Positions 1-64,000 of a DNA stretch of 64,000 bases are shown here, one piece after another (positions within the stretch are counted from its first letter, which is position 1; each line of letters opens with the position of its first letter). The DNA comes from Dendrophyllia cribrosa (Eukaryota; Cnidaria; Anthozoa; Scleractinia; Dendrophylliidae): the NCBI GenBank assembly GCA_024195265.1, contig JAJLRJ010000013.1, forward strand, positions 3,739,575 to 3,803,574, in the 5' to 3' direction. Both the position numbers and the translations under genes were made by a program. A model generated the notes under the pieces. That model was not told where the DNA came from. It saw only the letters and a program-made list of their open reading frames with translations, and searched no databases.

Positions 1-977
1 TTCAATAAAAGAATGGTCGGTTTTATGTAAATCATACAGGACAAGTGCTGAGAAATGTTGCTTAATTTACTTCAATATTGGTTTCATTTTATTTTAACAG
101 TTTCATTTGCAATGCGTGTAATAAATGATTTATTCGTACGGTAAATTTTGGCGAACTATTGCTGTCCGTGGAAAATAATTTCGTTTCTCTGTTTTTTTTT
201 CTATCTATTCAATCAAAGCAAAATCGTTGCTATTAAAAACCAATAACTTTTCGGGATGGAAAGCTTTTTGATGTGCCCAGTGTTTACATGAAAGATTCAA
301 ATTTTGTTCTTCAGTTGATTTTGAAAGTTATGCAATAAAATTATAAGTTGACGAAACAAGTCGGGTTAGTTTGGGGGCTAAAAAATAAGCAACCACTTTA
401 TAGAATCTGATATAGCTCCAAGCCTGAAAAGAAACACCCCCTCCCTCTATTTCATCCGAAATCGGTCACTCAAGACAGTTCAGTTCGCATGTGCATAGAG
501 CGATTTTGGAATCACCTTGATAATCGGGTTCGCTATTAATTTGTTTTAGTATATACTGAAACAGTGGATAGCATTGTTGGCGCGCTCTGATTGGCTACTG
601 AAACTCGGAATAGCAAGTGCTATTCACCTCCCAGCAATCGCGGCTCGGTAAATATCCACCACTACCCACCTACACTGAGGTGAATAGTTGTTAATTATCC
701 TCCAGTAGATGAAATGATAAAAACAAGCTTTGCTCATTTTCTCGCTAAAAATATCCATAATATGGAAAAAGGCTTGTTCGGTTAACTATCAAAATGCTGA
801 AAAGCGAGTAACGTCAAAGAAAATGTTTTCTTTTTAGCTCTCAATCCGTTCGCTTTGCTGTGTCGCTAAACCAAACAAAAGCCGCGCGTTTGCCTCCGTT
901 CGCTCAACCAAAGAAATTGCTTCTTTCCAGTCCGTTTAAAGCTTGGTTTGTGTTCACGCGTAATCATTTCAAGGTTA
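1..977. other. Gene-free left edge
   Basis: No gene or RNA gene seen. 540-700 contains a GATTGGCTACTG / GAATAGCAAGTGCTATTC segment that looks like a dispersed repeat. The rest is A/T-rich with no coding signal. Confidence 0.4.
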
Positions 978-1285
978 TCCGAAAATCGTTTTAAAGCAGT
1001 TTTCAATTGAGTGTCGAAAGTAATTACACAGTTGCCTTGGTTTTTCATTGCTACGCTTTGTGATTGGCTAAAAAATCTCGCGCCACTTTCTCGACCAATC
1101 AGAAGTAAAACCAAAACCAATCGTGACTTGCTCGCACGCGTTTTCCCGCGCTTGGCGCCGCCGACATGTAATTGCTTCGAGCTCTGATTGGTTCATTGGA
1201 TTGTTTACGACTGCTGTGAATTGTCAGAGTAAACTTTGGTTTTGGTTTTACCACACTCAATTGAAAACTGCTCTATCACGTTCAG
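978..1285 (+). repeat. CCAAT-rich repeat, copy 1
   Basis: The ends GCAGTTTTCAATTGAGTGTC and CACTCAATTGAAAACTGC are inverted. Inside are repeated CCAAT/ATTGG boxes, a GGCGCCGCCGACATGTAATT core and GGTTTTGGTTTTAC blocks. Confidence 0.7.
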
Positions 1286-1576
1286 GAAGGAAAAATTTCT
1301 TGAAATGATGTGTTACTACTTGTAAAATAGGCACCAACTTCCCGTTACCTCCCGTGGGTTCACACACCCCTGCATGCGAATTGGTGATCAAACGAAAGCA
1401 AGAATTTGCATTCTTGCCAACTTGCCTAGCATGAACTCTCGCCCGTTTTACTCAAAACACACAATAAATGGAAATGTGTCTTTAATCTTTGTAAAGTTTA
1501 TTTAACTTTGTAGTTTTTCCACGCAAATAGTATCTATGCAATGGGTTTCAAACTGAATTTATTATTTTCGACACTT

Positions 1577-1874
1577 AAGCTTAGTTCCCACTACCGACGT
1601 AAGCGACGTAAGCGGAATCGTAAGCGGAATCGGAATCGTAAGAACCTTACGATCAAGTGGAAATCACAAAACGACGGAAGCGGATAGCAAGCGACGGAAG
1701 CAGAAGCGGAATCGGAAGAAAAAGGAAACCTTCTAATCCTTCCGATTCCGATTCCGTTGAGCTTCCGATTGCGATTGCGACTCCGTTTTTTGATTTACAC
1801 TAGAACGTAAGGCTTTTTACGCTTCCGACTCCGACTCCGCTTCCGATTACGTCGCTAGTGGGAACCAGCCCTTA
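1577..1874. mobile_element. Palindromic element with GGAATCG/TTCCGA repeats
   Basis: The ends AGTTCCCACTA-CGACGTAA and TTACGTCGCTAGTGGGAACC are inverted. The interior is built of short repeats (GTAAGCGGAATCG and complements). The terminus resembles the CTGGTTTTCACTAGCG end of the Harbinger-like family. Confidence 0.6.
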
Positions 1875-2009
1875 ATGCAAAAAAATATATACAAATATGT
1901 GAAGGCAACTCGCGCGATAAAAAAATTAAACGCACAATTAACCAATCTCTGAATAAACTGAGCACAGCTATAAAAGCTATAGAAGGAACATGCTTTACTC
2001 ATGTATAAG

Positions 2010-2225
2010 TTAACCTTTTAACTCCCAAGAGTGCCAAAAATCAAAATTCAAGAAAAACGTCACATTTCGTTTTGTAAAATCTTGAAAAACAAATGGTACC
2101 ATGTAAAAGTACTGCCGAAGAGGTTTCATTTGAATGGCCACACCATAGGATTTCTTCCACAGACTTAAAAGTTAGAACTACACTACATGTCTCCATAATT
2201 GACTCTATAAGAATGAAAGAGTTAA
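2010..2225 (+). mobile_element. TTAA MITE, family A
   Basis: About 215-bp non-autonomous element, TTAA-flanked, beginning TTAACCTTTTAACTCCCA and ending with a decayed inverted copy. Consensus ends are TTAACCCTTTAACTCCCA and TGGGAGTGAAAGGGTTAA. The TTAA target and CCC start are piggyBac traits. It has no coding capacity. Confidence 0.75.
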
Positions 2226-2650
2226 GGTGAAGCTAGGTGAGTATTTTGAGTAACGCTGAAAAGTTCGAAGCCTTTGAAAGCCAACGCCTTTCCTGGTCTC
2301 AAACTGTGGAAAATGCGTTTCTCGCAGACTATAAAGTACGATGATTATAAAAACAATTTTCCGCCAATTCTGTTTGCGACCATTTTTAGAAACTAAAGTT
2401 ACGTTTATAGACACAAGCTGCCATTAGTCGAGATGAATAAAATTAAATACAAAAATCCTTAACCCTTATGAATTTGCTTTGGTCTTGCACGTGCCGTGAA
2501 CTCTGTAATTAGTTAATTACATAAGTGCCACGTATAACAAACATGCTCGTTTTTAAGCCAATCAGAAACGAAACCTGACGTTTTCCCCGCGCTCTGCACC
2601 ATTTGCACGTTTTCGCGCGCTTTGCATCGTTTGCACGTTTTCCTGCGTAA

Positions 2651-2832
2651 AGGCTGGTTTTCACTAGCGCATAAGCATAAGCACAAGCCAACATACGCAG
2701 ACTCAGTAACATGTTGATCATTAGTTCCAATTGTTTGAACAAAACAGAACAATAGGCACTAATGATCAACACGTTACTGAGTCTGCGTATGTTGGCTTGT
2801 GCTTATGCTTATGCGCTAGTGAAAACCAGCCT
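2651..2832 (+). mobile_element. Palindromic Harbinger-like MITE, copy 1
   Basis: 182 bp with near-perfect arms from AGGCTGGTTTTCACTAGCG to its complement and a loop of about 35 nt. It is flanked by TAA on both sides (2648-2650, 2833-2835), a TWA duplication as in PIF/Harbinger elements. Confidence 0.8.
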
Positions 2833-3106
2833 TAATGGTTGCATGTTTTTGATTCAAACTCTGATTAGTGCATTGTTTAGACCTATCTGCGTTTATTGTG
2901 ATTGGTCAGATGTGGCATGGCGTTTTACTGACTAATAACAGAAGCAAACAAAAAATCACGAAAGACCAAAGCTTACACATAACTATTGACTGTCAGTCAA
3001 AAGCTACTCTTAAATCCCGACAATGATTGAACGACCAAGCTTGTAATCAAATCTGTCTGTAACTCTTTGCTGTACATTTGAGAAATAAACTTCTGTTTCC
3101 GTAAAG

Positions 3107-3480
3107 GTGCTATGACATGTAACAATTTTCCAACTTCTCTCGCAAGAAAAGAAATTGTTGCAAGTTGCATGTGCGGTTTTTACGTGTAACACCCCTCGTA
3201 CAACTGAATTTTCTTTTATTAAGTTGCACGAAAAGTTGATTCGTTTTTGCAACAAATTTCTTCAAGTTGCACAACAAAAATACGTGTGACATGTATCTTG
3301 CAACTTGATTCGCCACAATATTTTAGTCAACCAATGCGTCATTTTTCAATCTACGCTTTTTTTTCACATGACAAGTTGCAAGGCAATTGTAACGTGTAAC
3401 ATTGTACGTGAAATTTGCAGCCTTTTTTGCGAGAAAACTTGCACTACACGAAAAATTGTTACGTGTAAGAGCAACTTGAC
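3107..3480. repeat. AAGTTGCA / ACGTGTAAC repeat region downstream of HCCS
   Basis: AAGTTGCA (or its complement TGCAACTT) and ACGTGTAAC/TTACACGT each recur several times in about 370 bp in both orientations. It sits directly 3' of the HCCS stop. The element type is not recognised. Confidence 0.45.
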
Positions 3481-3492
3481 GTTTGCTCCCAT

Positions 3493-6400
3493 TTATTCGT
3501 CTTTTTTGCTGAAGTAAAGCGACCACCGAAGAACAGCAACTCTTGCTCTGTCTAAAACGGCTTGGAATGAATCCATGGCAGGTCGAACATCAAGGAACAC
3601 AAACTCGCCTCTCTTGTACGCGTCTTCGTCGCCAATGTCGTAGTAATCGATAATGTATCGGACGTCTCGGCCACAGCGATCGACGATCCAGTCGTGACGA
3701 TCAAACGGCAACTCGTACCTGGAGAATTGGGAATATGATAAATACTTAGGTTCCGAGCATACAGAAATTCGTATAGGCTTCTGGTCCAAACTTACGCATG
3801 AATTTCATACCGGTATGATTTTAGTACCAAAATAAAGTCATATACCACGTTTACATGAAGGGATTGTGAAGAGACACTTCATACCGATTGACATAACGTT
3901 TAACAAAAACAAAGCAATTTCGCAAAAAAAAAAAAAAAAAAATCAATACCTAAACAAATTAAAACAGTACAAAAAGCTGCTTTGTAGCTACTTGCAAAGG
4001 GGCGGGAAGGGGGAGGGGTTATCGGGTGTGCGCGCGAAGCGTGTAGGGAGGGGGGGGGGGGGGGGGGGGGGGATAGGTTTTACCCCTAAAGAATTCCCCA
4101 GTTTCTGACCCTTACTTCTGAAGAACTCCGCTGCTTTTAAGCAATAGTCAAATGCCTGTTCTCCTCCCAATGTTTAACCTTTTAACTCCCGTGAATGCCA
4201 AAATCAAAATTAAAAAAAAAAACCAAATTTCATTTTGTAAAATATTGAAAAACAAGTGGTACCATGCAAAAGTACTGCTAAAGAGGTTTCATTTGAATGG
4301 TCACACCATAGGATTTTGTATAGCCTGCGAGCAAGCTCTCGAGATCGGGTTCGGGGTTTCGAGCCCGAGAGCTTGCTCGCAGGCTAGATTTCGTAGACCA
4401 ACTGAAAAGTTAGAACTATACTACACATCCCCATAAATGACTCTGGAAGTAAAAGGGTTTATCTCCAACCCAATGCGTTTGTTTCCTTTCTTCATTACCT
4501 TCCGTATACTCTCACCCGCACACTATCTTTCCTGGTACGTCCCATCAAATTAGCACTGTAGACAACAGATGTTCTTACCCCATCCAACTTCTTATTCTTG
4601 CTCTTGGAGAAAACTCTTTTGCTTTTCCTCGAAAACTGAGAAGTTTGGGTGAACTACATTCCCTGTGAGAAAAATAAAGTTTCTTATATGCAGAATTGAA
4701 AGCAACAGAGCATCGAAAATATAGACATGGACCTAAGGCTGTTTTTAGTTTCCAAAAAACAAATAACAGCCAAACAAACACCTCTCTTGAGGCATCCTGC
4801 ACTTATTCATGCTATCAAAATAGCAGTGGTAGACTGCTAGCTGTCCAGTTTTAGTCAGAAAACTCGGTTGAGTGGGGGCAAGCTGATCACAAAGACAAGC
4901 TCAGCAAGACAGAAGTGAGCAAAGGACTTGTAGGAACAGGTCTATTCATGAACTGACTGGTCTGGCCAGCTAGTTCTGACAAATGGTAAGCACCCCTACA
5001 CCGATGATTCCAATCACTTACTTGAAATGAAGTGCCTCCCACTTCAAAATCTCCTGCCAAGCACTCTCATTGTTAGCGTTATGAATTTTAATGATGTTAT
5101 CCATGTCATTTGGTTGAACTTCATCATCTTGCCATTTCCAGCCTTTACGCAACATTGCGTTCCAAAACATTTGCTGAGAGGGGTACACCCAGTTCTCATC
5201 CTTGCCGGTCCCCCCTCTGGGAATAGTTGACAACTGACGATTTATTGGCAGTTGGAATGGCTGGCCAGGGGAGGGTCGTTGGTTTGGTGGTGGCATCTGA
5301 AAAACAACCATTTAACCACTAACTAATATATACATGTACATGGATAATTTACAAGTTGTGTAGTAAATAAATTTTGTCTAAGCCAATCACTTTCAAGGCC
5401 ACCTCTAGACAGATAGATAGATCGACACCTTTATATAAACAGGGTGATCCCTTCAGTATATATACTGCTATCAATGGGAGCCCTAATATAAAATTTTACA
5501 AAAAAAATGTATATGTAGTAAAAATATAGTAATATATAGTAATATAGCTGTCCACCTTACAGCCCAGTCAAAATGTGCTGGCAGCCGGCGATTTTGCCGT
5601 CTACAATGAAATATCTGCCGCCTACTTTACACTAAACTTCATAAACAACAAATATGAGGTCTCTTCTAGTTCAAATTGTAACCAAAACATAAATACAGTT
5701 TCTTGTGAATCGAGCCACACATGAACGAACCTTGCATGCTGAGCATTGAACATTATGTGGGAAAATAAGCCATGTGAATGGTCAGCAGTGAATGCTCTTG
5801 CAGTTACAAACAAGATGGCGTCCAAACAAGCTTATGGCCTCTGTTGCCTACTACTCCAGCCATCTTGCCTACTTCTCAAAAACATTTTGACTAGGCTGCC
5901 TTAGAGAGGTGTTTGCCTTATAGAGAGTTTAGTTACAGACGAGCAAGTGAAATTTGGCCAGAACCAGCCAATAATTGATGTGCAGCTTAGAGAAGTGTCT
6001 GCCTTACAAGGGTGTCCATCAAAAGAGAGTAAATTAAAAATTTATCTTGGTATGTTATATTTGACATTTCACTAGCCAGTAAGTTTAAAGTTAGTGCCAG
6101 GCCCTGAAATGGCTTATGTTGAGGTCCCTTAAGAAGTGAAAGGTAAGTCTTCATAAGCAGGGGTTTCAATAGAAGCCGGCTACCGGCAGTGTACCGCTGC
6201 CTACTTTGCCTCTCACCGCCGGTTACCAGACCGCCTTAGTGGGATGGGGACTTATGGTCCCTTATCGGTCACAGCCGCCTATTATACCTTGACCAGCCGC
6301 CTACTTCAATTCTTATTGAAACCCCTGATAAGCCTTATGGCTCACAACTGCCGAAGCTTAACCCGGTTTCTGTAGCATGACACAACTGAGAGTATTACTA

Positions 6401-6905
6401 CTCCCCTTGGATGGGATGCTAGTCCATCACAGGGTTACCCCTAGCATCATGTCACCAGTACCCATTTATACATCTGGGTGGAAAGAGACAACGCAAAGAA
6501 AAGTTTCTTGTCTAGTAAGGAAACAACACGATGGCAGAGACCAGGCTCGAACCACTGACCTTCAGGTTGAAAGTCTGACACACTAACCACTTAGTAGAAC
6601 ACTGCACCTCTATTTAAAAGTGAAAAGGTTAAGATTAATACCATGTTGGTTGGATCCAAAGCATCTGCACCCCTATCCATGGTACTGCTGTCGCATCCAC
6701 TCCCAGCACTCATGGGACACTGACTGGCTTGTAGCTTTAACCTGCCGTCCTGATGCGCAGGGCATTCACTGACTGAGGACTGTGATGTTCTGTCTGGTGC
6801 GGGTGAAGTGTGTTGGACGGGACACCCACTTGGTGGAGCTTGAGTGACAACAGCTGCACCAGAGCTGCTGTCACCTGGTACTGGAGTTGACGAGCTTCCA
6901 CCCAT
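3493..6905 (-). CDS. HCCS: Holocytochrome c synthase (cytochrome c heme lyase), 4 coding exons
   Basis: The enzyme attaches heme covalently to the CXXCH motif of apocytochrome c (and c1) in the mitochondrial intermembrane space. Coding exons on the minus strand are 6905-6642, 5296-5022, 4662-4579 and 3718-3493; junctions have GT/AG ends and the phases add up to 282 aa plus stop (human about 268). Family landmarks seen: N-terminal Cys-Pro motifs (SGCPVQ, SECPAH, SQCPMS), [24 protein letters not shown], then IKIHN with the heme-ligand His at about residue 160 (human His154), [32 protein letters not shown] and the C-terminal [18 protein letters not shown] block. The start ATG at 6905 opens with MGGSSS, like the MG start of animal HCCS. 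A pyrimidine-rich AG acceptor lies 2 nt before the ATG, so a 5'UTR intron is likely. The C-terminus runs a few residues beyond the human end. Confidence 0.95.
4173..4461 (+). mobile_element. TTAA MITE, family A, with nested palindrome
   Basis: Family A copy starting TTAACCTTTTAACTCCC. A 65-bp palindromic element with its own 9-bp duplication (4321-4385) interrupts it, so the palindrome is the younger insertion. Confidence 0.7.
4321..4385. mobile_element. TAGCCTG palindromic element with 9-bp duplication, 65-bp copy
   Basis: TAGCCTGCGAGCAAGCTCTC mirrors its other end. Flanks are GATTTTGTA and GATTTCGTA (8 of 9 identical). Nested in a family A MITE. Confidence 0.7.
5560..5900. mobile_element. 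Element with CAGTCAAAATGT-type ends
   Basis: CAGCCCAGTCAAAATGT at the left mirrors ACATTTTGACTAGGCTG at the right, with GCCGCCTACT repeats inside. It lies in HCCS intron 1. Confidence 0.5.
6120..6605 (-). mobile_element. tRNA-headed SINE, second family, carrying an inner MITE
   Basis: On the minus strand, a tRNA-like head with B box GGTTCGAGCC (6553-6544) is followed by a body containing GACTAGCATCCCATCC and a GTTGTTTCC segment. Related copies lie at 34620-35340 and 47245-47690. At about 6160-6327 this copy holds an insertion with GGGGTTTCAATA/TATTGAAACCCC ends. Confidence 0.6.
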
Positions 6906-6909
6906 TTCT

Positions 6910-8657
6910 AGAGAAAGAAGAACACTTGGACTGAAAAAGCAGTATTTCTTTTCTTTAAGGACCTGACCTATCTCACCACTTTGCTTGGTTGAAAGGATTG
7001 CAAAATGTTTTTTTTAATGGAGCCTTCTTTTTGGACTCATTCATAGGCAACAAGCAGCTTGAATGTGATGCTTACAAAGCACTAAATAATTTGGTATCAA
7101 AATACATTAGTAAATTACAAAACAAAATAGTCTTTACTTGGAATCATATGAACCTGTAGTACTTTCAATGTACAAAGGAACTATCAGCACAAAATATTGT
7201 ATCATACTGAAGTTTTGATGAAATCCAATATTTCAGTAAAAATTTTCCAAAAAGCCACTGGGGACATTCTTGCCCTGACACCTTCAATTGTAATGACTTG
7301 ACTGACAAAAATTGATATTTTGGAAAAGAGATCGCCTAGAAGAGAAGGTCGCTTATGAGAGGTGGTGGCATACGTAAATTCTACTGTATCGCCTTTGTGT
7401 CACCGAATATCATGTGCTCGACTGTCACACTGGTACATGAGAGTGAGCCAACATCGGTATTGTCATAATGTGCCTGCAGCACAAGAGAGGAACGACAATG
7501 CATTGTATCCTGTTTGGGCTGGTGTAGGCTACACTTGAATTCAATGGTGTCATTTTACCATAACTACAGAATCCTTCAGTTTTTGTTCCCTCCTGTAAAT
7601 GGGACATTTTGTTATTTAAACCTCACTGGCATTACAAAATTTAATTAAAGGGAACCTCCATTGTTATAATAAATTGACCTTAAATTGTTGGAAATAAAGT
7701 CTAAATTAAAAATTTTTAAAAAGCAGGTGCAAATATATAGTGTACAAAAAAAATATTTTTGCTTTTAAATTTACTGCGCGCCACCAAAAAAGATGTATGA
7801 ACAGTAAGTACTTGTGGTCTCGCCATGGCCCAACTGCCCGCTTTCATCTTTTGAAGATCAATGGAGTGGATGTTGGTGTGTTTTCCAAGGGAAACCGGCA
7901 GAAAAATATTCAGGTTCAAGCATAAACCAAGGCATCATGCACTATTGAAGACCTGAAAACCTAAATCGAGGGACGATACCATCGAATAATGTTATCAACA
8001 TTTCGCTTTTTGGTCGTGACCTGGCAAGTTAATTATGTAGGAATAAGATTGATGAAGTTGTCTTTTTATGTAAACAAAAAATATTGACTGATGCTAGTGT
8101 GTTTTCCTTGTTAAGCCCTATTTTGTCTTCCCGTTTGTGTTATTCTATTATTAGGGGACTAAGGCGAGGGGAATATGACAAGGGGAATATGATGGGGGGG
8201 AATATATAATTCTTTGTTTTGCTATTGTTAGCAGCTATTGTCTTCAGCCCTGCCTCTCCCCTGTTACAATCAAAGCCGCACCCGGCTTTTTAGACACTGT
8301 AATGAACATTGGCCAATATAAGGTCTAACAGCATGTTTTAAAATCACGAATGTCAAATATTGGCTGTAAAACCCCAATCTTGTCGTAGGTAAAATATAGT
8401 TGTCTATTAGTTTTTTATTCTTACAAGGGTCGTAGCCTTGAATCCCTGATATAAAAATAAGAGTAAAAGCTTATGTAATCGTATAAAAAGTTAAACTCTC
8501 GGCAAATACAACATCAAAGGTCCCAAAATTTGTTTTATCATCAGACAACGTGCAATGGACATGTCATGTCAGATTGTAATCACACATTGAATTAATTGCG
8601 TCATATTTTTGTGAAAATGATTGCTAACTCATGCTACAAGACAAATTACGACTTCTT
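6910..8657 (-). other. Gene-free stretch, probable HCCS 5'UTR intron
   Basis: No coding signal or recognised repeat family was found here. It is A/T-rich with short poly-A/T runs and reads as an intron between the inferred 5'UTR exon and the first coding exon of HCCS. Confidence 0.35.
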
Positions 8658-8659
8658 AC

Positions 8660-8900
8660 CTGTTTACAACCGACAAACACCTTTTTCGTGTGGAAAATCC
8701 TTCAGGAAAATGATCAATGTTATGAACTGGGCGACACGCGTGCATAAACTCGTTACCAATCTACCGGTTGCAAGGGACACTCAGTTATGTATTACATGAC
8801 GTAGTCGATCTCTCTCCCCTCGGCCCTCGTAGGTTTTCTTCCCCGCGCGTCCAAACAAACTCGCGCGATCGCGCTCTTCACATTTCATGCTTGCGCCAGC
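8660..8900 (-). promoter_or_regulatory. Probable HCCS 5'UTR exon and promoter region
   Basis: On the minus strand a consensus donor (CAG then GTAAGAAG) has its GT at 8659-8658. Paired with the acceptor whose AG is at 6909-6908, it would remove about 1.75 kb and join a noncoding exon to the HCCS start codon. The sequence just upstream on the minus strand (8820-8890) is locally rich in CpG (repeated CGCG), as many animal promoters are. The exon's upstream limit is a guess. The splice pair is inferred from signals only; transcript evidence would decide. Confidence 0.45.
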
Positions 8901-9169
8901 TATGCTTGGTTTACGCTAATAAGTGTGATAAGACGGGTCCATCTAACAAAAAGATTCCATTTGTCCGTGCGTCTGTTCAGTTATAGATCATAGAAGACGT
9001 TAAAATGGGAAAGAACAAAAAAGAGGCCAATGTGTCACGGATGGGGTCATGTTACTTTTGGGGGTCGCTACTTTCTGGAATTAATAACAACGGTAAAAAT
9101 TTATTGCTACTTTCGGAACTTTACAGTCGGTTATAAAAAATTCGGTTTGTACAGGGACGGCGAAGTTAA

Positions 9170-9490
9170 CTTGGTCCGAAAGATACCAAAATTCATACAA
9201 TCCCTACCTCTATAATACCGACACTTCTAAAATGCGGAGACCCCTATAAATACGGACACCTCTCTATTACGGACAGCTCACTTGGTCCAAAAGATACCAA
9301 AATTCATACAATCACTACCTCTATAATACGGACATCTCTATAATGCGGAGACTCCTATAAATACGGACACCTCTCTATTGCGGACAGTTCACTTGGTCCC
9401 GAAGATACCAAAATCCATACGGTCGTCCCCACCTCTATGATACGGACACCTCTATAATGCGGACACTTTAGTCTGTCCCTTTCCTGTCCG
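9170..9490 (+). repeat. Tandem repeat, about 120-bp unit, 2.5 copies
   Basis: The unit contains ACTTGGTCC-AAGATACCAAAAT-CATAC, CACCTCTATAATACGGACA and CTCTCTATTACGGACAG. Three copies start near 9168, 9280 and 9390. Within each unit a shorter CCTCTATAATACGGACA motif recurs. Confidence 0.65.
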
Positions 9491-9518
9491 TATTAAGGTT
9501 GCTTACCCAGTCCATGAG

Positions 9519-10176
9519 GAATTGCCAGGCGCGTAGCCAGCCTTTAAGCCATTAAGCACGGGCTTAACAGGAATTTCCGTGATTTTTTTCTTGTTCAGTA
9601 GCAAAGGATTAGGTTTTTAACTGTCAGCGGTAAAACAAGTATGACCACCTGTAGTTCAAAAGTTGATATACTTAATTTTTACTGTACATCATAGTAAAAC
9701 AAAATAAAACGTAAAACATCAGAACATTGTGCGCGCACGATTTCTACACTATTACAAGATGGCGCTCCGCCAGAGGAATTCTTCACATATTGCAATCGAT
9801 GATCAATTCCTTACTAGATTTCGTCCTTGCGCCGATATTCCTCTCTGCATACGTCGAGCTTTTGTAAAACGTTGTTTAGTGTACTAAGGCCAGGATAGAG
9901 TCTATATATCAAGTTAACAAAACCTCGGACATATTGCATAAGCACTAAAATACTTGTCATTTTTCACTGAATCAAGATCGATTTTTGGACGAAATATATC
10001 GTGAAAAATGCTGAAAATCGCATTTCCGAGCCTCTAGATTTCACAATTTCCAGGGGGGGGGGGGGGGGAGGCATGCTGCCAGACCCCCCCCCCCCCCCCC
10101 CAGAGGCTTCTATTTTATACCCCAAATATAATATCTCGGGCTTAAACGCAAAAAAGGTCTGGCTACGCCCCTGATT
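9519..10176. mobile_element. Element with GCGTAGCCAG ends (hAT-like)
   Basis: The left end CAGGCGCGTAGCCAGCC mirrors the right end GGTCTGGCTACGCCCCTG; ATTGC occurs outside both. Long G and C runs (10051 and 10084 onward) form an inner palindrome. No coding frame is seen. Confidence 0.5.
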
Positions 10177-10199
10177 GCAATACACTGGCTTCGTTCTTC

Positions 10200-11722
10200 A
10201 CAAACCAGAAATAGATAAATAACGTTTATAACCACAACCAAGCACAAGTGGTTTAGTGCATGTTGGTAGAATAGGCCCTGGAGGGGGAATGGGCGCGGTT
10301 CGCGCGCTCACGCGGAGTTGGTCAACATGGGCGGGTTCCATTGTACAGAACTGAGCCTGAACCCTCGATAAGTACTCTCTAAGGCTGATACTCTTTGCTG
10401 GACCACCTCTAGATGTCCGCACTAGAAACTCCGTTACGTTAGAACTGAAACAAGATCGTTCTTATTGTCAGTATGCCTGGACAGACTAACTGATAGTTGA
10501 TAAGAGAATCGAACAAAGTGCCGAGGTTGGTCAATAAGACTATCTTATCTTAGCGGGTAAATGGCGTGGTTCGTAGGCATATGGCGCGGATCACGGACGA
10601 ATACGCGAGTACACTGTACACGTGATATGTGATTGTACGTTTTTAACTAGAGTTTTAGTTTTATTTATAAAAGATGTTTTTACTTTTGCAAAAATTTTGA
10701 TGTTTATCTCATTTTTTAATCAGTGTCACCAATTAGTTTGTAAAACGTTAGAACGAATGACCCTTAAATAAAGTGTACTACTTTTTTTACTTCAACTACT
10801 ACTACACCGCAAGCGTTTACTGGTTTTTGTTAAAACGATATCATAAACTGTAATTTGTATACCCATTATGTGTGGTAAAGGGCAACAACAGTTACAACAA
10901 CAATTTACGAAAGTTACAAAGTTATCACGAATAAAAAATACACAGAAAAAACAATTTCCAAAAAAAGCAAAAAAATAATTTTGAGACCGCTCTTGACCAG
11001 GAGTCGAAACTAAACTTATCTCATTAACGGAAATGTATCAAGCGTTTAAATGCAGAGGACCACTCAACACTACTATAAATAGCGTAAACTTTCTTTCCGG
11101 ATCTCCTTTAAAAAGGGATGCGAGTACTAGACGTCACTGAAAGTGTAGATAAACCATTGAAAATGCAAGGCTAGTACAACGGAAATAAAGTGCAGGTTAC
11201 ACAGTCAGTATGAGCATAACCATAAATTTATTTCATAAGCTACATAATATTAATACGGCCATTTTTTACAGTACGCCTTATCATAATATATATATTATAA
11301 TATACATGATACACGCCTACCACCTTCTGAACCTGAAGAGGAAACAAAAAGTTGATTGTTGTCAAAATTTCAAACATAATTACAGTCGAACCTCCATGTG
11401 CGACCACCTCTTCTAGGCGACCACTTTTCTAAAATACCAAACTTCTTTCAGTCAAATCACTATAGTCCAAAGCTCTCGTAAGCCATCACCTCTCGTTCGC
11501 GACAACTTTCAACGTAGGCGATATGAATTTTTCTATTGTTTTTAACCTTAATTAAGCGACCACTCGATGTCACTATAAACGCGAATTGAAAAACCAGTTA
11601 CAGTACAAGTCCCACAATACGAAACTTTTGTCCCTTGAATCCGGCAGAACTTCAATACGATACAAAATTTTGCGCCGATAGGTGCTTTGTATATTGAAAT
11701 TACTACAGATTACAGGTTCGTA
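10200..11722. other. Gene-free stretch
   Basis: No gene seen. 11384-11660 contains a degenerate series of GCGACCAC and ATCACT motifs about 20 nt apart, resembling the decayed tandem repeats at 32040-32260. The rest is A/T-rich. Confidence 0.35.
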
Positions 11723-12006
11723 TAGAGCACTTTTCAATTGAGCGTCGAAAGTAATTACACAATTGATTTAGTTTTGCATTGCTACGCTTTGTAATTGGCT
11801 AAAAAATCTCGCGCCACTTTCTCGACCAATCAGAAGTAAAACCAAAACCAATCGTGACTTGTTCGCACGCGTTTTCCCGCGCTTGGCGCCGCCGACATGT
11901 AATTGCTTCGAGCTCTAATTGGTTCATTGGATTGTTTACGACTGCTGTGATTGGTCAGAGTAATTACTTTGGTTTTGGTTTTACCACACTCAATTGAAAA
12001 CTGCTA
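11723..12006 (+). repeat. CCAAT-rich repeat, copy 2
   Basis: Near-identical to 978-1285 with six CCAAT boxes in 280 bp, in both orientations. The ends are GAGCACTTTTCAATTGAG and CTCAATTGAAAACTGCT. Confidence 0.7.
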
Positions 12007-12143
12007 TCATCCTAAGATCCCTCTTGCCTTGACTTTGCATTTTGGGTGGTCGCTTTCGACAACTTCTGCCAACACTTACGACAGTCGTCACACTATATCA
12101 AGACAAGCCCTAGTTGCGAAAACTGATTTCTCTAGTTTCTCTG

Positions 12144-12329
12144 TAGCCTGTTCCAGGCGTTCACATGGTGGGAAAGGCGCGAAGAAAAGCGAGCGAAAAA
12201 AATGCGGGGGGGACTGGGGAGAGGAAGCGAGGGAACCCTCGTCTCCCCGCATTTTTTTCGCTCGCTTTTCTTCGCGCCTTCCTCAACTATTCGCGCTTTC
12301 CCCACTACCTCAACGCCTGGAACAGGCTA
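12144..12329. mobile_element. TAGCCTG palindromic element with 9-bp duplication, copy 1
   Basis: The ends TAGCCTGTTCCAGGCGTT and its complement bracket long arms (GCGAAGAAAAGCGAGCG). The 9-bp direct repeat GTTTCTCTG flanks it (12135-12143, 12330-12338). 9-bp duplications are typical of Mutator-like elements. Confidence 0.75.
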
Positions 12330-12386
12330 GTTTCTCTGTACATAATTTATCTTACATATGTTACAAAGGCTTGCCACCACATTTTG

Positions 12387-12690
12387 TTACGGCATTAAAG
12401 TGGTCCTAATTTTTGAGTCTGTGGATGAAATCCTAAAGTGTGACCATTCAAATGAAAGCTACTGGGCAGTACTTTCCCATGGTAGTTTATTATGCTGTAC
12501 AAGGTGGTTCTAACTTTTGAGTCTGTGGATGAAATCCCAAAGTGCAACCATTCAAATGAAAGCTATTGAGCAGTACTTTCCTGTGGTAGTACTGTTTATT
12601 ATGCTGTTAAAGGTGGTTCTAACTTTTTAGTCTGTGGATGAAATCCTAAAGTGCAACCATTCAATTGAAAGCCACTAAACAGTACAGTAT
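12387..12690 (-). repeat. Three tandem partial copies of MITE family A
   Basis: The segment containing TTCTAACTTTTGAGTCTGTGG and ACCATTCAAATGAAAGC recurs three times at roughly 105-bp spacing. It is internal family A sequence in minus orientation without TTAA ends. Confidence 0.6.
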
Positions 12691-13012
12691 TCGACCCTAT
12701 GTGATGCAGTTTGTTTTCAATATTTTGCAAGTTTCACGGAGGTTTCGCACCATTGAGAGTTCGCAACCAACGAGTTTTCTCCAAGATTACGAGTTCGCTT
12801 AAAACGAGAAACATCCATGTACTCCATTAACCTTTCGTACAATTCGCGTTTAGAACGAGAAAAAAAACACATAATTACTCCAGCTACCGAACTGAGAGAA
12901 TAAAAATCATACAGCGGCTTGAACTGCACTGCGTGCGAAACCTCCGGTTACCTTTTGCAATATAAAAATTTGGGATTTTTACTGCACTTGGCGGCTTAGC
13001 ACTCTTATTCTC

Positions 13013-13448
13013 TTAAGACCCCATCGAACAGTGCATGAGAGTCCAACTATCATCAACTATCGCGCGTTATCATTCACTTTGAACATGTTTAAAACTTCAT
13101 AATAGTTGATGATAACTTTGATCGTTTGACAGAGTGTGTGATAGTTGATGATAGGTTTTCGGTCAGCTGTTGCTACCTAAAGTAGCGGGCTCTGCTAGCT
13201 TTATCAAAATGGCCGCAAAAAGTTCAAAGTCACTGTTGAGGCCCGAAAATAAAGCAAAAATCGGCCAACACGTTGTTTGTTCGTGGTGCGATACCAGCTG
13301 CGAGTGAAGGGAGATGTCAGTGGGTGACTTTGCCAATGTGACTTTTGATCAATTATCATGCGTTATCGTGCTAGTAGATGATAGTTTGGGATCAAAACTC
13401 CCACCTCTACGATCACCGACTATCATGCACCGTTTGATCGGGGTTTAA
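13013..13448. mobile_element. TTAA element with GATCAAACGGTGCATGA-type ends
   Basis: 436 bp bounded by TTAA; the left end TTAAGACCCCATCGAACAG mirrors the right end CGTTTGATCGGGGTTTAA. Internal short repeats of ATCATCAACTATC type occur. It lies just downstream of the NALCN stop codon. Confidence 0.65.
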
Positions 13449-13632
13449 AGAATTATAATAACTGGCAAGTTCTTCAATTCGCCACTCCAGAAACTGTTGA
13501 GAGACTTTTGGCACTGAGACTTCTGGGATCGTTTTGGCTTATCGTTACTAACTCTGGTTACGTAAACGATCCCAGAAAGCCTAGTGCCGAAAGCTGGTTC
13601 TCAGTCTCCCTGAAGTTTTTGGAGTGGCAAAT
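13446..13632. repeat. Long hairpin just downstream of the NALCN stop
   Basis: GCACTGAGACTTCTGGGATCG pairs with CGATCCCAGAAAGCCTAGTGC, and outer arms TCGCCACTCCAGAAACT pair with AGTTTTTGGAGTGGCAAA. It would fold in the NALCN 3'UTR, 8 nt after the stop. Confidence 0.6.
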
Positions 13633-13640
13633 AAAGCCTT

Positions 13641-16600
13641 TTAAAGTCCATCATTGTCACCCAGCTGCGTTGTCCACCAATCACGGACGTCTCCTGCAAA
13701 CTCCTTCACTTCTGGAATACTTTTCTTTCGCGGTCTTGGTGCAGCCAGAGCATCAGGCAAACTTCTTCGTTTCGCTGACATAGAGAGCTCGTCCGGAAAC
13801 GTCACAGAACTTTTGCGAGCCGGAGAGATTTTACGCTCGGATTTCTTCTTGGTTGTAGGAGCAGAAAGTAAAATGGACGGTCCTTTCGAAGGAGATGAGA
13901 TTGAAAAATCGTCACGGTCATCCTCACTGCTATCGTGTTCACGCGTCTCACGCTCGGCTTCAACGTCACGCTCCGGCTCCTCATTGGCTGAATTTTCCAC
14001 GCTTTCCACGCTCGACGCACCTGGACTCTTGTTGTCTGAGAAACCGAATCCACCAGCCAATGCGATACCACCTTGCTCCAAATGTCGGATCCATTCCCGC
14101 TCGGCGCGTTTTCGACGCAGATTAATGAACCAATCACGAATCGTTTGAATAGCCACTTCTTCTTCAATTTGATACTCCAATTCTTCGCGCTCTAGCAATT
14201 CTTCCAGCTGCAAACTACGGCTGATATCGACCGAACGGTACGCAAGTACGCCGATAACATCATGAAAGGAGACTTCGCTGCCGTTTCGGAGCTTTTCGAT
14301 TTCGAAGCACATGTGTTTGAACAACAGCGAGCCACTGTCCACTTCTAAGCGACCTTTGAGCAAGCGAAGCACAAGCTTAGCTTGTCTTACTGTTAAAACT
14401 CCTTTACGGTACTTGTCCACTAAGTTCCAAGTGAGCTGAAAGTCTCTGAGATCGGTGTTACTAATCAGCGAGTCTTCATCGCTGGAGTAAAAGAGCGAGA
14501 AATTTTCGATGATTACAGCGATGAAAAGGTTCAAGAATACAAACGTTACGATGACATAAAATGAAATGAAGTATACAAGCGCTGCGGCCGCGTTACCGCA
14601 GTCCGTTTCCCAAAAATTGGGCGTGGAATCGTTCTCAGTGCAGTACGGTTTGGACAACATACAATCGTGCATAATCTTGTTCCAGTCCTCCCCAGTTGTG
14701 ATGCGGAAGAGCAGAATAATAGCGTTGAAGCTGGTTTTGAAGTTAGCGTGACGGTTCAAGGCTTCGCCATACTTCACAGTTCCGAACAAGATCACGCCTG
14801 CTAAGGAATAGCTGATCATGACAAGTAACAACACCACTATGATGAAGAAACTCTTAAGCAATGACATCACAACTGTTAACATCAACATCTTCAGCATGTC
14901 GTGTTTACCAGAGAGCGTAAGAAAACGAAACAAAATGATAACCATTCCAAACACTGTGGTGCCGGTATAGGGTGCGCCAGTATCTTTTAAAGAAAAATTC
15001 AAAGTCACCCAGAGAACTCCAAGACTCGTCAACAGCAAGTCAAACCGGTTTCGCCGGCTCTGCCAGTATCCGCGGAACGAGAATGCGATGATTTTCAACA
15101 CCATATCAACAACGAACAGCAGCGAGCACGCGACAGCAGTACTTGTCAGCCCGTCACGCAATCGCAGGTTATCCGCTGAAGTCCACTGGACGATCATGAG
15201 CGTCACGCAATCAACGACAACCAGAAAAATAACGATGCGTTTGTATATTTTAGATTGCGTCGCATCGAATAAAAAAGATCGGATTCCCTCGCTGTCGGGT
15301 CTACGGGCAAGATGGAGAGGCTGTGCAAGACGAAGACGTTTCTTGAGGTCTTGCCAACGGCGCTGATCAACTGTGAGTAACGCAATTCCCTTCTTCTCGT
15401 TGAAGTTTATGACAATCACGCCCACGAATAGAGTCAAGCCGATCATACTTCCCAAAAGCACGTAGATGTGGACATAGATACTGTACTCTGGAGCCACTAC
15501 ACTTTGAATGACATCTCGTACTTCCAACCAACCCTCCAACGATAGCACTTCGAACAAGGCTAGAAAAGCGTGCAACACGTTATCGAAGTCAAAGTTTCTT
15601 GGGTTTTTCCACACGCGCGGGACCGTTATCTTCGAGGTGCCTTTCAAGTCACGAAGCTCCTTCGGAGGTGCTATGTTGATCTGGAATGTTCCTTTGCACA
15701 GCGCTTTGTCGTTGCCGATTGTTTGATCGTTGCAGCTCCCAAACTTGTGAGAGAATACTTGGACTCCATAGCTGGCGAAAATAAACATGAGCATAAACTG
15801 GAGCGCACTGACTTTGAGGATTTCTTTATAGCCGCCAACAAGCTCTAGGATCACTTTTTTCATTTTAGGCACCAAAGTGATAATACGCAAAGGACGAAGG
15901 CACCTCAACACCATTAACACCTGAGCCCCTGAGCGAGCGGGTATGGGGTATGGTTGCCAAGTAACATAGGCGAGCGCCACGAAGTATATGAACACATCCA
16001 GGCAACCACCAAAGTTTTGGATCACGGCATTGGGCGTAAAGACTAAACCATTGGCAAGAATACGGATGCCAAGCTCCAAACTCATGGCAACAACAAAAAT
16101 GTATTCGACTACTTCTAGAGACGACGAACTGCCAAATGTGCGCTCGGTGGGAGTTTCAAACATCATAGCTATACAGGAAATGAGGGTGACAAAGATCATA
16201 ATCCATTCTAAATACGTCTGTGAAGCTATACACTTGTGAAGCCGCTCCATGGTGATGATATGATTACGTGACGCGCGTTCTCTATGCCCGGGTGGAATTG
16301 TGTAACGCGCGTTTATCATACTCTGCAGAACTTGTCTCAGCCACGAGTCACGCTGCAGAGAGAAAAGAGGCTGGTCGAAATAGGGATGATTTTCACGTAA
16401 TTTCTCTTCTTGAGCTTCTCTTTTTCTCTGGGCTTCTTCCCGTTTGACTCTCACCCACTGAATATCAAAATCTTTGCCGATATTACTGTCATCTTGAGTT
16501 ATCTGCGAATGGAGTCCCGTGGTTTGGCTAGCAATTCTCATGACTTGCTTGACCCCACCTTGAGCAGCTGGCTTCGGTGATTGCGGCTGGCGACTTCGGA

Positions 16601-18947
16601 AACGCCTTGAGGCAGATCGGAAAACCGAAGGAGCAGCGGCTGTCTGCTTGTTTCCGGCGACGGCGCCTCTCGGGGAAACTTCGGTTGGCGAAAGCAGCGC
16701 ATAGCTCCTCTGACGATTTGAGTCGTTGATAAGTGCAGTGATACTCGACTGTTTACGGACGAACTTCGAGAGCTTATCCACTTCGGATATTGTTGAATTT
16801 AAGAGCTTCACGGGAACAACAGTCCGCCTTCTTCTTAACGGTGAATTATCGCCTATGCGAAGTCTTGGATCATCTCCCAATGGGAGCTCCAAGCCCGGGC
16901 TATCGATAAATTTCTTCATAAAACTGTCACGAATCTTCGGCGTGGAGAAATCCGAATTCGTTTTAATCCGACTCATTCTGACCAATCGTGGGTCGTCACG
17001 GAAACGCTCAAAGACACGAAGCCGCCTCGGGAGTGCCTCGGTGTAGTCTCGGGATTCTCCGCCCATTTTCTTTTGTTTCATGATTTTGACTTCTTCATCA
17101 AGTTCTAAATTGTCCAGGATGACAGCTACGAATACACTCATGATAATCAGCGAAGAAAATAAATGGACAGCTAAGATGACAATCACAACAAGAGCTTTCA
17201 GGATCGGATGATTAGTTTGATGAACTAAGTCATCCAAAATTTCAACCCATCCTTCCTGGGTTATAATCTGGAACATAGATTGAACAGAACGCATGAAGGT
17301 ACCAAAATTTTTCGGGTTTAAAGTCAGAAAAAACTGCATGCTTATCACTGACGAAACCATCACAAACAGGAGGGTGAACACGATCGCGCTTCCCAGCTTC
17401 TTTCCCGTGCCAAAGATTTTCTCGGAGAATTCTTGAAGTGTTGGTACTGCTCCAACCAAGCGGATTACCCTCATCACGTTAAAAACTGCTAAGAAAACGG
17501 CTTTTTCGGAAATCAGAATTGGCAGCGCAAACACGGTACTTCCAACAGCTAGTACAAATTCTGTTAGCTGCATTCGGCTAACAAGGTAGGGGCGAAATCC
17601 CATGCAAGAAATCTTCAGGAGAACTTCCAAGTCGAAGACTATAGTGAAGCCAAATTGGGCATATCTACGCCAGCTGTAGGGAAAGATTGCCTGCATTAGA
17701 GCGTCTGCTAAAACGAAGAACCACATTGTGTACTTGAAGTAAACTGAGTGAACGATTTGCCGAACACGTAACGGTGCATGGCCCTTCGCAGCTTCATGAT
17801 CAACTGAGATGAGATGCCAACCTGTTCCACCGTCTTTGATGACTTGAGATGCGAGCCGAGCCGAAGTCCGCTTCGACGATTTCCGAGTATACATGTACAG
17901 GCTCCGAATATCGGCGAAAGTTTCCGAGACAACAGCGATGAAAACATTCTTCACCAGCCACGCGACGAAGAAAATGAGCAACACAAAATAAACAATGACA
18001 AGCGCGTGAGATCGAAAATCCGTCATTCGGTACATAACAAGCACCCATCCTTCTTGTGTGGAGCTTTCGTACACGGTTAGAAGACTCGATAGAACATTTC
18101 CGAAATAATCTTTATCGGTACGATCACCCATGTTGTTTCGGAAATTAACGTGAACACAGTTGAATCCGCGGGGACAATTATATCCTCCCTCGCCAGTAAC
18201 ATTGTTGCATCGATGGTCTGTCAGTAACATATCATTGTAGGTGACGTTATTTAAATCAGTGTTGTTTTTAATGCAGTAAAAGTTTTTACGCCCGAATAAT
18301 TGAACACCCATGATCGACCCGAACGCCATAAAATACAACAAGAACAGTGTCACGGCCCAGATTTGTCGCTTACATCGGCGAGCGACCGATTTCGGCAAGT
18401 TTATTGTGATCAGCACGTTAAAGAACCTTATGATTATAAGTGCTCTCGGAGCTCTTGGAATTGAGAATCCAACGTACTTGTGTATGTGTTCTTTATCGTA
18501 GACGAAAGCACCAGATATTTCCACAATTTGCAAAACGATTGATAGCAAAATCAGAAACAACATACTCGCGTTAAAAATACATTGTGGTCGCTTCAAGTAT
18601 GCCTTCTGTTTTTTCCACAATCCCCACATGTTGACTTGAGCTATCATTTCAGTCGTAAAAACAACTGCGACCACAATGTCAACTACTAGAGTTAGGTATG
18701 TTAGCCCATGCGATGTTAATGTCTCTGGTGAATTCATCGCGGTTGATATCAAACTGACAACAGCACATACTTGGACGAGTCGTTGAAACCATCTTGTCTT
18801 AACCCACCATATTCGCGATATGTCTTCGTTTTCTTCATCATCTGATCCCGCCGATTCCGCATATTGTGCTTGGCGAAGCGGCCATAGAGTTGTTGACGAA
18901 GAGTGGTGGTCAGATTCAATAACAACAGACTGTCCTCTTGCCTCCAT
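13641..18947 (-). CDS. NALCN: NALCN-type four-domain sodium leak channel, intronless, EEEE filter
   Basis: Pore-forming alpha subunit of the NALCN family, which carries resting cation leak with UNC79, UNC80 and FAM155 partners. One uninterrupted 1768-aa frame (human about 1738) holds four six-helix repeats: about 50-350, 400-620, 910-1190 and 1235-1490. Filter glutamates read in order: I in TQEGWV (E299), II in TQEGWV (E565), III in SLEGWLEVRDVI (E1138), IV in TGEDWNKIMHDCM (E1420). Vertebrate NALCN has Lys in repeat III (EEKE); here it is Glu. NALCN-specific blocks include LRENHPYFD, LLTVDQRRWQDLK, FWQSRRNRFDLL-like WQSRRNRFDLL, VKYGEALNRHANF, the C-terminal SVDISRSLQLEELL and a terminal VRDWWTTQL. 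The first ATG is at 18947; an in-frame TAG lies just upstream. No intron, frameshift or stop interrupts it, which is unusual since animal NALCN genes are usually multi-exon, so a retained retrocopy is likely. It is divergent from the MAT gene. Confidence 0.95.
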   Translation of the reverse strand: MEARGQSVVIESDHHSSSTTLWPLRQAQYAESAGSDDEENEDISRIWWVKTRWFQRLVQVCAVVSLISTAMNSPETLTSHGLTYLTLVVDIVVAVVFTTEMIAQVNMWGLWKKQKAYLKRPQCIFNASMLFLILLSIVLQIVEISGAFVYDKEHIHKYVGFSIPRAPRALIIIRFFNVLITINLPKSVARRCKRQIWAVTLFLLYFMAFGSIMGVQLFGRKNFYCIKNNTDLNNVTYNDMLLTDHRCNNVTGEGGYNCPRGFNCVHVNFRNNMGDRTDKDYFGNVLSSLLTVYESSTQEGWVLVMYRMTDFRSHALVIVYFVLLIFFVAWLVKNVFIAVVSETFADIRSLYMYTRKSSKRTSARLASQVIKDGGTGWHLISVDHEAAKGHAPLRVRQIVHSVYFKYTMWFFVLADALMQAIFPYSWRRYAQFGFTIVFDLEVLLKISCMGFRPYLVSRMQLTEFVLAVGSTVFALPILISEKAVFLAVFNVMRVIRLVGAVPTLQEFSEKIFGTGKKLGSAIVFTLLFVMVSSVISMQFFLTLNPKNFGTFMRSVQSMFQIITQEGWVEILDDLVHQTNHPILKALVVIVILAVHLFSSLIIMSVFVAVILDNLELDEEVKIMKQKKMGGESRDYTEALPRRLRVFERFRDDPRLVRMSRIKTNSDFSTPKIRDSFMKKFIDSPGLELPLGDDPRLRIGDNSPLRRRRTVVPVKLLNSTISEVDKLSKFVRKQSSITALINDSNRQRSYALLSPTEVSPRGAVAGNKQTAAAPSVFRSASRRFRSRQPQSPKPAAQGGVKQVMRIASQTTGLHSQITQDDSNIGKDFDIQWVRVKREEAQRKREAQEEKLRENHPYFDQPLFSLQRDSWLRQVLQSMINARYTIPPGHRERASRNHIITMERLHKCIASQTYLEWIMIFVTLISCIAMMFETPTERTFGSSSSLEVVEYIFVVAMSLELGIRILANGLVFTPNAVIQNFGGCLDVFIYFVALAYVTWQPYPIPARSGAQVLMVLRCLRPLRIITLVPKMKKVILELVGGYKEILKVSALQFMLMFIFASYGVQVFSHKFGSCNDQTIGNDKALCKGTFQINIAPPKELRDLKGTSKITVPRVWKNPRNFDFDNVLHAFLALFEVLSLEGWLEVRDVIQSVVAPEYSIYVHIYVLLGSMIGLTLFVGVIVINFNEKKGIALLTVDQRRWQDLKKRLRLAQPLHLARRPDSEGIRSFLFDATQSKIYKRIVIFLVVVDCVTLMIVQWTSADNLRLRDGLTSTAVACSLLFVVDMVLKIIAFSFRGYWQSRRNRFDLLLTSLGVLWVTLNFSLKDTGAPYTGTTVFGMVIILFRFLTLSGKHDMLKMLMLTVVMSLLKSFFIIVVLLLVMISYSLAGVILFGTVKYGEALNRHANFKTSFNAIILLFRITTGEDWNKIMHDCMLSKPYCTENDSTPNFWETDCGNAAAALVYFISFYVIVTFVFLNLFIAVIIENFSLFYSSDEDSLISNTDLRDFQLTWNLVDKYRKGVLTVRQAKLVLRLLKGRLEVDSGSLLFKHMCFEIEKLRNGSEVSFHDVIGVLAYRSVDISRSLQLEELLEREELEYQIEEEVAIQTIRDWFINLRRKRAEREWIRHLEQGGIALAGGFGFSDNKSPGASSVESVENSANEEPERDVEAERETREHDSSEDDRDDFSISSPSKGPSILLSAPTTKKKSERKISPARKSSVTFPDELSMSAKRRSLPDALAAPRPRKKSIPEVKEFAGDVRDWWTTQLGDNDGL

Positions 18948-19402
18948 TTTGTTCAACTAACTAATTTTTCAGCGGAAATAGTTCTGCTTGTATATTTTAT
19001 ACGGGAAATTCCGAGCATAGCCGACTATTCCCGAAGGCGTACCGAATTCTCCGACTGCTATGCGAGACTATTATTTTTTGTGACCGATACCTGAAGTCAG
19101 CCACTGGGGATTAATCCGTGGTTAAAAACTCTTCAAATATTAATTAAATTCCACCAGCTTTTCATTTCAGCTGCTCTTTTCATGCAAATTAATGTTTTAT
19201 CACGCAAAACGATAAGGTACGATTTTTGGCGACCTTATATCGATTTATACTTTTGTTTTGTTACTGTTGCACCACCTGAGCTCTTGTTTGCTCAGCCAGT
19301 TAATAGTTTTGCACGCGAGGAATTGATTATTTAGCTGCATTTTCAACTGTTTTGGAGCCAACAATACATAAATCTATTTCGAATACATTTTCTGAAGCCG
19401 AA
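18948..19402. promoter_or_regulatory. Shared divergent promoter region between NALCN and MAT
   Basis: 455 bp separate the two start codons, which point away from each other, so both promoters must lie here unless 5'UTR introns reach further. The sequence is A/T-rich with no repeat recognised and no clear TATA box. Co-regulation is inference from geometry only. Confidence 0.5.
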
Positions 19403-20662
19403 ATGTGGAGTTCTAGATCAAAAATCTTCGTTCCTTTGCTTACGACAAAGTTAGCTCTTCGACCGGTGGTTTCAGGATCTCTTCGCTGCTATGTCACGGG
19501 ACCTTACAGTGCAAGCGATCGAAGCAAGTTCCTTTTTACTTCAGAATCCGTTTGCCCGGGCCATACAGATAAAATGTGCGATCAGATCTCCGATGCGATT
19601 TTAGATGCACATTTGGATCAAGACCCGCACGCAAAAGTTGCTTGCGAGGCTGCGAGCAAAACTGGAATGATCATGGCGTTTGGAGAAATCACCTCCGCAG
19701 CGAGAGTGGATTATCAAACTGTGATTCGAAACACTGTCAAAGAAATCGGCTATGATGATTCCTCGAAAGGCTTTGATTACAAAACATGCAGTGTTTTGCT
19801 GTCTATTGAGGAGCAAGTCGCTGAGATAGCCAAGAGTGTGCATTTGGACAAGAAAGAGTTGGAGATTGGAGCTGGTGACCAGGGGTTAATGTTTGGTTAT
19901 GCAACTAATGAAACTGAAGAGCTGATGCCCCTGACAACCGTGTTGTCGCACAAGCTGACTAAAAAACTGGCAGACTGTAGAGTAGATGGAACTTTGCCGT
20001 GGCTGAGACCAGACGGGAAAACCCAAGTTACCGTGGAGTACAGTTTGATAGATGGCGCTTGTATACCACAGAGGGTCCACACCATTTTGATCTCAAATCA
20101 GCATGCGGAAGGAATGCCAGTGGAGGAAATCCGACACCATTTTAAAGAGACAATCATAAAAGGTGCAATCCCTGAAAAATACCTTGATGAACAAACAGTT
20201 TATCATCTGCTACCTTCAGGGCAATTTGTTTTTGGGGGTCCCGTGGGTGACGCCGGCCTTACTGGTCGCAAAATCATTGTGGACACATATGGGGGGTGGG
20301 GTGCACATGGGGGTGGGGCATTCTCAGGAAAAGATGCAACAAAAGTTGATAGGTCGGCAAGTTATGCCTGCAGGTGGATTGCAAAATCATTAGTTGCAGC
20401 AGGGCTTTGTAAGCGTGTTTTAGTCCAAGTAGCTTATGCAATAGGCATTGCTGAGCCATTGTCAGTCGCTGTGTTCAGCTATGGGAGCAGTGAAATGTCT
20501 GATGACGAGCTTTTAAGGATCATTCAGAAGAATTTTGATCTCAGACCAGGAGCAATCATTAGGGATCTTGATTTGCGTAAACCCATTTTCAAAGCCACAA
20601 GTGTCTTTGGTCATTTTAAACCTGGTTTTCCATGGGAAGTGCCCAAAAAATTGGAGTTTTGA
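19403..20662 (+). CDS. S-adenosylmethionine synthetase with putative mitochondrial presequence, intronless
   Basis: Methionine adenosyltransferase: makes S-adenosylmethionine from methionine and ATP. The single 419-aa frame (human MAT2A 395) is uninterrupted and holds the family signatures [13 protein letters not shown] (156-168), the [17 protein letters not shown] block and GGGAFSGKD (303-311), and ends WEVPKKLEF like animal MATs. Two features differ. The first in-frame ATG at 19403 gives an N-terminus of about 40 residues ([16 protein letters not shown]...) with five Arg/Lys, many Ser/Thr/Leu and no acidic residue before D39, plus an R-C-Y site at 28-30, as in mitochondrial targeting peptides. 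The usual GEGHPDK signature reads CPGHTDK (51-57): His and Asp/Lys are kept, the Glu and Pro are changed. The lack of introns suggests a retrogene. Mitochondrial location is inferred; catalytic competence is untested. Confidence 0.93.
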
Positions 20663-23395
20663 TCATAATATCATCATTAATTTTGACAAGTATATCACCT
20701 TCATTTTTATACGGGTGACAAAATAATGGTCTTTCAAAAAACTTGGGTCTCACAACAGTTTAGTCAAATTTCAAGGGTTTCACAGTCTGTTTTTGAGCAT
20801 TTCTCTTTCTCGAAGTCTCAATGTGTTTGTGAAGCCGTCTTGAAATCTCAGTCTTGCATTTTTAAAAGTGCAAAAGTAAGTCTTGGACTTCCAGAGAAAA
20901 ATGCTGGTCAATGCTAGTATTAACTGCGGTCAAACAAGAGAAATTTGCAAAAGTTAAGCAAAGTACTTAAAAGTGAAGGTTGTCATTTTCACTGTTTAAA
21001 GTTTAATACATTGCCGATACACTGTCAATTTAACAAACGTTTGAACGTTTACCAAAAAAGTTCTAAGTGTTAAAAACTGTGAACTGCAGAATTGTCGGCA
21101 CCCCTTGCCAACATAATTTTGATCAGGCGCAAAGAGTTTTGGTCAGTTTTCAATGGAAAAAAGCTCATCATTTTGAGAAAAATCAAAAGAAAGTAACATC
21201 AACTGATTTTTTTAATACATTAATATTAAATAAAATCCCACTAAATGACACGAAAAACGCCTCGGACGTTTGACCACGGTGAAATGTTAGTATCGCCATC
21301 TAGCAAAGTCTTGAATTAACTAACCTCATACCCAGGGGTTTCTTTGTTTTTAAAATGAGGGGTTGTGCATAGTCGGCTTAAATACTCCAAAAATACTGGG
21401 GTATTTTATTGTGCAAAACAAGATGAAATTTTTTTTGTTTTGTTTGAATAATGGCCTCAGATTACCAGAAAACAAACATGGCTACCAACTGCTGGAAAGA
21501 ACCTTTGAAAATGCCATTTCATCGTGTGTCACGCCCCGGGGAGGGGGGGTTACTCCCATATATGAGCTATATAGGTATGTGCCGCTGTGAAGGATATGGT
21601 TTTCAGGCAGTTTAGTCTGGGAAAGGGTATAGTAATCAGTGATTTTTGGTCTAGAATAAGGTATCATTTTCCGCGAAACTGATCAGTTGCATGAATATAA
21701 TTTAGTCTTGACAAGGTTTACTGGCAAATGGCATCTAACAATCGGTACGGCGGGCAGTATGGTATTTTTACTGACCCCTGTTAACTAATAACTGTGACAG
21801 TGATCTGATAGTGAATGAGTTTCTGGAAAATAGCGAGTCTGGAATAGGTCTAGGATAGGGTAGGGTTTTTTGGTGTTTAGTCTAGAATAGGGTTGCAAAA
21901 TGCAGCTAAAATGGTCTAGTATAGGTTAAGGGTCTCAGAGTCCCAGCAGCATACCCCCACCATACCGGTTGTGAATACCGCGTGGAATGAAATTTTCACA
22001 GAAGTTTAATTTTGCGGATTGCCGATTTTTTGCATTTCATGGGAACACGTTTTGGGGATCTCATTTTTTCACAGATGGTACTTGTATTTAACAAGAAGGA
22101 AAATATTAATATAATGTTGTCTTGTTTATTTTACTACAAATTTTCTATACTCATGTTGGCGAGTTTTCGATTAAAATTCAGCGGCTGCGGTAAGGTGTGA
22201 TTTCGTATGCCATCTGGGCCAGGCAAAACACATAAAATACTAGTACTAAATTGAAATTCATTGATCTAAATAAATTTTCGTGGATTTTTTTCCCTGGAGT
22301 TTATTTTCGTGGGATCTTATTTTCGCGGATCATTAGAAATTAAATCCTGGGAAACTTTCATGCCACGCGGTAAGCCATTTTCCCTTTTTTATTATCGACT
22401 TACTTATAAGTATGCGAGAAACAATGCACTGGCATGTCATGATCATAAACATAAATTATTTTTGCATTTTAAGTACTATAATAATAATTTATTGATTGAA
22501 TCATCCAAATTATTTTAATTACTTGGGGTAATATCAAGGATCAAACCATAATCTTCTTAGTTCATGTAGTTGGATTATAAGTTTAAAATAAAACTACGTT
22601 TTAAAGGCAGTAAGTAAACAAAGGATTGTAGAGAGTCGAGACATTAACTGTAGAATTTTTGTGGTCAGGCAGGCAGCCAAAAATATAATTTATAGCAATT
22701 TTTTTTATTTGAGGCCCTTTGTTATTTGAAACACTTTCGAGACAAAACATTTTGGTGCATATGTCAAGCTTTTGTATTGCAAAGTGTTCACTTGTTTATG
22801 GTGTGTGCTTCAAATACAAGATCAGTGGAGTTTGGGAGAAGTGGAAAATTCTATAAATCTGGATGATAGGCCTTGATTAATCAACATCTTTTGAAGCCCT
22901 TGTCAAAAAAAGACAGATGCTTGAAAAAAAAAGAAGAAGGAAACAAGGGGACATAAATTTTGTGTTGTGGTGTGGGTATTGTTCAGTGTCTTTTGAATCT
23001 TTTGTTTTACGTCATTTGGTGATCACACCATCCGCAACACCAAGAAACTACCACCATTTTTTTTGATAAAATAAAGATATATGTGATGAGAAGTTTATTT
23101 GAAAGTCACTAAGGGTGGGTCTTATATTTTTGATGCCTTCTTTTAAAAGTATGTGGTAGCTTACCCAATGACAACTCATAAAAACAAAAAAGTAGATAAA
23201 TTATAGTATACATGAACTGGTGTAAAACACCATTAATCAAAAAGTAAAATATATTTTTATGATACAAAGTGAGTGACATGAAACATGCAATTTGTCAGCA
23301 GCTTAATATCTACAAATATATTACATTGTGTCTCCCAGATTTTTAAATCATAATCTCATTTTATTCAAAGTTTTTTTACTCTCATATATACATGT
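20663..23395. other. Gap between MAT and the next repeat
   Basis: MAT 3' flank; a possible AATAAA is at about 21226. Apart from the element at 21530-21965 no structure was recognised, and frames are short and unconvincing. Confidence 0.4.
21530..21965. mobile_element. Poly-G-ended element with TCTAGAATAGGGT repeats
   Basis: It starts with a CCCCGGGGAGGGGGGG run followed by TACTCCCATATATGAGCTAT and ends with CATACCCCCACC. The interior repeats TCTAGAATAGGGT-like units. Related in style to 40100-40434. It lies between the MAT gene and RB1CC1. Confidence 0.5.
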
Positions 23396-23617
23396 TTAAC
23401 CCTATCCCTTTCAGAGACAGTCATGGAGACATGTAGTGTAGTTCTAACTTTTGACTCTGTGGACAAAATCTGATGGTGTAAATATTCAAATGAAACCTCT
23501 TCAGCAGTACTTTTTCATGGGATCATTTTTTGTTTTTTCAATATAAATTTTACAAAATTATTTTTGGGATTTTTCTTGAATTTTGAATTTTGGAACTCTT
23601 GGGAGTTAAATGGTTAA
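23396..23617 (-). mobile_element. TTAA MITE, family A
   Basis: Minus-oriented copy between TTAA at 23396-23399 and 23614-23617, with the family internal block (AGTTCTAACTTTTGACTCTG) intact. Confidence 0.7.
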
Positions 23618-23988
23618 TGTATGGACAGTTTCTTTTCAGGAACAAAAGTTAGATGATATTTACTGTTTGAAACTGTCAACAACTGTATAGTGTTCATGAC
23701 TGTCAAAAACTCAGTAATAAAGTGAAACAGAAATTCCCATCAATTTTCTGTAGTTCTTTTTTGAGTTGGAGTTTAAGTTCAATTGTACTGTATCTTGCCG
23801 TACAAGCAAGAGTAAGTCAAGTGCCCTTTTGAGTTAGTGCAAAATTGTAAACCAATTCAGAAAGCTTATTCTTGCTTGTAAAGCAACATACATCCCATAT
23901 TTTTTGATACATTATAGTGCTTGGGCTACCTGTGAAAAAATATAATAATATGATAACTCTAAACAAATAATAAACCTTTTAGCTTTTA

Positions 23989-24165
23989 TATTTTGTTTTC
24001 CCAATGTAGATCATGCGATGTTACCCTAGAGAACTGTTTCTTTTAAATTTTGTTTTCTTCACGTGCATAATTATGTATGCATAATTTATGAAAAGACAAA
24101 GGACAAATTCCCTTGAGAACATCACATGACCTACATTGGGAAAACAAAACATACAAGCTAAAGAG
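23989..24165. repeat. Palindromic element, TTTTGTTTTCCCAATGTAG ends
   Basis: TTTTGTTTTCCCAATGTAG pairs with CTACATTGGGAAAACAAAA; inner arms carry TAATTATG/CATAATT and CATG motifs. It lies upstream of RB1CC1. Confidence 0.6.
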
Positions 24166-24305
24166 GTCTATTTTACCCGAGTCAAAATTCACATGGGAGT
24201 CCCTTGGAAGAATATGGCGAAGGGAGGGGGGGTGGGGGGTGGGGGGGGGGGGGGGGGAAGGTAGGTAGTGGTGACATGCACCAACCGCCTTTCAATGATG
24301 ATGAA

Positions 24306-24456
24306 CTTGGGGTTTACCTCGGTGTAAGAACCTGTGACTTTTTCCTTTGTTTTTTAGCTTTGTAGTATTGTATTCCCAGTTGACTCTATTGTTTTATGCC
24401 TTTTGTCTTCTTTGTTTTACATCACTCGTGAGTTTCACAGGTTCTTACACCGAGGA
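24306..24456. repeat. Palindromic element, CTCGGTGTAAGAACCTGTGA ends
   Basis: CTCGGTGTAAGAACCTGTGA (24318-24337) pairs with its complement at 24437-24456, leaving a T-rich loop of about 100 nt. Confidence 0.6.
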
Positions 24457-24843
24457 TGAGCCTGAACTTTGGCCTGAAAGTTTGAGTTGCATGAAAATTG
24501 CATACATGTTAAAAACCTTTTTAGCAAGGGGAGTATTGTTGGAGTATGATAGTCTTGTCTGATTCTGTTGAATTTGCGAAAGCGAAATTTAAAATGCTAC
24601 CGGAAGGTATTTCGCACTCTCCCCTCCCAGCTTTCTCAGAGTCACTTCCGGCCAGCAGACAAACTGGTCACGCATGCTCATTTGCAAGATGTTGTGACTT
24701 CCATGATGGAAGAGGTGAAGTCATCAAAAATCTTATTTCCTTAGACCACGAAATTAGCACGATGGTTTCCTGTTTTCCAAGAAAGAGCTATTTAAAATGA
24801 AAGAAGAGAGGTCCTTAAAGAACTTGCGACGCAGTTAGAAAAA

Positions 24844-24852
24844 AAGATGGCG
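24844..24852 (+). promoter_or_regulatory. YY1-like motif upstream of RB1CC1
   Basis: AAGATGGCG lies 165 bp before the RB1CC1 start codon. YY1 sites of this form (AAGATGGCGGC) often sit just downstream of transcription starts in animals. Inferred from motif and position only. Confidence 0.4.
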
Positions 24853-25017
24853 AAACCATACGATTTTTGTCGCTGTCTTCTCGGGCATACCTATCGAAGA
24901 TTCTCTACATTTCCCACACAAATACTCAGCAATTCTTTTGCAGAGTAACAAAACTGCTCGGATTTTTTGCATTTTAACGACGGGATTAGACGCTCGGAAG
25001 GCACAAACGCTGTCAAG

Positions 25018-28000
25018 ATGCTGCATGTGTTTCATGTAGACTTAGGGACGATATATACTTTCGAAATGGAGCTTGCAATGGAGAGGTACGTGAAAAAAAT
25101 CTTGATTATTTTGTACAGCTTGTACAATTAAGCTTATATGTATTACGTGCTCAGTCTTAAATTAAAAACGTCACCAGACAATTTGGTTGTATTCAACTAA
25201 ACAAATTACAATATTATTTATATCGCTTCTTTTTTAAATTAAACTGTTCCTATCTTTCAGTTTAAAAAATGAGGTCGTTTGTTTATAATGTTGCTCAGAT
25301 GTACGATATTTTAAACTGGGCTTTGAATTAGTAATGAGGACATTAAGCGCATTTGGTTTATAATTAGTTTATTATTATTATTATATTATTATTATTATTA
25401 TTATTATTCTACCACTTTTAATTATATTGTTGTTGGCGAGGGGTAAAACCTTGTTAAAATACCCATTCTTGTAAAAAGTTACTGAACAGAATCTTAGGGC
25501 TTGTTCAGATGTCCAATTTCTGCCATGTAGAATTCAATTCAGTTAAATACAAAGTTCTGTTATAAAAGGAGCCTGGCCTGGCCATTCTCACCTCTAGTTG
25601 TCAATCAACCACTGAAGCATTAATAACTGACAAAAAACATGCGTCATTACTAAGACCATTGCTAACACAATTTGGAAAAACTAATTTATGAAAGTTATAT
25701 CAGAAGCCTTTATGAACTTCCATTTCTTTTTTTGCTTAGGTAAAATCTTGGTTAAATTAGATTTTTGAAGCAAATTATATTTAAAGGACGTGCAAGTTAA
25801 CCACGTTTTGTGACTGAAAGAAACCTTAATTTGCATTTCACACCCAAAAGGTGTGAAATGGGGGAGGAGCTTAGCCTTAACATCACAGATCACAGAAGAC
25901 AAAAAATGTGGTAAGAACATCAGCGACCAACTTGCCTGTGGCTCATTGGCGAATTTTTTGGTTCTTACCACATTTTGACATCATCTGTGATCTATAACTG
26001 AACAGACACATGGCAAAATGGAATCTATTTCTTAAATACATACTGATTGTTTTAACAGTGTTCAATTGCTAATGAGTACTGTGGCATCTGTGACTGGAAT
26101 CGCTGAGGATAAGCAAGTACTCTTGATATCCAATGGTGAAGCCCTTGATCCTTCAGAGAGGGTTTGCAGTTACAGTAGTGCTGGCACTGTAAGTGTGGCA
26201 TGGATAATCTATTATACAAATGATACAATCCTTAAAGTGTATTTGACAGATATTTTTTTATTTGCTTGATGGAATCTACATAGCGTTCTCATAAGAAAAT
26301 TGAAAAGAGTTTTTTCAATATCGATTTCTTTTCTGTGTTTTAACCGTCTAAAAACATGAAATTTCACTCCCGGTGGGTTACAAAACCGCACAAGAAAAAA
26401 GACTGGCAACAGTCTGCTGTGACGTCAATACAAGAATGCCAGTGTCACAGTTTCTTGGTTCCTCACACTTTTTGGTGCACCCTGAGGAAGAAACATGGTT
26501 CTATTGAGGTGTGTTATCTATGGTCGTAACAACACGCACCAAAAGACGGAGGAACTGAGAAACCGCAACACTGGCATTCTTGTATTGACGTCACTGCGGA
26601 CTATTTCCAGTCTTTCTTCTTGCGCGGTTTTGTAACCCACCGGAAGTGAAATTTCACGTTTTTAGACGGCTAAATCACGGACAACTTTTTTTGACTTTCT
26701 TATCAGAATGCCATGTAGATTTCATCAAGCAAATAAAAAAATATCTGTCATATACACTTTAACAAACTGACCTACATGTTTACGAGCTGAGTTGAACCCC
26801 CAGGGGAACTTGAGCTTAAAATTGATGGGGAGAGGCAAAAGATTTTTTTGGGTTTGGAATTTGCAATTTTTGTGATTCTTTTGGGTTGGAAAATTTTGCC
26901 CAGTATTAAATTATTTTTTTGAGTAGTGAAATTCTAACAGCAATTTTTGAGTGAGCTTACATGAAGTGTAATCTCACTCTATGTCATGGGAAGTGTCCGT
27001 AAGTCCGTGGTAGTCCAATCTTCGGGTTGTCTTCGGTATCACGGCGCCTGGTCTCGAACAGATATTGTTTATTTCCGTACGAACGATGAGAGCACGAATA
27101 CGCGAATATGAGCGAGGTTGAACACGAAGTGCTGCGAACTGATCCCGGATCATCCCGGATAACGAACGACGTATTTTCGATATCAAAAACACGGAACGTG
27201 GAAGCAACCACGTTTTTTCGCCGTTGGAGAAAGAGAGGTAAGAGACTCGAAATTTACGATGTTTTCGTGTTATATTGCACGAGTAATCAGGCACAGCATT
27301 CAAGCAATATGTCTATTGTTTTCACGTAAAGAGTTTTTCAGATGTTTTGAAGGTGTAGACAAAATCTTCGCCAACAAAAGGTTCCCCAAATCACCGAGAT
27401 GTAGTTTTAAAGACAGCTGTGATGGCCGCCGAGTGACTTGTGCAGTCCAGCATTGCGAATTGCTCCATGTACAACATCTGGCAATCCATAACCCTGTCTC
27501 AGGGTCATATAATTCCCTTCTGGGAACAAAATATTTCCTTCGGGAAACGATGAATTCTCTTCGGAGAACAAATAATGTCTTTAGAGACACAAATCTGGGT
27601 AAAGTGCAGTTACACTAAAACGTTGAAAAGTTATTGTTTGAAAACGTTGAGTTACTAAGTTTAAAATGTAAGTTAACTATACTTGTTACAGCTACCTACA
27701 TTCCAAAAAAACTTGAGAATAAATGTTAATGTTTTACTGTTATTGTTGGCAATGCTGATACTGTATGCAAACAGCTACATGCTATAAGCACCAACCAGGG
27801 CTCAATTTCATAAAACTTTTACAGCTGTAATTTACAAGTGTAGTTATTGTTTCAGACCTCTGAAACAATAGCTACAAGCATAAAAGTTTTATTAAATTGA
27901 TCTTTAAATTTATATATTTTGATTAAAAGATAACATTGCCTGCCTTGAGTAAAATGGTGTCAATCTTTACTGTCAGTATGGGGTTTTACCACTCCTTACA

Positions 28001-30152
28001 TGTGAAACCCGACCACGTTTGTTTGTCAGACACTGTTTCAAATAAACACCTATTTCAAATAGGCACCTATCCTTGTGTAAATCCATGTGCGGTAGATCTA
28101 GAATTTTGTTCATGTTCACAGTTACAGTACTTCCTCTATTAAGTGGTCATTTCTCAAAAACCCAAAATATGTATTCACCAGTCCTTTACTGGAAATGCTT
28201 CTCAAGGTCCTGAGGGTTTCAGCTTAACAGAGGGACTGCTGTATATGATTTACATTTTTTTTTCAGAAATTTGCTAATATGATAACTTTGATGATGACAA
28301 TGATGATAACTCGGTCCTTGTAGTGACATTACATAGCGTGACAAAAACGATACCAAATTAACAAAGGATCTAAAAATCATCCTCGACAAACCAAGATACT
28401 TTTCCAATACAGAAGCTCTTGACACGTTAAGTTGCAAGCCACAATGGTGCTTGGTGGACATGTGTTTTTATCACATCTCTTGGACTTGGAACACTTGCAC
28501 CAGTTATACAGTCAATGAACCATTTTTTAAGTTGTGCTTCCATACCTGTGACAATACCACATTATATTGTTAAATAGTTTTTATGAAAAATCAGAGGCAG
28601 ACAGCCTATGGTGTATTTCTCATTAAGCTTAAGGCAGGATTTAACCTAAACGCCACTTTTCCGCCACTTGACATGGCTTTAATGGAAATATCTCGTTCAC
28701 GTTTCAAGCAATCTAAAAACCCTATGCTCATCCCGTAAAGCTATGTTGTGGGGTGTTTTGTGAATTTTTGGGTGATTTTTGGGTGTGTTTGGGAGGAGAT
28801 AGTTTTTCTAGAAGGATTGGTAAAATTAAGAGAAATAAGAAATATTGAAGATTTAGTGAAGTTTGTAGTTAATAATTAATAGACGGATACCAAGTTAGTC
28901 CACTAGCAACCTGGGGTGCTCTTACGTGGGTATCGACTGTCTGTTGGTGTTCCAAAAATCATTTTCTTACTCCTATCCCTTCTTAAAACCTCATCAAATT
29001 TCATTCAAATTTAGGTTAAGTCCCGCCTTAATATCTTTGACAGTAACATTTTCGACATCACAAATTCCGTCTCTAGATATTTCCGTGCAAATTTTCATCG
29101 TAAGCTCACTCATGTACGCATTGCGGACCTATTTTTATTCATAACATTTAACCCTTTCGCGCTCACAGGCAACTATAGCTGCCTTACCCATTGATGGCCA
29201 AAGGCAACTATAGTCGCCATAATGCTATTTCGGGAAATAAAAAATTTGGCCATGGAGAAAATGAAATTAGAGGAAACTTGGCTGCAAAAGAGTTAAAACC
29301 TGTTTCACACTAGCAACATAACAATGCAACGTTTATGTTGCACAAATACAGGACACAACTTGTAAAAATGTTTTATGTCAACAGTGTGAACAACACAACA
29401 TAACGACATGATAGGAACATAATAACAAAAACATAATGACATAATGAAAACTGGTCTTTTATTTATGCCCATGTTCTTATGTCATTATGTTGCCAGTCTT
29501 TATGATTTTATTTATGCAAAACATTATTAAATTGTTCCTGTAATAATGATCATGTAATCATGAGCTGACATCCAATCTCATTCTCCTAAGTGTATGTTAA
29601 TGTAAAGCGCCATGAAAAATGTGATTTGTGCACTTTATAAGACGTCGTTCATTCATTCATTCAATGAAATTACACATAACAGAGAAAGTTATTTTTTCAT
29701 TAGTACTGTAAGTGATGCTATGCGTAATATAGGTGTGTTTTGCTTAATCGGGTACCTTGTCATGTAATTATCTTGTTAATTGTTTATTACTTATTAACAC
29801 ATGCCAACCATATGTTTATGTATTAGGATACCAACCCCATCTTCCTGTTCAGTAAATCCACCATTGAATCCTCCATACCTCCATCTCCCAGCCTCAACCT
29901 AGGATCTGGTAAGTCATCCAATCATGTACGGTAAACTCTCTTAAGCCTTTAAGCCCTAATATCAAAATTTAAATTCTCATTTCTAGTCCTATAAATTTCC
30001 TATAGAAGTAGTGGGGGGGAGAAATTGTTTGGATATTAATCAAATTTTTATTGATTTGTTTTTGTATTTTTATTATATTTTAGATAGTTAGGTGTCCCCT
30101 ATTAGCAGTGTGGAATTCCCTCTGCTAGATTTTGACTGACACGTTAATAAAG

Positions 30153-30190
<38 letters not shown>

Positions 30191-33100
30191 GTGTGATCAT
30201 GTCCTTAATTCTCATGACCTTTTTGATTGATAAGGCATTAATATCACAAGGAGAAATTTGATGCTGATCACTCTTAGGGCTTAAAGGGTTAAGCCTTTAA
30301 TTCCCAAGAGTGCTAAAAAATCAAAATTCAAGAAAAATCCTAAATTTCATTTTGTAAAATATTGAAAAACAAAATAATAGTACCATGCAAAAATACTGCC
30401 AAAGAGGTTTTATTTCAATGGTCACACCACAGGATTTTTTTGACAGATGTTAGAACTTCACCACATGTCTCCATAATTGACTCTGAGAGTGAAAGGCAGG
30501 GCTCCAAAAAAGGCCTGTCCAGTCATCTAGAACAAGTAGATTTTTGTGTTGGGCAAGTAACTTTCCCCACTCACTTGCCCGATGGGCAAGGATGTGGACA
30601 AGCTGCCCATGAACTAAGTTTAAGGAACAATTTATAAAAAACTTGTCTGGGCAAAGAAAACTCAAGACTTCCTTGCCCAAAGGGCAAGTTTAAATTTTAC
30701 TTTTTTTTCAAGCCCTGGAAAGGGTTAAGATAGGCACCTTGTAACAAGTTGGCCACCTCTCTATTGGCTGGTTCTGGCCAAATTTTACTTGTTTGTTGGT
30801 AACTAAACTACCTACAAGGTAGACTCCTCTCTCTCTCTCTGTTCATGTGATTCTAATGGATTTCAATTACTTTTTTTTTTTTACACAAATAATTTTTATT
30901 TACATCTCACAAGCTTACACTTCATACTACACCTACAGTACAATAGTACATAAGTTACTACAAAACTAACATTTCAAACGTTACTTAAAACACTACTTAC
31001 AGTTCATTTAACATATCTCAGAACAACACTAGTACTATTTACATAATGTCAATTACTTTTACTGCTATTAATAACTTTGTTTTTGTTCTTTTCAGAAGCG
31101 AATTTGAAGGAGCAAGTTGAAAAGTCCTTCAACCTTCCACCTACGTATGAAACGCTTGTATCTAGGGCTCAATTAGCATCCGTAAGTTATTCCTGTATTC
31201 ACAAATGACATAAAAAAAATAACCATTAAAACATGATCAGAGCTGTTATTAGTAGCCCATAGCCGGCTATTATGACTTGTAACTGCGATAAAAGTGCACG
31301 GCAACTCAAAGTTTGAAAATAACTTAAAGGCCAACAACCATGAGAGGCTATCTTGTGTTTATAACTGCCTATTGTCCTTGTGTAGCCGCCAACCTCAAAG
31401 TTAAATGACAGTCTGATCTTATCACAGACTATAACTTTGCAGTCTTAATTCTGGGGTCAATTCAATAAAACTTTTACACTGGCAATTTGCATGTGAAGCT
31501 ATTGTTTTCAACCTCTGAAACAATGGCTACACTTGTAAATTACACTGTCTTGTAAAAGTTTTATTAAATTGACCCCCTGGTCTTGGTCTCAATGTGCTTT
31601 ACATGAAGTATTTTCCTTCAATTGTTCATCCATTTCTTTTTTTTTTTTCAATTTTTAGGACTTCCATTCACTTGCAGTAGAAATTGCAGAGAGCTGTGAT
31701 AACCTTGTTTTGGAACAAAAACTGCAGCAGAAGGGATGGGCAGCAGTTGTGGCCAACTTAGAAAGTATTGCAAGGTACCCTTATGTGGTTCTGTTCAGTT
31801 ATCTCCTTATTGGTTGCTTATAGCTAATATTTTATTCCTTTGTTCCATCAGCGAGTTTAGAGCAAGATCAAGCAGTGTTCATCAAATCTATTCTGAGTTT
31901 CTTGATTCAAGGGCAAGATACATAGAGCTTCTAGACAGGTATCAATTTTTTAGTTTATCATTTTGGTGCAATTAAGGTCAATAACAACTAAAATAACTTG
32001 TTTATGACAAAACCCTTTTGACAGGAATTGTTCAAAGTACCGTCTACCCTTTTTTAGTGGCCACCTCCACTCAACAGTCACCTCTCTAAAGTCATGTTTT
32101 CTTGTCCACACGTCTTATCCTTTCAACCAAATCCTCTCATTGAAACCCTCTCCATAACTGCCACCTTTCTACAACAGCCATCTTTTCTTGTCCCGACTTC
32201 TCATCATTCACTCAAATACACTGTCTTGTTGAAACCCTCCCCATTACGACCACCTCTCTACCATGGCTGGAAAATTTGGTCCTGGGGTGACCATTGTAGT
32301 TGTTGTTGGCAACATTCCTTCAGTCCCACACTGAAGCGATGCCTGGGTTGCCTTAGCTTGGGTAAGAAATGGTAGCTATCGACATTCACTTCCCCTTACT
32401 AAGCAACCTTCTAGGAGCCTAGCTTGGCATAGGTATATGCTGCTAGGGGTAGCTGTGCTCCATGACACCCATCTCATGGTTTATATGCCACTCGCTGACT
32501 GGCTAGCCCCATTAACTGGCCTGGCACACAGCAGGCAGCAAAAATTTTGGGTCCTGGACAACACTTTCTCCCCTACCTTGTCCCACATAATTTGTGCCTT
32601 TCAGTTAAAGTGAGTTCAGTATGAAAGATAGTATACCCAAGTCACTTCGATCTTGTGTAGATTACAAGTTTTCTTGCAGTCTGTGATGCCTGTTATCTCG
32701 GCGAGACTAACTGGCATCTTGCTACACGAATCCGAGAGCACATTTCCACTGACAAGAATTCCCACATTCTTCGTCACCTTAAAAGCTCAGTTGGAAAACT
32801 GCTGAGCTTTACGTTCTGAAAATTGCTTTTCCATCCTGGACACCACCCCACTCCCTTCCAGCTCAAAATCAAGGAGGCGCAGCATATTCATTAGGAAAAA
32901 CCTTGACTCAATGGACAAACTTTTCATGTTAATCTTTCACAGTGACTGACCATTTAGTTTTGTTTGTATATTTAGTATATATTTTCTGTTCCGTTTCTTT
33001 ACTATCATACCGTAATTAGTTATATTGTCTTCATTTCTTGTCAAGTTGCAATTACTTAATAATATGTTCCACATTTTTTGTTATGCTGTAATTAGCTATA

Positions 33101-36100
33101 TTTCCAAACCATTGTATCTTTTTTGCATTAATATATCACACCCACTGGCGGGTTCTGTTACTTGCACTGAAGATGGATGAAGTTTCATCCAAAACAACTT
33201 ACAATATTAAAAAGTTTTTGTTTTGTTTTCGTATGTTGTTTTAACCCATTGACACCTGAACCGCCCGTAACCGCCCGTACAAGACTCCACTGCTTTAAAA
33301 AATTGTAACTTTCTCAATCGTGCGAACATTGCCTTAACTAGCAGTTGTGAGCATTGACTAGAAAGTCTTTCAAATTGAGATACCCAATAAACACAAAAAA
33401 GTCAGCGATTTTTGCAGTATATCAGCGTTTGAATTTGGACAATAACAAAAATTACCATTTTTAACGTCATAGAAAAACAACAAAAAATCACGTTTTTGCC
33501 TTTAGTTTTTTTATTCAAATCATCGTGGAAAACCCAAAAGTCAACATTTACAGCAAAATTCAGTCCTAGTCCTAGCTTAGCAGTGGATTTTTTTGCTCTT
33601 ATTCGTTGCTCGGGCCGAGCTACAGCCTCTCGTTCTAATGCATACTGACCTTGCCTCGATTTTCAATATCACCACCGCACTGCATGCTGGGAAATCCTAT
33701 GGGGCGTGTGTATGCAGAAAAGCACTCAAAAACGTAAAAATCCTCAGGTGTCAATGGGTTAATTGATTCTTTTCTGTCAGGTTCAAACAGATGTTGCCAT
33801 TGTTAGCCAGAATACCTGTCCTTCCCTGTCTTATCACAAGACAGCTGTCCAAAGACAGATCACAGGCTAAAGTCAGCCTCCTGGACTGGATCAGTGCACA
33901 GGTAACAGTGATCAGTATCTAATTTCTCCTTGCAATACTGTAAAGCTCTATTAAACCTGTAACTCCCAAGAGTGCCAAAAATCAAAATTCAAGAAAAATC
34001 CTAAATGTCATTTTGTAAAATATTGAAAAACAAATGGTATCATGCAAAAGTACTGTCAAAGAGGTTTCATTTGAATGGTCACACCATAGGATTTCATCAA
34101 CAGACTCAAAAGTTAGAACAAATGGTACCATGCAAAAGTACTGCTGAAGCGGTTTCATTTGAATGGTCACACCACAGGATTTTGTTGGCAGACTCAAAAG
34201 TTAGAACTGCATACACTACATGTCTCCATAATGGAAGTGAAGTGTTAAGACAGACACCATGTAACAAGTTGGGCACCTCTCTATTAGCCAGTTCTGGCCA
34301 AATTTTACTTGTTTTTCTGTAACTAAACTCTATAATGCTTAGTAAGCTGCAGTAATACATGAATATTAAGGCACCCAGTCATTTAACCTTTTCACTCCCA
34401 GAGTCAATTGTGGAGACATGTAGTGTAGTTCTAACTTTTGAGTCTGTGGATCCTATGGTGTGACCATTCAAATGAACCTCTTCAGCAGTACTTTTGCATG
34501 GTACCATTTGTTTTCCAATATTTTGCAAAATGAAATTTGCGATTTTTCTTTAATTTTGATGTTTGGCACTCTTGGGAGTTAAAGGTTAAGCAGCTTTGGG
34601 ATAAGGGATTATAGGGGATGATAACATAGAGAGGTAAGTCTTCACAAGCCTGATGGCTCACAACCGCGGGAGCTTAAAGTGCCCATAACGATTTTTTTAT
34701 TTTCTTATCTAAATCTACACGTCACGTAATGAACATCTGCGAAAAAATTTTTTGATTTCAGCAAAACGTGAATTTTTTATGATTTTTTAAAGTCTTCGAA
34801 ATTTGCCATTATTTTGGTCCACCATTCGCATTAGTCTCCTCTCGGTCTCTCTCGGGTAACAAAGGATCCGTGAGGTAGATTAAGGAACACATAACTTCAA
34901 ACAAAGGAACCTGTGACTTCAAACAATATTTGAAAGGAACTGTGACGTACATTAAGGAACATGTGAGCCCGTTGGCCTTCTTAACAGCGGGACGGGTATA
35001 CCGCAAAAAATATAGGATTTGGAAGATTTTAAATATTCATAAAAAATTCACGTTTTGCTGAAATCAAAAAAATTTTTCGCAGATGTTCATTACGTGACCT
35101 GTAGATTTAGACAAGAAAATAAAAAAAATTGTTATGGGCACTTTAACTTGGTTTCTGTAGCATGAAGCAACATGAAGCAACTGAGATTATTACTATACTC
35201 CCCGATAGGATGCTAGTCCCTCGCAAAGTTACCCCCCAGTATTATGTTGCCAGTACCCATTTATACACCTGGGTGAAGAGAGACAACATGGAGCAAAGTT
35301 CTTGTCTAAGGAAACAACACGACGGCAAATAGCTCCATGTGAATAAATAGACAATAATCAACCCTGAACTTTTACTTATTATCATTTATTTATTGATATG
35401 GAACTGTTTGACACTTTTTTGGTATATATTAACATAACAGTTTTATTCCTTTGTGTGAAAATGATATTAAGGTGATATCAAAATGTTGTGTGATTTCGCT
35501 AATTTTTATTCTTAAATATTTAATAATAACTATTGAAATTGTTATTTTTTGACAGGACAATAAGAATAGCCTGCAGGATATGGTAAAACAATGTATAGAG
35601 GCAGTTGAGCAGGTAGTGATATCCTATCCTTAATTGACAACCCTGTGAGCAAGGCCTTCTCTTTAAAATTGTTGCAGGCTAATCAGTTCTACTGGTCTTG
35701 TTAACATGTGCGAAATTCAAAAGAATGTTTACTGTAAAATTAGGCCAGTAGGGCTTATTAACATACATATGAAAGAATAATAAATTGTCTGACATCTACA
35801 AATAAGGACTGTTTTTGTAACAGAAAACTTTAAATGCAGCACCTTGATGTATGACTGACTGTTGTCAAGTGACACATTTATTAGTCATATTTATGCTCTT
35901 ATGATGTCATCCTCCCCTACCTTTGGTGTTCTGTTGCTATATTCAATGGCTTTTGACTCTATTTGGACTGCCGGTGCTCGGATGGTTGGTCACATGATAT
36001 GAAGATGTTGCATTGACTAATAATTTTTATTATAGCAAACAACAACAACACCAACAACTTCATTTTCTACCCAAACAATCCAAAAAAGAAATTTACATGA

Positions 36101-37234
36101 AGCAAAGCAAAGCATGTTACCGTAACTGCTCTATAAAGCCTCCTGGAGGCTTAGTTATTTTCAGGCCCTCAAGCGGTGGGATGTAATGAAACTGTTTCAT
36201 ATGAAATTGAAGTTGGAAATGTTGAGATCAAGAATATAATGCGATTCTAACCTGACCTAAGTGGCTGTGTCTTCTGTAGTTTTGTGGGGGAGGGGTGCAG
36301 TGGGCTTAATGGAGAGCGGGGAGGGGGAGAGGCTGTACCTTTCCAAACAAGCTCAGTGATTGGTTAACGAAACAATAGGTTAAACAACACAAACAATAGC
36401 CTTAGAACTAAACACAATAGAAGCTACAGTACTACGGGGCCAATAAAAATAGAGGTCTGGAAGAGCTACAGTACCACTCCGGGGAGGGGGGGTGGGGTTG
36501 TTAAAAACTTGAAGCTCAAGAGATAGGCGTAGGGTGGGGGGCTTATAGAGTGTCTACAGTATTTGAAGTTTAAGAGAGTAAGCACAGGCACTTTTTTCCC
36601 CTCCTTACCCTAATTAGAAATCTGAATAGGTTTATAAATAAAAATGATTAACACAATATTTACTGTGTACCATTTTCAGTTTGATGAATCACACCTGAGT
36701 GAGATCACAAAGGAAGTTAATCAAGTTTTGGGTAAGAAAACCTTCCATGATTGTTTTCTTTTTTTTTTCTATTGCATTCATCTCTTTGTCCACCCACGCC
36801 TGAAATTTAAAATTGCCCATTTTCAAGAAAAAGTTATCCATAAATTTAATAACAGATTCCCATCATTTTTTTAGAATAAGGTGACGTCAAAGTTCTCCCA
36901 CCAACACAGTTTCTTTAGAAACTAACCCCTTTATTTTTGTCAAGATAACTGATCTTATCTTTATGTCGTTATGGCCAATTATTAGACATAACAACATATA
37001 AAGAAAAGATCAGCTTTTTCTTACATCATTTTGTCTATGTCTATGTTCCTTTTATCTCGTTATGTTGTGTTGTTCACACTGGTGACATAAAACATTGATA
37101 TTAGTTCTGTTTTGCATTTGCGTGACCTGAGTCGCCGTTATGTTGTTATGTTATATTTTAGTGGTAATTTTAGATAGTGTCCCCAATTAGTGGTTTTAAC
37201 TGCTATATTCTTTTTTTATTGACACTTGAATAAA

Positions 37235-37275
<41 letters not shown>

Positions 37276-40099
37276 GTCGCTAGTCTGAACCAGGCTTAAT
37301 TTCACACACATTTTATGTCTGTTCATGCCAGAATCTCTTGATAACACGAACATGAAAGAGATCAAAGGACTTGATGAGAGACTAGCAGGACTTCAGCAAA
37401 TCCTGCAGAATGTACAGACTTTGATGCAGTCTCAAGCAGAGATGTCTCAAGGATTTCAGCAGAACCAAACTAGAGCTCAGAACATTGGTGACCCTTCTGT
37501 GCTTCCTGATCTGTGTGCTAGTCATCAAAAACAGCTCATGATGTTGATGAAGAATCACTCACTTTTGAGGTAATTTTGTACTCCAAAGTTTTGATATGGT
37601 ATAGACCGTATTCATAAATGGCAGCCAATTAATTATTCTTTTATATTCATGCTGATCAGCCTACCAAGCCTCGTCAGCATGGCCAAAATTCAAAATAATT
37701 TTTGCTCTAAAACGAGGCTAGGTAGGCTGATTAGCATGAATATAAAAGAATAATAAATCCGCTGCCATTTATGAATAAGGTGTATAGTCATGGCTAACAG
37801 TTATCCAAGGATGTAGCTAAGAGCTGGCTGCCGGCTAATTTCACCAGCTGAAAGAGAAATTATCACTGGCTGAAATTTCACCAAAAAACAAAGACTTGGG
37901 GTGATTTTGAAGCTGCACAAGCCAGAAAAACTGGCTGGGCATGTTAATGAGCCTGCTAAGTGCTTTCTTAGCTACACCCCTGGTTATCAAGTTCAGAACT
38001 AGAAAGTTACGACCACCTTGTACAGCATGATAACGTATGGCATGAAATGTTTGGGGGAGTTTTATTTTGCCGATTGGCAATTTTTTTTGTTTTGGGGGAA
38101 CATTCATTTACAGTTCGAGATGACTGAAATTGCTGCTGGTAACTAATTTTTGCGATTTCTTGTTCAAGCAGCAGAATATTAACAAGGAAGGAAACTTAAT
38201 GTTTTCAACTTTTATTACTTGTTGTGTCCTGGTATGCTATACTTATAACTAGCAGTAATCACAGATTATGGAGACGTGTTCGAAGGAATTTCCGGCGGAA
38301 ATGAGCCCCTGAAAAAAACCAAGACCGTCTACCAAAAAATCTCAAAATTTACTGCATGTAAACCACAGGACAACCAACACGAAATTAGGATTGCGTTCTT
38401 CGAACGTGAAAATCTGATGTGGTATTCATGTAGTTTATTTTATTTCATTTGATTCCAGGGATGCAAGAAAAAGATGTGCAAAAGCCAAGGATGAGCTGGC
38501 TGTTAATCTACACACTAGATTAAGGTATTCGACCATAATATTATTCTTTCAGGTGGTCATGTCCTTGTTTGCGCATGTGTATAAAGAATTGGGATGGAAG
38601 TAGAACATACACTTAGCATCACATACTTGCTGATTTTCTTTTTAGAATTCCAGTATGTTTTGCTTTATAACGAACTATTTTACCTTAGGTGCTGTTTATT
38701 AGGACTTAAAAATATGTACTCAGTGTTCTGTTAACCCATTCACACCTGAGGATTTTTACGTTTTTGAGTGATTTTCTGCATACACACGCCCCATAGGATT
38801 TCGTGACTGCATATTTGGAGTTACCATTGAAAGTGCTGCTGTTCTAAAACACTGAAGGCTCGAGTTTACTGGAAACGTCATTGTGACGATCTCATTTTGC
38901 TTGCTTGATTTGCAATAAAGGGTCCAATATGAATTATCTACGATTTTTGGTAAGTTCACAGCCATTTTTCATCTTTAGTAGCTGCCTGGTGAGCATCATT
39001 AAGCTTGGAGGTAGTTCAGAGTCCACTTCTCAATGAAGCGAGTTAGTTGTTGTACTTCGTTTGCGAATTTGGCTCGTTGCTCGTTGAACTGGAAAAATGG
39101 CCGCCTGGAAACGAAGCAGCTTTGGGACTCGACTCTGGATGAATTTCTCGACCTACTGCGGCATATTTTGGAAGTTGCGACCACAGGAGAACACAACAAG
39201 CGCGAAATTTTGGCGGTGGGTCGGAGTGGCTGTGGACTTAGTATAAATATGAAATGTGTGCGGAAAGAAACGAACGCTGTCAAAATTCTTGGCCATTTCC
39301 CAGCATGCAGTGCGGTGGTGATATTGAAAATTGAGGCAAGGTCAGTATGCATTAGAACGAGAGGCTAGAGCTCGGCCCGAGCAACGAATAAGAGCAAAAA
39401 AATTCACTGCTAAGCTAGGACTATGACTGAATTTTGCTGTGAATGTTGATTTTTGGGTTTGCCATGATGATTTGAATAAAAAAAACTAAAGGCAAAAACG
39501 TGATTTTTGTTGTTTTTCTATGACGTTAAAAACGGTAATTTTTGTTATTGTCCAAATTCAAACGCTGATATTCTGCAAAAATCGCTGACTTTTTTGTGTT
39601 TATTGGGTATCTCAATTTGAAAGACTTTCTAGTCAATGCTCACAACTGCTAGTTAAGGCAATGTTCGCACGATTGAGAAAGTTACAATTTTTTAAAGCAG
39701 TGGAGTCTTGTACGGGCGGTTACGGGCGGTTCAGGTGTCAATGGGTTAATCAGGTCATAAATTGGCAAAATGTCCCACCTCTAGGACATCTCTAATATGC
39801 ACAAGTTTGACTAACTAATTTCAATCTGTTATTGCTTTCACAGATGGATCATGTATGTGGAGAAGAAAATATGTGATTGTGATGGCACTGTAATCATGTA
39901 CCATGAAAACATCCGGAGAATAAAACGAAGGTAAGTATCAGATGACATGTATACATGTATGTAGCAGAAAAACTTGTCTTTTTGTTGCTTTTTCTGACGG
40001 GGGGAGGGAGGGGGGGAGTCTGTACACCATGCTTTCCATGCACTTTACTCCCATTTCCTACCCTTTCCTTTGTGGTCCTTACCTTTTTGCTCTTTTTCT

Positions 40100-40132
<33 letters not shown>

Positions 40133-43100
40133 CTCCCATATAAAAATGACGGGGTGCTCGTCGTACCTTTTAGGGGTCAAAATTTGTACATTGGTACATG
40201 TACCTCTTAGGGTGCTAAAATTCAAAATGACCCCGTTGGAATTATCGCGGTACCTTTTAGGGTATTAAGCCCAGAATATGACATGTGTTGTTTAAGAATT
40301 GGTACCTCATAGGGGTTAAAATTCATTTAAGCCACGCCAATCAAACAACATTCTGGTACCTTTTAGGGTGCTTATCGAAAATTTCCGATGAGCACCCCCG
40401 TCATTGTTATATGGGAGTCCCCCCCCCCCCCGGACTTTTTCTATTGCAAAGCGTTTCCTTCTTCTTCTCCTTCCCACCACCTTGGAAACATACAATGTAG
40501 TTTTCTGTTTTCTGTTTTCCTGCCTTTCATAGACACCTTCCCTATCCCCCCCCTCCTATACACCCTTTCCCCTAAGAGAATGACTTTGTTGATTTCCTTT
40601 AGGCTAGAGATCATTGAACAAGTGAACGAGGCACCGCGCATTTACATCTTAGCAGTAGCTGAAGTGGTCAGGAGGAGGTCATTTTCTTCACAGTTTCAGA
40701 AGGTAGGACATTGTTTACCTCAAGGAATTAAAGAGTCAGAATAGTGATAATAACAAAGAACTGTTAAGAGCCAGAACTGCGAAGTTGACTATATAAGATT
40801 CTCACAAATTATAGTCATCTATAGAGTAACAAGGATGGCGCAGTGAAGAGAACACTCACCTCCCACCAATGTGGCCCGGGTTCGAATCTTAACCCTTTAA
40901 CTCCCAAGAGTGCCAAATAACAAAATTTAAGAAAAATCTCAAATTTCATTTTCTAAAATATTGAAAAACAAATGGTACCATGCAAAAGTACTGCAGAAGA
41001 GGTTTCATTTGAATGGTCACACCACAGGATTTCGTCTACAGATTCAAAAGTTAGAACTACACAACATGTCTCCATAATTGACTCTGGGAGTGAAAGGGTT
41101 AAAGGCAATCCCATATGTTGGTTGACTTTGTTCTTGGTTGTTGTCCTTGCTTCAGAGGAGTTTTTCTCTTGGTAATCCGGTTTTTCTCCCTCCACAAAAA
41201 CCAACATTTCCATAGTTCAATTTGATCTGGAAGCAACGAAAGTAAGAGCCACATTCTGGATTCTACTGAAATTCCTATTTGTTTATTTATTTATTTTATT
41301 ATCATTTATTCTGTATTTGAAAATACGGCATTTGACTAAACCTTTTTTTCTTCTGTATAGTGGGCAAGTAAGTTATGCGAGACCTCAATCCAGGCAAGAT
41401 CAGAGGAAACTACAAGGAGAGAAGAATTTGAATTACAGTTTGGTAATGTATATGGTGCTTCACTTACAAAAGATGTGTTGTATTTTCACAGTCCTACTCT
41501 CTATGCTTGTGTATCACTTACAGTGTGACGTGCCTTGCCATGAGCACTCAACAAACCTTTTTTACAAGTTAGCCAATCAGAGAGCGCAAATTCAATTTAC
41601 GGCATGCCTCTTCATAAGGTTGAACACGATGGAATGTAATCTTGCAGCATTGTGTTTATTACAGGAGTGTAAAGTTAGATACAAAATATGAAGATTTTAT
41701 TCACATGATTGCTTCACACGTATCCACAGTATGAATCAAAGTAATTATAAGAATTAGCTGGTGAATTTTTTTTGTGTAAAAAACATTTGTTGGGTGCTCA
41801 TGGTAAGGCATGTCACATTCATTCATTCATTCATTCATTCATTCATTCATTCATTCATTCATTCATTCATTCATTCATTCATTCATTCATTCATTCATTC
41901 ATTCATTCATTCATTCATTCATTCATTCATTCATTCATTCATTCATTCATTCATTCATTCATTCATTCATTCATTCATTCATTCATTCTTTATTTGCCAT
42001 ATATACAACATGTTACAGAGCAAGATGAAAATAATAAAGGATTAGAGAAAAAAGTGAATGGCGAGGAGACCTGAAAGAAACCACGAGGCTTATAATGAGT
42101 CAGGTTTCTTCACTTAAAAATAAACTAGTCTTAATATAATAATTACAATATGGGCTTATGATAGCTTATTTAGTGTAGAATCGTCAACTAAAGATAATAT
42201 AATTAAACATTTTTGTTTTCTTTTTTAGGCCAGCATTTTCTGCAGAATCTGTTTTGCGGATTTGGTGACAGACCCTCCAAATTTCTAGAAAAGCCACCCA
42301 GACCCTTTGATGAACAGCTGCCAATCATAACAGATAAAGATCTTCAAGAACTGCAGGAACAGATCCCAGAATTAGCCACCTACCTTGAGTCTAGCTCTAT
42401 TAATATCAGCATGAAAGACGAAACTGGAAAAACAAGTTTTCTACAACTGGAAGAACTTGAAAATCTTGGCACTATTTCTCAGTTGCCCATGAATTTAGGA
42501 CGCAGAACCAGTGAAAGTGTGATAGACAAGAAATTGACACCATTTGCTGAAATGTCTTCTTCTGAGAAGGCCACGCAAATGAGCATGGACGCTTCCACGC
42601 AAGTTGAATGGACATGCGAAGAAGAAAAATCTGCTGTATCAGAACAACAAGGAAATCAGTTTTATTCTACTCTAGGCATACCAGTTGTTAGTGAACTGAC
42701 AAACATGATAAGTGAAAATGTTACAGAAGAGACCACTGAGTGTTTTGATGATGATAAATCTCATGAAAGGAAGAAAAGCAGTAGTGATAGTGCTTCAGAA
42801 AAAAGCTCAGCACTTGATGATAGCGACCTTGTTTTTAGATCAGCGCATGAAGATTATGTGACTGTTTTTGATGCGGATTTGGCCGTCAATCTTGAAGAGA
42901 ATATCCAGCCGGTAGGGGTGCTTAAGGAAGACTGTACAGCACTTCTTGATGACGCTAGTCAGACAACAACTCTTGCAAGTTCTGGCTCACAAAGTTTGAC
43001 GGATCACAGCACTCAGACAGAGCGTAGTTCCGACAGCAATTTGCCAATTCAGGTGTCAGGTTCGCAAGAATCTTGTGAGGAAGTGGCTTTGGATTCACAA

Positions 43101-46100
43101 CACATTGAAAGAACTGATCAAACCACAGTGAAAGAAATGGTTGAAAGATTGGAACAGTTAGAAGAGAGGTTAAGAACAACTCAAGGATCTTTGGAAGGTG
43201 CTAATTCTCGGAAAGAGAAACTTTGGGATGCAAATGTGAAAGTTAGAGGTTGTTTTAAGGAAGAGTTGGTGGTAATTCGTCAGAGTCTTAATGAATGTAG
43301 GCAAGTGATCGTAGACTTGGAATCAAAGATGAAGGAGGATGTTATGGTAACTGTTGCTAATGTGCAGCAAAAAGGAGATCTGTTTAGGGAAACAATAAAC
43401 GAAAATACAACTAAAAGAACTAGGGAAGAGTTTGAAAAAGAGCTTGCGCAGTTGAATTCACAATTTGAGCAAGAGAAAAATGCATTCTTAGAAGTTAAAT
43501 CTAAACTTGAGTTTGAAAAAAGTAAAATTCTGGAAGAGATAAAACAGTTACAGGCTGATAAAGAAACAAGCGAGTCTTTGCATAAAGAGGAAACTGAAAA
43601 GTTGAGTTTGATCATGAGTGAGTACAAAGCAAAAATCGAGGAACATGAAGGAGCAACCCAGAAGGTTCAAGAGAGCAAATCACGGTATGAGGAAGATCAA
43701 CAGATACGATTCAATGCTATAATGATGAAATTGAAACGAGAGAAGGAGAATGCTTTGTTTCAAGCACACGAAAAGATTAAGGAGCTAACGCAGTGTGTAG
43801 AGCAACAAGAGAAAAATATTAAATCACTGATGATCGAGAAAGAGAAGGTGACAGGAGAATTTAAACAAGCACGTGGTGCTTTCTGTTTGCGGGAACAAGA
43901 ATTTTTGGCAGGTAAGCACAATAATAAATCTGTGTGAAGTGTACATCCTTAACCCTTTCACTTCTAGAGTCAGTAGTTCTAGCTTTAAGTAATGCTCCAC
44001 ATAAGAACTATAGCAAACTTCATTGTTCTGCAGCATTGGCTCTTTCCCACATAAAATATCTTTGGTTTCAAGAATAGAGGAGGAGCTGATGGTCCATAAT
44101 TATATTTCAGTATAAAAATAAAGAAAATCCATTTGCGTCAATTAAATTTTAGGAAATGTTAGTGCTTAACCAATCAGAATAGCAGAAGACAATAGCTAAT
44201 AATTTTGCTTCTTTGATGAAGTTCCCCAAATAGAATATCTTAAAACTTGCATGTTGTGCGATTGGGTTCATAGAGGTGTTTGCATTATAGAGGTGTTTGC
44301 ATTATAGAGGTGTTTGCATTATAGAGGTGTTTGCATTATAGAGGTGTTCGCATTATAGAAGTGCCACACTGAGGTGTCCATATTATAGGTGTCTGCATTA
44401 TAGACGCGCCCAGGGCTGTGCTCTAGCAGTGCCCAGGGGCCTTAGGCTCCCTCCTTTATCTTTGGGCAACAAGAAAAATGCACTTTTGCATAAAACTTAA
44501 GTGCCGGGCACCCCAGATTTCAGAGTTGAGAGCCTTTGGGCTACCTGTGATTCATCTAAGAGCACAGCCTTGGTGCCGTATCCAGGAGGTGTCCGCATTA
44601 TAAAGGTATCCACATTATGTACTTAGGTGTCTGTGTTATAGAGGTGTCCACATTATATACTTTAGGGTGTCTGTATTATAGAGGTGTCCACATTACAGAG
44701 GTGTCCGCCTTATAAGGGTGATCTTATTAAAGAGGTGCCTGTCTTATGGAGGTGTCCATATTATAGACTGAGGCGTCTGCCTTATATAGGTGTCCATGTT
44801 ATGGAAGGGTCTGTAAGGATAGGTTTGACTGTAGTTCTAATAAATTTTGTAAGATTTATTTTTTACTGAACTTCAGCTCTGCAAGAAAAAGAATCTAAGA
44901 TTCAAGAATGTGAAATCCTACTGCAAAACAAACAGGCAGAATTCTTAGAACAGCTCGAACAAGAGAAAGCATCAACACTGGCACTGCTTCAAATTGAACG
45001 GCAAATGTGGGAAGCAGAGAGAAAGAAGCAGTTAGCAGCCAAAGATCAAGAGACTGAGTGAGTGAGCTGTTTTATAGTTAAATGTCAATCACTTGGAAGT
45101 GACTATCCCGTCCCGTCCCGTCCCGTCCCGTCCCGTCCCGTCCCGTCCCGTCCCGTCCCGTCCCGCCCCGTCCCGTCCCGTCCCGCCCCGCCCCGCCCCG
45201 TCCCGCCCCGCCCCGCCCCGCCCCGCCCCGCCCCGCCTCGCCCCGACCCGACCCGTCCCGTCCACCAGGAGAGGTGGTCACTCACAGGAGAAAGTCACTA
45301 ATGAATGATTCTGTGGCCTGAAGTTTTGTAATGCAGTTCTGACATTCTACTCATTGTGACCATTCAGTTGTTAGACTTTACCCTTTTTTGCAGGCGTGAC
45401 ACTGATGTTGTTTTGGAGGAAGACTATCAACAAAGAAATCAACTCCTAGAAGAGGTGAGGATTTATTATAGTTTCATGTTGTCAGCTTTGTGTGGTCGAG
45501 TGAATCAGATTCTAGTCTTATGGGTCTAAGTTTGAGTCAAGGCCTTTATCACACAGAGGCCATGTTGACTTCCCGGAGAATAAAATGCTTTGTTTTTGCC
45601 CGCCCAGCCTCGCAGTGAAAAAGTTGAAAATGAGGTTGGGCGGGCAAAATCTTTTGTTTTTATACAAAATGGCAGGGTGTGATAAAGGCCTATACTGTGT
45701 GGGACATTTGGCGAGAAACTAAAATTGCAGATACCAAATAAATACTGATTTAATTTTTATCTTTCACAGGAAAATAGAAAGCTAACTGAAAAGTTGTCAG
45801 TACAAACTGGTATGTTGGAGTAATGTGCAGAAGTAATATTGCAGCATTGTCCCCTAAACTTTACTAATACTAACCCAGCTGTATTATGGGGATGGTGTTG
45901 GAGGGAGGAGAGGGTGGGAAGTTGGACACAGGGGGTAGGAGGGAGGGGGGGGGGGGAGAGATTGGTGGAGCAAAATGCCTAAGAGAGGGGAGGGTCTGAA
46001 GGTGTGGAGAATCTTTTATTTAAAGCGTTTTGTATTCATTAGTTGACCCATTGATGTGGTTATTTATTACTTTTATTCCTTATCAGGCGAGAGCAGTTCT

Positions 46101-47850
46101 GTTCAGCATGGTGGAGAGATGAAACAGGTAAGACTTATCTTATGGTGTATTGTTTTTTACATGATCAGCAATGACTGTAGATGATTGCCGAATCCCTGGT
46201 CAAAAACCCTGTGATCACGCACTTTCATACCATTCATGGAATCATATGCAAACCATTCTTGTTTCTATTCCTTGTGATTGTTTGCCAGCAGTGGCTGACA
46301 ATGGCTATTAGCACATTAACACCAAGAGTTTATAGTCCCCTAATTTTATTACTCATGTGCGTAGCGGCATGAGTTATAAAATGGCCTCCGTTTTTCTTAT
46401 TTTTCTTTTTTTTGGTGTTCCGATTTTGCATGCAAATTTATGCACGCATATTTTAAATTATGCACTTCCGGTTCACAGCTGTGCCATTTACACTTCCTGT
46501 TTAGTGACTTCCGGCTACTCCCACTTCCGGTAAAACAGCGTTACTGAAGTGTCACGGCAGCGTCTCCTACAACCCTACTTACATTACTAATGTTCATGTT
46601 TGGTATATATGTTGTGGTTCAATTTTTTCTTTGGTTTGAAAATTTTCAAACCAGTTTGATTTTTGTTTTTCTTTGTCTCAGAATATGATAATGAATGTGA
46701 GACAAAGGAAAATAAAAACTAAACTGGTTTGAAAAATTTTAAACCAAAGAAAAATTTGAACCACAACATATATAAGACTTGGAAGAATCACTGGCTTCAT
46801 TGTGGTACAGCCTTCATTTCCAAAACATTCAATAGTAAACAACGTGGTTTGCAGGAACGATGACTGAATGAAAGGAGTAACTCTTCTCCATGTCGAACAT
46901 CTTCTTATCATGTTTAAAATATATCATAAACAACTTTCTTATGCATGCGCATGAGTATAGGCTGCTTGGAGCCTCTTGTTAGTGATTTATCTGCGATGAT
47001 TGGCTATTTTGCTCCTCTCAATGAAGGCAACTAACACATGTTTTTGGCTGTTTGTTTTTTATACAATTTTTGTAGACAGCAGGATACTAAACTTGCTTTT
47101 ATTTATCCAGGCTTTGAATGCAAAAGATCAACAAATAAAAATTCTCCAACAGCAGCTAGTGAGTGAAATATATCCACATACATACATGTACATGTAGTTA
47201 CCGGTATAAAGGTCACACATAAACCACAGGTGATGCACACGGCCAGGGCTTAACCCAGTTTCTGTAGCATGAAGCAACTAGGAGTATCACTACTCCACCC
47301 TGGATGGGATGCTAGTCCATTGCAGGGTTATCCCCAGCATTATATCGCCAGTGCCCATTTTTCACCTGAGTGGAGAGAGACAATGTGGAGCACAGTTTCT
47401 TGTCTTAGCCCTTTCACTCCCAGAGTCAATTATGGAGACATGTAAGGTAGTTCTAACTTTTGCATCTGTGGACGAAATCTTATGGTGTGACCATTCAAAT
47501 GAAACCTCTTCTGTAGTACTTTTGCATGGTGTCATTTATTTTTCAAAATTGAACAAAATGAAATTTGGGATTTTTCTTGAATTTTGATGTTTGGCACTCT
47601 TGGGAGTTAAAGGGTTAGGAAACAGGCAAACCACCATCCTACAGTGAAGTTCAGTGTGCTAATCACTACATCACTGCGCCTGCACTAGTTAGCAGTATAT
47701 CTGGCCTATAATGTATGAGAAGAAATTATCAGATGTTTGATTAAGTATTCCATAATGAAATGATTTTTCAGATTCAGATGCAGCAAATAGCTGGGGCAGC
47801 TTCAGCAACATCAAAAACAGAGAAAATCTCCCTTAAAGAGTAAGGCTTGC

Positions 47851-47888
<38 letters not shown>

Positions 47889-48778
47889 ATTTTTTTTATT
47901 GTTATCGAGTGACCAGTTGTGTATTACAGGAACTCTCTCTAACCCTCACACCCTCCAGACCAGTTCTAACTGTCCACCTTAGAGCATGTTAGAAAGGTGG
48001 GTTAAGAACTTTACAAACAAACAAGATTTCATGCTGTGTGAGAAAATACTCCACAATGTGTAGACAAATTTTAATATCTCCCTGTTCCTACTCCCTTTTT
48101 TCCCTGCTCCTTCGCCCTTTCTCTTGTGTTCTTACCCCTCTGCGCACCCCCCCTGCACATGCCCCTCCCCTGCCTCCCCCTAAAGAGACAGAACTTCACT
48201 GTCCTATCTGTTACTTATAAATAAAATGTGACCCTATTTCTGTTGTTTTTACTGAACTGATTGTCAATTTGTTGTTCAGTTTTCAGAGTGGTGACGTGAT
48301 TCTTCTGGTGTTCGATGAACGATATCAAAACTATCTTGTGTTGAGTACAGGGCAGATGCTCTTTTTCTTACACCCTGATTCTATGGCTGGGCTAGATCTT
48401 GCAACAAGTAAGTACCACTTATGAGCTGAATAAGTCACTGATCAATATAATGTACTATTAATACTCATGTGCCCAATACTTCATTCCTATTAATCCTTGG
48501 ATGTGTGCCAACTTTTACTCCAACCATTGTACAAGGGTGGGAAGAGGGGGGAGGGGGGGGGGGGGGGGGAGGGGTAGTTGCAACCATCTTTCTTCAAATT
48601 TCCTCATTTTAGTCAGTTTTTGTTTTGATACTTGTTTTTAAAATCAAACATGACAGCGAGGATGAGTAATTCAAAGGTAGCCCTACTTAAATATCCAAAA
48701 CTATGAATATAGCTATCAGAGTTTTACATTTTTTGACTTTCTTTTATTTATTAACTCATCCCCCTCCCCACCCCCCCC

Positions 48779-48856
<78 letters not shown>

Positions 48857-51432
48857 TGCAATCCTCATGTAAACAGTTGGTTAAATTATTCAAAGAATAA
48901 GTGAAAAGTTTGCTCGCCCAGAGTACTTGCGGAATTTCTCTTGGATACATGAGACCATATACAGTCTGTACTTATGGGGCCTTAACGTTCTTTTTTTTTC
49001 TATTTCCTTTACAGGTGGTCCTAAAAAAAGGTAAACTCGCAGACACCTACATTACTACTGCAGTCTTACAATGACAATCTATGATATCATGATGCATTCA
49101 TCTGTTAGAAACAGAGCTGCATAAGTAGATCTTAACGGACGGCAACTGACAACCTACAGTTAAGACTTGCTGCTAAGAATTTGAAAATGACTAAAGGACA
49201 ACAAGCATGGAAGACATTCTTTGTTTTATGACCGACTGCTTTCCTTGTGGGACCGGCTTCAGCAAAGCTTAATGACAACCCTGTAGAGAAAACTTGAGCA
49301 GATCTAAACATACCAGTACACAATCTGTGCGAGCATTTTCCAGTTCAGTGTGAATGTAGCCCATGTTTCCATTTTCATTATTTTCCTTTAGACCATGGAT
49401 GCTAGCACAGATGACAGACAAGGAATATTGTCAAGCTAAAAAGGTAGGTCAAGATTGGCTAAAATGTTGATCCTCTCTCTTCTCATAATAAATACTCAGT
49501 TGTGTATTGCTATGCGTCGTGATTGGCTAAAACATCTTGCGCTACTTGCTCAACCACTCACAAGTAAAACCAAAACTAATTGTGACTTACTCACATGTAT
49601 TTTCCCGTACTTAGTGCCGACTATTTGCTTCAAGCTCTGATTCAAAACTTCAAACTTCAAACTTTCTTTATTTACTCATTTTTTACAACTATATTTTAAA
49701 AAAATACCTACACACATTTTGAACTAAGTACTAATAATTTATTATTAGTTCAATGGATTGTCTGCCTGCTTTGATTGGCCAGAATAGTTACTTCGGTTTT
49801 GGTTTTACAACACTCAACTTAAAGTGCACCTAAACCCAATTTTTCTTTTCTTTTAATCAACTCAATGTACGTTGAAAAGTCGAATAGTGAAATATTTCTT
49901 GTTTTTAACGTCGCGTTAGTGAGTTATAGAGATTTGAATTTACTAAATGCTAATTAGATGACGTCAAATGCAGACTCGTTTATTATACAACTACTTGTTT
50001 CCACCTCCAAGTACAAATCAATTGACTATAAACAGTTTTTATTAGTATTTCTTAAATTGATTATCCTTAAGCTGTGAACTGCGTATTGTAAATTGAAGTA
50101 GAAATAATGGTAAAGTCTGCATTTGACGTCAACTTATTAGCATTTTGTAAATTCAAATGTGTATAACTCACTAATGCGACGTTAAAAAACAAGAAATATT
50201 TCACTATTCAACTTTTCAACGTACATTGAGTTGATTAAAAGAAAAAAATTAGGGTTTAGGTGCACTTTAAGGTGGTAGACCTGACTTCAGCAAGCCCATT
50301 TTGGATAAAAATTTCACAAAATGACGAAAACTGGCAGAAGTAAAAACATCACAGGCCGAGACAACTAAAATTAAGCTTCAGAAAAATCGATGTTTTAGGT
50401 GACAATTTTCACACCTCAGGTGACAAAGCCTGTTTGCATTGCGGGCTCAAAAATAAGTTTTTGTCATTTTATGGCTGTATGTTAAAAGGTAATTAAAAAA
50501 GAAATGAAAGAGATAACTCCCACAAAGAAAAGGAAAATTCTCATGGGAGCCCAGAAAGAAAGACCCCTTCTTTCTTCAGATATCGAGTTTTAAATTTCAA
50601 ACATGTGTCTTTCATTTGAGCGGGGATAATATCGAGAAAAAAGCTCCATTCACTCCGGGCTCCTGTGAAAAATTTCTTTCACATCATAACAACAAGCTAC
50701 GCAAATTTCATCCAGGTACGTTAAAATCCACGTATTTATTCTTAAAATACCTTTCAGTGTGGTCGGTGGAGGCCCTAAAATACGTCAATTAATCGCCGAT
50801 ATCTCTTCGTAAATCCTTGTTTATCGAGCGCCATTTTGAATTCTCCTTGCAAAACCACTGTTTAAAGTGTTTGCATTAATAACAGGCCGATTGTAGTACG
50901 AATAATGCCGAAAATCTTTGTTGTTTCTCGTTAAATCCAACATGGCGCCTCAAAATGGCCGCCCGTAGTAACTAACTTCAATCGTCATTTTCTTCGCATC
51001 GGGATAACATAGAGCCGTCAACTTTGGAAATTAAGCAAAATAGTATAAAATCTCTCAATTTATTAAGTTTTTGTGCAAAATCAACTTCTGACCTAAAGTC
51101 AGGTCTACCACCTTAAAACAGCTCTAATGTAATTATACTTAGTAGTAACCACAGATTAAAAGAGTGTGTTAAATCCAGGGGGAGGGGTGGGGGTATATTC
51201 AGAGCATGAGAGAGAACAAAAGTGAGGCCTGGAGGGGGTACCAGTTTCCAGTTGAGAGATAAGGAAGCGTTCTCCTATTGTCGAACACAATGATTATTTC
51301 ATATTATTTTTCTCTACATTCAGAACATAACTGTTGCATTTGGGTCTTGTTTTTCTGCAGCCAAACAACAGGTTTCATGTTCCTGTTGGAACCAAGTTCT
51401 ACAGAATACAAGCCAAACCTTGCAAACGATAA
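25018..51432 (+). CDS. RB1CC1: RB1-inducible coiled-coil protein 1 (FIP200), 25 coding exons
   Basis: Scaffold of the ULK1/ATG1 autophagy-initiation complex, joining roles of yeast Atg17 and Atg11. Exons: 25018-25085, 26059-26188, 29827-29908, 31096-31181, 31659-31774, 31852-31938, 33781-33901, 35556-35612, 36680-36731, 37332-37569, 38459-38524, 39844-39930, 40603-40702, 41361-41442, 42229-43911, 44877-45057, 45394-45454, 45770-45809, 46087-46127, 47111-47158, 47772-47839, 48280-48407, 49015-49030, 49392-49443, 51361-51432. All have GT/AG borders and the frame closes at 1253 aa (human 1594). The N-terminus (MLHVFHVDLGTIYTF) matches the ubiquitin-like start; exon 10 (IKGLDERL, DPSVLPDLCASHQKQLM) and LAVAEVVRRR match the ATG17-like region; about 757-1150 is coiled coil; about 1160-1253 is the Claw domain (FDERYQNYLVL, KEYCQAKKPNNRFHVPVGTKFYR) that binds FIR motifs of autophagy receptors. 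The middle is shorter than in human. Confidence 0.95.
25372..25407 (+). repeat. (ATT)n microsatellite
   Basis: Trinucleotide run in RB1CC1 intron 1. Similar runs are at 30152-30190, 37234-37275 and 47851-47881. Confidence 0.8.
26232..26762. mobile_element. Foldback TTAA element, about 250-bp arms
   Basis: The left arm from TTAAAGTGTATTTGACAG pairs with the right arm ending CTGTCATATACACTTTAA; the match continues through GAAATTTCACTCCCGGTGGG to TGGTGCACC near the centre. 531 bp, in RB1CC1 intron 2. Confidence 0.8.
27491..27589 (+). repeat. Array of 21-nt-spaced mini-hairpins
   Basis: Hairpins of 5-bp stem and 4-nt loop start at 27513, 27534, 27555 and 27576: TTCCC-TTCT-GGGAA, TTTCC-TTCG-GGAAA, TTCTC-TTCG-GAGAA, TGTCT-TTAG-AGACA. 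A fifth (ACCCT-GTCTC-AGGGT) is at 27491-27505. The stems differ in sequence but stay paired. It lies in RB1CC1 intron 2. Confidence 0.75.
27798..27905. repeat. Palindromic MITE, TCAATTTCATAAAACTTTTA ends, copy 1
   Basis: About 105-bp hairpin with TATTGTTTCAGA-CCTCTGAAACAATA at its centre. A related copy is at 31450-31579. It lies in RB1CC1 intron 2. Confidence 0.6.
29298..29520. mobile_element. Decayed element with CACACTAGCAACATAAC terminus
   Basis: CTGTTTCACACTAGCAACAT followed by many CATAATGACAT/ATGTCATTATG repeats that can fold back. Related to 36940-37300. It lies in RB1CC1 intron 2. Confidence 0.4.
30289..30498 (+). mobile_element. TTAA MITE, family A, right end decayed
   Basis: The left end is at TTAA 30289; the internal blocks match the family. 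The right end stops at GAGAGTGAAAGG without the final TTAA. It lies in RB1CC1 intron 3. Confidence 0.6.
30863..31060 (-). mobile_element. 5'-truncated retroposed 3' end with 12-bp target duplication
   Basis: TCAATTACTTTT occurs at 30863-30874 and again at 31049-31060. Between them, read on the minus strand, is about 174 bp ending in AATAAA, 17 further bases and a poly-A of about 13. This is the mark of target-primed insertion of a polyadenylated RNA. The source (LINE 3' end or mRNA 3'UTR) is not recognised. It ends 35 bp upstream of RB1CC1 exon 4. Confidence 0.75.
31450..31579. repeat. Palindromic MITE, TCAATTCAATAAAACTTTTA ends, copy 2
   Basis: GGGGTCAATTCAATAAAACT mirrors AGTTTTATTAAATTGACCCC. 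It lies in RB1CC1 intron 4, 79 bp before exon 5. Confidence 0.65.
32560..33240 (+). mobile_element. Degenerate Penelope-like element remnant with GIY-YIG endonuclease
   Basis: Within RB1CC1 intron 6, 32682-32789 encodes CDACYLGETNWHLATRIREH then a short spacer and SHILRHLKSS, the CxxCY-GET...RIREH pattern of the GIY-YIG endonuclease of Penelope-like elements. VDYKFSCS lies upstream in a shifted frame, and a PFQLKIKEA-like segment with the LNGQTF-type end lies downstream in broken frames. It is decayed and not functional. The reverse transcriptase part was not seen. Confidence 0.65.
33241..33762 (+). mobile_element. TTAA MITE, family B, short form (522 bp)
   Basis: The ends are TTAACCCATTGACACCTGA and TCAGGTGTCAATGGGTTAA. 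It lies in RB1CC1 intron 6 and its right TTAA is only 18 bp before exon 7. It is the deletion derivative of the 1019-bp copy at 38731. Confidence 0.85.
33951..34248 (+). mobile_element. TTAA MITE, family A, with internal duplication
   Basis: It runs from TTAA 33951 to TTAA 34245. A segment of about 100 bp (ATGGTACCATGCAAAAGTAC to ACTCAAAAGTTAGAAC) is present twice in tandem. It lies in RB1CC1 intron 7. Confidence 0.65.
34383..34589 (-). mobile_element. TTAA MITE, family A
   Basis: Minus-oriented copy between TTAA 34383 and TTAA 34586, in RB1CC1 intron 7, 135 bp from the previous copy, which is in opposite orientation. Confidence 0.65.
34620..35340 (-). mobile_element. SINE copy split by a foldback TTAA element
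   Basis: AGGTAAGTCTTCACAAGCCT to GGGAGC (34632-34673) matches 6120-6357, and TTGGTTTCTGTAGCATG onward (35148-35340) matches 6363-6530. The TTAA between them is intact in the 6358-6361 copy, which acts as the empty site. Confidence 0.65.
34674..35146. mobile_element. Foldback TTAA element, TTAAAGTGCCCATAAC ends
   Basis: 473 bp. TTAAAGTGCCCATAAC at the left mirrors GTTATGGGCACTTTAA at the right, and pairing extends through AACGTGAATTTTTTATGA. The arms fold into a long hairpin. It is inserted in a SINE within RB1CC1 intron 7. Confidence 0.85.
36940..37300. mobile_element. Decayed element with CTAGTCTGAACCAGGCTTA terminus
   Basis: The right end GTCGCTAGTCTGAACCAGGC matches the Harbinger-like termini in outline; ATGTTGTTATG-type motifs are repeated. 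An (ATT)n microsatellite is embedded at 37234-37275. A similar decayed copy is at 29298-29520. Confidence 0.4.
37332..37569 (+). CDS. RB1CC1: RB1CC1 exon 10 (ATG17-like core)
   Basis: This exon encodes the best conserved part of the N-terminal half: NTNMKEIKGLDERL, MSQGFQQNQTRAQNIGDPS and VLPDLCASHQKQLMMLMKNH, aligning with human NQNMKAIKGLEDRL and SVLPDLCLSHANQLMIML. The acceptor is TGCCAG (phase 1) and the donor AG then GTAATT (phase 2). Confidence 0.93.
37603..37782. repeat. Palindromic element, CCGTATTCATAAATGGCAGC ends
   Basis: About 180-bp hairpin; the arms continue through TTCTTTTATATTCATGCTGA and AGCCTACC-AAGCCTCG. It lies in RB1CC1 intron 10. Confidence 0.65.
38731..39749 (-). mobile_element. 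TTAA element, family B, long form (1019 bp)
   Basis: Same ends as the 522-bp copy but in opposite orientation, with an extra 497 bp between two ATTTC pentamers (38798 and 39295). It lies in RB1CC1 intron 11. Small frames up to 117 aa are present but match nothing recognised, so no transposase is claimed. Confidence 0.85.
40100..40434. mobile_element. Poly-G/C-ended element with 8-bp direct repeat
   Basis: The left end CCGG plus about 30 G then CTCCCATATAAAAATGACGG mirrors the right end CCGTCATTGTTATATGGGAG plus C-run and CGG. CTTTTTCT flanks it at 40092-40099 and 40435-40442. The interior repeats GGTACCTTTTAGGGT four times. It lies in RB1CC1 intron 12. 8-bp duplications are typical of hAT elements. 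Confidence 0.65.
40838..41245 (+). mobile_element. tRNA-derived SINE split by a TTAA MITE
   Basis: The head (40838-40888) has a tRNA-like A box (GGCGCAGTGAAGAG) and B box (GGTTCGAATC at 40880-40889). The body resumes after the MITE at 41103 (TGTTGGTTGACTTTGTTCTT... and CCAACATTTCCATAGTTCAA). The MITE at 40889-41102 occupies a TTAA directly after the B box. Confidence 0.7.
40889..41102 (+). mobile_element. TTAA MITE, family A, best-preserved copy
   Basis: 214 bp including both TTAA. The left end TTAACCCTTTAACTCCCA and right end TGGGAGTGAAAGGGTTAA are near-perfect inverted repeats. It is inserted just behind the B box of a SINE. Confidence 0.8.
41816..41988 (+). repeat. (CATT)n microsatellite, about 43 units
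   Basis: Uninterrupted tetranucleotide for about 170 bp, followed directly by CTTTATTTGCCATATATAC. It lies in RB1CC1 intron 14. All three frames are open but this is not coding. Confidence 0.9.
42229..43911 (+). CDS. RB1CC1: RB1CC1 large exon 15 (linker and coiled-coil start)
   Basis: Longest exon of the gene, 561 codons. It begins after a TTTTTTAG acceptor in phase 1 and ends before GTAAGC in phase 1. The first part continues the ATG17-like region (GQHFLQNLFCGFGDRPSKF, PRPFDEQLPIITDKDLQELQ, similar to the human segment after the EAEKS motif). The middle is an acidic Ser/Thr-rich linker, probably disordered. From about 43126 the sequence becomes a Glu/Lys/Gln-rich heptad coiled coil that runs into exons 16-20. 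Confidence 0.92.
44268..44365 (+). repeat. 17-bp tandem repeat
   Basis: GAGGTGTTTGCATTATA repeats about five times, then continues to 44820 as degenerate GAGGTGTCCGCATTATA units. It lies in RB1CC1 intron 15. The motif resembles the complement of the unit at 9170-9490. Confidence 0.75.
45107..45265 (+). repeat. (CCCGT)n pentanucleotide satellite grading into CCCGC
   Basis: About 31 units; the first part is CCCGT, the later part mainly CCCGC, ending CCCGA. It lies in RB1CC1 intron 16. Confidence 0.9.
45538..45691. repeat. Palindromic element, AAGGCCTTTATCACAC ends
   Basis: AAGGCCTTTATCACAC pairs with GTGTGATAAAGGCCT, and TTTTGCCCGCCCAGCCTC pairs with GAGGTTGGGCGGGCAAAA. It lies in RB1CC1 intron 17. 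Confidence 0.65.
46600..46775. repeat. Palindromic element, ATATATGTTGTGGTTCAA ends
   Basis: ATATATGTTGTGGTTCAA pairs with TTGAACCACAACATATAT, and the arms continue through CTTTGGTTTGAAAA and AAACCAGTTTG to TTTGTCTCA. It lies in RB1CC1 intron 19. Confidence 0.7.
47245..47690 (-). mobile_element. SINE copy split by a TTAG-flanked MITE
   Basis: The segments 47245-47403 and 47619-47690 match the 6345-6605 SINE (GGATGGGATGCTAGTCCAT, TTTCTTGTCT, then GGAAACA and the tRNA-like head). The MITE at 47404-47618 sits between them. Confidence 0.6.
47404..47618 (-). mobile_element. Family A MITE with TTAG target duplication
   Basis: The ends are GCCCTTTCACTCCCAGAG and its inverted partner, flanked on both sides by TTAG rather than TTAA. 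It is inserted in a SINE. Confidence 0.7.
48781..48856 (+). repeat. Homopolymer of 76 C
   Basis: Unbroken C run following a C-rich lead-in (48761-48778), in RB1CC1 intron 22. The length may be an assembly artefact in part. Confidence 0.9.
49015..49030 (+). CDS. RB1CC1: RB1CC1 exon 23, 16-nt microexon
   Basis: The acceptor CCTTTACAG and donor GTAAAC bracket 16 nt that join phase 1 to phase 2 and encode the link S-G-P-K-K-R. Skipping it would break the frame between DLATS and RPWMLAQM; human has the equivalent GASGASRRPWVLG. The preservation of frame and of the RPW block supports it. Confidence 0.85.
49480..49820 (+). repeat. CCAAT-rich repeat, divergent copy with inner insertion
   Basis: Matches the family on both sides (TTGCTATGCGTCGTGATTGG; GGTTTTGGTTTTACAACACT) but carries an insertion of CAAACTT repeats and CTTTATTTACTCA at about 49644-49748. 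It lies in RB1CC1 intron 24. Confidence 0.6.
49819..50270. mobile_element. Foldback TTAA element, TTAAAGTGCACCTAAACCC ends
   Basis: 452 bp. The left TTAAAGTGCACCTAAACCC and right GGGTTTAGGTGCACTTTAA are inverted, with pairing through CAATGTACGTTGAAAAGT. It lies in RB1CC1 intron 24, next to a CCAAT-rich repeat. Confidence 0.85.
50267..51116. mobile_element. TTAA element, TTAAGGTGGTAGACCTGACT ends
   Basis: 850 bp. The left TTAAGGTGGTAGACCTGACT mirrors the right AGTCAGGTCTACCACCTTAA. Its left TTAA is the right TTAA of the previous element. The interior is not foldback and holds no recognised frame. Confidence 0.85.
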
Positions 51433-52583
51433 ACAGTGACGAAAAAGTACTGTATGTACAGGACTTGCAAGCTGGCACTCAGTGAATCAAGGATCACTGA
51501 GAACCAAACGAGAATGTTGTTCTTCACAAGATAATACGTGATTTTTATAGTGTGCGAGTTTTTAAATCCCAGGGTTTAAAGTAAAAGCTGCTGGGATGCA
51601 GGTTCAATTTGGTTTAATTCGGTTTGTTGTTATTAAAATGTACTATTAGTTAGGCTTTTTAAAATTGTACGCTGTTATGTATCCAAGGGCGGATCCAGGG
51701 AAAGGGGCTTCGGGGTTCCTCACCCCCCACTCCCCACAACCCCCCTTATCTTGTCAAATAAAGTAAGGCCCAAAGCACTAAAACATTTTACAGTTTAAGA
51801 TAACATTTTTACTCTTGCCCACTTATGGTGGAATCTGGATTAGCCACAGTAAATATCCATGATCTTTTTCTGGAAAAAGGGGGATTTTCTCAATATTCTT
51901 AATTTGCTATTTTGTAAACACAGTCCACAAGGTATCTTGCTCTCTTGAGGTCCTTAAGATCAAAATCACAGTTCTCAATAAATTTCTTGCCTTGTTTTGG
52001 AAATAGTTTATACATTTTTGCAATTTAATGTTAAAAGAGTATCTAGCTTTAGTTTATTTTCCTGAAATATGCTTCTTTTTCCTTGCTAATGAAGGCAATG
52101 GTGCGAGGTGTTAAGATCAGGTGTAAAGGTCATTAATAATTTGATCAACGTAATAAAAAAATTATCTAACTTCATGTAAAAATTGAGATTAATTTGTTGT
52201 TATATTCTTGAATAAACCCAGTGGGTGGAATCATATTCTATGCCTCACTGCAACATTGAGAAATTGTTATTAAAATGAGTATTTTAAGACTCCTGGTAGT
52301 TTCATGAAGTGTGAAAATGCATTGTGTCTTGTCAGTTCATTCAGTTACTGTCACTTGTAGGGCATTGTTGTCTTAACTGAGCCTAAGTGGCACATAGGGT
52401 CTTGTTGTTAATGGTTAAAAAATAAAAGGCTAACATGGTAATTTACTATTTGGGGCCAAGCCCATTTGGGTGGGTTCTGGAATTTAAAGTGATGGGGATG
52501 TGCAAAGGATTTTTTTGAGTTTGAAATTTTCGATTCCAGGATTTTTGGGGGTAAGAAAATTTTGGCAAGTTTTTCGGGGAGCG
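51433..52583 (+). other. RB1CC1 3' flank and likely 3'UTR
   Basis: AATAAA at 51757-51762 and further copies at about 52212 and 52421 are candidate polyadenylation signals. A GGGCGGATCCAGG segment at 51688 resembles a hAT terminus. No coding frame is seen. Confidence 0.4.
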
Positions 52584-52592
52584 GCTTGAGTG

Positions 52593-52938
52593 TAGCCTGC
52601 ATGGCAGGCATAAACAGGGAGGGGGTAGGGGGTGCGAAAAAGGAGAGAAGGGAAGGAACGCCTGCTATAAGAACCAGGCTATTCGCATTACGCCCACCGA
52701 TTTCCTTGTAATCGAATTACATCAACTGTCAATATGTTCACCAATCAGAAACTGGCACACGCTTTTACGCATGGATGACTTCACGCGGGAATTTACTATG
52801 TTTACCGCTCAGCACGAATTAGCCAATCAGAATTTGTGGCCGCCAGCCTCTGCAGAAATGAACAAAAGGGGGCCTTTATTGCAGGCGTCCTCTCTCTCTC
52901 CCCAGTTCCCTTCTCCCCAACACCTGCTAAACAGGCTA
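52593..52938. mobile_element. TAGCCTG-ended element with 9-bp duplication, 346-bp copy
   Basis: Begins TAGCCTGCATGGCAGG and ends TGCTAAACAGGCTA, flanked by GCTTGAGTG and GCTTGGGTG (8 of 9 identical). The interior differs from the other copies and includes CCAAT boxes. Confidence 0.6.
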
Positions 52939-52949
52939 GCTTGGGTGAA

Positions 52950-54180
52950 GTTGGGATTTTTTTGGGGGTATTCAAAACAATATGAAGATTTGTGCTGAGT
53001 GCCCGCAAAGTGCTATGAATGTATTGCAACAAATGTATTGCAACCAAACTTGTATCATTCTGGGTAAAATTTTTAAGGTTTGATAATTCAGCATGGGATT
53101 TTTTGGGGTTTAATTTTGGTTCAGGGGATTTTGCTGGGTTTTACTGGAAGCCCAGGGTTTTTTTTGGGTATTGATTTTTTTTCCCCATTCACACATCCCA
53201 GTCACCTTAATTCTGGAGTTCCCAAGAGGCCGTTTTCGAGTTGCGTCTATGCAATAGTATTGTTAGGGTTAACAACAAAATTATGTTTGTGGTTTATATT
53301 TTATTACTATAGATTCACTAATACCATAAACTCACAAAGGAGTTTCTCTATACATATCACACTATTTGATTGCAACACGAGAACTTTTTTCTGCATGATC
53401 CGTATTGTATTCCTGCCTCAGAAATTGTAAAGAAGATTTTGTTGGATATGCACTCGATAAGAACGTTTTAAAGCTGTTCATAACAGCAAGGAATTGATTG
53501 AATAAAATTCTACAGAGATGAACAAAAAAAAATTTCAATCTTAATTATATTACACAAGGCCTTTGTCTATGTATTAAGTTCCTAAATTAATTATTACTTT
53601 TCACATCATGCAGAACCTTGGTTATTTTTGGGTTCCACTAATTTTTTAATTCTATGGAATATGATACAGTGTTGTGGAGTAATTCCACAAGATTCTTTAT
53701 GTCTACTTCTTCCTACATTCTAACAAAAGTTCTATCTTGACAGGTACAGTGTAGAATGATTTTACTTAAAAGAGCCATGTCAAGGGGATATTGACAATTT
53801 TGGGTCAAAAATGCCTAAGTACCTTAAGTTTGTCATACACGAAACGTTTATAGAACACTAAGAGGAAGATATGAAGCAAATTTTCAAAGAGAGAATTGGC
53901 CATAAACAGAGTTTTGGCAAGTTTTCCAAGACACAAGTGATAAACTTGTGCATTGAATCCATTTCTATTCTGGCCATCTGCAGCCCAAGATGCTTATTTT
54001 TTCTCTTAGAGCACTTGAAGAGTAATAAACAAAACTGGACCATTATTTGTTGGGTTTCTGCTGATAAATACCATGTCTTTCAAAAGTAAAAATGGCAACA
54101 TAGCCCGTTTAACTTGTGAAAAAGATTATGGAGTAATATATCCATTGCTCCCTATAATCTAGGCAGCACTCGTGTTAAAT
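52950..54180. other. Intergenic stretch between convergent genes
   Basis: A/T-rich with TTTTTGGGG-type motifs at 53100-53180. No gene or clear repeat was recognised. Confidence 0.35.
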
Positions 54181-54556
54181 GATATGTTGAAATTTGTTCG
54201 TTAAGAGTGCTCAAAATACAGTCAGACTTTTCGTTAGGGTTAGGGTTAGAGTTAGGGTCTAACCCTTCATCAGCGTTTCTGTTCAGATGAGACAAACGCT
54301 AGCTCATGCTCACATAGAATTTTCCATGAGGCTACATTAGCTTCATTTTTCACATTTATGCATGCTAAGCACGCACTCAAATTTGTGTATTATTTGAATA
54401 TTTTTGAATGCCATACACTCAACATATTTTACATGAGCACAATGATTTGTCTTGTGAGAACACAAATAATGATGAAGGGGTTATCCCTGAAACGTCTGAC
54501 TGTATTTGAAACAGTTCTTCAGCACTCTTAACAAACAATTTTCAACATTATTACTG
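54181..54556. mobile_element. Inverted pair of hammerhead-ribozyme-like sequences with telomere-like repeat
   Basis: Two related arms face outward: the minus arm runs about 54300 to 54181, the plus arm about 54431 to 54556. Both end with GTCTGACTGTATTT followed by a shared GCACTCTTAAC tail. In the minus arm a GTC (54293-54291), CTGATGA (54273-54267) and GAAA (54232-54229) occur in hammerhead order; in the plus arm GTC (54449-54451), ATGATGA (54469-54475), a short stem AGGG/CCCT and GAAA (54489-54492). The minus arm has about four TTAGGG-like units at 54233-54258 where stem II lies. Penelope-like retroelements and retrozymes carry such ribozymes; the assignment here is inference. Confidence 0.5.
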
Positions 54557-54664
54557 ACTGTAACATGTTGTTTTATAGGTTACATGTAAGTAAAATCATT
54601 CTTCATAAATATATTGCTACACTAAAATGTTTCTAAGCTAAACAGAAATGTTCCTCATCTTGTG

Positions 54665-57600
54665 CTATCTGTGTTGTTCTATATACTGCGAGAGTAGAAG
54701 AGACGGCACACAAAACGTCTCCTGGTTATTTTCAATCTCCATGATTCGATCGCCATTGCGGTTCATGCCTTTGAGGAAAGAAAAATAATAAGCCTTGTTT
54801 ACTGCCTAGTAGTAGAGAAGCCCCTTCTGTCCTGCCTCCTGTCCTGCATTCTAACCATTCCCCCCCCCCCCCCCCAATTTACTCTAGGTGTCCCCTTGCA
54901 GTGGTGTGATCTGCCGCTGCAGCTGTTTGGATGTGACATCATTTTATCCAAAATTTGAATGTCTGAAATTTTTGAAGTAAATTAAAGTAACAGTTGACAA
55001 GACTGCAAAATAACAGCCTTTATTATTTGACTCTGACGTCATTTTACCTTATAAGGAAAAGAGAACATGCAAAATATCCGAGCGTATTACACAGTAGATA
55101 TTGCCGTATTACACCATATGGGTTCCGTTTTAAAAAGACACAGATTAAGCTATAATTATAAATCAGATTAATATATTAATATTTCCCAGTACCGAACAAG
55201 CTAGTTCAATAAAGTTTTTATTATTATCAATGGATCTTTTAAAATTTTGCTAATAAATTAATGCATCTGTTCTCAGCAAATGCGCACGCCAAAGTTAAGC
55301 ATATATATACTTTGCATTTTCCAGGCCACTTTCGTAACAGTTTAACCAAAATTATCTGCCAAACATGAAGAAAAAGTGTTTCTACTTAATGAAAAAGTTT
55401 TCGTAAGCAGTCCATCTTAGCGGTCAGTATATACATGTACAAAAATTTGGACTGCTCAGGAAACCAATCAGAATGCTCCTTTTCATCACGGACCAGTTCA
55501 GCCATGATATAATAAAAGAAAATATTTTGCTTGCAGTCTTGACTAATATTATTTTCAAATTCTTATCACAGCTCTTACTTGTTGATTTTAAATCAAGGAA
55601 CTGGCAAACACCATGTACCAACAATCTGTCAAAACTGCAACAAATTGAAATAAAAACAGCGTTACAATGTGAGCTGTAACAAGCAATGAATGACAATTGA
55701 AAATTATCAAGAAGGTGAAAGAATATACACTGTACCTGGATGGTACATTTGTGATCATAACGGCACTTGGGTCATCTGAAAAATACGAAATCAATTCCTC
55801 CTCATGGTGTTTTAGCCCGCCCTGTAAAAGAAAACAAACAAAATGACTTCCAGTGGAAGGTTATTGGACATTATTTGATTTTCTTACACGCTGTAGGAAA
55901 TTTTCTGGCAATACCCGAGTCTTACATAATTTTGGAAATTATATCTACAGTGCAAGTAAAATTTTAGCTGGGCAAGTATGTCATTTGGCATACTTGCCCG
56001 GCTGATGAGTTTGAAAAAAGCTGATGTGGATTCACTGGAAAATTGTTTTGGAGGATGAAAATCATAAAAGTGTTCATTATCCAAGTTATAAAACTCTATT
56101 GTTTAACAGGTATAAAGCTTCTCAAACTAACTATGCGTTATTTTATTCCACTAACTCCCCACCCTCCCCTCCCCTCCCTCCTTATAGGGACAAGAAAGGA
56201 GAATTTGTGTCTTGATAAATTGTGGCTTTATGGGTTAACAATTAGCAGAAAGACTGACTTGTACAGCAGAAAATAGGCCTGCCAAGTATCAGAAAAAAAA
56301 GTGGTAGAGTTTGTCAATTACCATTGGAACTCGTTTGTTCATAAGAGTTCCCCTGATTCGTCCTTCAATTCTGTTGAAAGACTTCTCTGCAATTGCCATG
56401 GCATCTAAGCAACAGACAAATTTTGTGTGACATTAGATATTAGAATATATGTATGTGTGAATAATAAAAGAAAACTTCAAATATCAGGTGAAAAAAGAGT
56501 AGTTTTTCAGGCTACAAACTGTTTGCAAGCTTGTACATGTAAAACACAGCACCATATGATAAGAGATCTTCCAGGAGCCACGAAGCTCTTTAGAACCTCT
56601 AATTTCATTGGCCCTGGGTGTCACGAAGCTCTATTGTTTTAGGTCTAGGAACCATTCTTCTGTTTGTTGTATTGTTTTCTAAGCCAATCCTATGAGCCGT
56701 TCCGAGAGCTTCGTGGCGCCCCAGATCCTCAAGTGTGCTGTTTGGGCTTAACAAACAACAGACCTGCCAACCCCCAAATTATAAAGGAAAATCTGGAGAT
56801 CCATGAAAAAAATCTGGAGATTCTACAAAAAGTAGTGAGATTTTTTTTTGACCAGATCATGATTAAACAAACCCTTTTTCAAGGAAAACTTTAAGCATGG
56901 AATTGAGGTTCTGTTAATGATTAACTTAACTGTTGCATAAAAGCACTAGCAGGGGCCTAGGAACTAAGGCAACAAAACGGTAAACACAAGTACAAATTAA
57001 ACAGAACTCCTCAGTAGGGTAATAGTGTTCTACTTTTATTATTAGTTTATGGTACTAGCATTCTCATTTATTTTCATTTTTTTTAATTCAACAAGGTCAT
57101 ATTTCATTTCAGAATGATTTTCCCAAAAAAAAACCCATGAGGTTGGGAGTGTTGTCATGAGGCCGTAAGAAAAGATAAAAAATTGTGAGACTCACAGCAA
57201 AATCGTGAGAGTTGGTAGGTCTGAAACAATCACTAAACCTTTAGGAAAAGTTGTTTTACGTGTGTGTGCATGACTACAGTATATTTTACACCAACCCCTC
57301 TCTGTAAAGACGTTTTCATCATCAGTAATTCCCCGGTTAACTTCCTTATCACGAGCAGATGTTATTGTCTTTCGTTTTATGATGACTTCTTGTTCTTCCT
57401 CGGACAGACTCACAAACTCATTCCAGATCTGTGTACATGTACAAACATTTAACGCCATTTTAATCTTGAAATTAAGAAAGATTCCCCTTCATGGAGATCT
57501 CATAGGTTTACTACCACTTTGCACCTTGCAAGTGAAATATATTCATGAAAACATGAAACAAAATACTGCCCCAGCAGAAGGTTTCTAGGTTTAACCCCAT

Positions 57601-60010
57601 AATACATTTTGTTTGCCCCCCAAATTGTGCATTTAAACTATTGTTTGTAAATGCTCTTGGGAGAACTGCACATTCCCAAGAGCATTTCAAAACAATAGTT
57701 TATGCAAAATTTGGGGGGCAAACAAAGTGTATTATGGGCAATTCGAAAATAGAGAATGGAAAACTTTGGCTTTGGAGACCCCTGCCCCATTTTATGTAAA
57801 TTTGTTTTTTGATTGTATGGGGTAGAAAATAAAGTTGTTGTTGTTGTCAGCCAGGAAACTGTCCCATTAACTTAAATTACATTCATTTTTACTTTGAAAG
57901 CAAATGAATCAATCACCATACCTTCATATTTTCTGCATTTGTTAAAAGTGAGGTAAACACGGTTGTATGATTGTTTACCAGGTCACTGATATCAAGTTCA
58001 CTGATCTCCTCATGGTCGACCAAACTCAGCAGGAAACACGCTGAAATAAATTAACTTGCATATTAGATATGATGAGGAAGTGCATTAGTCTAGCGGGAAG
58101 TGTGTCTCACTTTAGATCTGACAGTTAGAAGTTTACGCCTCCTCTCTGCCATTGTCTAGTTTTCTAAGAAAAGAAACATCAACTTCATAATGACGATTGT
58201 CTCTTTCCAGGTGTTTAAATGTGTCCCCAAGAATTTGGGGGAGTAAGAATTAATACTCACAGTTGCTTTAGAAACTTTACTACAGGAACTGCAAACCAAA
58301 CCAAAGCCATTACCATCAGACATTCAGTAACAACCCAAAGTCAATTATGGAGACATGTAGTGTAGTTCTAACTTTTGAGTCTGTTGACGAAATCCTATGG
58401 TGTGACCATTTAAATGAAACCTCTTCAGCAGTACTTTTGCATGGTACCATTTGTTCTAACTTTTGAGTCTGTGGACAAAATCCTATGGTGTGATCATTCA
58501 GATGAAACCTCTTGGCTGGTACTTTTGCATGGCACCATTTGTTTTCAAAATTGAAAATTTGGGATTTTTATTGAATTGTGATTTTGGCACTCTGGAGAAT
58601 TGAATGGTTTATGACACTTCCCTACACTTCATTGCCTGACTGTGTGCTATTTTAGTTGGACAACAGTAAACTCTAACTCTCAGTATTGTCATGAGGATTT
58701 ACCTAAAATGGCACCTGCAGACGGACCTGAAGGTCCCTTTCTTCTTGTTCCATGATTGATGAAGCCCCACCCCTGCCCCAGAACAGGCTTTTCCCAGCTG
58801 TTTAGAACCTTTAATTTTATTGGAGATGGGTAAAAGAAGCTCTATTGTTTTTCAGGGCTGAGTCTATTGTTCTGTTGTTTAGTATTTTCTCAGCCTTCCT
58901 ACTCTTAGAATAAATCATCACTGCTTGATCACAATGCTGCATGCATGACTTACAAGCCCTCTCTATCTTAAGTTAAATACTTACTATTTTCATGTCTCCT
59001 CATCTGCCTGTTTCCAGTTTTGACTTTTCGTGCTGTGTACTTCGTGTTATAATGATGTATTTTGCTCTTTTGTGATCGTTGACGGGCATTGCGTCTTGCA
59101 TTCACTTCTTGTTCAGGTTGTGGAACCTCTGCAGGCTCTAAAAAGTCCTCTTCCCAACCCCTGGGGAATAAAATTTGGTTTTCATTTTCGAGTTCAATCC
59201 TTAATCATCCCCTGAATCAGTGAATGTTTTTGCCTAAAAATATCCATACTGCCCCAGCAGAAGGTTTTTAGGTTTAACCCCTCTCCCCTTCTCCCCCCTC
59301 CCCCCACCCTACCCCACTGCTATGAAAATTCCAGTTTGGCTTCATACTTTCCTTTGAAAACTTTGGCTTCTCAGACCCCCATACATTAGTTATGCATACG
59401 GTTCTTAAAACTGAAACAAAAGCCATAACAATAAACCGCCTAAAGAAAAACAATTATATAGCGCATATGCATACGCATACGCATACGCATACGCATACGC
59501 ATACGCATACGCATACGCATACGCATACGCATACGCATACGCATACATGTAATGTAATGTAATTAATAATGTATGGGGTTATACGGAAATCTTACTAAAA
59601 GCTGAAATAATGTTCACATCACTGAATGATTGCAAATTATTTGCTAAAAAGTGTAAGCTAACGTTTTCAGACAAAATACTGAGGTTATTCCAGTCTAGAC
59701 TATAAAAATCGTCGTTGCAAACGACAAGCAATTCACAATAATTTTGTGCTTATCACTCAAAAAATAATTGTCGATCCCTCTTTTTAACGGAGAAATCAAA
59801 CAACTATTAACTAAACAACAGTAAAATTCAGCTGATTTGTAGGGGCCAAGGTTAAATGATTAAGCTTAAATGTATTTCTGCCGGTTTTTACCGCAAAACA
59901 TCAAAATAAATAATAAGCTTAAGCGATACTTACAGATCTGTTCCGTAAAGTTCTTCTCCTTCTTGATTTCGACGATGTCGCAAATGTTCTTGCACGTTGA
60001 AGACACCCAT
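54665..60010 (-). CDS. R3HDM4: R3H domain-containing protein 4-like, 8 coding exons
   Basis: Poorly characterised animal protein with a single-strand nucleic-acid-binding R3H domain. Minus-strand exons: 60010-59934, 59160-58985, 58040-57922, 57428-57296, 56404-56322, 55821-55736, 55634-55579, 54768-54665; phases close at 277 aa (human 268). Matches to the vertebrate protein: RRHENTCFLLSLVDHEE (human RLENTQYLLTLLE), IWNEFVSLSEEEQEVII (human VWNDFMNRSGEEQERVL), AEKSFNRIEGRIRGTLMNKRVPM, then the R3H signature FDRLLVHGVCQFLDL with Arg228 and His232 spaced R-x3-H, and a C-terminus PSLLLSQYIEQHR (human GLLLSAYLEQHS). The exon 4 donor (GGG then GTTGGT) is weak but is the only one found that keeps phase. 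Convergent with RB1CC1. The assignment rests on remembered family sequence. Confidence 0.88.
57598..57742. repeat. Palindromic element, CATAATACATTTTGTTTGCC ends
   Basis: CCATAATACATTTTGTTTGC pairs with GCAAACAAAGTGTATTATGG, and TGCTCTTGGGA pairs with TCCCAAGAGCA at the centre. It lies in R3HDM4 intron 3. Confidence 0.7.
58335..58612 (-). mobile_element. Family A MITE with internal tandem duplication
   Basis: The block TTCTAACTTTTGAGTCTGT...CATGGTACCATTTG is present twice; the ends are decayed. It lies in R3HDM4 intron 2. Confidence 0.6.
59463..59546 (+). repeat. (GCATAC)n hexanucleotide microsatellite
   Basis: About 14 uninterrupted units in R3HDM4 intron 1, followed by CATGTAATGTAATGTAATTA. 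Confidence 0.9.
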
Positions 60011-60017
60011 TTCGCTG

Positions 60018-60092
60018 CTACATGTACAGATTACTGGCGAGCCAAGTTGTGATGTGTGCAAAATATACACCGACAAAATCAAAGATGGCGGA
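60018..60092 (-). promoter_or_regulatory. R3HDM4 5' leader: start-stop uORF and YY1-like motif
   Basis: On the minus strand an ATG immediately followed by TAG lies at 60023-60018, only 7 nt before the R3HDM4 start codon. A YY1-type motif AAGATGGCGGA reads on the plus strand at 60082-60092, and a perfect AAGATGGCGGC at 60373-60383. Whether the uORF is transcribed depends on the start site, which cannot be read from sequence. Confidence 0.4.
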
Positions 60093-60297
60093 CTTTCGTT
60101 TACGTTTACAACCGGTGATGCAATCGAGTACTAAAATAGCAGTAAGCTGATTGGTTGATTAGCTTGCGTTTTGTCTGTTTTCGCGCGCGCATACCGCGCG
60201 CGCGGTTCTCTTCTCGTTCGAACTCTGAAACGGAAAATTGCTCGAGATATCGAGGGTGGTGTCAAATTTCGTAATCTTCAACAAAACTTAACTACAG

Positions 60298-60830
60298 GTT
60301 GTTCAAAAGGTGGACAGCGCTATCCACCGGATAAATCACTATCCAGAGATAACGCAATCCACCGTAGGAAAAAAGATGGCGGCTGTTCATTTTACCACAA
60401 TACCTTGCGGACCTAACACAGCACACAAGGCACAAAGAAAGCCAATTTTTTACAATATTTGTTCCAGTACTAAGGACAATGTGTAGACTAGGTTTGAAGA
60501 TTTTATAACTTTTCTTTACATTTTTATGAGCGTTGCTAAGGTTTTTGTGCGCTAAGAATTATGGGTAAATGTACCAGTCGCCATCTTTTTTCCTACCGAG
60601 GATTGGTTTTGCACACGTTTATCCACTGGATAACGATTTATCCGGTGGATAGCGCTATCCGCCTTTTGAACAACCTGGCCCAGAACCCTGTTGTTGAAAA
60701 GGTGGATAGCCGCGCTATCCACCGGATAAATCACGGACCAGTGGATAAGCATTAACAAAATCCATTGTGTTATCCGCTGGATAGTGATTTATCCGGTGGA
60801 TAGCGCTATCCACCTTTTGAACAACCGGGG
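60298..60830. repeat. Four inverted and direct copies of a GATAGCGCTATCC repeat
   Basis: GTTGTTCAAAAGGTGGA-AGCGCTATCCACCGGATAAAT occurs at about 60298-60360 and 60687-60745 on plus, and at 60618-60678 and 60770-60826 on minus. Each copy contains the perfect palindrome around AGCGCT. It lies upstream of R3HDM4. Confidence 0.65.
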
Positions 60831-60950
60831 CCAGTAGTATATAAACAGTATGTATACTGTATATGTATAGAACTGTATACTATACTGTATGTCAGTTATG
60901 GAGATCATGGGATTTTTTTTTTCGGTGAAAATATTAAATCGAATTAACGG

Positions 60951-61260
60951 AAACATACATACATACTTTATTCAAGACGCAAACATTATGGAACACGCCG
61001 GGATGATTATAATTATGTACTTTTTGAACAGAAATTAAGTTACAAAAGGCATCTTAAAAAGGAAGTTAAGAGATTAACCCAATGTGAAAACTCTCTGAAA
61101 ACAAAAGTAAATAAATAAATGATAAAATAAAAATTAATTCAGGTACAATTTGAGCTTGGATTTAAATTACTTTAGGCTTTCAGCTTCCACTTTGTTTCTT
61201 GACAGTAGATTATTCCATAGCTTAACTATTACTAACTATACTAAATTTTAAATGATAAAA
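60951..61260 (-). mobile_element. Possible retroelement 3' end with (CATA)n tail
   Basis: ACATACATACATACTTTATTCAAG begins an unrecognised stretch. The same layout, a tetranucleotide run then CTTTAT, occurs at 5410 (TAGA units), 41816 (CATT units) and 49660, as expected for non-LTR element 3' ends read in reverse. Weak evidence. Confidence 0.3.
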
Positions 61261-61299
61261 GCCAAAATTTATCTTCTAGAGAATTTTTTAATTAAGTGT

Positions 61300-61562
61300 A
61301 GTAAAACCAAAACCAAGGTAATTACTCTGACCAATCACAGCAGTCGTAAACAATCCAATGAACCAATCAGAGCTCGAAGCAATTACATGTCGGCGGCGCC
61401 AAGTGCGGGAAAACGCGTGCGAGCAAGTCACGATTGGTTTTGGTTTTACTTCTGATTGGTCGAGAAAGTGGCGCGAGATTTTTTAGCCAATCACAAAGCG
61501 TAGCAATGCAAAACCAAAGCAATTGTGTAATTACTTTCGACACTCAATTGAAAACTGCTCTA
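61300..61562 (-). repeat. CCAAT-rich repeat, copy 4
   Basis: Minus-oriented copy with six CCAAT boxes, the GGCGGCGCCAAG core and the CACTCAATTGAAAACTGCTC end. It lies about 1.3 kb upstream of the R3HDM4 start. Confidence 0.7.
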
Positions 61563-63432
61563 ACACTCAACTAAGACAAATGAGTTCTTCGGTCGGATAG
61601 AGTAGGCCATTTGAGCAGTTGAAATCGATCTTCATCCGACATATCACCTTTACGTTGATTAAGAACCAGTCAGACGCTCTTCTCTGTGCGCCCTCTTGGT
61701 TCCCTAGTGCATGAATGTCCTTGGTGAGATTAGGGCACCAGAAAGGTACGTAATATATAAAAAATGAGACACAGTGTTTCATCACAAGATAAACACTGAG
61801 AAGAATGTTAAAAATATGACGCGCAGCGGAGTATTTTTGACGGCTTCGAGGTGTTTGATCTTGTGATGAAATACTGTGTAGAATGTTTGATATTACCGTA
61901 TTTTCTCGATTAAACGCCGGGCCCCGAATAAACGCCGGGTATAATAGAGGAAGTTGTAAGTAAGCCCCTCAAACGTTTATTTGTAGTATAATAAACTTAA
62001 GATTCGAGATAGCGGACGATTCGAGGTACCGTGTAACATGAAATTTTTGCGGGAGTTTCATTTCACGGATTGGTGATTTTTTTTGAGATAGCGGGCGTCT
62101 ACAGTGAAGTCCTATCCACCGGATAAAACACTCAAAAGTCTCAATAGCTTTAATGTCGCATAGTCTTTTAGGATAACTTGGCCTTGTTGTTTCTGAATAT
62201 TCTCCCCATCTAGCACATTTCAAATACACTCGCATAATACTGTGTATTTCTGATTACAGGGACTCGTGGAAAATCGATCCTTGTTGTTATCCAATTTATT
62301 ATCTGCGTTCTTAATTTTCTCTTTTAAAGTTACATTGGTCAGTAGTACAAGAATGAGACAAGATCGGAACTGCAGAGCACAGAGGAACGAAGGAGAAAAA
62401 CTGTCATACAACAAAAAATAATTGCGGAGATAACGCATTTATCCGACCCCAAAACTATGCCTTGAGTTGCAGAAAAAAGAAAAAAAATGTAGCATTACTT
62501 GAAATAAGTTGGCACAAGTAACACAGTGGACAGATGGATTTTTTCCACTCCCTTTTCAATGCACGTTGCTGTTACATAGAGGTGAGCAAACAGGCAATTT
62601 CCTTGTAATATTGTAACTTTATGTACCGATTAACCCTCGGGTGTTAACCCACGGGAGGGGGGGAGGGGGGGAGGAGGGGGTCTTGGATGCCACCCCACCG
62701 TAAGGTTTTTCTTTAATTTTTCCAAGACGAACCATGCATCCTATACAATTGCCGAAGTATTTTTTTGGGGTGATTTTTTCTTTTTCATTTTTGGTATTTT
62801 ATTTTAATTTTTTGATAATTTGTTACCCGCGACTTTTACCCGCACCCGCACCCGCGACTTTCACTCGCGACACGCGACGCGCGACAAAAAGTGCTACTTG
62901 TTCGCAATAATGAGTTGCCTGTATTCAGCGGGGAGCCATAAAACGGAGTTCCATACTGGTCCACGTTTCTCAGATACTTTTGCCTACTTTTGAGACGTCT
63001 TCAAAAACAACCCGTGATTGCTTAAAAATTTATCGAAGCAATTTATTGGGTTCCTCGCGTACAAAACTAGAATTTAAAATTTTCGTGAAAGGAAGGGAAA
63101 ATATGTTGATAACTTCGTCAGGTTTGGCAGATTAAACAACAATATATTCAATGCAACGATCGGCTTTTTATGGAAAGTTAACGGTAAGATGAGTTCTGAA
63201 GTTGTTTTTGTTTGAACGGTCGGTTTTCATTGAGTTGTGCTGTGTGCGCGCTAATCACGCAATCAAAATTTTGAAAAAAAGCTTATAATAGTTGGATGAA
63301 AGCTGGAAAAAGAAATTTAAAATACTTTGAGTCTAGCGATGTAGCGGCTATAAGAATGTTACGTATTTTATTGTAGAAGAAGAAAGCGCTTTTCATATTC
63401 ACTTTTATTGTGATTTAGGAGTCGATTAATTA
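61563..63432. other. Gene-free right part
   Basis: 61900-61945 holds a short ACGCCGGGCCCCGAATAAACG repeat fragment; 62838-62884 has short GCGAC/CCCGC repeats. No gene was seen. Confidence 0.35.
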
Positions 63433-63614
63433 AGGCTGGTTTTCACTAGCGCATAAGCATAAGCACAAGCCAACATACGCAGACTCAGTAACATGTTGAT
63501 CATTAGTGCCTATTGTTCTGTTTTGTTCAAACAATTGGAACTAATGAATAACACGTTACTGAGTCTGCTTATGTTGGCTTGTGCTTATGCTTATGCGCTA
63601 GTGAAAACCAGCCT
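63433..63614 (-). mobile_element. Palindromic Harbinger-like MITE, copy 2
   Basis: 182 bp, the same length and arms as 2651-2832; the loop is the reverse complement, so it is inserted in the opposite orientation. Flanked by TTA (63430-63432, 63615-63617). Confidence 0.8.
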
Positions 63615-63635
63615 TTAAACTTTAATGTTTCGAAC

Positions 63636-63780
63636 TAGCCTGTTCCAGGCGTTCAGATAGTGGGGAAAGCGCGAATAGCTTCCTCTCCCCAGCCTCCCCG
63701 CAATTTTTTCGCTCGCTTTTCTTCGCGCCTTCCCCAACTATTCGCGCTTTCCCCACTATCTGAACGCCTTGAACAGGCTA
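63636..63780. mobile_element. TAGCCTG palindromic element with 9-bp duplication, copy 2
   Basis: 145 bp; the ends match 12144-12329. Flanked by GTTTCGAAC at 63627-63635 and 63781-63789. It lies 21 bp from a Harbinger-like MITE. Confidence 0.75.
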
Positions 63781-64000
63781 GTTTCGAACCATCTGTGAAA
63801 ACAGATCACATATAGGAATAAAATTTAGTCCTTTGCTTGAGTAGAATCAGAGTTATAAAATATCAAAAATTTTGCTTCTTTTATCCTAACAGGCAATAAA
63901 AAAGCTTATTACACGACTAAGACTGTCAGAGGGCCAATAACTAAAATCAACCAATCAGAATGCTCGATTGCCGGTCCAATATTCTCTAAGTATTGGACCG

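Follow-up and report, generated by a model that had tools for sequence, protein, structure and literature searches.

A conserved, leader-bearing S-adenosylmethionine synthetase paralogue of corals and sea anemones as a probable mitochondrial enzyme

Mitochondrial S-adenosylmethionine (SAM) in animals is described as obtained mainly through the carrier SLC25A26, and methylation reactions in mitochondria depend on SAM in the matrix, that of tRNA in C. elegans being an example on that paper's reading (PMC11019128, available part). Lipoate synthesis in yeast needs matrix SAM, and in yeast without the carrier an engineered mitochondrial form of Sam1 restored growth and, though not fully to the wild-type level, lipoylation, which indicates that an S-adenosylmethionine synthetase (MAT) placed in the matrix can work (PMC10154411, available part). 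The mitochondria of mammalian hepatocytes reportedly contain MAT alpha1, which was proposed to make SAM on site, although the authors were unable to measure matrix SAM consistently (PMC8799735, available part). The original prediction for the gene described here started from the view that animal mitochondria import SAM and do not make it; import stands as the main route, but in the light of the hepatocyte report the statement is no longer absolute.

Here we describe a MAT gene of the stony coral Dendrophyllia cribrosa whose product is probably imported into mitochondria and makes SAM in the matrix, a reading based on comparison of sequences. The gene lies in a stretch of 64,000 nucleotides (hereafter the window; G000:C5:3739575-3803574 of a 627-Mb genome in 22 contigs), and it departs in a different way from each of the systems just mentioned. 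Hepatocyte MAT alpha1 is likewise a mitochondrial MAT proposed as a local source of SAM, but it is the ordinary MAT alpha1, present in several compartments under PIN1/CK2 control (PMC8799735, available part), whereas the coral protein is a separate paralogue with a presequence-like leader of its own. SLC25A26 and yeast Sam5 serve the same need, matrix SAM, but by transport and not by synthesis. Engineered mitochondrial Sam1 of yeast is also a MAT with a matrix address (PMC10154411, available part), but an artificial one, while the coral gene would be the natural case. Metazoan enzymes of the MAT2A/MAT1A type (PDB 8axz) resemble the window protein in their three domains, length and catalytic residues; the window gene differs from them in an acid-poor leader with an Arg site, in the replacement of GEGHPDK and in having no introns. 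Its parts are as follows.

19403..20662, forward strand: single-exon MAT gene with an N-terminal leader, 419 aa (ORF, Pfam, PDB match)
19403..19492, forward strand: presumed mitochondrial presequence, residues 1-30, with R28-C29-Y30 followed by V31 at the predicted cut site (alignment, motif count, site rule in the available part of PMC7723863)
19493..19528, forward strand: 12-residue linker ahead of the enzyme core (ORF translation, alignment)
19529..20659, forward strand: MAT catalytic core (Pfam N, M and C domains; best PDB match)
19553..19573, forward strand: altered signature CPGHTDK, residues 51-57, which reads GEGHPDK in ordinary MATs (ORF translation, motif count)

The open reading frame is complete, encodes 419 aa and has no internal stops. 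Stop codons lie in frame upstream of 19403 with no in-frame ATG between them and that position, the ATG at 19403 has G at -3, and the Met that follows residue 1 is residue 58, already within the enzyme part; 19403 is therefore the natural start for this exon, and any functional product starting in the exon would include the leader. A further exon upstream of 19403 is possible. S-adenosylmethionine synthetase N, M and C domains occupy residues 42-138, 154-275 and 278-412, with Pfam scores of 136.0, 146.6 and 207 bits that all exceed the curated cut-offs of 33.1, 29 and 25. The best PDB match is MAT isoform type-2 (8axz; 612.8 bits, residues 26-419), and among solved structures the isoforms type-2 and type-1 of MAT rank highest, with alignments that begin at about residue 25-42 and run to 417-419. 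The core is identical to Xenopus laevis MAT at 260 of 377 residues. By sequence the window protein is thus a member of the MAT family, and its membership stands despite CPGHTDK, since H, D and K are kept and the signature stretch does not define the family. The MAT with an N-terminal leader that had been predicted is accordingly present: the leader measures 42 residues and is free of acidic residues over the first 38, which hold five K/R and no D/E.

Relatives were sought among 5.8 billion proteins with the single sequence and with a 17-member profile, about 8000 candidates with the most shared words being scored in each search and the best 120 of them considered. Both searches placed the same 16 clusters on top, 73-91% identical to the window protein in the single-sequence search, one of them (P0012) from Nematostella vectensis; among the matches listed in the profile search, the last of these scores 813 bits and the protein that follows it 732. 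With the window protein they form a clade (100/98 in a 41-row tree of the enzyme part alone; a second, 36-row tree gives SH-aLRT 97). In the 41-row tree this clade stands apart from the canonical MATs of Nematostella, Actinia, Acropora, Montipora, Pocillopora, Stylophora and Dendronephthya, from bilaterian MATs, from three EukProt rows and from the canonical MAT of the same coral genome, which groups with Pocillopora and Stylophora (95/87). Because Nematostella is represented in the clade while the coral's own canonical MAT sits among those of stony corals, the gene is most simply read from the tree as at least as old as the split between sea anemones and stony corals. Trees computed without an outgroup neither reject nor demonstrate a grouping of all cnidarian rows (p-AU 0.252) or of the leader clade with the hexacorallian canonical rows (p-AU 0.249), and the tests would fit a split of the paralogues within Cnidaria or an earlier one.

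The principal evidence on location comes from the leader and its conservation. A mitochondrial presequence is an Arg-rich, acid-poor N-terminus of 20-60 residues, which MPP and Icp55 process according to R-2 and R-3 rules (PMC7723863, available part). In all 17 clade members the leader ends in an Arg motif, R-x(1,2)-[VSC]-[TSA]-[GA]-[PAL], that fits processing sites of these kinds (PMC7723863, available part). The clade leaders run for 22-45 residues to the site, five of them trimmed, and carry 4-9 K/R each. They are free of acidic residues as far as the Arg site in 14 of the 17 members; P0002, P0005, P0006, P0015 and P0016 extend further upstream and were begun at the last Met that still leaves 33 residues or more, and with these records untrimmed the count is 12 of 17 (acidic residues precede the site in 3/17 leaders after trimming and in 5/17 before it). 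Across 16 comparisons with the window protein, leaders are 29-71% identical and enzyme parts 75-93%, and this faster drift of the leader is the behaviour expected of a presequence. Outside the clade, 146 MATs with the start motif were compared (6 of 152 had none and were left out); 45 of these have an N-terminal extension of at least 20 residues, and not one of the 45 is acid-free. The Arg motif recurs in a single one of the 146, the bird protein P0080, with an extension of 160 residues, by chance or otherwise. Long basic extensions are present in three entries from birds and mammals, but these contain acids too and resemble translated 5' leader.

Considered alone, the leader of the window protein exceeds chance only moderately. 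Acid-free 30-mers are rare in the enzyme part (128 of 5917 across the clade). When every ATG in the window was scanned, that of this leader included, 526 open ATG-started 30-mers were found, 98 of them acid-free; 34 were acid-free with at least five K/R, and three of those had R-x-[YFC] within the last six residues. By chance, then, a single leader of this composition is no rarity in the window. A presequence is also expected to form a positively charged amphiphilic helix. The amphipathic moment of the leader is 0.27, a value equalled or exceeded by 82% of 500 shuffles, and the corresponding share is 9% or higher for 15 of the 17 leaders in the clade, the exceptions being P0015 (0%) and P0006 (6%). 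Since the window leader shows no special amphipathicity, the argument for mitochondrial targeting is one from composition and conservation, and taken together with the relatives the sequence comparison makes a strong case. The mitochondrial-type leader with an R-x-Y site that had been proposed is thereby strengthened by its conservation among relatives, as regards both the Arg motif and the scarcity of acids, and gains nothing from amphipathicity.

This weak amphipathicity would also suit a leader that is translated but does not target, in which case the protein would be an additional cytosolic (or nuclear) MAT, with a tail that serves some other purpose or no purpose at all. Tails of 34 residues do occur at the N-termini of the canonical coral MATs P0116, P0117 and P0119, but those combine charges of both signs and include 5-6 acidic residues, as against the 14 (untrimmed, 12) acid-free leaders among the 17 of the clade, and rapid drift around one conserved Arg site is how a presequence behaves. 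We regard such a non-targeting leader as unlikely, and favour import.

The signature raises a separate question, that of what the enzyme does. CPGHTDK does replace GEGHPDK at residues 51-57, as first noted. The string occurs in four of the 17 clade members, the window protein included, the rest of the clade being variable: CRGHSDK, NEGHSDK and GEGHPDK occur twice each, and there are seven single variants, so that 15 of 17 depart from GEGHPDK. Among the 152 other MATs, the signature reads GEGHPDK in 150, GMGHPDK in one and an unrelated string in one. The two clade members that retain GEGHPDK, P0015 and P0017, are the earliest branches inside the clade, and since they branch first the change is most simply interpreted as later drift. 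The changed positions, which we take to correspond to human E27 and P30 beside the catalytic His and Asp, are occupied by P, V or R and by T, A or S, respectively, in different members. As they adjoin the active site, the kinetics may differ.

Less likely still than a non-targeting leader is a mitochondrial protein in which SAM synthesis has been changed or lost (for example a regulatory subunit, or an enzyme with a different substrate), with the signature change as its mark. The positions equivalent to human E27 and P30 are indeed replaced in the window protein and in its eight closest relatives, but the altered positions vary from member to member, P0015 and P0017 still have GEGHPDK, and the catalytic His, Asp and Lys of the signature are unchanged. 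The equivalents of what we take to be the human catalytic set (E23, H29, D31, K32, E57, E70 and Q113, and further K181, D258, R264, K265, K285, K289 and D291) are invariant in a 30-row MAT alignment and in the 17-row clade alignment. GAGDQGxxxGY and GGG[ASC]FSxK[DE], presumably motifs of the MAT family, are kept in 17/17 clade members, as they are in 152/152 other MATs. An AlphaFold model built from the 17-row alignment was poor (pLDDT 53.6, pTM 0.51) and was set aside. In these alignments nothing points to a lost or a new activity, and the suggestion that the signature marks a changed activity finds no support, the signature being variable within the clade and the catalytic residues invariant in the aligned rows. 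We therefore retain SAM synthesis as the probable activity of the imported protein.

The same genome contains, among the matches listed, at least one other full MAT, a canonical gene on contig C12 with seven coding exons, GT-AG splice sites, 411 aa and the signature GEGHPDK; it has no such leader, its N-terminal tail containing acidic residues, and it is identical to the window protein at 269 of 402 aligned residues. Its six introns (phases 1, 1, 1, 0, 0 and 2) map to window residues 56, 82, 123, 254, 315 and 387, and the window gene is uninterrupted at every one of these positions. As all six canonical introns are missing, retroposition of a spliced transcript of a MAT gene is the best explanation for the window gene, in agreement with the retrogene that had been suggested from the lack of introns. 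From the stop codon to position 22924 there is no run of nine or more A that could be a poly-A remnant, as would be expected in an old copy. The contigs that carry P0003, P0008, P0010 and P0015 are 140 kb to 1.6 Mb long, a hint that these four, if the contigs are genomic and were called without introns, are intronless as well. A recent processed pseudogene or an assembly artefact, in favour of which the absence of introns can be cited, is scarcely credible. The ORF is complete and its active site intact, other samples contain relatives that are up to 91% identical, Nematostella has a member, and the clade is a separate one; a recent pseudogene is rejected.

The contig that carries the window also has a fragment at G000:C5:10787065-10787272, which contains a piece of exon 6 of the canonical MAT, the remnant of an intron end and a premature stop. 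It was considered as a second retrocopy (C5:10787132) and rejected on account of these features, which identify it by sequence as a partial genomic duplication.

Three further features were recorded in the window.

13641-18947, reverse strand: NALCN-type sodium leak channel, full length, about 1768 codons in a single unbroken ORF (PDB, Pfam)
18948..19402, no strand: gap of 455 bp that separates the starts of the MAT and NALCN-like genes, which lie head to head (ORF positions)
42213-43937, forward strand: 574-codon open frame whose product, by eye, is acidic and resembles a coiled coil

The best PDB matches of the channel-like ORF are to NALCN (1449.5 bits), and it has four Ion_trans stretches, with filter glutamates that read E/E/E/E by eye (STQEGW, TQEGW, SLEGW, TGEDW). 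Like the MAT gene it is intronless, and the two lie head to head, 455 bp apart; the gap is a possible shared promoter. The 574-codon frame matched no Pfam family at an E value of 0.001.

Whether a matrix enzyme would replace the import of SAM or add to it depends on the carrier. A search of the genome with an approximate human SLC25A26 sequence gave one outstanding match, on contig C4, 51% identical over residues 10-87, the other 11 listed matches being at most 34% identical. A tblastn comparison of the C4 region with a permissive cut-off yielded eight collinear pieces that cover residues 12-210 and 234-268 and are 40-77% identical each.

G000:C4:139546-144589: SLC25A26-like SAM carrier gene, at least eight exon pieces (tblastn)

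As far as these exon pieces show, the SAM carrier appears to be present, and on that evidence its loss, or replacement by the MAT, is rejected. The enzyme would accordingly add to the import of SAM and not replace it, and local synthesis would be partly redundant with the carrier.

We propose the following course of events. A spliced MAT transcript would have been retroposed no later than in the common ancestor of sea anemones and stony corals, and the copy would have gained an N-terminal mitochondrial presequence and been maintained by selection since. The precursor would enter mitochondria through TOM/TIM23, MPP would cleave it after R-x, and one more residue would be trimmed afterwards. Once mature, the protein would fold and assemble in the matrix as a normal MAT oligomer. 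There it would use methionine and ATP to make SAM, alongside the import through SLC25A26.

Among the matches listed in the literature searched (titles and abstract openings, mostly from non-subscription journals), none describes a cnidarian MAT with a presequence or a retrogene derived from a MAT. We rate the finding as one of an ordinary enzyme in an unusual place, in the form of a conserved separate gene. Coral sulphur metabolism is itself of interest: two MATs of A. millepora, which have not been matched to the window gene, rise under low salinity (PMC5557254, available part). The synthesis of DMSP is a conceivable sink for the SAM; the D. cribrosa genome has 11 matches to PF00891, which may be DSYB or ASMT-type enzymes.

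Beyond this one coral we favour, with somewhat more reserve, the wider view that a dedicated mitochondrial SAM synthase with a presequence exists in hexacorals beside the carrier, the mitochondria of corals and anemones thus making their own methyl donor. Such an enzyme may feed a matrix-specific demand for methyl groups or for radical-SAM reactions that other animals meet by import alone. If this is true, corals and anemones would have, in a conserved separate MAT with its own presequence, a natural second route to mitochondrial SAM.
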